Positions 1 to 32,518 of a DNA stretch of 32,518 nt are shown one piece after another (the first letter of the stretch is position 1; each line of letters starts with the position of its first letter). A model generated the notes under the pieces. The model had not been told where the DNA came from. It saw nothing but the letters and a program-made list of their open reading frames with translations, and ran no database searches. Location of the stretch: positions 1 to 32,518 of the IMG/VR virus record IMGVR_UViG_3300042564_000805; one strand, written 5' to 3'. Both the position numbers and the translations under genes were made by a program. The DNA comes from a virus.

Positions 1-3000
1 ATTGAAAATACTTCCAAAGCTTTAGAAAAACAATTTACTGATAACCCTAAAGAAATTGGGAAGATAAACGCATTAAATATAATTAATAAGGCAAAAAATA
101 TATCCGATAAAAATGAATATTTAAATTGCGATGCTTTTTGCACAAGATTAGTCAATAACAAATCATTTAAATCAGAGTTTGATGATATTCCTTTTAAGTT
201 TGAATCTAATGAAAATAAAGTAGGTCAATTAGAGAATAATTTACAAGAAGGAGATATTATCGCTTTCGGTGAAAAAGATAATGTAAGACACTATGCTACT
301 TATATTGGTGGAGGGAAAGTTATTGAGGTAGAAGAGTGGGGTTCTAAACCTCGTGAATATACTCTTGAGGATAACTTGAAAGATTATGAAAATGTTGCTC
401 ATATATATAGAGATAAAAAAGCTGCTACTTCGTTAGAGTTATCTGAAGCATATCATAAATCAAAAGAAGATGGGACTAATCCTGAATTAGTGTCGTCAGT
501 GGAGGCTATAGTAAGAGAATCTACTCCTGTTAAGGCAGAACCTACTACAGAAGAACCTGCTGCAACAGAAACTGCTAAAGAAGAAGCAAAACCTACAGAA
601 GAAAAACCTAAAGAAGAGTATGTAATGGATGCATTATATACTAATCCTCGTGAAATGATTGCTTATTTCGCAGAGAAACTTAAGGTAGAAGATGCTGCTA
701 AAGAGTTAGGGTTAATAGATAAAGCTATTAAGTCTTACAGAAATATTAATAAAGTTATTGTAGACAATATGTTTACTCGTGCTTTAAGTAAGATTGAGGC
801 TACTGGATTTGTTGGTATTAGAAAGATTGGAGATGCTACTATTGTTAAATATAATGATAAAGACAAATCTGGTAATACTGTAGAAAAAGAGGTGTCATTA
901 AATTCTCTTTGGAAATCTGCGTTTGGATACACAGAAGACAATATCAAAAAAATGATGTATGCTGCTCAAAATTCCAATAATGCCGCAGCAAAAGAAGTAG
1001 AGAATTCATTATCTGTATTAGTTAAAAATATTTCATCAACTGAAGAATTTCAGAAGGCTAGAAGAGAATTGCCAGGCGAAAAGAGTAATGATGCTAATTT
1101 GATTTATAAAGTATCTCGCAACTTAAATGCAATGATTGGAGATGACGTTAAGTCATTACTCCGTGTACATTCTTTAATTGACCCAGAGGTATTTGTAGAT
1201 AAAGTAAAAGAAGCAAAAGAATTCTATCCTAAAACAGTTGAAGATTTAACTGTTAATGAGTTGCGTCTATATAATACATTGCGTACAATGAATGACTTCA
1301 TTCACGAATGGCATTATAAAAATGACTTTATTGACCAATATACGTATGAGAAAAACAAAGGTAAATACTTTGCTAGAGCGTATAAGGTTATAGAGGACAG
1401 ACAAAACGAAGAGCTATATGATGCAATAAACAAGGCTGGGGCAGGAGTTGACTTTAGTATGTTTAAGCAAAGAAAAGAATACAGCGAAGTTAACTTAGAG
1501 TCTGAAGACCCTATCTATATTACTTCTAAAAGACTAGCAACCATATCTCATAATATGGCTGTAATGGAATTTGCTGAGAAGGTTAGCAAAGATGAATCAT
1601 ATAAGTCTTATGATAAATTATCTGATGTGCCAGAAGATGTAAGAAAGTTCTACAGAAAATTAGAAGGATTTGGTAGTAAAAAAAGATTTGGACCACTTAC
1701 TAACAAGTATGTACCAATCCAGATTTATGAGCAATTGTATGGTACTACTTATGTATCAGACTTAATGAATGACTACATCAATAAGGGCTTAAATTTCTAC
1801 AATAGACTTTGGATGAGACAGTGGTTAAGCAAGTCTAAGACATTGTATAGCCCTCTTACTCGTTTAGCCAATATTACATCTGGTATATCGTTTGGGTTAC
1901 AAGGTGGTGTAGGTCCTATAACAATGATTAAAAACAGGGCTGCAGCAAGAAAATCTTTGGCTGAGTATGATGAAGATGCGCAGGCTTTAACTAAAGCTGG
2001 GTTAATGGGTGTTAGTGTCGCAACAGAGGATAGCAAGAAATCTGCTCTTAAAGAGGACGCTAGATTTAAGGAATTTAGAGAAAAGATAAATACTATTGAT
2101 GACTTAGTAGCAAAGACATATAGTAAGGCTGACGATATAACTAAATTATCATTCTACAAAGGTCTTGTATATGATATGGGAGTATCTAAGGAAGATGCAA
2201 TAAAGCAAACTGCAGAACAGATGCAAAACTACAATACAGTAGGTAAAGCCTGGGATGCTGCGTCTAAATTGCCTATTTTCGGAGACAAGTTCGTTAAGTT
2301 TAAAGCTGATTCGATGCGTATTATGTATAATTCATTGAAGAATAGACCAATCTATTATCTAATGAATGCTGCGTTAATGCAAGGTCTTTACAAGGCGTTC
2401 TCTAAGATGTCTGGAGAATCTGAAGAAGAAAAAGAAGCAAGAGCTAACAGACCAAATATCCCTAAGTCATTCTTATTTGACACAGGGTGGTTGATTAACG
2501 GAACTGAATATAACGTAGCTAGATATTTATCACCATATTCTGTTTATGACAAAGGATATAATGGTAATACATTGAGTGAGATATCAGATTGGGCACCATT
2601 GCACGTTCAGTATCTTAAAAAGGGAGAAGGTATAGCTGGAACAGGTTATAGTTTACAATCTCCTGACCCATTATTAGGACCAATTGCTCAATATCTTGCC
2701 GATAGAGCACAGAATGGTATGAGAATATCTGACCCTAAAGCAAGTAGATATGTTTCAGAAACATTAACTCCTAATCAAAAGGCATTTAATCAAGCTATGT
2801 ATCTAAGTCGTTCTTATGGAGCGCCATATGCAGCTTGGATTCAGGATATAAACTCTGCATTTAAGCAAGAAGGAGATTTATATGGAAGAATGAGAAATCC
2901 TTGGGGTGCTGCATTAAGTATTGCTATTAAGAATGAAGATATTACTCCAGATGTTTTAGTAAAGAAATATGAAAATTATCTCAATACTATGAGTCGCGAT

Positions 3001-3249
3001 GTTCAAGACATAGCAAATAATGTTAAAGCAAGAAATTCTGCTAAGAACAAAGAGATATTTAATATAGAAGAAAGATTCAGAAATGGAGAAATAAGTGAGG
3101 AGTCTAAGAATTCTCAAATTGAAAAAGCTGAAAAAGCATATACTGATTTCTACAATTATTCTGAAACAGCTACGGTAGAAATATTTGATTATGCTAAGCA
3201 GCCGCAGGAAATTCTTGAAAAACTTAATAAACTGAAAAAAATAAAATAA
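1..3249 (+). CDS. Giant virion protein with NlpC/P60-like domain (5' end outside window)
   Basis: The frame is open from the first base, so at least 1082 residues are present and the true start lies upstream. Residues about 40-120 look like an NlpC/P60 cysteine peptidase: NCDAFC with likely catalytic Cys43, then GDIIAFG and RHYATYIGGGKVIEV with likely catalytic His97. A Glu/Thr/Pro-rich linker follows (about residues 160-205), then a long, mostly helical region with no catalytic motif that I recognise. Large phage proteins of this build are usually internal or ejected virion proteins that cut peptidoglycan or act on entry; that role is inferred. It shares its stop with the start of the next gene (TAATG) and heads a run of small late genes. 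The first internal ATG, at 376, would remove the peptidase domain, so it is not the real start. Confidence 0.75.
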   Translation: MENTSKALEKQFTDNPKEIGKINALNIINKAKNISDKNEYLNCDAFCTRLVNNKSFKSEFDDIPFKFESNENKVGQLENNLQEGDIIAFGEKDNVRHYATYIGGGKVIEVEEWGSKPREYTLEDNLKDYENVAHIYRDKKAATSLELSEAYHKSKEDGTNPELVSSVEAIVRESTPVKAEPTTEEPAATETAKEEAKPTEEKPKEEYVMDALYTNPREMIAYFAEKLKVEDAAKELGLIDKAIKSYRNINKVIVDNMFTRALSKIEATGFVGIRKIGDATIVKYNDKDKSGNTVEKEVSLNSLWKSAFGYTEDNIKKMMYAAQNSNNAAAKEVENSLSVLVKNISSTEEFQKARRELPGEKSNDANLIYKVSRNLNAMIGDDVKSLLRVHSLIDPEVFVDKVKEAKEFYPKTVEDLTVNELRLYNTLRTMNDFIHEWHYKNDFIDQYTYEKNKGKYFARAYKVIEDRQNEELYDAINKAGAGVDFSMFKQRKEYSEVNLESEDPIYITSKRLATISHNMAVMEFAEKVSKDESYKSYDKLSDVPEDVRKFYRKLEGFGSKKRFGPLTNKYVPIQIYEQLYGTTYVSDLMNDYINKGLNFYNRLWMRQWLSKSKTLYSPLTRLANITSGISFGLQGGVGPITMIKNRAAARKSLAEYDEDAQALTKAGLMGVSVATEDSKKSALKEDARFKEFREKINTIDDLVAKTYSKADDITKLSFYKGLVYDMGVSKEDAIKQTAEQMQNYNTVGKAWDAASKLPIFGDKFVKFKADSMRIMYNSLKNRPIYYLMNAALMQGLYKAFSKMSGESEEEKEARANRPNIPKSFLFDTGWLINGTEYNVARYLSPYSVYDKGYNGNTLSEISDWAPLHVQYLKKGEGIAGTGYSLQSPDPLLGPIAQYLADRAQNGMRISDPKASRYVSETLTPNQKAFNQAMYLSRSYGAPYAAWIQDINSAFKQEGDLYGRMRNPWGAALSIAIKNEDITPDVLVKKYENYLNTMSRDVQDIANNVKARNSAKNKEIFNIEERFRNGEISEESKNSQIEKAEKAYTDFYNYSETATVEIFDYAKQPQEILEKLNKLKKIK

Positions 3250-3395
3250 TGATAAAGAAAATAAAAGGAGGCTACAAGTTAGTCTCCAAAACTACTGGAC
3301 GTAATCTAGGAACTGCTAAGACTAAGGCAGGTATAGAAAAACGTGAAAAACAAGTGAATTATTTTCGTTATATTGCGTCGAAAAATAAGAAGTAA
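3249..3395 (+). CDS. Small basic phage protein, 48 aa
   Basis: Begins in a TAATG overlap with the stop of the giant virion gene, which implies translational coupling. It is Lys/Arg-rich: IKGGYKLVSKTTGRNLGTAK, followed by KREKQVNYFRYIASKNKK. The GGYKLVSK...NLG pattern with a KREKQV helix is, from memory, a recurrent tiny late protein of tailed phages, function unknown. The charge suggests DNA or RNA contact, possibly a packaged protein. Confidence 0.75.
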   Translation: MIKKIKGGYKLVSKTTGRNLGTAKTKAGIEKREKQVNYFRYIASKNKK

Positions 3396-3397
3396 TT

Positions 3398-3862
3398 ATG
3401 GCAAGTCTATTAGAAATGCAGAAAGCCAAGAGAGCTGTAGCCTTTGGTACTTTAATGAATGACTACTCGGAGTCTTCTTCAGAAAAAGAAGGTCCAGAAA
3501 ATCCTCAAGAAGAATTGTTATGTGAGATGTTAGAAGCATCTGCTCAGGCAAAAGTTTTCCATTGGCAAACTTCTTCTGCTGTAGAGCACAAGGTCTTAGG
3601 TAAATTCTATGAAGAGTTCAATGAGTTAATGGACAAGTTTATTAAAACATATCAAGGAAGCTACGGCAGAATGATGGTGGGAAGTGAAATGGAAGTTAAG
3701 CCTTACACAATGGATGCTCCTGTTACTTTTTTAGAATCATTTAAGGCTTATGTGTCAGGTGATGCTAGAATGTTTGTAATGGGCAATTCTGCGCTAACAA
3801 GCATATTAGATGAGATTAGTGTATTGGTAAGTAAAACTATCTACCAATTAACTTTTAAGTAA
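3398..3862 (+). CDS. Dps/ferritin-like helical phage protein
   Basis: 154 residues, predicted mostly helical. Residues about 48-80 (ASAQAKVFHWQT, then EHKVLGKFY and a following Asp) resemble the first helices of Dps and ferritin-like proteins, where HW...H...Y...D line the metal site. Phages of Bacteroidota and marine hosts often carry such a gene among late genes; what it does there is not known to me. Dps-like oligomerisation or metal binding is inference from this motif alone. The stop lies one base before the next ATG. Confidence 0.6.
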   Translation: MASLLEMQKAKRAVAFGTLMNDYSESSSEKEGPENPQEELLCEMLEASAQAKVFHWQTSSAVEHKVLGKFYEEFNELMDKFIKTYQGSYGRMMVGSEMEVKPYTMDAPVTFLESFKAYVSGDARMFVMGNSALTSILDEISVLVSKTIYQLTFK

Positions 3863-3863
3863 T

Positions 3864-4010
3864 ATGAAAAATGGGTTATACGCTAATATTCACGCTAAGC
3901 GGAAACGAATTGAAGCTGGTTCTGGAGAAAAAATGAGAACTCCAGGTACTAAAGGTGCTCCAACAGCTAAGCAATTCAAACAAGCCGCTAAAACAGCTAA
4001 GAAGAAATGA
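3864..4010 (+). CDS. Small basic phage protein, 48 aa
   Basis: Reads MKNGLYANIHAKRKRIEAGS, then GEKMRTPGTKGAPTAKQFKQ and a Lys-rich tail. The LYANIHAKRKRI-GSGEKMR-PG-KGAPTA pattern is, from memory, widespread as a tiny protein next to phage structural genes. Strongly positive charge suggests nucleic-acid or capsid-interior binding; no function is assigned. It ends in an ATGA overlap with the next start. Confidence 0.75.
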   Translation: MKNGLYANIHAKRKRIEAGSGEKMRTPGTKGAPTAKQFKQAAKTAKKK

Positions 4011-4315
4011 TTAACGATTCAATAAGAAATAAGCTAGAAAAATATGGTCTCTCAGGTGTTAATAAACCTAAGAGAGATACCCATAGGGGTAAGTCTCATA
4101 TTGTCTTAGCTAAAGAAGGAAACCGCGTAAAGCTCATTCGCTTTGGTCAAGCAGGTGTTAGAACTAACCAGACAGTTGGTCAACGTCAAGCGTTTAAATC
4201 TCGTCACGCAAAGAACATTGCTAGAGGGAAAATGAGTGCAGCGTATTGGTCTAACCGCGTAAAATGGAGTCCGAGTAAAACAGCATCCCTATCTCTTAGA
4301 TGGGTTAAAGGTTAA
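4007..4315 (+). CDS. Basic conserved phage protein, 102 aa
   Basis: Basic throughout. Recognisable blocks are GKSHIVLAKEGNRVKLIRFG near residue 30 and FKSRHAKNIARGKMSAAYW near residue 63, a pair I associate with a widespread small phage family of unknown role. Its start is inside the ATGA overlap with the upstream gene, so the two are probably made together. The clustering with three other very basic small proteins suggests a DNA-associated or head-associated role, which is inference. Confidence 0.75.
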   Translation: MINDSIRNKLEKYGLSGVNKPKRDTHRGKSHIVLAKEGNRVKLIRFGQAGVRTNQTVGQRQAFKSRHAKNIARGKMSAAYWSNRVKWSPSKTASLSLRWVKG

Positions 4316-4320
4316 TAATT

Positions 4321-4953
4321 ATGTTATCTAATTTATCAGATTTATTATTCAGCAGGGTAGACCCTGACCCAGTTCAGACAGCTGTATCACAGACTGCTAT
4401 GGTAGGTATGTCGCCACAATCTCAAGCACAGGCACAACAGCCAGTTGCTGCACCACAACAGGCACAATTCCTTAATACTACAGCACAGGGTAAGCCAGGA
4501 AAAACGCCTCAGAATGTTTTAGATTATTTGAAATTAATGGAAGAAGGGGGAATAGAAACTCCTCCAGGAGAGGTTCCAGCTTTTTTAAATGAAGGAGTTA
4601 AAGCACAAGGAGGAAAACCTACTAAGAAACTTAATCTTTCTGGAGTAAATGCAACTACAGCAAACCTTGAAGAAGACGCAGGTAATCCTTATCAGAAATT
4701 ATTAAAAGGCACATACGGAACTAAAGAGGTTAACTCTCTTACTGGGAAATATGAAACAGAAGAAGATTCGTACAGAAGGATGTTGCTTGGAAAGAATATA
4801 GGAGGGGAAAGATTAGATAAAGCTTTATATATAAAAGAACGTATGATGGACTTTAATAGCAAGCTTCCAGATTCTCTATCAAGAAAAGAAAAAGAAATGA
4901 AAGCTACCCAATACCTTAATAAAATTCAAAAAGAAGGTCCTGTAGCTTGGTAA
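4321..4953 (+). CDS. Hypothetical late phage protein with Gln/Ala-rich N-terminus
   Basis: 210 residues. After a short hydrophobic start (MLSNLSDLLFSRVDP) comes a Gln/Ala-rich low-complexity segment (residues about 35-60), then a mixed charged C-terminal half containing SRKEKEMKATQYLNKIQKEG. No family recognised. Low-complexity Q/A segments are common in phage virion-associated proteins, so a structural role is possible. Its last bases overlap the TTG start of the HNH gene. Confidence 0.7.
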   Translation: MLSNLSDLLFSRVDPDPVQTAVSQTAMVGMSPQSQAQAQQPVAAPQQAQFLNTTAQGKPGKTPQNVLDYLKLMEEGGIETPPGEVPAFLNEGVKAQGGKPTKKLNLSGVNATTANLEEDAGNPYQKLLKGTYGTKEVNSLTGKYETEEDSYRRMLLGKNIGGERLDKALYIKERMMDFNSKLPDSLSRKEKEMKATQYLNKIQKEGPVAW

Positions 4954-5426
4954 ACGAAAAGCCTCATATACGCCTCTGTCCAATATGCCAAAAAGAACTG
5001 GCATACAGAGAGGTGTCTGAAAGGAATAGAAAACACAAGAATAATGTTCCTTGCAGAAGCTGTTCTAACTCATTAAGAGGCTTAAATAATTACTACGAAG
5101 ACATTCCTGTTGCATGGTTTAACGGAAAGCTTAGAAGAGCAAAGCAAAGAGATTACGAGTTTACGATTACAATAGATTACATTTGGGACATCTACATCGC
5201 GCAAGATAAAGTATGTGCGCTGTCTGGTGTCCCAATTTGTTTTAAGGACAGTGCCTCTCTTGACAGAGTAGATAACTCCAAAGGTTATGTGCACGGGAAT
5301 ATACAGATTGTACACAAGACTCTTAACTATATGAAGTACACCTACTCTCAGGATTACTTCATAAAAATGTGTAACTTAGTGGCTTCAAAACATAATGTTG
5401 AGCGTGACGATGAAAAAATCAGCTGA
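4947..5426 (+). CDS. HNH endonuclease with N-terminal zinc finger
   Basis: 159 residues. An N-terminal CxxC...CxxC zinc knuckle (Cys11, Cys14, Cys36, Cys39) precedes a phage-type HNH core: CALSG near residue 90, then SLDRVDNSKGYVHGNIQIVH (105-124). Such free-standing HNH proteins nick or cleave DNA and usually behave as homing endonucleases. The start appears to be TTG, overlapping the stop of the upstream gene and preceded by AAGAAGG about nine bases upstream; there is no ATG before the zinc finger. Its 3' end overlaps the start of the next gene, so the whole unit sits wedged between two late genes, as expected for a mobile endonuclease gene. Confidence 0.85.
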   Translation: MVNEKPHIRLCPICQKELAYREVSERNRKHKNNVPCRSCSNSLRGLNNYYEDIPVAWFNGKLRRAKQRDYEFTITIDYIWDIYIAQDKVCALSGVPICFKDSASLDRVDNSKGYVHGNIQIVHKTLNYMKYTYSQDYFIKMCNLVASKHNVERDDEKIS

Positions 5427-5679
5427 GTACTACAAGAAAAATCCAGAGAGTTACGCTAAGAAATTAGCATACGATAAACAGCATAACGCTAAACCAGAAC
5501 AACGCGCTAAGCGAGCAGGGTTGGTTAAGGTTAACCGCGAAAGGGGTACTTATGGTAACGGAGATGGACTAGACGCCTCTCATACTAAGAGAGGTATCGT
5601 AATGAAGAAAGCATCTGTTAACAGAGCATCTAAGACAGATACTGCAGGCGACAGACGTGCGCGCGGAGGAAAGAAGTAA
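5410..5679 (+). CDS. Small, very basic conserved phage protein
   Basis: 89 residues from MKKSAEYYKKNPESYAKK; the in-frame ATG at 5395 would add five residues and lies deeper inside the HNH gene. Blocks NRERGTYGNGDGLDASHTKR and NRASK...DRRARGGKK form a pattern I recall from many tailed phages, probably nucleic-acid associated, role unknown. It is the last rightward gene of the left arm and ends one base before the stop of the convergent leftward gene. Confidence 0.75.
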   Translation: MKKSAEYYKKNPESYAKKLAYDKQHNAKPEQRAKRAGLVKVNRERGTYGNGDGLDASHTKRGIVMKKASVNRASKTDTAGDRRARGGKK

Positions 5680-5826
5680 TTACTTTGTATCTACATCTTC
5701 CCCTAAGAAATCTTCGCCCTTATAATCAGGATGATTCTTTTGCATATAGTCTATGCCCCTAACCCAGTTATAAACGACTATAAATAATATAGCGAATGTG
5801 ATTAAGAATATGATTGCTGATTTCAT
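5680..5826 (-). CDS. Small single-pass membrane protein, 48 aa
   Basis: One hydrophobic segment near the N-terminus (AIIFLITFAILFIVVYNWV) is followed by an acidic soluble tail (NHPDYKGEDFLGEDVD). It starts in an ATGA overlap with the upstream nuclease-like gene and is the last gene of the leftward module. Topology would be a short N-terminus and an acidic C-terminal tail. It could be a spanin- or holin-related protein or an envelope-modifying protein; nothing in the sequence decides. Confidence 0.7.
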   Translation of the reverse strand: MKSAIIFLITFAILFIVVYNWVRGIDYMQKNHPDYKGEDFLGEDVDTK

Positions 5827-6353
5827 TGTAATAAAGTTGATTCGTAAATAGCGTGAGCTATGGTCGTTGGATTAATTGGTTTCTCATACAATCCTATTAG
5901 CTTTTTAGCAGGAATAAAATACGCTTCAAATGTCTTAGGCAAAGTAACAATCACTAAAGCTACAATATCTTCTTCGCTTGGATTTTCTACAATTCTGTCC
6001 TCAGTAGAGAACAACCAAGATGGATTCCTTCCTTCTTTACTCATAAAAGACTTAACGTGAACTTGTTTTCCGTCGGCTACAATATCTGCCGCGTGAGACT
6101 TTCTTTTGCGTTCATATATCATTATATCAGGAGGGCTAACAATCTTGTACTCAGGGAAAGATATGAGTGTATTAAAGATAGCATACTCAGCCATCTTACC
6201 TATATACGCCCATTGCTTTAATTTAATTATATCTCCTTCCCCTTTTGTAGCGTAGAATTCCTTTTGATTAGTTGCGCTTTCGAGAGAAAACTTATTACAT
6301 AAATCTTCTTGGTAACTACTAGGCTCTATAAGCTTTAGTTTCTTTAGTTGCAT
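5823..6353 (-). CDS. PD-(D/E)XK nuclease-like protein
   Basis: 176 residues. The central part has an arrangement like restriction-type PD-(D/E)XK enzymes: a helix with Glu56 (GKMAEYAIFNTL), PPDIMIY at about 74-80, then Asp90 in HAADIVADG and a strand ending in Lys101 (QVHVKSF). The usual E-x-K is replaced by H-x-K here, so catalysis is uncertain. A role in recombination, packaging or host DNA degradation would fit its position beside a RusA-like resolvase and near the SSB gene. The start overlaps the end of that resolvase gene by 35 bases. Confidence 0.5.
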   Translation of the reverse strand: MQLKKLKLIEPSSYQEDLCNKFSLESATNQKEFYATKGEGDIIKLKQWAYIGKMAEYAIFNTLISFPEYKIVSPPDIMIYERKRKSHAADIVADGKQVHVKSFMSKEGRNPSWLFSTEDRIVENPSEEDIVALVIVTLPKTFEAYFIPAKKLIGLYEKPINPTTIAHAIYESTLLQ

Positions 6354-6714
6354 AGGAAATTATTTGTACGTAAAGTTTATAATGTTTTTTACCTAATGAC
6401 TCATCTGGTATTATATGCAATCCTTTGTAATATTTTTTATTGTCATCTATTATTAGATTGGTGCTCCTTAGATAATCAATCAGGAATTTACAATGCAATA
6501 TTGTATTGTCAGCGTCTAGCCTTGAATTATATCTTAACGTTAGCTGATATTCGTTTATTTGCCTATTGTTTTTAATTGGAATCTTTGAAAAAAGATTTGT
6601 CCAAAAAACTTTTTCCTTACTTCTTATTGTCCAATGAGGAGAGCTATAAAATTTGTTTAAGGATATATCTACTCCTTCCCATTCAAATAAAAGCTCATCT
6701 ATTATTTTATACAT
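6319..6714 (-). CDS. RusA-like Holliday junction resolvase
   Basis: 131 residues, close to the usual length of RusA. The signature is the cluster of acidic residues in LDADN (Asp67, Asp69), then FLIDYL (Asp80) and IIDDNKKY (Asp90, Asp91), matching the D-x-DN...D-L...DD pattern of the RusA fold that cuts Holliday junctions symmetrically. In phages it resolves recombination or replication intermediates before packaging. It follows the homing endonuclease gene with an eight-base overlap. Confidence 0.75.
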   Translation of the reverse strand: MYKIIDELLFEWEGVDISLNKFYSSPHWTIRSKEKVFWTNLFSKIPIKNNRQINEYQLTLRYNSRLDADNTILHCKFLIDYLRSTNLIIDDNKKYYKGLHIIPDESLGKKHYKLYVQIISYATKETKAYRA

Positions 6715-7684
6715 ATTGGAATCTATTTTTTGTTTTTACTCTTCCTTTTAGCCATCCTTTAAATGTAGAGTAATTAGCACATATAGATTCGCAAGCATCT
6801 TTAGCGCAATCGTAAAATATTCCATTTTCTAAATCTAAAACAATTTTGGCTTTAGGATTTTCTCCTCTTAATTGTGTGCCAATCTTAGATTTACTCATAT
6901 TTTTTCTCCATTCTTCTGAAAAAACTCTACCAGTTAACGCTTTTCTTATGTTTTCTTTTCTTGATTCTGAGCATGGTTTCCCAAAGAAAGGATGTTTCTC
7001 CCCTTTTTTAGATTCACTTATTTTTCTTTTAGTATCTTCAGAAACAACTTTGGCAGCCATCATAAGCCTGTGTGACAATAATCTTTCTTCAGAAAACTTT
7101 ACTCCTTTCATTGGGTTGCTTTTCCCAGTCATTCTATCGCGCAATTTCTGTTTATTTTCTTCAGAAATAGTCTTTCCTTTATGCTTATCTCCTATCTTCT
7201 TTTTTGTTTCTTCGGAATGTGTTCTTCCTATTAATGAATTCCTGATATTTTCGATTTGAGACTGAGGAAGTTTTCTTCCTTTGTTAATTTGGCTTAATTT
7301 AGATTTTACTTCATCAGAGTGAGTTTTCCCATACATATAATTTTTTTCGCCTTTAACTCTTTTAGATACAGCTTCCCTGAATTCTTTTGAGGCGACCCAT
7401 CCAGTTGTCCCATCTCCTCCATTTGTCATGTTAGATAAACTTCCTAATCCTAAATCTTTCCTTCCATATTCTTTTATTAAATCAATTTCTATCTGTTTAG
7501 CTTCGTCAAACGTTATGTTTTCTATAACAAATTCTACTCTGTATCCACATTTAGATACAATCTTTTTCCACAGGCTATTTCTTCCGAGTTTGGAATATGC
7601 TCTATTTTTTTTATCATTAGAACATATTCCAACATAGAATACCTCATTATTATCTAACCTTATGTGACGATATACATATCCCAT
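6707..7684 (-). CDS. GIY-YIG homing endonuclease with NUMOD repeats
   Basis: 325 residues. The N-terminal GIY-YIG catalytic domain has the paired motif YVYRHI...VFYVGI (residues 3-19) and a helix with candidate catalytic Glu (QIEIDLIKEY). The middle (about 105-275) consists of repeated NUMOD3-type DNA-contact modules of the form SEExKxKI followed by GKxNPMKGxxxSEE. The C-terminus (IVLDLENGIFYDCAKDAC...) resembles the NUMOD1/IENR helix-turn-helix module. This is the standard build of phage homing endonucleases, which cut a target allele and spread their own gene. It lies between an HTH gene and the RusA-like gene without an intron that I can see, so it is probably free-standing. Confidence 0.9.
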   Translation of the reverse strand: MGYVYRHIRLDNNEVFYVGICSNDKKNRAYSKLGRNSLWKKIVSKCGYRVEFVIENITFDEAKQIEIDLIKEYGRKDLGLGSLSNMTNGGDGTTGWVASKEFREAVSKRVKGEKNYMYGKTHSDEVKSKLSQINKGRKLPQSQIENIRNSLIGRTHSEETKKKIGDKHKGKTISEENKQKLRDRMTGKSNPMKGVKFSEERLLSHRLMMAAKVVSEDTKRKISESKKGEKHPFFGKPCSESRKENIRKALTGRVFSEEWRKNMSKSKIGTQLRGENPKAKIVLDLENGIFYDCAKDACESICANYSTFKGWLKGRVKTKNRFQYV

Positions 7685-7685
7685 A

Positions 7686-7916
7686 TTAGTGGATTACAAT
7701 TGTCTTGTCATTTATAGTAACACTAATATCTACTGAGACTTGATAGCCATTGGCAGATAGATTCCTTACCATCTTAGATATACGATTTAATCCTAGTCCA
7801 TAAACATTCCTCTCTAATTGAGATACCTGTTGAACAGTATTAAATCCAGCTAACGGCGCAAACTCTACCTGCTTTAAGCCTAATTCTTTTCTAATTTCTT
7901 TTATTATATTTGTCAT
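7686..7916 (-). CDS. Small Cro/CI-type HTH protein
   Basis: 76 residues. Residues about 1-55 (IIKEIRKELGLKQVEFAPLA, then NTVQQVSQLERN) form an XRE-type helix-turn-helix; the C-terminal ISVTINDKTIVIH looks like a short beta-strand extension. I chose the ATG at 7916 (AAGGAAA just upstream) rather than the one six codons earlier. It probably represses or modulates a phage promoter. Candidate operators in the window are the palindrome at 24732-24746 and the TCGACGAA repeats, but that link is speculative. It overlaps the tiny upstream gene by 26 bases. Confidence 0.7.
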   Translation of the reverse strand: MTNIIKEIRKELGLKQVEFAPLAGFNTVQQVSQLERNVYGLGLNRISKMVRNLSANGYQVSVDISVTINDKTIVIH

Positions 7917-8028
7917 TTTCCTTCTCTTTGGCAAACTTAGCTTTAGCTGAGTCTATCTTTTGGCGGTGTAAATCATAGAGCTGTGCTCCAATATTATCCC
8001 ACACCTGATTGAATGTTCTATTTTCCAT
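7891..8028 (-). CDS. Tiny hypothetical protein, 45 aa
   Basis: Starts MENRTFNQVWDNIGAQLYDL and continues as a Lys/Glu/Ala-rich helix. Its ATG overlaps the TAA stop of the upstream gene (TAATG), a coupling arrangement seen elsewhere in the window, which is the main reason to believe it. Probably one amphipathic helix; function unknown. Confidence 0.5.
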   Translation of the reverse strand: MENRTFNQVWDNIGAQLYDLHRQKIDSAKAKFAKEKENDKYNKRN

Positions 8029-8498
8029 TATGATAGGGTTACTCTTATTGAAGTTGAACTTGTCTTAACAGGTGGGTAGTATTCTAACATCTCTCCTGTA
8101 TCTTGGTTTACGGTTGTGGTCTTAGACTTACAACTCTTAGCAAATGCTTCGATGTCTTTAAGTTTTTTTGTCTCAGCATCGACGCGAGATTTTTGTTCTG
8201 CCCACGCTTTTGACTCTGAGAAGTCGTACTTAACCCCAGCCTCAACTGCCTTAACGGTAGTTCCTAGTACATCAGTTTCATTTCTGTCGTATGTTTCTAG
8301 TTCGGTAATAGCAAAGTCTTTAAGACCCTTCTCTAACTCCTCTAGCAAGAATATGTATTTTCTACATAATGCTAGGTCTTTTAGAGGTTCCCCGCCATTG
8401 TAAGCCATATCCTCAAGATACTGGCTAACAATGTTTGTTATTTCTTCTTTGTTTGCGGAGACAATTGTTGTTTTCTTTAATGTCGCTAATTCAAACAT
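8028..8498 (-). CDS. Conserved phage protein next to SSB, 156 aa
   Basis: Start placed at MFELATLKK, one base past the SSB stop, because earlier in-frame ATGs lie deep inside the SSB gene. A charged helical middle (EELEKGLKDFAITELE) is followed by AVEAGVKYDFSES and a C-terminal PPVKTSSTSIRVTL motif. Helical phage proteins ending in a PPxKxSxT-type strand are, from memory, common beside phage SSB or recombination genes, without a known biochemical role. The immediate linkage suggests a partner in replication or recombination. Confidence 0.7.
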   Translation of the reverse strand: MFELATLKKTTIVSANKEEITNIVSQYLEDMAYNGGEPLKDLALCRKYIFLLEELEKGLKDFAITELETYDRNETDVLGTTVKAVEAGVKYDFSESKAWAEQKSRVDAETKKLKDIEAFAKSCKSKTTTVNQDTGEMLEYYPPVKTSSTSIRVTLS

Positions 8499-8499
8499 A

Positions 8500-9213
8500 T
8501 TAGAAAGGAAGCAAAGAACTATCTGCTGGTTCATCAAACGAAGGTATAGATGATTCCTGCTGAGGCACTTCAATAGTGTATGAACTAACTTCTTCTGCAG
8601 CAGAGTTGTTGCTTGACTTACGTGCATTAAAATAATCCTTTAACCCATCATAATTCTTGTCAGCTAAATCACTTGCTGAAGCCTCAATAGATGCTCCAAT
8701 TTGGAATACAGGTGTACTGTATTTAACAGAACCCTTCTTTGCATCTAATGCTCCTACTACATTAACATAATTACCTAAGAAAGATTTACGATTCTCCTTT
8801 GCAAAGTCAGACCACGTCATTAAAGCCGCACCTTTAAATGAGAAATTAACAATCTCTCCATTTAATTCAGCATATAAGCTAACGTGATAATCTCCACCAG
8901 CTGAATTTACCTTAGATTTAATGTCTTGGTACAATCCATTGGCAATCTCGCCTCCTTTGAATGCGCGAACTGATAACGGCTCAGTCTTTGTAGACTTAAC
9001 TTCATTAGAATAAATACCTGACCCAGAAGCGTCGTGCCATCCTTTGATGGTAGCCATCTCATCATAATGAATAAATTTAACAGGGATAGGAAGCTTTTTG
9101 TTTTCCTTAGCTTCTTTGTCCCAATAGGTAAAACATTTTTCGTTAGAAGACCAAGATAAGTACTTCTTAACTGGCGACTGAGTTGTTGTCGCATATGCAT
9201 CTGAACGTGCCAT
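8500..9213 (-). CDS. Single-stranded DNA-binding protein (SSB-like)
   Basis: 237 residues. The body is beta-rich with aromatic residues (KYLSWSSNEKCFTYWDKEAK, FIHYDEM, GNYVNVVGALDAKKGSVKYS), as expected of a phage OB-fold protein. The C-terminus is acidic and disordered and ends SFDEPADSSLLPF, close to the classical SSB tail that recruits replication and repair partners. It would coat single strands made by the DnaB-led fork and during recombination. The leader AAACCAAACAAATAAAAAAT precedes the ATG, and its promoter lies before the small gene upstream. Confidence 0.7.
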   Translation of the reverse strand: MARSDAYATTTQSPVKKYLSWSSNEKCFTYWDKEAKENKKLPIPVKFIHYDEMATIKGWHDASGSGIYSNEVKSTKTEPLSVRAFKGGEIANGLYQDIKSKVNSAGGDYHVSLYAELNGEIVNFSFKGAALMTWSDFAKENRKSFLGNYVNVVGALDAKKGSVKYSTPVFQIGASIEASASDLADKNYDGLKDYFNARKSSNNSAAEEVSSYTIEVPQQESSIPSFDEPADSSLLPF

Positions 9214-9231
9214 ATTTTTTATTTGTTTGGT

Positions 9232-9402
9232 TTAATAATTACTAACTAATTCTTCTTGTGCTAGGATAACTATCCTAACTGTCATTCTTCTTAATTGTCT
9301 TTCGACTCTTGATTTCAATACACCTCTTCTGGTGTAGTTTTCGGGGTCTGATGCGAGTATCTCAGCCTGGCTGATTACTTCGCTGTAGCGTGTTTTTCTC
9401 AT
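9232..9402 (-). CDS. Small basic hypothetical protein, 56 aa
   Basis: Starts MRKTRYSEVISQAEILASDP and is rich in Arg (RVERQLRRMTVRIV). The longer frame starting at 9591 crosses the promoter and terminator and is rejected. This is the first gene after the promoter at 9423-9452, with a CAAACAATG start context, and it is probably transcribed with SSB. Function unknown; the helical, basic build is compatible with nucleic-acid binding. Confidence 0.65.
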   Translation of the reverse strand: MRKTRYSEVISQAEILASDPENYTRRGVLKSRVERQLRRMTVRIVILAQEELVSNY

Positions 9403-9422
9403 TGTTTGATTGATTTCTTCTA

Positions 9423-9452
9423 CAAAGTTAATAAAAACATTTATTAATACAA
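9423..9452 (-). promoter_or_regulatory. Bacteroidota-type promoter for the SSB operon
   Basis: On the minus strand TTG (9450-9452) is followed after 19 bases by TAACTTTG (9423-9430), matching TTG-N19..21-TAnnTTTG. It lies between a good terminator and the first gene of the SSB group. Confidence 0.7.
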
Positions 9453-9473
9453 CAAATAAATAAAAATATTTAC

Positions 9474-9504
9474 AAAAAAAAGATAGCCCGTATAACAGGC
9501 TACC
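9474..9504 (-). terminator. Intrinsic terminator of the leftward operon upstream of SSB
   Basis: Minus-strand stem GGTAGCCTG / CGGGCTATC (nine pairs including G-U pairs, loop TTATA), followed directly by a run of T. It ends the transcript carrying the genes at 9539-10938, just before the promoter of the SSB group. On the plus strand only four T follow, so plus-strand termination would be weak. Confidence 0.8.
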
Positions 9505-9538
9505 TTTTCGAACACACTTATGAAAATCAAATAAACAA

Positions 9539-9874
9539 CTATTTCTTGTTTGGTTGGGTAACGTACTTATATGTAACAACTTCCGCGCCATCGTAGAATT
9601 TTACTTCAGATTCTGACTTAGTGTCATTACGGTGTGCCTGCAACTCTTCTTCTAACTTAATCAATTCTCTTTTAAGCTTTGTTAAATAAAGCAGCCCATC
9701 CATCATTTCTTGTTCTAAATGAACTAACCACTCTACTGTAGATAAATCTCCTCTATCCATAGTGGTTCCATATTTATTAAGACCCACCTGAGCTCTTGCT
9801 CCAAATTCTTTTATTACCTCTAGCACAATACTGTCTATATGTACAATCTTTTCCATCTCTTTATTCAACTTCAT
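9539..9874 (-). CDS. Helical phage protein resembling NTP-pyrophosphohydrolase fold (tentative)
   Basis: 111 residues from MKLNKEMEK; an alternative ATG six codons on, right after the upstream stop, is also possible. The segment FGARAQVGLNKYGTTMDRGD, then EWLVHLEQEMMDGLLYLTKL, has the R...KYG...W..HL..E..D...Y pattern found in small phage all-alpha proteins, some of them MazG-like or dNTP-pyrophosphohydrolase related. The E..D helix could bind metal. If so it would trim the nucleotide pool; this is a pattern-based guess. It is the last gene before the terminator. Confidence 0.55.
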   Translation of the reverse strand: MKLNKEMEKIVHIDSIVLEVIKEFGARAQVGLNKYGTTMDRGDLSTVEWLVHLEQEMMDGLLYLTKLKRELIKLEEELQAHRNDTKSESEVKFYDGAEVVTYKYVTQPNKK

Positions 9875-10220
9875 ATTCTTTAAAAATTGCTGATACTTTG
9901 GTTGCACATTCTATTTTCTTATCCTCTTCTAGCAATTCTAGTTTTAATGCTATCTCGAATAGATGGTCTGCCTGTTGTGATGCATTAACGAATTGCTCTA
10001 CCACAGATATTGAATCTCCACCATCTCCAGCTTTGATTAAAGCATCAACTTGCGATTCTAATTCTTTGACTAACAGGTTAGTATATTGCTTTATCCTGTG
10101 GTAATGGAAATTAGATGGAGCTACTTTCTCATCTATAAAATCTCTTAGGGATTGACACTTTGCGTAGTAGCAAATCATATCCCTAATTTCTTGGTCATCC
10201 AAGGCTCTTTTCTTTTTCAC
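9861..10220 (-). CDS. Hypothetical helical protein, GTG start
   Basis: 119 residues, predicted all-helical, acidic C-terminal half. The start codon is GTG, preceded by the AAACCAAACAACAAC leader seen at several other starts, and it overlaps the upstream stop by four bases. No family recognised. Confidence 0.65.
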   Translation of the reverse strand: MKKKRALDDQEIRDMICYYAKCQSLRDFIDEKVAPSNFHYHRIKQYTNLLVKELESQVDALIKAGDGGDSISVVEQFVNASQQADHLFEIALKLELLEEDKKIECATKVSAIFKEYEVE

Positions 10221-10669
10221 GTTGTTGTTTGGTTTATGTATGTTTTTGCCGTTCTAATATCGAGTTTACCTCCTCGGCTTTTAAAATATTTACATATTGT
10301 ATTCAATGATATGCCTAGCATATAAGCCTCCGCAACAAATAAACTCTTTGCTTTTGACACCCATACCGCCTTGCCTCCTTTAATAAACTTCTCAATCAAT
10401 TCGGCATTAACTTTCTTTTGAGATTGCTTTACTTTCTGTCTAGTAAGGCTGTCCAAATACTCAAAATCTTCTGCCAATCTTTGATTGTTAAAGAAGGTCT
10501 TTGAACGGTTATTTCTTTTCTCCAATCCAATGAACCCGCTGTCAAGTAAGAATACTATATGAGGATAACCGCATCTTTCACATCTGTATGACTTGCCTAG
10601 TTGCCTTCTTATTAATCTCAACTCATTACTATGACCGCATACTCTACAAACAGTCCTATGGTAACTCAT
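10217..10669 (-). CDS. Zinc-ribbon plus helix-turn-helix protein
   Basis: 150 residues. N-terminal CRVCGHSNELR...YRCERCGY (two CxxC pairs within residues 8-38) is a zinc ribbon. The C-terminal part (AEAYMLGISLNTICKYFKSR, then IRTAKTYINQ) reads like a helix-turn-helix. A DNA-binding or transcription-related role is likely; the family is not recognised. It is packed between two overlapping small genes downstream of the tRNA-like element. Confidence 0.65.
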   Translation of the reverse strand: MSYHRTVCRVCGHSNELRLIRRQLGKSYRCERCGYPHIVFLLDSGFIGLEKRNNRSKTFFNNQRLAEDFEYLDSLTRQKVKQSQKKVNAELIEKFIKGGKAVWVSKAKSLFVAEAYMLGISLNTICKYFKSRGGKLDIRTAKTYINQTTT

Positions 10670-10938
10670 TACATCTTAGAGGATATTCTTCCAATAACTT
10701 CTTCTAGTATTTCCCTTGTCAAAGGCTGATGGTCAGTATCCGTGTCTTGAGAAAAGTTGGCTAACTTATTCTTTTCAGCAAGGCTTACTTTCTTAAGTAG
10801 CCATTGCAACTCATCAATTCGAGTCTTGTATTCGTCGCAACGTTCTTCGCTGACATACTTAGTTAGCTTCTCGTGGTTTGCTTCTTTGAGTTTAGCCCGC
10901 ATATTATTCATACGGTCTAGTATTATTTTCTTTATCAT
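10669..10938 (-). CDS. Coiled-coil hypothetical protein, 89 aa
   Basis: Mostly helical and charged (RMNNMRAKLKEANHEKLTKY, ELQWLLKKVSLAEKNKL), consistent with a coiled coil or helical hairpin. The ATG begins about 14 bases after the 3' end of the tRNA-like element, so the two should share a transcript. Function unknown. Confidence 0.65.
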   Translation of the reverse strand: MIKKIILDRMNNMRAKLKEANHEKLTKYVSEERCDEYKTRIDELQWLLKKVSLAEKNKLANFSQDTDTDHQPLTREILEEVIGRISSKM

Positions 10939-10951
10939 ATCTTAAATCTAG

Positions 10952-11069
10952 GGGCTGTAGCAGGGCTCGAACCTGCAAGTTTTACTTATGTAGCGAACAC
11001 CTCGTAAGGCAAAAACACATTGCGTCTACCGTCGGCAGGGGACACCCCTACCCTTCCGCCATACAGCCC
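10952..11069 (-). tRNA. Class II tRNA-like gene with expanded D loop and anticodon loop
   Basis: Minus strand. The ends pair as GGGCTGTA / TACAGCCC. The T arm is canonical (GCAGG-TTCGAGC-CCTGC), and the D arm has the Leu-like ends GGCGGAA and GGTAGACGC. AAGT-AAA-ACTT before the T arm reads as a short class II variable arm. Two parts are odd. About 23 bases inside the D loop fold as an eight-pair hairpin (GGTAGGGG-TGT-CCCCTGCC). If ATGTG / TACAT is the anticodon stem, its loop is 23 bases instead of 7. An alternative reading pairs GCAA / TTGC. No anticodon can be named safely and no CCA is encoded. It may be an altered tRNA-Leu, a pseudo-tRNA or a tRNA mimic. Confidence 0.5.
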
Positions 11070-11197
11070 GTTTTGCCGTCTTTCCGTGCTGCCAATAGCT
11101 ATCCTCACACCAACTCAGATAACTACATTTGCTCGCCTCCCTACTCACGCTGAGACTTTGCGCTTTCGGTAATATGGTGACTAACTATCCTTAAACC
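11070..11197 (-). ncRNA. GC-rich, structured transcribed spacer upstream of the tRNA-like gene
   Basis: About 130 bases with no open frame, between the promoter at 11203-11233 and the tRNA-like element. It is visibly richer in G and C than its surroundings and has local hairpin potential on the minus strand (CTCA-GCG-TGAG, and CACCA pairing with TGGTG further on). It may be a 5' leader of the tRNA-like transcript or a separate small RNA; I recognise no family. Confidence 0.35.
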
Positions 11198-11202
11198 TTA
11201 TT

Positions 11203-11233
11203 CAAAGATAGGTAAACGTTTTTATTGAGTCAA
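11203..11233 (-). promoter_or_regulatory. Promoter for the tRNA-like transcript
   Basis: Minus-strand TTG (11231-11233), 20 bases, then TATCTTTG (11203-11210). It overlaps the last codons of the gene ending at 11222 and would drive the structured spacer, the tRNA-like element and the four genes down to the terminator at 9474-9504. Confidence 0.65.
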
Positions 11234-11464
11234 GTTTTGGGACAAATAAATCTTAAACCCCCTTATTGCCCTATAAGCCGCCTGTTGCGCACGACCTTTG
11301 CTGTGAATCAATCTACCAAGATTAGTTCTAACCATATCAATGTCACTATGGCAAATAATTCCTTGCTTATACCTTACTTCTTTCGGCTCAGTATTCTTTT
11401 CAAGATATTCTGTAGCCCATTGAATGGCTTTTTCATAGTTTGAATCCTTCGCATCGTCTGCCAT
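11222..11464 (-). CDS. Hypothetical protein, 80 aa
   Basis: Starts MADDAKDSNYEKAIQWATEY; the C-terminal half is basic (GRLIHSKGRAQQAAYRAIRG). Protein-like composition over the whole length and an ATG preceded by GTAAG favour it. It overlaps the upstream frame by 91 bases, more than any other pair here, so one of the two starts or ends may be wrong. It is the last gene before the tRNA-like unit. Confidence 0.6.
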   Translation of the reverse strand: MADDAKDSNYEKAIQWATEYLEKNTEPKEVRYKQGIICHSDIDMVRTNLGRLIHSKGRAQQAAYRAIRGFKIYLSQNLTQ

Positions 11465-11631
11465 CTTACATCTACTTTATAAAAATACCATTCAAATAAT
11501 TTAATATGGGGGACAATATTATAGCGCAACTCTCTAGGAACATCCTGATATTTTTCTGCGCGGTATATGATTCCCCAGAGTTTAATATAAAAACCCCTAA
11601 CTCTGCGAAAGTTATAACGTTTGAACTCCAT
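11374..11631 (-). CDS. Hypothetical basic protein, 85 aa (overlaps neighbour by 91 bases)
   Basis: Taken from the internal ATG at MEFKRYNFRRVRGFYIKLWG, because the longer frame starts deep inside the upstream gene. Rich in aromatic and basic residues. The last 30 codons lie in another frame of the next gene and look less protein-like, so the functional part probably ends near KVDVRWQT. Function unknown. Confidence 0.45.
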   Translation of the reverse strand: MEFKRYNFRRVRGFYIKLWGIIYRAEKYQDVPRELRYNIVPHIKLFEWYFYKVDVRWQTMRRIQTMKKPFNGLQNILKRILSRKK

Positions 11632-11839
11632 CTCTGAATTTGTTGATAGTGGCGGCGTTCGTTTTAACCCATCCGTTATAGGACAGGTTAGCTTCAATTC
11701 TGTCGTTGACCGCTCCAAGTAATCGGTAGCGATAGTTTCCTGCTTTGTCATAATAGTTTACTTTAAGTTCGTTGTAGTCAACTATGCAAACCTCGTTTCC
11801 ATCAGCTGATTTATAATGCATTAATTTAATCTTCTTCAT
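11612..11839 (-). CDS. Hypothetical protein, 75 aa
   Basis: Starts MKKIKLMHYKSADGNEVCIV and is beta-rich with many Tyr and Asn. Overlaps the upstream stop by 14 bases, as is usual in this operon. No family recognised. Confidence 0.6.
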   Translation of the reverse strand: MKKIKLMHYKSADGNEVCIVDYNELKVNYYDKAGNYRYRLLGAVNDRIEANLSYNGWVKTNAATINKFRDGVQTL

Positions 11840-12014
11840 CTTCGTCGTAGGTTAATTGTTTAACTAAGTCTTCCATATAACGCGCCTTCATAGCGACGTC
11901 TTTGTTACCATTCCAAAACTCGGAGTAATGTTCGCGAGGGATAGCGTACCATAGGTCTTCATATGCGTTCCTCCAGAATACATACGGGTACAAAAAGATT
12001 GATTTATTTTGCAT
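11826..12014 (-). CDS. Hypothetical protein, 62 aa
   Basis: Chosen start is MQNKSIFLYPYVFWRNAYED, eight codons inside the longest frame, which reduces the overlap with the upstream gene to 11 bases. Aromatic N-terminal half and acidic tail (LTYDEDEED). Function unknown. Confidence 0.6.
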   Translation of the reverse strand: MQNKSIFLYPYVFWRNAYEDLWYAIPREHYSEFWNGNKDVAMKARYMEDLVKQLTYDEDEED

Positions 12015-12357
12015 AAGATAAGTTTTTAAATGAATCAATTGCTGTAAGCCAAATATCCCTCATAAGTATTTTTGTTGCTTGATTCCAAGCAATAGCAGAT
12101 GCCTCTTCTTTATCTCTATCCTTTATAATCCATTCATATCTTAGCAATATTTTATTGCCGTCAACAAGTTTGATTCTGCAAACGAATGTGGTGTTCTTGT
12201 ATTCATAATTCTCAAAAAATTCGAATGCAATTTTTATATTCTCATATCCTTTGGTTGAATTAAGAATTTCCTGTATTTCATTTATTCGCCAATTTATAAC
12301 TGGATTTAATCCTTTATAATCGGCATATGATTGTGCGTAATCTTCTTTATAGTACAT
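12004..12357 (-). CDS. Hypothetical protein, 117 aa
   Basis: Starts MYYKEDYAQSYADYKGLNPV; mixed alpha/beta with EFFENYEYKNTTFVCRIKLV. No motif or family recognised. It belongs to the run of small genes between the replication core and the tRNA-like element. Confidence 0.65.
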   Translation of the reverse strand: MYYKEDYAQSYADYKGLNPVINWRINEIQEILNSTKGYENIKIAFEFFENYEYKNTTFVCRIKLVDGNKILLRYEWIIKDRDKEEASAIAWNQATKILMRDIWLTAIDSFKNLSYAK

Positions 12358-12376
12358 TATCTTATTGTTTAAATTT

Positions 12377-12712
12377 TTAGTAATCTCTTACAAGTGAATA
12401 AGTTCCGCAGTATTCGTCTTTTTTGCCATTAACCAATGCCTCAAGGAATAAGAAAGAATCTGTGTCAAAGACCATATATTCCTCAATCCATTCCTTATTA
12501 TAATCACTCCAGATTTGCCGAATGATACTTACTGATTCGTGTTTTGTATTTTTGCATAAAAACAATCTTGTTCTTGAGCCATATCCATATTGGTCAGTGT
12601 ATTCGTAAACTTCAACAAATCCATCCCTACATTCCAAGTAATCATTTACGAATGATTCTTTTTTGTTTTCTGAATCAAGAAAAATCTTGTCACCTCTATT
12701 TAATTTTTCCAT
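12377..12712 (-). CDS. Hypothetical protein, 111 aa
   Basis: Starts MEKLNRGDKIFLDSENKKES. The opening GDKIFL and the beta-rich first half suggest a small barrel, but no family is recognised. Separated by 19 bases from the next gene and 9 from the previous one. Confidence 0.65.
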   Translation of the reverse strand: MEKLNRGDKIFLDSENKKESFVNDYLECRDGFVEVYEYTDQYGYGSRTRLFLCKNTKHESVSIIRQIWSDYNKEWIEEYMVFDTDSFLFLEALVNGKKDEYCGTYSLVRDY

Positions 12713-12721
12713 AGTTTTTAT

Positions 12722-12961
12722 TTAAGCGAAAGGTGCGGGCTTTGGATTTCCATAATTCACTTCGTAATACTGATTAGCATCATCGTGAGCTAATATCTGA
12801 TAGTCTAAATAACCATAATTATAAGCATCCTCTATCTGCTCTCTTTCCACCTTTAATAATGATTCAATCTTATCTTCAATCATCCTTGGTGTATCTAAAT
12901 CCATCGGGAATGTCATCCTTGTCCATTCCATCATTTGTTGCATTGCTGTTTTATTTGCCAT
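12722..12961 (-). CDS. Small phage protein of the EKEQ/YYxxTYG-type paralogue group
   Basis: 79 residues. N-terminal helix MANKTAMQQMMEW, a central LLKVEREQIEDAYNYGYLDY and a C-terminal NQYYEVNYG. The same layout (start helix, E-K/R-EQ motif, YY..TYG near the end) recurs in the next gene and in the one at 14280-14519, so these look like divergent paralogues. Role unknown. Confidence 0.65.
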   Translation of the reverse strand: MANKTAMQQMMEWTRMTFPMDLDTPRMIEDKIESLLKVEREQIEDAYNYGYLDYQILAHDDANQYYEVNYGNPKPAPFA

Positions 12962-13196
12962 AAGTTTCGTTGTAAATATCTTCCAATGATTCGTTAATAT
13001 GAACTATTCCAGTCCAACTGCATTCTGCCTTATTTAACACTTTACTGGCAAAATCTAGCTTCTGCTCTTTCTCCATTTGTTTGGCTTGTTCAATTTCATC
13101 TTTATGGTCATAATAGAATGTCAATGCTTGAAATTCATTGTGTTTTCTTGCAAGTTGTTCAACTAACCATTCTACTGCTGTTTGTTTATCCTTCAT
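12951..13196 (-). CDS. Small phage protein of the EKEQ/YNETYG-type paralogue group
   Basis: 81 residues. MKDKQTAVEWLVEQLARKHN at the start, AKQMEKEQKLDFASK in the middle and DIYNETYGK at the end. From memory, KQTAVEWL...MEKEQ...YNETYG proteins are frequent in phages of Bacteroidota, with no assigned role. It overlaps both neighbours by about ten bases. Confidence 0.7.
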   Translation of the reverse strand: MKDKQTAVEWLVEQLARKHNEFQALTFYYDHKDEIEQAKQMEKEQKLDFASKVLNKAECSWTGIVHINESLEDIYNETYGK

Positions 13197-13824
13197 TATT
13201 TTCTTCTTTAAATTCAGTTACATAACTATAATCTGTTTGGTAGTTTGTCTTGTTCTCGATTGAGTACACCGACATATCAATCTGATAGCCTGGGTTCTTA
13301 TCAATGCGATTGTAAGTCCAAGCGTTATCCATCCAAATGATTCTGTTGTTTGGGTAGATAAAGTAATTGCCATTGTCCATCTTAAAAACGTGACCACACT
13401 TGTGCTCAGGTGTCTCTGAGAAGTTAGTGTCTAACATACCCTTGTTCTCAAATGCCCAGTCTAGCGTAAACAAGTAAGTGCCTTGTCTTTTAACGCCTGA
13501 TATAGATATTAAATCCGCTTTTAATCCTGACATCCTTGCTCTAACTTGAACATCCACATATGAGCTAAAGCAGTCCCAGTACATATACTCTGTAACAGGT
13601 AGCTCTTCAGCATCTTTTCTCCAGCAGAATGCGTGGATAGGTCGACGTGTCCAATTAACTCCGTTCTCAAGGAATGCTTCGAACAAAGGAATTCTTTTCT
13701 CTATAGATGCTACTGAGTGTACATCGCATAGCGTGTATTCTCCGTGACCTTTAGTGTGGTTGAACAAGAACTCATTGCGGATGAAACAAGTTAGTGTTGG
13801 GATGTTATGATTCAGGTATGGCAT
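13186..13824 (-). CDS. Conserved hypothetical phage protein, 212 aa
   Basis: Starts MPYLNHNIPTLTCFIRNEFL, then FNHTKGHGEYTLCDVHSVAS; rich in aromatic residues and beta-strands (GNYFIYPNNRIIWMDNAWTY). It is the largest gene of the surrounding small-gene run. I believe close relatives occur in other phages, but no catalytic motif is visible and no function is assigned. Confidence 0.7.
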   Translation of the reverse strand: MPYLNHNIPTLTCFIRNEFLFNHTKGHGEYTLCDVHSVASIEKRIPLFEAFLENGVNWTRRPIHAFCWRKDAEELPVTEYMYWDCFSSYVDVQVRARMSGLKADLISISGVKRQGTYLFTLDWAFENKGMLDTNFSETPEHKCGHVFKMDNGNYFIYPNNRIIWMDNAWTYNRIDKNPGYQIDMSVYSIENKTNYQTDYSYVTEFKEENNEG

Positions 13825-13837
13825 TTGTTTTTTATAT

Positions 13838-13993
13838 TTATACTATGTCTTTAATTAGATTACACTTAGAGCAAATGAACCATTCTTTTCTATCTAACCC
13901 CATGCCTAGAAAATAACCATTAGAGAACAACTTTTTTTTGTTGCACCAATTGCACGTCATTTTTTTCGGTATTTTAACTTCTTTATTTTCCAT
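13838..13993 (-). CDS. Small zinc-ribbon protein, 51 aa
   Basis: MENKEVKIPKKMTCNWCNKK opens a ribbon completed by FICSKCNLIKDIV: two CxxC pairs 27 residues apart, with a basic stretch between. A treble-clef or zinc-ribbon fold that binds nucleic acid or protein is likely. It sits alone with short spacers on both sides. Confidence 0.7.
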   Translation of the reverse strand: MENKEVKIPKKMTCNWCNKKKLFSNGYFLGMGLDRKEWFICSKCNLIKDIV

Positions 13994-14008
13994 TATTTTG
14001 TTGTTTAG

Positions 14009-14293
14009 TTATCCCTTCCACACAATACTCTTTTTAATTTCTTCTTCTCTAAATTCGATATGTTTTTGTGCTTTTTCAATAGATGTAAATCTTGTGCCTT
14101 CGGTAGTTCCATATACTCTATAAAACTGAACTTCTATCCATGATTTAAAAGTCATCCATAAAAATTTTTCTATTACTAATTCCTCTACATGATAAGTTAA
14201 TTCATACTCAATTTCAGGTATCCAATTTGCTATTCCTTTTGTGTTTTCTGACAACACAGGAACTTTTGTTTCTATTATTCTATATCTTTCCAT
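14009..14293 (-). CDS. Hypothetical protein, 94 aa
   Basis: Starts MERYRIIETKVPVLSENTKG. Alternating strands, then a charged C-terminal helix (SIEKAQKHIEFREEEIKKSI). No family recognised. Overlaps the upstream gene by 14 bases. Confidence 0.6.
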   Translation of the reverse strand: MERYRIIETKVPVLSENTKGIANWIPEIEYELTYHVEELVIEKFLWMTFKSWIEVQFYRVYGTTEGTRFTSIEKAQKHIEFREEEIKKSIVWKG

Positions 14294-14519
14294 AAGTTTT
14301 ATTGTAATATTGTTCTGCTTCTTCCATAAGAATATCTGTACCTGTTTTACTCATATCTACCTGATGTAAGTGCATAGCAAATTTTATTATCTGCTCTTTC
14401 TCCATTTGTAACAATTCTTTTGCTTTCATTACACAATCCATAGGAGTACAGTCTGAATCTATCCAATTAATTAAATGCTCCATTGCAGTTAGTTTTTCTG
14501 CCGTTTGCTTATTTTCCAT
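14280..14519 (-). CDS. Small phage protein of the EKEQ/YYNKTYG-type paralogue group
   Basis: 79 residues. AMEHLINWIDSDCTP near the start, AKELLQMEKEQIIKFAMHLH in the middle and EQYYNKTYGKI at the end. Clearly related in layout to the two genes at 12722-13196, so the group has at least three members in this operon. Function unknown. Confidence 0.7.
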   Translation of the reverse strand: MENKQTAEKLTAMEHLINWIDSDCTPMDCVMKAKELLQMEKEQIIKFAMHLHQVDMSKTGTDILMEEAEQYYNKTYGKI

Positions 14520-14706
14520 TTACAATATCTTTTAATTGTTTCCAAATAGACTCAGATTTCTCTCCCCAGTAATGGTCGCACTTACCATCTTTGTCGACAG
14601 GTGGTATCAAGAAATAAGCCTGATATTCATCTGCCTTAGCGGTAAACCGATAGCACTTCTCTTTGTGTGGGCAATCTTTCCCGCTGCATTTACAGATGTC
14701 GCTCAT
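14509..14706 (-). CDS. Cys-rich zinc-binding small protein, 65 aa
   Basis: The N-terminus MSDICKCSGKDCPHKEKCYR has four Cys and a His within 18 residues, and a further Cys-x-His-Tyr-Trp follows (CDHYWGEK). Small proteins with this Cys pattern are common in phages. Metal binding is likely, the partner unknown. Confidence 0.7.
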   Translation of the reverse strand: MSDICKCSGKDCPHKEKCYRFTAKADEYQAYFLIPPVDKDGKCDHYWGEKSESIWKQLKDIVNGK

Positions 14707-14906
14707 TTGAAGTATTGTTTAATTGACCACCAAATAATCATTCTAAGCATAGACCTTTTCTTCTTTGGAGATAACTCAAGGAAATCAGCCTTAACTACAA
14801 ATATTTCCTTGGGGATTGCCCACTTGTCGGCATCTATATCTATTTCTTCCCCTATATAATGACCTACTTTATGAGTAGTCATATTGTAAGATTTATACCA
14901 TTTCAT
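14703..14906 (-). CDS. Hypothetical protein, 67 aa
   Basis: Starts MKWYKSYNMTTHKVGHYIGE and ends in a basic/aromatic tail (SPKKKRSMLRMIIWWSIKQY). ATGA overlap with the next start. No family recognised. Confidence 0.6.
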   Translation of the reverse strand: MKWYKSYNMTTHKVGHYIGEEIDIDADKWAIPKEIFVVKADFLELSPKKKRSMLRMIIWWSIKQYFK

Positions 14907-15096
14907 TGTTTTCTTGTTGTCTAGTTATGTTAAAATTATATCCAAAATAAGGTAACGTCTGATTGTCTCCGTAACCAAGAGTTTCTAATAAATCCTCTAG
15001 CTCCGAGTCAGACAAAGTCCCGCATTGTAATGCGTAATCCAAGACAAGAGCAAGGGCTTGCGTCCTTGTTATGTCAACTGTTGCTTTCCATCCCAT
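14893..15096 (-). CDS. Hypothetical protein, 67 aa
   Basis: Starts MGWKATVDITRTQALALVLD. A helical segment with SDSELEDLLETLGYGDNQ suggests a small helical bundle. Overlaps both neighbours (14 and 23 bases). Function unknown. Confidence 0.6.
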   Translation of the reverse strand: MGWKATVDITRTQALALVLDYALQCGTLSDSELEDLLETLGYGDNQTLPYFGYNFNITRQQENNEMV

Positions 15097-15349
15097 TGTC
15101 TAAATATTTAGCGATGCATTTCTCAACATCATTGAATGTTTCAACCTCTATTTCTGCAATACTAAAATGACGCCTCTCGTGCTCCCACGTTCTGTTACGC
15201 CCTGCGAAGACAATCATAAGGTAATGGTGTGTATCATTCTCCTTTAAAAGAATTAGACTTCCAGCGTCTGGAACCATATAATACAAATACCCTAACGAAG
15301 CAATATGCTTTTTAGTCTTATTAATGAGTTGCGTTTTAGTCCTAGTCAT
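15074..15349 (-). CDS. Hypothetical protein, 91 aa
   Basis: Starts MTRTKTQLINKTKKHIASLG. Beta segments (GYLYYMVPDAGSLILLKEND, YLMIVFAGRNR) precede a C-terminal helix. No signature seen. Overlaps both neighbours slightly. Confidence 0.6.
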   Translation of the reverse strand: MTRTKTQLINKTKKHIASLGYLYYMVPDAGSLILLKENDTHHYLMIVFAGRNRTWEHERRHFSIAEIEVETFNDVEKCIAKYLDNGMESNS

Positions 15350-15629
15350 TGTCGTAGTCGTATAAGAGTAAGAATCTTGCTATTAAATTTTCGTCAAAAA
15401 AAACATAATTTTCATCTGAGAATCTTATTTCTCCATCAACAGATGTCATCTTATATTTCTTGATAAATACCATAAAGTCTTTCAAGATAATATTTGGGTC
15501 AGATAGCTTTGAATTAATCAAAAACTGACTCTGCTCGCCGTGCTCGTATCCACGGAAATACGCGCTTCTCAGAGATGTCTTAACCTCTTCGAGTACATCT
15601 TCTAAGTGATGTTCTAGTGTGTCTTTCAT
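15342..15629 (-). CDS. Hypothetical protein, 95 aa
   Basis: Starts MKDTLEHHLEDVLEEVKTSL, an acidic amphipathic helix, then RSAYFRGYEHGEQSQF. A clear AAACCAACCAAACA leader sits directly before the ATG, so it probably has strong independent initiation. Function unknown. Confidence 0.65.
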   Translation of the reverse strand: MKDTLEHHLEDVLEEVKTSLRSAYFRGYEHGEQSQFLINSKLSDPNIILKDFMVFIKKYKMTSVDGEIRFSDENYVFFDENLIARFLLLYDYDND

Positions 15630-15647
15630 TGTTTGGTTGGTTTAAAT

Positions 15648-15848
15648 TTATTCTATTATATAATTACCTAAACTTATCCATTCATTACCTGAATGAATAG
15701 CTTCCATAGTATAATGTTCTAGCCATATCGTATGCTCAATCAATTCATCTTTTGACATTGCACGAACAGGAAAGAATGCAAAGAATGTGAATGTCTTTCG
15801 GTCTCCACATTTTGGTATTTCCGCAACAGTCCTTTTAAATATTTTCAT
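15648..15848 (-). CDS. Hypothetical protein, 66 aa
   Basis: Starts MKIFKRTVAEIPKCGDRKTF; a beta-rich first half is followed by MSKDELIEHTIWLEHY. Preceded by AACCCAACCAAACA at the start codon and overlapping the upstream stop (ATGA). No family recognised. Confidence 0.65.
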   Translation of the reverse strand: MKIFKRTVAEIPKCGDRKTFTFFAFFPVRAMSKDELIEHTIWLEHYTMEAIHSGNEWISLGNYIIE

Positions 15849-16237
15849 TGTTTGGTTGGGTTAATTGTTGTTAATTGTTTCCAAGGCATAAGTGTCTTTA
15901 ATTGCATATCAATAGAAGTCCAGTAGCTGTCTTGCGATTTTTCTATAAAATGAGTAACTCTCCAATGCTCATCATCTTCATCTCTCACCCAAACAACATC
16001 ACCCTTATTAGGTAATTCTTCAGGTCGCTCTTGGCTGAATCCTTCAAGAGTGTATTCGGTGAAGGATAGAGTTGGAATAGCTCCAGATATAATTTTGCCA
16101 TCAATTGAATAACATTGTTTATCATTATCAAATCGGCAAAATATAGGGTAATTAGCGTCAAAATCAATACGCTTAACAATCCCCCATCCGTATTGGATAT
16201 CAAATACCTTGTCTCCCTCTTTAAATATAGTTTTCAT
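15845..16237 (-). CDS. Hypothetical protein with two small beta-barrel-like segments
   Basis: 130 residues. The start is MKTIFKEGDKVFDIQYGWGI, overlapping the nuclease stop as TAATG; the longer frame would lie inside the nuclease gene. Two similar segments, KEGDKVFDIQYGWGIVKRI near the N-terminus and NKGDVVWVRDEDDEHWRVTH in the middle, look like tandem SH3- or CarD-like barrels with G-D-x-V openings. A protein- or nucleic-acid-binding adaptor is possible. Confidence 0.65.
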   Translation of the reverse strand: MKTIFKEGDKVFDIQYGWGIVKRIDFDANYPIFCRFDNDKQCYSIDGKIISGAIPTLSFTEYTLEGFSQERPEELPNKGDVVWVRDEDDEHWRVTHFIEKSQDSYWTSIDMQLKTLMPWKQLTTINPTKQ

Positions 16238-17013
16238 TATTTCTTGTGTTTTAAGTAATCGTTTATCATTAATTCTACAACGTGCTGATACTCTTTGCAC
16301 TCTATCAGTGCATATCCTTCCTGTTCTTCGTGGATATGAATTAAGTAGCATCCGCCTATTTTTAAGTTGGTATTCCGTTCCAAAAGTAGTTTATACAGAT
16401 TAAGTTGGATACTATACGTTGTTAGTTCGCATTCTTGAAGAAAACTTATAGGCGCAAGCATCCTCTTTCTGTACTTACTGAATTCGTTAATCTCCTTTGA
16501 TGTCTTATAATCTATAATAATAATCTCATTACGCTTCTCACTCCAGAATAAACCATCTATTTGTCCAGCTATACCTAGTTCAGCGTCGCCAACGACCAGT
16601 TCTAAGGCGATAGGGTATAGGCTATCTTTTGACTCAGTATAGAAATCAAGAAACATTTTCTTGCAGGCTTCTAGTCTCTCTTGCATTAGCCCCTCTCCAA
16701 ATCTTTCATCGTAAACCGAGTAGTCAATAGGGAACACTTTATTATTCCAGTAGTCCTCAGCTATCTTATGAAGAAGCGTCCCCTTTGTCCGAGAGAAGTC
16801 TCCTTTGAATGCCCAATCATCTAGCACCTCCTGCTTAGATATCTTCTTCTTCTTCGCAACCTTTTCTGCCATCCCCTCTGAGTCAAACTTCTCCTTGTAC
16901 AAACCAATGAACCCAGTCCCAGATATCAATTGTTGTTCGCCTACAAAATACTTATGAGCTTCATCATAGTACTTAATGTGTTTAAACTTGGATAACTCTT
17001 TTGCTATGTTCAT
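16237..17013 (-). CDS. PD-(D/E)XK nuclease of the RecB/Cas4-like type
   Basis: 258 residues, with all blocks of the RecB nuclease family in order: KGTLLHKIAEDYW (His82), GIAGQIDGLF (Asp153), EIIIIDYKTSK (Asp168, Lys170) and YSIQLNLYKLLLE (Gln203, Tyr207). Such enzymes are metal-dependent exonucleases or endonucleases; in phages they act in recombination or replication-linked end processing. No four-Cys iron-sulfur cluster is visible, so it is not a typical Cas4. It follows DnaB directly, with no spacer, in the replication operon. Confidence 0.85.
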   Translation of the reverse strand: MNIAKELSKFKHIKYYDEAHKYFVGEQQLISGTGFIGLYKEKFDSEGMAEKVAKKKKISKQEVLDDWAFKGDFSRTKGTLLHKIAEDYWNNKVFPIDYSVYDERFGEGLMQERLEACKKMFLDFYTESKDSLYPIALELVVGDAELGIAGQIDGLFWSEKRNEIIIIDYKTSKEINEFSKYRKRMLAPISFLQECELTTYSIQLNLYKLLLERNTNLKIGGCYLIHIHEEQEGYALIECKEYQHVVELMINDYLKHKK

Positions 17014-18441
17014 CTAAAAAGGTGCTATGTTTACGTTTGTGTCAAAGTCAGGTTGAATACTTGCAATCACAGAGTTCTTGTAGGCTGGCTCTTGTGCAGT
17101 AAATCTAAATAACTCATCCTGTTCATCAGCTATTCTATTTGTAGTCACGTCGCAATACCTTATCACAGAGCCGACCATTCCATCTCTATTCTTTAGTAAT
17201 ATAAACTCTAGCGTGTAGTCGATATCAGGAACAGGTAAATTGTTAGCGCGCGCCTCCGCTTGAGCATAGTAGTAGGGTCTATATAATCCAATAACAACAG
17301 ATGCATCCTGCTCAATGTTACCCGAACTTCTGATATCAGATAATTGAGGACGCTTATCGCTTCTACCCTCAGCACCGCGGGACAATTGACTCAGGCAAAC
17401 AATTGGTATTCCAAGTTTACGTGTCAGCTTCTGAATCTTATTGGAAACAGAAGATACTTGACTGAAGTCATCCTGCCCGCGCATTTGATTGTCCCGAATC
17501 AACTGCATATAATCAATCACTACTATGTCAATCTTATTCTTTCTACATTCGCCAGTCAATATCATTGACAAGTAATTGACGTCACGATTATCTGAGTCAT
17601 AAAAGAATATAGGCAGTTGCTTTAACTCTCTAGCATTAGATAATCTAATCTTCTTAACGTCCTCTTGAGTAATTCGGTTAGCTTTGATGTCAGAGTACTT
17701 GTACTCAGGTGCTTCAGATGAAATGTAACGATACATAAGCGATTCCTTTGGCATCTCTAATGAAAGAAACAATACTCTCTTACCTGCTTTGGCGGAGGCT
17801 TTTGCAAAGTCTAACCCTACAATAGTTTTACCCATTGAAGGACGAGCCGCCACAACAATCATCCCCTCCTGCCATCCACCTAGTGCATAGTTTAACTTCC
17901 TTGAGCCTGTATCAATACCCGAAAACTTAACGTTCCCCGCATTAACTTCTAGTTTATCCATTACATTATCATAGACTTCGCTAAGAGTAAATATCTCAGT
18001 AGACTTAGTGCCTTCAACAATCTCAGACAATCCATTCTCAATAATAGATTGCATTGTTGCAACATCATCCCCGTCGCGAATAGCACATCCAAGCTGAGTA
18101 GCAATGTCGTTGTACCTTCGCTTGTTTTCTAATTCGCGAAGGGTGACACATACACTAGTTAAATCAAAAGCTCTTTTGGGAAGCAACTTAATTACCTTAG
18201 AAGAGTCTATGTTTAATTCTGATTCTTTTGATTTAAGGTCTCTAAATATATCATAACGAGTAAACGCCTTACTGTCTATATTAAACTCAACCATCGAAGC
18301 GAATGACGCCTTCATCAGCGGGTCTATAAAGACTTCTGCATCTATTATTTTAGAGGCATCCCTTACTAGGTGCGGGTGCTCTAGTAAATAAGAGACTACG
18401 TCTTCTTCTAATAAGGTATCTACTATGTTATTTGATTTCAT
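17014..18441 (-). CDS. dnaB: Replicative DNA helicase, DnaB-like
   Basis: 475 residues, the usual length. The N-terminal helical domain (about 1-150) is followed by the RecA-like motor: Walker A ARPSMGKT (199-206), H1a-like LFLSLEMPKESL, Walker B DIVVIDYMQL (about 305-313), then CLSQLSRGAEGR and QLSDIRSSGNIEQDAS, the sensor and arginine-finger region of DnaB hexamers. It unwinds DNA 5'-3' at the phage fork and would be loaded by the HTH initiator encoded just upstream (two bases apart). RecB-type nuclease and SSB genes lie in the same leftward block. I see no primase in the window, so priming may use the host enzyme or a gene elsewhere. Confidence 0.95.
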   Translation of the reverse strand: MKSNNIVDTLLEEDVVSYLLEHPHLVRDASKIIDAEVFIDPLMKASFASMVEFNIDSKAFTRYDIFRDLKSKESELNIDSSKVIKLLPKRAFDLTSVCVTLRELENKRRYNDIATQLGCAIRDGDDVATMQSIIENGLSEIVEGTKSTEIFTLSEVYDNVMDKLEVNAGNVKFSGIDTGSRKLNYALGGWQEGMIVVAARPSMGKTIVGLDFAKASAKAGKRVLFLSLEMPKESLMYRYISSEAPEYKYSDIKANRITQEDVKKIRLSNARELKQLPIFFYDSDNRDVNYLSMILTGECRKNKIDIVVIDYMQLIRDNQMRGQDDFSQVSSVSNKIQKLTRKLGIPIVCLSQLSRGAEGRSDKRPQLSDIRSSGNIEQDASVVIGLYRPYYYAQAEARANNLPVPDIDYTLEFILLKNRDGMVGSVIRYCDVTTNRIADEQDELFRFTAQEPAYKNSVIASIQPDFDTNVNIAPF

Positions 18442-18443
18442 AT

Positions 18444-19091
18444 TTAAAAATTATCAGGAATTACTATTTCTGTTATTTTGTTTGTTGATAGTGGAGTGGT
18501 CGTTAGCGTAGTGTTAGGCATTTCGTCCTCCCATACACGATGACCTATATAGCGTTCGGGGTCTTTACGGTACTTTACTTCTCTACTAGCGATATATAAT
18601 GGTAAAGCCTTAAATATATCTTCTATCTCTTTTTCTTTTAGCTTACTCCATTTAGCTTTAGCCTTATCCTTGCCTACCTTCTTATTGTAGATATTCCAAA
18701 ACTCTTCGAATCGTTCATTAGTATTATTATTTAATTCTTTATTAACCTTATATATTATGTGGTCATTTTTTACCATAGGCTCTGGTAAAATTTTATCAGA
18801 GGGGGGTGCATTTTTTACCATAGGTATTAAAAGCCTTAGCTCTCTGACATTCACCTCTCCATTAGGCTTTCTCTTAACTAATCTGCTAATCAAATGCTTC
18901 TCCTCTAAATAACTAATCCACTTCCTAACACTTTGAGAATTAACCCCCAGAGCATTACCTAGGTATTGATTACTTGCATAGCAGTATCCATCCTTAGCGG
19001 ATAGACTATTAATCAATCCCATAAGAATCTTATGCGAACACGATAAGTCTTCTCTTTTTAATAACTCGAAAGGGATTGCTATAAAACTCAT
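18444..19091 (-). CDS. Phage replication initiator (HTH, lambda O / DnaD-like layout) with iterons in the gene
   Basis: 215 residues. Residues about 15-72 form a winged helix-turn-helix (ASNQYLGNALGVNSQSVRKW, YLEEKHLISR), as in lambda O and replisome organisers. Residues 89-110 are a low-conservation linker whose DNA is an iteron array. The C-terminal part (RFEEFWNIYNKKVGKDKAKA, then RKDPERYIGHRVWEDE) is the helicase-partner type domain common in phage initiators. It should bind the iterons through the N-terminus and bring DnaB, encoded immediately downstream, to the origin. It starts in an ATGA overlap with a small upstream gene. Confidence 0.85.
   Translation of the reverse strand: MSFIAIPFELLKREDLSCSHKILMGLINSLSAKDGYCYASNQYLGNALGVNSQSVRKWISYLEEKHLISRLVKRKPNGEVNVRELRLLIPMVKNAPPSDKILPEPMVKNDHIIYKVNKELNNNTNERFEEFWNIYNKKVGKDKAKAKWSKLKEKEIEDIFKALPLYIASREVKYRKDPERYIGHRVWEDEMPNTTLTTTPLSTNKITEIVIPDNF
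18749..18824 (-). repeat. Iterons inside the initiator gene (probable origin)
   Basis: On the minus strand, CCTATGGTAAAAAA occurs at 18811-18824 and 18766-18779, 45 bases apart. Between them is a degenerate copy with a dyad, TCTGATAAAATTTTACCAGA (18781-18800). AT-rich DNA starting CCACATAATATATAA (18749-18763) follows. Iterons plus AT-rich DNA within the initiator gene is the lambda O arrangement. The same block recurs at 25681-25719. Confidence 0.75.
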
Positions 19092-19294
19092 ATCTCTTGC
19101 AGTATTTTATCTGCGTTTTTTATTGCATTAAGAATACCATCTATCTTTTTTACTAGTATATCATAAGACTTCATTTCAGGCTTAGCATACTTAAAAACAG
19201 CTAGATACTCATCTAATTCTATCTCGTAATACTTCTTGCGAAAACGGACAACAGCTAGAAATGCTTGATTCTTAATATCTTCTATATCATCCAT
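19088..19294 (-). CDS. Small helical protein at the head of the replication operon, 68 aa
   Basis: Starts MDDIEDIKNQAFLAVVRFRK and is helical throughout with a Lys-rich end. I use the ATG at 19294; the longer TTG frame would be translated from inside the upstream hairpin. The start lies just after a terminator-like stem, so its expression may be controlled by it. It ends in an ATGA overlap with the initiator gene. Function unknown; its position suggests a replication accessory or regulator. Confidence 0.65.
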   Translation of the reverse strand: MDDIEDIKNQAFLAVVRFRKKYYEIELDEYLAVFKYAKPEMKSYDILVKKIDGILNAIKNADKILQEI

Positions 19295-19299
19295 TAGAC

Positions 19300-19341
19300 A
19301 AAAATAAACCCCCAAACTTTTGTCGCGAAAAGAATGGGGGT
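19300..19341 (-). terminator. Terminator-like hairpin in the leader of the replication operon
   Basis: Minus-strand stem ACCCCCA (19335-19341) / TGGGGGT (19308-19314), with CTTTT / AAAAG pairing inside, followed by TTTATTTTT. It ends six bases before the ATG at 19294 and lies downstream of the promoter at 19405-19435, so it may act as an attenuator as well as ending the upstream operon. Confidence 0.65.
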
Positions 19342-19344
19342 GGT

Positions 19345-19390
19345 TCAAGTTACCTTGAATACCGAATGTGATGACCGCGACTTCATCACA
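19345..19390 (-). promoter_or_regulatory. Structured leader with two further hairpins
   Basis: TGTGATGA / TCATCACA (19367-19374 with 19383-19390, loop of eight) and TCAAG / CTTGA (19345-19358, loop of four) precede the terminator-like stem. Three stems within about 90 bases of untranslated leader suggest RNA-level control. No known riboswitch class recognised. Confidence 0.5.
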
Positions 19391-19404
19391 CCCGATTAGA
19401 TTTT

Positions 19405-19435
19405 CAAATCTAAATAATTTTATTCAATTATACAA
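19405..19435 (-). promoter_or_regulatory. Promoter for the replication operon
   Basis: Minus-strand TTG (19433-19435), 20 bases, then TAGATTTG (19405-19412). It overlaps the end of the gene at 19428. The -7 box is also half of a perfect dyad, TTAGATTT / AAATCTAA, which could serve as an operator. Confidence 0.65.
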
Positions 19436-19700
19436 CTTCTGTTAAATAAATTATATTCATTGTTGGAATCCCCACAGTCCTAAACATTTCAGTTGGATGT
19501 GTGAAGATTAATGTGCGAAAATCAGGCGTTCCCTCAAGAAATACCATAAAATTAGACTTCTCTTTGTTGAGTAAACGGTATTCAACAAGGTATTTCTGTC
19601 CTTGAATTAGCTTACTCGTGTCTACATTTGGATTATTTACCTCATAAATTTCTCTACGTGCTCCTGACTCTGTCAAATATGTTCCTGTTACTTTTCTCAT
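19428..19700 (-). CDS. Hypothetical protein, 90 aa
   Basis: Start taken at MRKVTGTYLTESGARREIYE; the frame continues 13 codons further up into the previous gene. Beta-rich (KYLVEYRLLNKEKSNFMVFL), compatible with a small barrel. Last gene of the early leftward run. No family recognised. Confidence 0.6.
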   Translation of the reverse strand: MRKVTGTYLTESGARREIYEVNNPNVDTSKLIQGQKYLVEYRLLNKEKSNFMVFLEGTPDFRTLIFTHPTEMFRTVGIPTMNIIYLTEVV

Positions 19701-19714
19701 AATGTTATAATGTT

Positions 19715-19978
19715 TTAGTTGTTTAAAATTTTGTGCCACTTGTCGCTTTCCTCGTTAGGATTGTTTATGTATGCAATAAGAGCATCTAACCCTTCCTTGT
19801 TGTCAGAAAACGCAATCTGTTTGCATCCAATCGTAATAATCATACCTCTTGACAGATACTTTAGTGTTATTTCGTATTGTCTTAGTATATCATTGTCAGA
19901 AGGTCTGTATTCTTTTGATAGTAGCATACTATTTTCATTAGTTGCCAATCTGTTTTCTTCTATTGCTATTGCTTCCAT
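19715..19978 (-). CDS. Hypothetical protein, 87 aa
   Basis: Starts MEAIAIEENRLATNENSMLL. A charged N-terminus is followed by ITLKYLSRGMIITIGCKQIA and ALIAYINNPNEESDKW. No motif recognised; probably a small alpha/beta protein. Confidence 0.6.
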   Translation of the reverse strand: MEAIAIEENRLATNENSMLLSKEYRPSDNDILRQYEITLKYLSRGMIITIGCKQIAFSDNKEGLDALIAYINNPNEESDKWHKILNN

Positions 19979-19980
19979 TA

Positions 19981-20217
19981 TTATTTTTTGTTTAAAATTA
20001 TTTCAAAATTACCTTGTGCCATTACCGTGCGACCATCGACGGTATTGAATGTTATACCCTTACCGTAGACTCTAAAATTGTCTACGCAATAGGTGCTAAA
20101 ATCTGTCTTGATTGTGTACTTACTCTCATTTCTTGATAGGAACAATGTTACTGCCACTCCCAGCAAACAAAACACGCCCACAAGAATTATAATCAATTCT
20201 CCTGATACTTTTTTCAT
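19981..20217 (-). CDS. Small N-terminal-anchored membrane protein, 78 aa
   Basis: Residues about 7-27 (ELIIILVGVFCLLGVAVTLF) form one membrane segment with a Lys before it, so the rest (beta-rich, ending GNFEIILNKK) is probably on the outer face of the inner membrane. An AAACAACCAAACATT leader precedes the ATG. One of five very small membrane proteins in the window. Confidence 0.65.
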   Translation of the reverse strand: MKKVSGELIIILVGVFCLLGVAVTLFLSRNESKYTIKTDFSTYCVDNFRVYGKGITFNTVDGRTVMAQGNFEIILNKK

Positions 20218-20230
20218 AATGTTTGGTTGT

Positions 20231-20323
20231 TTAATAAATTACGATTAGATAATATGTTGCGAGGACAAACACGCCCCCAATAATTAATTCAATTAACTCT
20301 TTGTATGTTGGTTTAGAATTCAT
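20231..20323 (-). CDS. Tiny membrane protein, 30 aa
   Basis: Starts MNSKPTYKELIELIIGGVFV and continues as a single hydrophobic helix ending in YLIVIY. It overlaps the upstream gene's end by 11 bases and fills a space otherwise without a gene. Its shortness keeps confidence moderate. Confidence 0.5.
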   Translation of the reverse strand: MNSKPTYKELIELIIGGVFVLATYYLIVIY

Positions 20324-20585
20324 CTTTTGTTCTTACTGTTAATTTAACGGGTGATGGGCTTTGATAGTCTGACGTGCCACCACCTGTCACCTCATAAATA
20401 CTTATATTAATATCTTCCTCATATAAGATATGGATATCAAACAATGAACCGTTAAATTCAAATGCGTTCCATTCATCTAATTCTTCGTAAGGAATAATTG
20501 CCTCGCAGTCAACCTTGTTAACACGAGCATACACGCACATCCTCTGCTTGAAAGGGTTTATTATTACATTAAAGCTAGTCGCCAT
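20313..20585 (-). CDS. Hypothetical protein, 90 aa
   Basis: Starts MATSFNVIINPFKQRMCVYA and is beta-rich with an acidic middle (EDINISIYEVTGGGTSDYQS). No family recognised. Overlaps the upstream gene by 11 bases. Confidence 0.6.
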   Translation of the reverse strand: MATSFNVIINPFKQRMCVYARVNKVDCEAIIPYEELDEWNAFEFNGSLFDIHILYEEDINISIYEVTGGGTSDYQSPSPVKLTVRTKDEF

Positions 20586-20796
20586 TCTTTCCCATATTTT
20601 TTACTTCCTCAAAAAATTCTTTCCATTTAGCATCTGTCATTGTATCAATATGATTCTTTAACAGATATAAATCGTCGACAATTAAGTCGATAAGACCGTC
20701 TAATTCTAGTCTCATATATATGTCTCTGTCCCTTGTTGTGAATGATGCGTGACGACAGTCCTCAATCGCATTCAATATCTTTTCTCTGTTGTTCAT
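20575..20796 (-). CDS. Hypothetical protein, 73 aa
   Basis: Starts MNNREKILNAIEDCRHASFT. Helical, with a Leu/Ile/Asp-rich centre (MRLELDGLIDLIVDDLYLLK) and WKEFFEEV near the end. Its ATG overlaps the upstream stop (TAATG). Function unknown. Confidence 0.6.
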   Translation of the reverse strand: MNNREKILNAIEDCRHASFTTRDRDIYMRLELDGLIDLIVDDLYLLKNHIDTMTDAKWKEFFEEVKNMGKNGD

Positions 20797-20963
20797 TAGT
20801 CTAGTGCACTTATGAGTGCTTGAATATCGTCGATAAGAGAAAATTCCTCGTAGAATTCTGATATTCTTTCCCCATCTGAGGTAAATAATCTGTCTCCTAA
20901 TTTAGAGCGTAACTCCTCTAGTAGTTTATCCGCCAGTGCTTTTGTTACTTCGTGTTTTGTCAT
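20796..20963 (-). CDS. Hypothetical protein, 55 aa
   Basis: Starts MTKHEVTKALADKLLEELRS and ends DDIQALISALD; an acidic helical protein. Supported by a TAATG coupling to the next gene and an AAACTAAACA leader directly before the ATG. Function unknown. Confidence 0.6.
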   Translation of the reverse strand: MTKHEVTKALADKLLEELRSKLGDRLFTSDGERISEFYEEFSLIDDIQALISALD

Positions 20964-20971
20964 TGTTTAGT

Positions 20972-21157
20972 TTAATTATATATTAAGTTTTCTATATGAT
21001 ATTCTATTACTCCCCAATTGATGCCAACATCTGCATCGTGGTTTCTAAGCAATCGGTCAAGAATTTCTTCCGCTTGTTGTTCAGATAATTCTGCACCCAT
21101 TTGTTCTGCTAAAATTAGCACATCGTCTGTGCTCCATTTGATTTCAATAGTTTTCAT
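20972..21157 (-). CDS. Hypothetical protein, 61 aa
   Basis: Starts MKTIEIKWSTDDVLILAEQM. The middle ELSEQQAEEILDRLLRNHDA followed by INWGVIEYHIENLI is a common style of tiny phage or plasmid protein in Bacteroidota. No function known to me. Overlaps the upstream stop by four bases. Confidence 0.65.
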   Translation of the reverse strand: MKTIEIKWSTDDVLILAEQMGAELSEQQAEEILDRLLRNHDADVGINWGVIEYHIENLIYN

Positions 21158-21348
21158 TGCTTTATTTGGTCTATAATTGTATAGTACTTGTCATACAATT
21201 CATCAAATTTTTCCTGTGCTAGGTCTGTATATACAAATGTATCTTCTTCTTGTTTGTATGTTACGACAGAGCATTGTCTAAATAATGATTCAAGTTCATT
21301 ATGTGCAAGTTCACTTGCTAGTTCCAATATGTTTACTGTTACGTTCAT
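21154..21348 (-). CDS. Hypothetical protein, 64 aa
   Basis: Starts MNVTVNILELASELAHNELE; a helical, acidic protein with YDKYYTIIDQIKQ at the end. One base separates it from the upstream stop. No family recognised. Confidence 0.6.
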   Translation of the reverse strand: MNVTVNILELASELAHNELESLFRQCSVVTYKQEEDTFVYTDLAQEKFDELYDKYYTIIDQIKQ

Positions 21349-21349
21349 T

Positions 21350-21622
21350 TTAGTCTTCGAATAAGTTTTCGTAAATGTTTTGTTGTAGTCTTTCTGATAT
21401 TAATTCCGTTATATACCCTGAAGATATTGTGCTGTTTAGTATCTCCATTAGTTTATCTTTTGTTAATTCATCGTGAGTAAAATACTTTTCTTTTACCTCA
21501 TTGTATGCGTCTATTGCATCGTCTATTGTCCACATATATTCAATGGCGTAGTCCTTGTCGAATACTTCATAACCCCTTGAATATAATTCCTTTTTAAGTT
21601 CTGAATCTGTGTAGTTTTTCAT
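21350..21622 (-). CDS. Hypothetical protein, 90 aa
   Basis: Starts MKNYTDSELKKELYSRGYEV. The SDSELKKELxxRGY opening resembles short DNA- or protein-binding helical elements found in phage early proteins. The rest is helical and acidic. ATGA-type overlap with the upstream gene. Function unknown. Confidence 0.6.
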   Translation of the reverse strand: MKNYTDSELKKELYSRGYEVFDKDYAIEYMWTIDDAIDAYNEVKEKYFTHDELTKDKLMEILNSTISSGYITELISERLQQNIYENLFED

Positions 21623-21831
21623 AGTGATATTTGTTTACTTGCTATGAATAATAGTGTTACATCTTCACTCCTGTCGCATCCAGCGACTTCACATAGTGCA
21701 TTCCATACTCCGTCCTTTGCAAAGTCTGTCTGTTTAAAGCGAAAGAATGCTCCTTGCTTTTTTACATTCCATTCTAGTTCATCTAGTCTTTCTATTTGGT
21801 CTCTTGTCAAAAAATTTAATTCGATTTTCAT
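21619..21831 (-). CDS. Hypothetical protein, 70 aa
   Basis: Starts MKIELNFLTRDQIERLDELE, then GAFFRFKQTDFAKDGVWNAL. Mixed helix/strand, no motif recognised. Leader AACTAAACAAATAACACA before the ATG, and ATGA overlap with the upstream gene. Confidence 0.6.
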   Translation of the reverse strand: MKIELNFLTRDQIERLDELEWNVKKQGAFFRFKQTDFAKDGVWNALCEVAGCDRSEDVTLLFIASKQISL

Positions 21832-22007
21832 TGTGTTATTTGTTTAGTTGTGTATCTCTTAATTGCCTTATTAAATTCTACTTTGTTTCTGAAAATTTCA
21901 ATATCCCAAAATGGGCTTCCATCGATATGCTTCTTAATTCCATCGTGTGAACTTATGCTGTATTTCGAGCGACCTATTTGCGGGTTTACTATAAATTGCT
22001 TTTCCAT
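21828..22007 (-). CDS. Hypothetical protein, 59 aa; first gene of the second early transcript
   Basis: Start placed at MEKQFIVNPQIGRSKYSISS, because the promoter at 22028-22058 lies inside the longer frame. Contains GSPFWDIEIFRNKVEFNKAI. CAAACAAATCAAGCA precedes the ATG. Function unknown; it would be the first protein made from this promoter. Confidence 0.65.
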   Translation of the reverse strand: MEKQFIVNPQIGRSKYSISSHDGIKKHIDGSPFWDIEIFRNKVEFNKAIKRYTTKQITQ

Positions 22008-22027
22008 TGCTTGATTTGTTTGTGTTT

Positions 22028-22058
22028 CAAAAGTATGTTTAAGTTTAATGCGTGTCAA
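22028..22058 (-). promoter_or_regulatory. Early promoter B
   Basis: Minus-strand TTG (22056-22058), 20 bases, then TACTTTTG (22028-22035), about 20 bases before the ATG at 22007. The TCGACGAA direct repeat ends five bases upstream of the TTTG element. Confidence 0.75.
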
Positions 22059-22064
22059 ATAATA

Positions 22065-22093
22065 TCGACGAACGGGCGGAATGTGTCGACGAA
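22065..22093 (-). repeat. TCGACGAA direct-repeat element upstream of promoter B
   Basis: Two TCGACGAA copies (22065-22072 and 22086-22093) start exactly 21 bases apart. The spacer shares GCG, then a purine, then AATGTG with the copy at 24433-24461. A 21-base period puts both halves on the same face of DNA, as for an activator or repressor site. Confidence 0.7.
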
Positions 22094-22096
22094 CGG

Positions 22097-22666
22097 CTAA
22101 ATTATTCTTCCTTTTTCGTCAAATTGGTAGCCGTTACCCTCTGCAAAATCAATGATACTTTCTTCGTTTGTTAGTGCATTATGGTGCTCTCTGATTTGCT
22201 TATAAATTTCCTTGCAAGTTTCTTCGTAGACGTCAATTATGTTTTGTTCTATCTTATCGAATTCCTCTTTTAACCTGTATTGCGTAGGCTTTAATTCAGG
22301 AAAATCCAGCGTAAAATCATAGCTCTTTTCGTGGTAGTATCGTCCTTTGTGTGTGAATTTTGCATACACTCCGTATTCGTTTATTACCTTAATAGCCCGC
22401 TTGTTAGTCGTAAACTTTGTAATATCGTTTACACGCCCTTCAAACATTGCCCCGTCTCCCTGAGAATATGATAAGGCGTAGTAAACGCGCTCCGCGTCAA
22501 ATCCTTTGTTATGGATGAAGTCAGGGATATAGTAATTATTTATTTCGTCTTGAATTACGTCTAAAAAAGAATCCTCTAATAGTTCGTGCATCAAATCTTT
22601 TGCTCTTTGTTGCGCCGTTCCTGTTAATTCTGTAATGCTGTATGTGTTAATTGTTATCGTTTCCAT
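22097..22666 (-). CDS. Hypothetical early protein, 189 aa (antirestriction-like composition, uncertain)
   Basis: Starts METITINTYSITELTGTAQQ, then RAKDLMHELLEDSFLDVIQD; continues YYALSYSQGDGAMFEGRV and ends IIDFAEGNGYQFDEKGRI. It is the largest gene of the early run and acidic. The IxELxxxAQQRA...SYSQGDG pattern is, from memory, typical of a family often seen in phages and plasmids. I cannot name its function. It is the last gene before promoter B. Confidence 0.7.
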   Translation of the reverse strand: METITINTYSITELTGTAQQRAKDLMHELLEDSFLDVIQDEINNYYIPDFIHNKGFDAERVYYALSYSQGDGAMFEGRVNDITKFTTNKRAIKVINEYGVYAKFTHKGRYYHEKSYDFTLDFPELKPTQYRLKEEFDKIEQNIIDVYEETCKEIYKQIREHHNALTNEESIIDFAEGNGYQFDEKGRII

Positions 22667-22695
22667 TTTGCGTGTCGATTTGTTGAGATTGGAAT

Positions 22696-22896
22696 TTATC
22701 GTGTTATATTGTATTTTAATTGCAATTCAATACTCTCAAAGTCATTGACCTTAATATCTAGGTATTTATTGCCCTCTTTTTTAGTAAAGTAATAAGTAAA
22801 CAAATTACCCCTTTTGCCCCGTCTTTCTTTTGCGTAACATATAAAGCCGTTTAAATTTAGCGTGTCTAATTCCTCCCATTTGTTTTGCGTGTTCAT
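22696..22896 (-). CDS. Hypothetical protein, 66 aa
   Basis: Starts MNTQNKWEELDTLNLNGFIC, with a basic GRKRG-like turn (AKERRGKRGNLFTYYFTKKE). Beta-rich. AACAAATAAAAGACT precedes the ATG. No family recognised. Confidence 0.6.
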   Translation of the reverse strand: MNTQNKWEELDTLNLNGFICYAKERRGKRGNLFTYYFTKKEGNKYLDIKVNDFESIELQLKYNITR

Positions 22897-22902
22897 AGTC
22901 TT

Positions 22903-23112
22903 TTATTTGTTTATCTGTTTCCTAATTGTGTGTATTTCGTCCGCCGTATTTAATAGGTTGCAATAAAGGCGGAGTAAATAGGTATTTAATTCCTGTCTAG
23001 TCGTATCCGTCGGACTTATTGAGGGCGTGGCGTTTATTTCCTCCATATATAACGCTAGTCGTTTAAACATTGCGTTTATATTTGTTTCCTGTTCAATGCT
23101 ATTAAATTTCAT
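22903..23112 (-). CDS. Hypothetical protein, 69 aa
   Basis: Starts MKFNSIEQETNINAMFKRLA; all-helical, neutral, ending in CNLLNTADEIHTIRKQINK. No family recognised. Overlaps the upstream gene by 11 bases. Confidence 0.6.
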   Translation of the reverse strand: MKFNSIEQETNINAMFKRLALYMEEINATPSISPTDTTRQELNTYLLRLYCNLLNTADEIHTIRKQINK

Positions 23113-23374
23113 TATAGAAGTAATTAAAAGTCCTAATTGTCCTCTGTGTTTTATCAGGGTTTGTGCTAGTCAATTTTACGGGGTTATATCCTGCACACGT
23201 GTACCCCTTTACTAGCGTTTCTGTTCCGCCTAGTCGTCGGAAAAATTTGACGCTATCCGCTATCCTTTCGACTGTTTTAAGGTCTACGGCTTCCGTCTCT
23301 GTTTCGCATAGTTTCCACCCTTTGCCGTCCTTATAATACTTGTCTGTCGTCTGTGTGATTATTTGCTTGTTCAT
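23102..23374 (-). CDS. Hypothetical protein, 90 aa
   Basis: Starts MNKQIITQTTDKYYKDGKGW; contains ADSVKFFRRLGGTETLVKGY and LTSTNPDKTQRTIRTF. Basic alpha/beta protein. Small early proteins of this style are common in Bacteroidota phages; role unknown. Confidence 0.6.
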   Translation of the reverse strand: MNKQIITQTTDKYYKDGKGWKLCETETEAVDLKTVERIADSVKFFRRLGGTETLVKGYTCAGYNPVKLTSTNPDKTQRTIRTFNYFYNEI

Positions 23375-23386
23375 TGTGTGTGTTGT

Positions 23387-23794
23387 TTATACTGTTTCTA
23401 AATTATATTTATTACTCAAAGTTTCTTTTGTTGACAATTTTCTATGCAATTGGAAAAAGTTATTCGCTACATAATGGAACCAATTAGAAAGGATTTTTTC
23501 CTCTTGTTTCTCTGTTGCATTTTCAGGAATAGAGCCCCATTGTTTTGCCATTTCCAAAATGTAATAGTGTCTAAATTCTATATTTATACAGCTAGGCAAG
23601 CCAGCTAAATAGTCAGCAAATGCAAGGGGTTCATTGTGATTGAAATAGGCTATATTATGGGCGTATTCCCTTTTAAATGTATTGTAGACAAAATCTATCT
23701 TTTGTTTATCTGTTGTCAATTCTACGCCGTATCCGTCGCCGTCTATGCTGTTTAGAATGTAATTAAAGGCGTGTTTCTTTGCGTGTGTGTTCAT
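23387..23794 (-). CDS. Hypothetical early protein, 135 aa
   Basis: Starts MNTHAKKHAFNYILNSIDGD and is helical and aromatic (ADYLAGLPSCINIEFRHYYI, NWFHYVANNFFQLHRKLS). No catalytic motif seen. Twelve bases separate it from the next gene. Confidence 0.65.
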   Translation of the reverse strand: MNTHAKKHAFNYILNSIDGDGYGVELTTDKQKIDFVYNTFKREYAHNIAYFNHNEPLAFADYLAGLPSCINIEFRHYYILEMAKQWGSIPENATEKQEEKILSNWFHYVANNFFQLHRKLSTKETLSNKYNLETV

Positions 23795-23814
23795 CTTATT
23801 AGCTGTTTAAGTGT

Positions 23815-23937
23815 TTATAATAATGGGAGTAAAAAGGCACAAAGGCAGGCAATTAATAAAGCCGTTAATAATTCGCCTTTGTCTTGTTCGGCTTCGTCGC
23901 CTAAAAAATACGTTATCACTTTGTTAAATGTTTTCAT
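23815..23937 (-). CDS. Tiny C-terminal-anchored membrane protein, 40 aa
   Basis: A soluble start, MKTFNKVITYFLGDEAEQDK, is followed by one hydrophobic segment ending CLCAFLLPLL. It fills the space between two genes and starts with ATTATG five bases after the upstream stop. A tail-anchored topology is likely. Function unknown. Confidence 0.5.
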   Translation of the reverse strand: MKTFNKVITYFLGDEAEQDKGELLTALLIACLCAFLLPLL

Positions 23938-23942
23938 AATGC

Positions 23943-24044
23943 TTATGCGTTTAAGATGGTAAAAATTTGAATTCCTGCCTTTGCCACCATATATACAGCA
24001 ATAAGGGCGTAAATAATTTTTAGAGTGTTTAGCGTGTTTTTCAT
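23943..24044 (-). CDS. Tiny membrane protein, 33 aa
   Basis: MKNTLNTLKIIYALIAVYMV followed by AKAGIQIFTILNA: one membrane segment with a short basic start. ATG preceded by an A/C-rich leader. It fills the space after the first early gene, but its shortness limits confidence. Confidence 0.45.
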   Translation of the reverse strand: MKNTLNTLKIIYALIAVYMVAKAGIQIFTILNA

Positions 24045-24052
24045 TGTGTTTA

Positions 24053-24361
24053 TTATTTAATAGCGTTTAATAATGCTTTTTTAATTACGTTTAATGTATA
24101 GTTCAAATGCTTACCACAAAAATCGTCACCCATAAAAGATACCTTATTAACATTGTAACGCTCTGAGCCGTCAATATATGAGCCCTGTGCACCTGTAATA
24201 GTAACGAATTGATTATTTACTATTATATAATCAATATCAACGTATTGTGGATATGTTCCGCCCGCATACGTCACGGCTAATTTGTCCGCCTTTTTTACCT
24301 CCGTTATTAACCCGTTGATTAATTCGATTTTTGCAAGTGTTGATTTTGATACGTTTTTCAT
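24053..24361 (-). CDS. First gene of the early leftward operon, 102 aa
   Basis: Starts MKNVSKSTLAKIELINGLIT, then VKKADKLAVTYAGGTYPQYV; beta-rich middle, basic C-terminal helix. It lies directly behind promoter A (24394-24425), so it should be among the first proteins made. No family recognised. A host-takeover or regulatory role is inferred from position only. Confidence 0.7.
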   Translation of the reverse strand: MKNVSKSTLAKIELINGLITEVKKADKLAVTYAGGTYPQYVDIDYIIVNNQFVTITGAQGSYIDGSERYNVNKVSFMGDDFCGKHLNYTLNVIKKALLNAIK

Positions 24362-24393
24362 TGTGTGTGTTTTTTTTGCGTTTGATTATGTGA

Positions 24394-24425
24394 CAAATGT
24401 ATATATATAGGAAACAGAGAAACAA
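24394..24425 (-). promoter_or_regulatory. Early promoter A
   Basis: Minus-strand TTG (24423-24425), 21 bases, then TACATTTG (24394-24401), about 30 bases before the ATG at 24361. The TCGACGAA direct repeat begins six bases upstream of its TTTG element, nearly as at promoter B. Confidence 0.8.
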
Positions 24426-24432
24426 ACAATAG

Positions 24433-24461
24433 TCGACGAAATGGCGAAATGTGTCGACGAA
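24433..24461 (-). repeat. TCGACGAA direct-repeat element upstream of promoter A
   Basis: TCGACGAA at 24433-24440 and 24454-24461, start to start 21 bases, with a spacer containing GCGAAATGTG. The same structure and spacing are found at 22065-22093. Probably a binding site for a phage- or host-encoded regulator. Confidence 0.7.
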
Positions 24462-24599
24462 AAAATGAGAATACAATAAATTATTAGAAAAGTGCAACGA
24501 TAACAGGTAAAAAAGGGGTTTTCTTTTGTCCTGTAATGTGCCTAAAAATATACCCTATATTGTGTGAATTGTGGCGGGGTATGTTAGGCGGGTTATTTT

Positions 24600-24635
24600 G
24601 GGGCGGATAATTCAGGGCAAACAAGCCCCCGCCCC
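24600..24635. repeat. Nested G/C-rich hairpin
   Basis: GGGGCGG (24600-24606) pairs with CCGCCCC (24629-24635), and inside it GGGC (24615-24618) pairs with GCCC (24625-24628). No T run follows on either strand, so a leader or protein-binding structure is likelier than a terminator. Extra G runs just before it (from 24576) could allow a long-loop G-quadruplex. Confidence 0.5.
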
Positions 24636-24696
24636 GCAAAAACTTTGTCGACTTTATCCCGTGGTCGGAGTAACTTTTCCAACATATAAAGAGGGG

Positions 24697-24725
24697 CAAA
24701 GATACAATGTACCAAAATGATACAA
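24697..24725 (-). promoter_or_regulatory. Upstream leftward promoter candidate
   Basis: Minus-strand TTG (24723-24725), 18 bases, then TATCTTTG (24697-24704). The spacing is one base short of the usual 19-21. Both boxes fall in GATACAATG repeats. Confidence 0.4.
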
Positions 24726-24731
24726 TGATAA

Positions 24732-24746
24732 TGCAACACTGTTGCA
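24732..24746. promoter_or_regulatory. Perfect 15-base palindrome, probable operator
   Basis: TGCAACA-C-TGTTGCA, seven perfect pairs around one base. It touches the -7 box of the promoter at 24745-24774 on its downstream side, where a bound repressor would block transcription start. The small XRE-type HTH protein at 7686-7916 is a possible binder. Confidence 0.6.
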
Positions 24747-24774
24747 AAAGTATTAATGTATCAAAGGGATACAA
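24745..24774 (-). promoter_or_regulatory. Upstream leftward promoter with operator
   Basis: Minus-strand TTG (24772-24774), 19 bases, then TACTTTTG (24745-24752), a full match to the Bacteroidota consensus. Its transcript would carry a leader of more than 350 bases before the first early gene. Confidence 0.6.
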
Positions 24775-24910
24775 TAGGCAAGGGGCAAATTTTGGAATTT
24801 GAAAACGGAAAACAGACCCCACCCCGTGAAAAAATCCCGTTTGTCGTATTGTGTGGCGAGTGGTCGGATAATATATATAACCTTCAACAAACAACTACAC
24901 GCTTCTAAAA

Positions 24911-24941
24911 TTGACATTATGGTAATATCTGTATATATTTA
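24911..24941 (+). promoter_or_regulatory. Rightward promoter of the head/packaging operon
   Basis: TTG (24911-24913), 20 bases, TATATTTA (24934-24941), one base off TAnnTTTG. A leader with AAACCAAACAAACATTTTA leads to the ATG at 24968. It is the best candidate for the late rightward transcript. Confidence 0.5.
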
Positions 24942-24967
24942 CGTTTATAAACCAAACAAACATTTTA

Positions 24968-25612
24968 ATGCTTACTTACGATATCAAAAAATCGCCACCA
25001 AATACTGTCGTGGTTGAGGTTGGTGCTTCAATGGATGATACTGTCCAATACGGTAATTTAAAGCTCCATATAGACCCTGAATTTAATCCTACGCAGTACG
25101 CTAGAATCTATGGTCGCGTAATAGCTGTGCCAGAAGGAAAAGCTTATAACGAAGAGTCTTTTGAGATAGAAAAAGAAGTCCAGATTGGGGACATCATTTA
25201 CTTTCATTACTTAACTACATCCGATGAAACGAACTGTATCTACGGCAACTATTATAAAGTACCTTATTATTGGATATTTTGTGTCGTTAGGAGTGGTAAT
25301 ATATTACCTGTTGGTGGCTGGACTTTATGTGAAACGGTGGTTGAGGAAGACTTTAATGCTGTTGAAGTTGGTGGTCAAAAGATTGAAGCTATAACATCGG
25401 CATCTGGACTAGTAATTGGTATCAACAAAAAGCCGTCAACTAAGTTTGCTCGATTATCTCACATTGGTCGACCATTAGTTGGAACAGATGAGTTAAAGAT
25501 AGGCAAAGGTGCGCTGGTAATCTTGAATAAAAACTCAAACTTTAAGAACACCATCGAAGGAAAAGAGTACTATACAGTGCGTCAGGGGGATATTTTATGT
25601 TCTAAAGACTAG
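24968..25612 (+). CDS. Tandem GroES-like (co-chaperonin fold) protein
   Basis: 214 residues that read as two GroES-like units. Unit 1 (about 10-118) has NTVVVEV at the start, IYGRVIAVPEG, VQIGDIIYFHY and a closing WIFCVVRSGNILPVGG. Unit 2 (about 130-214) has VIGINKKP, LKIGKGALVIL and KEYYTVRQGDILCSKD. The GD-x-V-x-F and (E/Y)-x-V-(R/S)-x-x-DIL blocks match GroES, whose mobile loop binds GroEL. Phage co-chaperonins such as T4 gp31 help fold the capsid protein, and this gene heads the operon that ends with the major capsid gene. The match is by eye and a degenerate structural GroES-like fold without chaperone activity is possible. Confidence 0.5.
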   Translation: MLTYDIKKSPPNTVVVEVGASMDDTVQYGNLKLHIDPEFNPTQYARIYGRVIAVPEGKAYNEESFEIEKEVQIGDIIYFHYLTTSDETNCIYGNYYKVPYYWIFCVVRSGNILPVGGWTLCETVVEEDFNAVEVGGQKIEAITSASGLVIGINKKPSTKFARLSHIGRPLVGTDELKIGKGALVILNKNSNFKNTIEGKEYYTVRQGDILCSKD

Positions 25613-25617
25613 CTACC

Positions 25618-25750
25618 CCTATGGTAAAATATTACCACACCCCTATGGTAAAATTAGATGGGACCCTATGGTAAAAATCTACCAGAGCCTATGGTAAAAT
25701 TTTACCACATAATATATAATATAATAAATAAGTATAATAAATATACTATA
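25618..25750 (+). repeat. Intergenic iteron array with AT-rich segment (probable replication origin)
   Basis: Four CCTATGGTAAAA units start at 25618, 25642, 25665 and 25688 (spacing 24, 23, 23). Units 1, 3 and 4 continue into inverted TACCA, and unit 4 forms the perfect dyad TGGTAAAATTTTACCA (25692-25707 region). A 42-base stretch with only two G/C bases follows (25709-25750), as expected of a DNA unwinding element. The last unit and the AT start match the array in the initiator gene (36 of 39 positions). The rest of the gap up to 25874 has two short stems (GCTC-GCG-GAGC, CTCC-GAA-GGAG) and a GCCGC-rich tract, but no gene. Confidence 0.75.
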
Positions 25751-25874
25751 GCTCGCGGAGCAAAAGACTTTTATCACCCTAGAAGAGAAGACCTCCGAAG
25801 GAGAAAAAGAATTGGGACGCCGCGCCGCCGCCGAGTTTCAATACCACGTAACATATAGTAGGAGCATAACAGAT

Positions 25875-26435
25875 ATGGCATTATTTAACAAAGAAGATTT
25901 CTCAGACTTAGCAATACCTATCTATGATAGCAACCTTGCTAAAAATCCAATTATCAAACAGGTATTTGGAAACCCACCCGCTTCGGATATTCCAATTCTT
26001 ATCTACGTTGCACTCATATATGACCAAAAGAGTCCGCTGCGATTAAAGATATCTAATATACAGGAGCGTAAGGAGGAGGCTGCTGAGATGGCAGGTATCA
26101 AAACAGACACAACTGACATCTTTGATTTAAGAGACAATAATATCCTTGGCTATATAAACTCCTATCTGCGCCATCAATCGTCCAAGGTATGGTCAGTATT
26201 AGCCGCTAACGAAGAAGTGTTGTGGCAGTATCAGCAAGAGTTGTTAACTCCTATCAAAGATTTTAAAAATGACAAAGATAAACTGCAAGCACTTGAAATT
26301 AAAACCAAGTTGATGCAGGAGTGTGATGCTATTATTAAAAGAATAGACGCTTACGAAGATAAACTCTTTGGCGACACTAAAGAGAAGAAGAGTGAGATTC
26401 TTAACCTAACGCCTGAAGCAATAGCAAATGTATAG
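25875..26435 (+). CDS. Protein upstream of TerL, possible small terminase subunit
   Basis: 186 residues from MALFNKEDFSDLAIPIYDSN; the longer frame runs back through the spacer and is not used. A real Shine-Dalgarno-like AGGAG lies ten bases before the ATG, unusual in this window. The middle (LRLKISNIQERKEEAAEMAG) and the long charged C-terminal helices (LQALEIKTKLMQECDAIIKR) are helical. It overlaps the large terminase start by eight bases. Position and helical, oligomer-like build suggest a small terminase; no DNA-binding motif is certain. Confidence 0.6.
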   Translation: MALFNKEDFSDLAIPIYDSNLAKNPIIKQVFGNPPASDIPILIYVALIYDQKSPLRLKISNIQERKEEAAEMAGIKTDTTDIFDLRDNNILGYINSYLRHQSSKVWSVLAANEEVLWQYQQELLTPIKDFKNDKDKLQALEIKTKLMQECDAIIKRIDAYEDKLFGDTKEKKSEILNLTPEAIANV

Positions 26436-28437
26436 AAAACACGCTAAAGGAAAGCTTTATGAGATTAACGGTATAACGGTTAGTATCCCGCCAAACGGTT
26501 ATGTGTTCAATATTATTACTAACCAATGGGAGAAGCGCGAGATAATGTCTCGTTCTGTTAAGAAGGATTACCAGTACTGGGAGAGACCTGAGCCGCCTAA
26601 AGACTACGAAACAAAACGTAAGAAAGAGATTGCGGCTCAAAAGTCAAGTCCAGAGTATTATAATCCTGAGCTACAAGAATACCGCAACCAAGAATGGGAC
26701 AGACGTCTTAATGGATTCTGGTTCTACAACAACGGTCACGCTACTTACATAACGGGCTTACATTACTTCTACTTAGTGCATTGGAAACTTGACGTAGGGT
26801 ATCCTTCCTTCAGGATGACTGACAGAGACTTCTTTATGTTTTTGGAATACTGTATTCAAGACCCTAACTGCTTAGGAATGGTTGAGGTAACTAAGCGTCG
26901 TCAAGGAAAGACTATGCGAGCAGGTGCATTCCTTTTTGAATTAACATCTCGAAGCAAGAACAAGAACGCTGGTATCCAGTCGAAGACATTTGAGGATGCC
27001 AAGGAGAATGTATTTGCTAAAGGAGTTGTAATGCCATTTAAATACTTACCTGATTTCTTTGTTCCTATTTACGATACTGAAAAGGGTATGACTCCTAAAG
27101 GAGAGCTTCGTTTCTTTAAGACTAATAAGCGAGGCAAGGATGATGATGTTTTTGCAGAAAAGATTGAGCTAGAATCTTCTATTACATTTAAGTCTGCTGA
27201 TAAGTTTGCTTACGATGGTATGAAGCTCCACAGATACTTAGGAGACGAGGCAGGCAAGACAAAGAACGTTGACGTGTACGACAGACATCAGGTCTTACAG
27301 TTCTGTCTCCAGCAGGAAGAGAATATTATCGGTAAGGCTTTGTACACTACTACCGTCGAGGAAATGGAGGACGGAGGAGAATCCTTTAAAATGTTGTGGG
27401 ACGCATCTAACCAAAACGAGAAGAATAAGAACGGCAGAACACGTTCAGGATTGTACCAGTACTTTATGCCTGCTTACAAGACATTATTCTACGATAAGTT
27501 TGGTCAAGCTGACGAAGAAAAGGCAAAAGAATTTTATATGGCAGAACGTGCTGCTTTAGAGATGGACCCGCGCGCATTGGCTTCTTTTATACGCAAGAAC
27601 CCTTTTACGATAGGTGAGGCATTCTTTAGTGAAGCAGAGACTTGTTTGTATGATGCGATGGCATTGAACAGACAGATGGAATCTATATCGTGGATTGCTG
27701 AAAAAGATTTATATTTGCGTGGAGAATTTGTTTGGGAAAAAGCAGAGCGCGACAGTAGGGTTGTTTTCAACGAGACGTCTAATGGAAAGTTCTTAGTTCA
27801 TAAGAAGCTTAACATATACGACTACGCTAACTTTAACCAAGTAGAGGAGTATGGCAGCAGAAAGGTGCCAAAAGAAAGTAAGAAGTACGCAATAGCAGTT
27901 GACCCCTTTGACCATAGCATTACAACAAGTAAGGAGCGGTCAGATGGTGCAGCTTATGTGTATAGGAGATATGATGCGGTAGATGAGTTTAGCGAGACAT
28001 TCTTAGTTGAATATCTTAACAGACCTGAGAAGGCTGAGATATTCTACGAGGATATGATTAAGCTTTGTCATTTCTTTGGATGCGAGATATTGTCCGAGGA
28101 CAACAAGGTTGGATTGATTAAGTACTTTGAGTACAGGGGCTATGAGAAATTTTTAGTTAAATTACCTGGTGCAAATAAGTATGGAATCTCTGCAACAGTT
28201 AAGACGCACCAGCAGATTGCAGAAGTAACAGAAAGTTATATTACAGAGAACGTAGAAAAGGTTATCTTTATGCGATTATTAAAAGACTGGTTAACTTTTG
28301 ATATTAATAAGACTACCAAGTTTGACGCCGCGATGGCATCTGGTTATACATTAATACAGGCTAACAAGTCTAAGTTTAGTGAAAGAGTAGAGCAAAAACA
28401 AAAAATATACGATATAAGGGAGATATTCCCATTTTAA
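26428..28437 (+). CDS. terL: Terminase large subunit
   Basis: 669 residues. ATPase: Walker A variant KRRQGKT (156-162) and Walker B HRYLGDEAG with Asp273-Glu274, then a coupling region near TTTVEEME. RNase H-like nuclease: IAVDPFDHS (Asp492), ILSEDNK (Asp558) and KFDAAMASG (Asp633), the three acidic sites that cut concatemeric DNA. It pumps DNA into the prohead through the portal encoded next (three bases on) and makes the cuts. Complete and in the usual size range. Confidence 0.93.
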   Translation: MYRKHAKGKLYEINGITVSIPPNGYVFNIITNQWEKREIMSRSVKKDYQYWERPEPPKDYETKRKKEIAAQKSSPEYYNPELQEYRNQEWDRRLNGFWFYNNGHATYITGLHYFYLVHWKLDVGYPSFRMTDRDFFMFLEYCIQDPNCLGMVEVTKRRQGKTMRAGAFLFELTSRSKNKNAGIQSKTFEDAKENVFAKGVVMPFKYLPDFFVPIYDTEKGMTPKGELRFFKTNKRGKDDDVFAEKIELESSITFKSADKFAYDGMKLHRYLGDEAGKTKNVDVYDRHQVLQFCLQQEENIIGKALYTTTVEEMEDGGESFKMLWDASNQNEKNKNGRTRSGLYQYFMPAYKTLFYDKFGQADEEKAKEFYMAERAALEMDPRALASFIRKNPFTIGEAFFSEAETCLYDAMALNRQMESISWIAEKDLYLRGEFVWEKAERDSRVVFNETSNGKFLVHKKLNIYDYANFNQVEEYGSRKVPKESKKYAIAVDPFDHSITTSKERSDGAAYVYRRYDAVDEFSETFLVEYLNRPEKAEIFYEDMIKLCHFFGCEILSEDNKVGLIKYFEYRGYEKFLVKLPGANKYGISATVKTHQQIAEVTESYITENVEKVIFMRLLKDWLTFDINKTTKFDAAMASGYTLIQANKSKFSERVEQKQKIYDIREIFPF

Positions 28438-28440
28438 GCT

Positions 28441-30735
28441 ATGATGGAAAAAGATGTACCAAAGAATATGGACTTCCCAAGTCATTTAATCGAGACCGAG
28501 AAGAAAGACAAGAACTGGATTTCACAATACATTAAAGCTGCATGGCGAGACTTTGGAACCTATTACCCTAATCAATTATACAATGGTCGCGAAAACTATC
28601 ACGAAATCAAGCTTTATATGCTTGGTAAACAGTCTGTTAGCAGATATAAGAAGTTGGTTAACCCATCGTCCACTGCTAATGAAGACCAATCGACGTCTAA
28701 CATAAGCTGGGACATTCTTCCTATTATCCCTAAGTTCCGTCGTATTGCTCTTGCTACATTAATGAAGTCTGACTTCAATATTTCTGTAGATGCAATTGAC
28801 CCTATCGCACAAGATGATAAGAATAAATTCTACGCAGATAATGCGGCTAAGCTAATCCTTAAAGAAGAATTTGAAAAGCAAGGTGTTGACCCAGCGTTGA
28901 TTCCTGAAGCAGATATAGATGCAGCTAATCTTCAAGAGCTTGATATGTATATGAATTACTCATATAAGCATAGAATGGCTATTGAAATGGAGCAAGCTAT
29001 TGACCTTGTGTTAAATATGAATAGCTTTCCACAAGAACGTGCTCAAGCTATAGAAGACCTACACGACTTTGGTATTGCTGGATACAGAGAATATTTTGAC
29101 GCTGCTGGAAATATTAAACTTCGTCGCGTGAATCCTTCTAATATGGTTATGTCTTATACGACTAATCCATCATTTAAGGACGTTCAGTATATGGGCGAGG
29201 TGGTAGAGATGACAATCTCTGACTTAAAAGAACTAGCTGGCGACCAGATTACTGCTGAGCAGTATGAAATGATTGCAACTAAGTACACTAACAAGATGGG
29301 TAATCCAACGTTAGTTAAGAACACTGGTTTTAATCAAACTCGTAACTACGATGGTTTCCGTATTTCAGTATTAGATATTGAGTTCTACTCAGTTAATAGC
29401 TTAATCTTAGAAGAGCGTGTTAACTCAAAAGGCAACATTGTTGTGGGTCGCGCTTCCAAGGTTAAGGGAAATCGCAAAGATAAGAAATATTCTAAGACAG
29501 ACTATAAGGTAGTTTACCAAGGTAAGTGGATTGTTGACAGCGATGTATTCTTTGACTGCAAGTTAGCTACAAATATGAAGCGCGCTAAGTCAGATTTGAC
29601 TAATACGTCTTTATCTTACCACGTTGTAGCGCCTAACATCTATCAGATGGTTACTTACTCGTTAGGTAGTCAAATGAAAGCTATTGCTGACCAGATTCAG
29701 TTAGCGTGGTACAAGCTACAGAATGTGATGCTACGCGCACGTCCTCGTGGTATTATGATTGAAATTGGCGCGTTAGAAAGTGTGCCTATTGGTAAGGGTG
29801 GTAAAGCGCTTAAGCCAATGGAAATCATTGACCTATACAACCAGACAGGTAACTTAGTTTACCGTAGATTGTCTGACGAAGGTAACGCTAGTAATTATAA
29901 GCCTATTGAAGAGCTTGACAACGGTATTGGTAATGAAGCGGTACAATACTTCAACATTATTACTAATAATATCCAGTTACTTCGCGACATTTTAGGATTT
30001 AATGAGATTACTGACGGTTCAACACCTGACCCGCGTACATTAAATGGTGTGGCGAAGTACGCGTCTGAATCTACTAACAACTCTTTAGACTTTATTAAAC
30101 GTGCTGAAAGAGAGTTACTAGAGAAGTTATGTTATAGCTTAACACTTCGTATTCAAGATTCTGTAGAGAATGGTGGTATTGAAGGATATATCCGTGCACT
30201 AGGTAGTTCATCAGTTCAATTCTTTAAATTAGACCCTAACACAAGTGCACACGAGTGCGGATTGGTTGTTTCTCAGAAACCAACGGAGTTCGAGAAAGAA
30301 AAACTTGCACAAAGGGTAAACTTAGCAATCCAATCTGGACAAATCACTTTAGCAGACGCTATTATGCTAGAGAACCTTGAGAATATGAAGTATGCAGAGG
30401 TAATGCTTGCATACAAGATTAAGCAGAACGAGGAAGATAAGCAGAAGAAAGCAGTTGAGATGCAGCAGATGAATGGACAAATTCAAATGCAATCAGCTCA
30501 AGCAGCAGAACAAGCTAAACAACAGACTATTCAAGTACAAACTGCAGCCGAGTTGCAGGTAATGGAAAGAAAAGCGCAGCTAGATGCCCAAATATTAGCA
30601 ATGAAGTTGCAGAATGAGGCAATGATTGAGCAAGGTAAACTTGAGGGCAAGATTAATACGGCTAAGATAGAAGCAGACAGCCGAGAGTACATTGCCCAGA
30701 TTAAGAAGAGCGAAAAACCAGTTGGAAATAAATAG
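28441..30735 (+). CDS. Portal protein
   Basis: 764 residues, in the size range of large podovirus-type portals. It follows TerL directly. The N-terminal two thirds are mixed alpha/beta with conserved-looking blocks (SNISWDILPIIPKFRRIALA, RRVNPSNMVMSYTTNP, RPRGIMIEIGAL, DEGNASNYKPIEEL, GFNEITDGSTPDPRTLNGVA). The C-terminal 120 residues are a Gln/Lys/Ala-rich coiled coil (EMQQMNGQIQMQSAQAAEQA), like the long helical barrel of P22-type portals. It forms the dodecameric ring for packaging and ejection. Identity rests on position, size and these features. Confidence 0.88.
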   Translation: MMEKDVPKNMDFPSHLIETEKKDKNWISQYIKAAWRDFGTYYPNQLYNGRENYHEIKLYMLGKQSVSRYKKLVNPSSTANEDQSTSNISWDILPIIPKFRRIALATLMKSDFNISVDAIDPIAQDDKNKFYADNAAKLILKEEFEKQGVDPALIPEADIDAANLQELDMYMNYSYKHRMAIEMEQAIDLVLNMNSFPQERAQAIEDLHDFGIAGYREYFDAAGNIKLRRVNPSNMVMSYTTNPSFKDVQYMGEVVEMTISDLKELAGDQITAEQYEMIATKYTNKMGNPTLVKNTGFNQTRNYDGFRISVLDIEFYSVNSLILEERVNSKGNIVVGRASKVKGNRKDKKYSKTDYKVVYQGKWIVDSDVFFDCKLATNMKRAKSDLTNTSLSYHVVAPNIYQMVTYSLGSQMKAIADQIQLAWYKLQNVMLRARPRGIMIEIGALESVPIGKGGKALKPMEIIDLYNQTGNLVYRRLSDEGNASNYKPIEELDNGIGNEAVQYFNIITNNIQLLRDILGFNEITDGSTPDPRTLNGVAKYASESTNNSLDFIKRAERELLEKLCYSLTLRIQDSVENGGIEGYIRALGSSSVQFFKLDPNTSAHECGLVVSQKPTEFEKEKLAQRVNLAIQSGQITLADAIMLENLENMKYAEVMLAYKIKQNEEDKQKKAVEMQQMNGQIQMQSAQAAEQAKQQTIQVQTAAELQVMERKAQLDAQILAMKLQNEAMIEQGKLEGKINTAKIEADSREYIAQIKKSEKPVGNK

Positions 30736-30753
30736 GAATAGTTTATACATTTG
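30722..30753 (+). promoter_or_regulatory. Promoter for scaffold and capsid genes
   Basis: TTG (30722-30724), 21 bases, TACATTTG (30746-30753), a full consensus match in the portal/scaffold gap, followed by AACCAAACAATAAAATAAT before the ATG. It would allow extra expression of the scaffold and capsid genes. Confidence 0.7.
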
Positions 30754-30775
30754 CATAACCAAACAATAAAATAAT

Positions 30776-31846
30776 ATGGCAGAGCCAATTAACCTAGACG
30801 ATTTATTGTCTAAAAACGAACCAATTGAAACAACAGAAGAAACTACAGAGACTTCCGAAGAAACTAGTAGCGCAGATGATGCTACTGAAGTTGAAGGAGT
30901 TGATGTTTCTAATGAAGATAATGAGCCTCAAAACGTTGAGGATTCAGTAGATAGTACTACGCAAGAGGAAAGTACCGAAGGATACGCAGAAGAAACTGTA
31001 GTTCAAGAACCTGATACGACTCAGGATGACACAGAATCTGCTCCAGAAGAACAACCAAAAGCGCAGTATCAGTTTAAAGACCCGTTCATTGAGAAGGCAG
31101 TACAGTACTACGAGACGTATGGTACACTGCAGCCTTTTTTAAGAGCAACCGAAGTCGATTACGCAGAGATGACTGACCTAGAGGTGCTTAAAGTTAAGTT
31201 CGACACAGAGAACGCTGACTTAAGTCCAAAGGCAAGACAGAAACTGTTTGACAAGGAGCTTGAACGATATGATTTAGATGCGTATGATGAGGAAGACAAG
31301 GAAGTAGGAGAAGCTTTATTAAGGCGAGATGCACAAAAGCTACGAAAGACTTTTATGGAAGAGCAACAGCAATTCCTAAGTAATGTTCAATCACCACAAG
31401 CGTCGACAGGTCCTTCGCAAGAAGAGCTTGCTGCTCAACAAGAACAGAGCAGAAAAATTATCAGTGAAGGAGTGTCAGGAGTAGTTAAAGACAACATCAT
31501 TAAAATAGGTGCTAACGGAGAAGGTATTAACTACCAGATTCAAGACACAAATGCTGTAGTTGACTACGCAATGGACTCAAACAAGTTTCTTTCCATCTTT
31601 GCAAAAGACGGAAGTGTTGATTGGGATAAGTGGACAAAAACAGTTGCATTCGCACAGAATCCAACTCAATTTATAAGCGAGTTAATTAAACACGGAAAGT
31701 CTTTAGGACGCAAGGCGATGGAGTCTGAACTAAAGAATGTTGTACCTCCGACGATTAACAAAACGGTTGTTGAGTCTAACAGTATTGAAAGACCATCAGA
31801 TGACCCAATTGGATTCTTACAAGGTATGACTATTACTAAAAAATAG
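30776..31846 (+). CDS. Scaffold-like head protein
   Basis: 356 residues. Residues about 15-90 are a very acidic Glu/Thr/Asp-rich disordered segment; then a helical middle (FKDPFIEKAVQYYETYGTLQ, LRRDAQKLRKTFMEEQQQFL) and a C-terminal half ending SIERPSDDPIGFLQGMTITK. Acidic, helical proteins between portal and major capsid genes are usually scaffolds. Whether it has a protease or capsid-binding helix at the end cannot be told. It has its own promoter and CAAACAA leader, 27 bases before the capsid start. Confidence 0.7.
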   Translation: MAEPINLDDLLSKNEPIETTEETTETSEETSSADDATEVEGVDVSNEDNEPQNVEDSVDSTTQEESTEGYAEETVVQEPDTTQDDTESAPEEQPKAQYQFKDPFIEKAVQYYETYGTLQPFLRATEVDYAEMTDLEVLKVKFDTENADLSPKARQKLFDKELERYDLDAYDEEDKEVGEALLRRDAQKLRKTFMEEQQQFLSNVQSPQASTGPSQEELAAQQEQSRKIISEGVSGVVKDNIIKIGANGEGINYQIQDTNAVVDYAMDSNKFLSIFAKDGSVDWDKWTKTVAFAQNPTQFISELIKHGKSLGRKAMESELKNVVPPTINKTVVESNSIERPSDDPIGFLQGMTITKK

Positions 31847-31872
31847 TGTTTAACAATTAAATTATTTAAAAC

Positions 31873-32518
31873 ATGGCTATCGCAGCAGGTAACATCGACA
31901 GAACATTCTTGTCGACTGTTTCATTCACAAACACGTTAGAGCAACGTGAAATTTTAAAGGACGTACTTGACATCTATGATGAAGAGGCGTCTATGTTGGA
32001 CGTATTAGATTGGACAGGTAAGTCAAAGGCTTCTGCTCAAACTGAATACTTCACTGTACAAAACAACTTCTTGTATGCTACTGCTACAGTTAAGACTCCA
32101 GGTACATCTGCGGGTTCAGCTGGTGCTGCTGTAGATATCACTTGCGTTGGCGCAACTTCTGTTAAGCCATTAGTAGGTGAATTGATTTTGTTCGCTAACG
32201 GTATCGTTGGTTATGTATCAGCTATTTCTTCTGCTACAGACTTCGTTCTTACTGTTAAGCCAGTTAACTCTGCAGATGCAATTCCTGCTGCTACAACTGG
32301 TTCTAAGTTATCATTTATGTCTAACGCATACGCGGAAGGAACTGGTTCTAACCAAATGCGTAAGTCTGACTTGATTAAGCGTTCTAACAAGTTACAGATT
32401 TTCAAAACTAAAACTTCTATCACAGATATCGCTTACGGTTCTAAGATTGAGGTTGAGTTCAAAGGAAAGCCTTACTACTTCTTAAAGCAACAGCACGATG
32501 CATATTTGAAGCACCGTA
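31873..32518 (+). CDS. Major capsid protein (3' end outside window)
   Basis: 215 residues visible, starting MAIAAGNIDRTFLSTVSFTN, then LEQREILKDVLDIYDEEASM. Position directly after portal and scaffold, an Ala/Thr/Gly-rich beta insertion (about 80-145) and a return to the FxTxTSITDIAYGSKIEVEF type of core are what an HK97-fold capsid protein shows. The Bacteroidota start context (TTATTTAAAACATGG) has no Shine-Dalgarno. The frame is open to the window edge. Confidence 0.85.
   Translation, partial: MAIAAGNIDRTFLSTVSFTNTLEQREILKDVLDIYDEEASMLDVLDWTGKSKASAQTEYFTVQNNFLYATATVKTPGTSAGSAGAAVDITCVGATSVKPLVGELILFANGIVGYVSAISSATDFVLTVKPVNSADAIPAATTGSKLSFMSNAYAEGTGSNQMRKSDLIKRSNKLQIFKTKTSITDIAYGSKIEVEFKGKPYYFLKQQHDAYLKHR

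Follow-up and report, generated by a model that had tools for sequence, protein, structure and literature searches.

Inverted iteron arrays in the initiator gene and before the terminase genes agree within each phage of a marine group and suggest a two-origin layout

Why should a phage carry the iterons of its replication initiator gene a second time, several kilobases away, in a non-coding gap before its terminase genes? The question is raised by a 32.5-kb virus record (32,518 nucleotides, the window in what follows), which holds both an array within the initiator gene and an intergenic array between a groES-like gene and a gene in the small-terminase position (TerS-like). The features concerned are the following.

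17014..18441, minus strand: DnaB-type replicative helicase, adjoining the initiator gene
18444..19091, minus strand: replication initiator, 215 aa, with an N-terminal HTH_36 winged helix and a C-terminal FEEFW..Y domain (PHROG 270, 'replication initiation protein')
18714..18758, minus strand: AT-rich tract after the gene array, 89% AT (from composition)
18760..18824, minus strand: array within the initiator gene, three units, predicted to code for the linker that joins the HTH and C-terminal domains
24968..25612, plus strand: groES-like gene (Cpn10 domain), left neighbour of the intergenic array
25618..25707, plus strand: intergenic iteron array, four 16-bp dyad units (from sequence)
25622-25637, plus strand: intergenic unit 1, dyad, TGGTAAAATATTACCA
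25646-25661, plus strand: intergenic unit 2, dyad with a degenerate right half
25669-25684, plus strand: intergenic unit 3, dyad, TGGTAAAAATCTACCA
25692-25707, plus strand: intergenic unit 4, dyad, TGGTAAAATTTTACCA
25708..25752, plus strand: AT-rich tract directly past the last iteron, 89% AT, resembling an unwinding element (from composition)
25875..26435, plus strand: gene in the small-terminase position, right neighbour of the array; no family match, ATG start judged from relatives
26428..28437, plus strand: terminase large subunit (TerL; PHROG 6681)

Two inverted arrays in the window

We found six exact copies of CCTATGGTAAAA in the window, just where the initial annotation had placed them: four on the plus strand at 25618, 25642, 25665 and 25688 (spanning 25618-25699), and two on the minus strand at 18768 and 18813 (spanning 18768-18824). 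When up to two mismatches were allowed, 13 matches were obtained compared with 4.4 expected, a count reached in 0 of 100 shuffles, which excludes chance. The array in the initiator gene thus has a genuine sister in the intergenic one. The intergenic units follow one another at steps of 24, 23 and 23 bp, in line with the annotated fourfold array of 23-24 bp period. Because each unit is a dyad, TGGTAAAA-TTTTACCA, whose best form is TGGTAAAATTTTACCA, the binding unit is probably this 16-bp dyad rather than the 12-mer. The gene-array units, not all of them perfect, lie at 18820-18805, 18798-18783 and 18775-18760 of the minus strand.

The longest annotated match between the arrays, 36 of 39 bases, was reproduced exactly, with the correction that 25681-25719 pairs with 18748-18786 of the minus strand and not with 18749-18786, one base off. 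The AT stretch noticed beside the intergenic array was also recovered; both tracts rank in the top 0.15% of the 45-bp windows, and each lies on the same side of its iterons in array orientation. The two arrays are inverted to each other, and the AT tracts point outward. The short peptide LPEPMVK..HIIY, which can be translated from both arrays and had been read as a surviving reading frame, proved incidental: stops occur in the intergenic frames and the 23-bp steps break the frame, ruling out a peptide encoded by the intergenic array.

A search of the window against Rfam gave no RNA family match. In the gap between the AT tract and the TerS-like start (25753-25874, and its counterpart in relatives), a small hairpin was observed whose stem varies among phages (CTCCGAAGGAG, GGAGCTTGCTCC, GGAAACTTGTTTCC), and the gap also contains a GGGACGCCGCGCCGCC run; these are possibly a leader RNA element or related to packaging. 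Elsewhere in the window, 6707-7684 on the minus strand encodes a GIY-YIG protein that carries five NUMOD3 motifs and is probably a homing endonuclease.

The paired arrays in related phages

Related contigs were found with the initiator, TerS-like protein and TerL as queries; a profile search placed initiators in 21 of 27 records, and groES, TerS, TerL, the initiator gene and dnaB were located in the fetched records. Both places were held by 24 records, the window included, and the intergenic place only by G002 and G004. Near-duplicates are present among the 24, so that there are fewer than 24 independent cases, and 12 of the records are close relatives with a TerL at least 93% identical to that of the window. 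The group consists of marine phages in which the arrays lie about 6-10.6 kb apart. Iterons were found inside the initiator gene in 24 of 24 records, with a DnaB-family helicase gene close by. The groES-TerS gap holds an array of 3-5 units, whose dyads are usually cleaner than those in the gene, and then an AT-rich tract; in the window, TerL and portal genes come after the TerS-like gene. The second array, which relatives might have lacked, thus occupies one and the same position in every related phage examined.

Among named phages, those whose terminase is similar (about 31% identity or less) have Flavobacterium and Cellulophaga as hosts. By shared k-mers, no paired array was identified in elemo phage NC_055852, MW202828 or Cellulophaga phi13:2 (the first 50 kb of the latter two), and related initiators on other backbones showed no second array within their loci, up to 10 kb on each side. 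The arrangement therefore seems bound to this phage backbone, and these absences double as negative controls.

The best genome-wide 11-mer match of the intergenic array was the initiator gene upstream of dnaB in 24 of 24 records. Random 220-bp fragments of the same genome attained the match count of the array in 0-11 of 300 draws (11 records tested). The two arrays of one phage shared 63.1 8-mers on average, compared with 19.5 for other pairs (24 records; 0 of 100,000 permutations), and the 12 close relatives gave 63.2 and 30.7, respectively (0 of 100,000 permutations). Chance or composition as the source of the match was ruled out by the shuffles, the permutations and the random-fragment draws. 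The own gene array was not the single best match only in records that share their unit type with a neighbour, and in G003.

About ten iteron types were identified, strongly different between phages and alike within one. Among them are TGGTAAAA (G000, G009), TGGTAAC (G006), TGATGC (G005), TGCTAC (G011), TGGTGT (G007, G008, G010, G012, G013) and TGCCCC/TGTCCC (G001), and distant records carry the unit words TTCGAAAATCGAA (G017), CGTTCAACGACCGTTCAAC (G022), TATGCATTTGCAT (G023) and TTGGATTTTCCAA (G025). These results show that the iteron sequence agrees between the two places within each phage and that the paired architecture is conserved, with G003 as a partial exception.

We found that similarity of the intergenic array follows the initiator N-terminus, its DNA-binding part (Mantel rho 0.62, p = 0.001), but not groES (rho 0.07), TerS (rho 0.22, p 0.096) or TerL (rho 0.18, p 0.14), either alone or in partial correlation. 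G000 and G001, for example, are 98.7% identical in TerL, 98.9% in TerS and 96.3% in groES, whereas their initiator N-termini are 58% identical and their iterons unlike (TGGTAAAA vs TGCCCC/TGTCCC). Over 91 pairs of close relatives, mean identity was 0.60 in the array and higher in both flanks (0.78 for the groES end, 0.83 for the AT tract), which indicates that the piece exchanged or rewritten is the array of about 100 bp itself.

In G003 the initiator is almost that of G001 and the intergenic array resembles that of G011, its units sharing 55 8-mers with the G011 initiator gene and 42 with its own. Three of its four intergenic units carry the TGCCCC half, as does its own gene array; because the helix residues SGIRKC and the TGCCCC half-site are common to the two types, the array may still be readable by the G003 initiator. 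This record may be a recent recombinant or a mixed assembly. It also carries (L151, at about 31860-32530 of the record) a gene that from its translation resembles a homing endonuclease, between the initiator gene and dnaB. In the intergenic arrays of G003 and G011 (L152:40010 region and L221), the inter-iteron spacers are the reverse complement of those of other close relatives, with the side of the AT tract unchanged. Another contig, L024 (6257 bp), corresponds to the window from 21281 to about 25653, continues through an array and then leads without a break to the C-terminal part of the initiator gene and to dnaB (from window 18804 downwards), the join of groES, array, initiator C-terminal half and dnaB lying at L024:4030-6257. 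Such a join is as expected of an inversion between two inverted arrays, but it could equally be due to misassembly at the repeats.

The initiator and its half-sites

The initiator has no sequence relative in the PDB. AlphaFold gave a plausible winged helix for residues 18-87 (blocks with pLDDT 61-83, moderate confidence), with helices at 18-30, 41-48 and 52-64 and strands at 68-74 and 80-87, and the recognition helix is assigned to 52-64 with moderate confidence. The C-terminal half was modelled poorly (mean 53). Judged from the coordinates and the model, the gene array would encode a low-confidence linker past the winged helix.

By visual comparison in a small sample, the first residues of the recognition helix vary with the half-site: QSVRKW or ENVRKW goes with TGGTAA, EGVRTC or DGVRTC with TGGTGT, SGVRNC with TGATGC, SGIRKC with TGCTAC or TGTCCC, and EATRKC with TGGTAAC. 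The N-terminus of the G022 initiator is a Lin1244_N domain, unrelated to HTH_36, and still its two arrays match, with a AAAGTAAAG-type AT tract common to both places; by alignment, G023 and G024 are of the same kind. In G018 and G025 the HTH_36 match falls below the curated cut-off, and their arrays are still paired. This covariation suggests that the winged helix recognises the half-sites of the iterons in both arrays, and recognition of both arrays by one initiator is strongly supported. Since both arrays change with the DNA preference of the initiator, both are probably in use.

Candidate functions of the intergenic array

Two origins, titration of the initiator and a replication switch had been proposed at the outset, and with an array at the same place in all relatives that carries the specificity of the initiator, these are the right candidates. 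We favour, with a probability of roughly 0.7, two origin modules, each of iterons and an AT-rich tract, served by one initiator in a layout like that of SPP1 oriL and oriR. From its anatomy, the intergenic module would be a working origin, probably the main or late one, because it is free of coding constraint and in most phages has more units and a more AT-rich tract; the gene-internal module would be a second origin. The highest 45-bp AT content averaged 0.89 at the intergenic place and 0.85 in the gene, compared with 0.63 for the genome. An AT-rich tract adjoins the intergenic iterons in nearly all records (that of G023 is weak, 0.71, by composition only), and units and AT content are generally higher outside the gene, although in G023 and G024 the gene tract is slightly the more AT-rich. 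The unit steps shrink toward the AT tract, 24-23-22 bp in most close relatives.

Cumulative GC skew, a check proposed with the initial annotation, reached its minimum close to the intergenic array, at 0.5-2.5 kb to its left, in all 13 long records (62-66 kb), and not at the gene array 6-10.6 kb off; the genes change strand immediately to the left of groES, which confounds this result. Skew was also weaker between the arrays than beyond the gene array in 13 of 13 records, with long frames mostly in the same direction except in G025. Given this strand change and the kinship of the records, both results are suggestive only as support for an origin.

In SPP1, G38P binds oriL within its own gene and the intergenic oriR in the late region, about 12-13 kb apart; each consists of direct repeats and an AT-rich unwinding element, a DnaB-family helicase is present, and oriR, when occupied, has been proposed to halt the fork and to set off concatemer synthesis (PMC6316719, PMC3485210). 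Likewise, the phages studied here have one array in the initiator gene, a second array of these repeats in non-coding DNA far from it, a DnaB-family helicase by the initiator and, by composition, an AT-rich tract beside each array. Unlike in SPP1, the arrays are inverted and about 6-10.6 kb apart, the iterons of close relatives are 16-bp dyads, both arrays have followed many replacements of the specificity, and the phages are related to those of Flavobacterium and Cellulophaga. The likeness is one of layout. SPP1 is the only phage of this two-origin layout that we found in the open-access literature, and the role of its second origin is still a model. With two origins here, one initiator would bind the dyad iterons at both modules, and the AT-rich tract into which the iteron row runs would unwind; initiator on the non-firing module may stall a fork, as proposed for SPP1 oriL/oriR, and the stalled fork may help to switch from circle to concatemer replication before packaging.

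More tentatively, the two arrays may form one obligate, co-evolving replication unit, in which the DNA-binding domain has been repeatedly replaced and the distant array re-matched each time. Replacement would perhaps be driven by origin-directed nucleases, decoys or rival phages, and re-matching would occur either by a swap of the array itself (about 100 bp) or through recombination of the inverted arrays with each other, of which the join in L024 may be a caught case. In the PLE satellites of V. cholerae, the DNA-binding half of RepA and the iterons covary and swap as a module, with the C-terminal half kept, and a nuclease attacking the origin iterons is known and proposed as a cause of the swaps (PMC8263062). 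Whereas those satellites have one origin each, here two separated arrays change in step. Iterons within an initiator gene that encode part of the protein and are followed by an AT-rich tract are also known from lambda O (PMC7466680); lambda has a single origin, and here a second array lies outside the gene, giving two per genome.

Among the alternatives to two origins, we regard it as unlikely that the intergenic array is an operator, with no origin, at which the accumulating initiator binds ahead of the packaging genes, in their leader, and sets the timing of late transcription. That the array lies in the leader of the late plus-strand block, flanked by groES and the TerS-like gene, fits this, and an operator would explain the tracking of the initiator equally well. 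However, an operator needs neither an AT-rich tract on the same side as in the gene copy nor the copying of the sequence type of that tract seen in the G022 group, and a sigma-70 model, outside which Bacteroidota promoters fall, showed no promoter-like excess at 24800-26500 (6 found vs 5.3 expected).

Phage P4 (ori/crr), F (incC) and P1 (incA) have a further iteron set that is separate from the origin and bound by the initiator that acts there. In these systems the arrays are not in the initiator gene, unlike here, and we know of no set of their relatives in which both iteron sets were replaced in step. A role of the array in limiting initiation, by titration or handcuffing as at incC or incA, would agree with 3-5 units of the same specificity outside the initiator gene, and ectopic lambda origins do block lambda replication (PMC4488673). 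This seems less likely still than an operator: loci of the incC/incA type are extra iterons without an unwinding element and a pure control site needs none, whereas an AT-rich tract adjoins the intergenic iterons in nearly all records; a lytic phage would also presumably have less need of copy control.

A pac site for the small terminase, resembling the gene array by shared ancestry only, is very improbable despite the position immediately upstream of the TerS-like gene, and was rejected because the array does not follow TerS: terminases 98.7-98.9% identical in G000 and G001 go with completely different iterons. Just as improbable is a functionless chance copy or, as also suggested initially, a relic of an older or recombined initiator gene, to which the sequence match to the coding array and the common peptide had pointed; a relic would decay or keep an old specificity, whereas every relative examined has the array, intact (3-5 units), without the frames and in agreement with its present initiator, which refutes this reading.

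Two separated arrays that keep step through many changes of specificity were not found described in the open-access literature. Because both arrays have switched specificity many times, these joint switches indicate that the second array is kept by selection. The phage group thereby offers a natural set of matched initiator-iteron pairs for studying the recognition code and for swap experiments.
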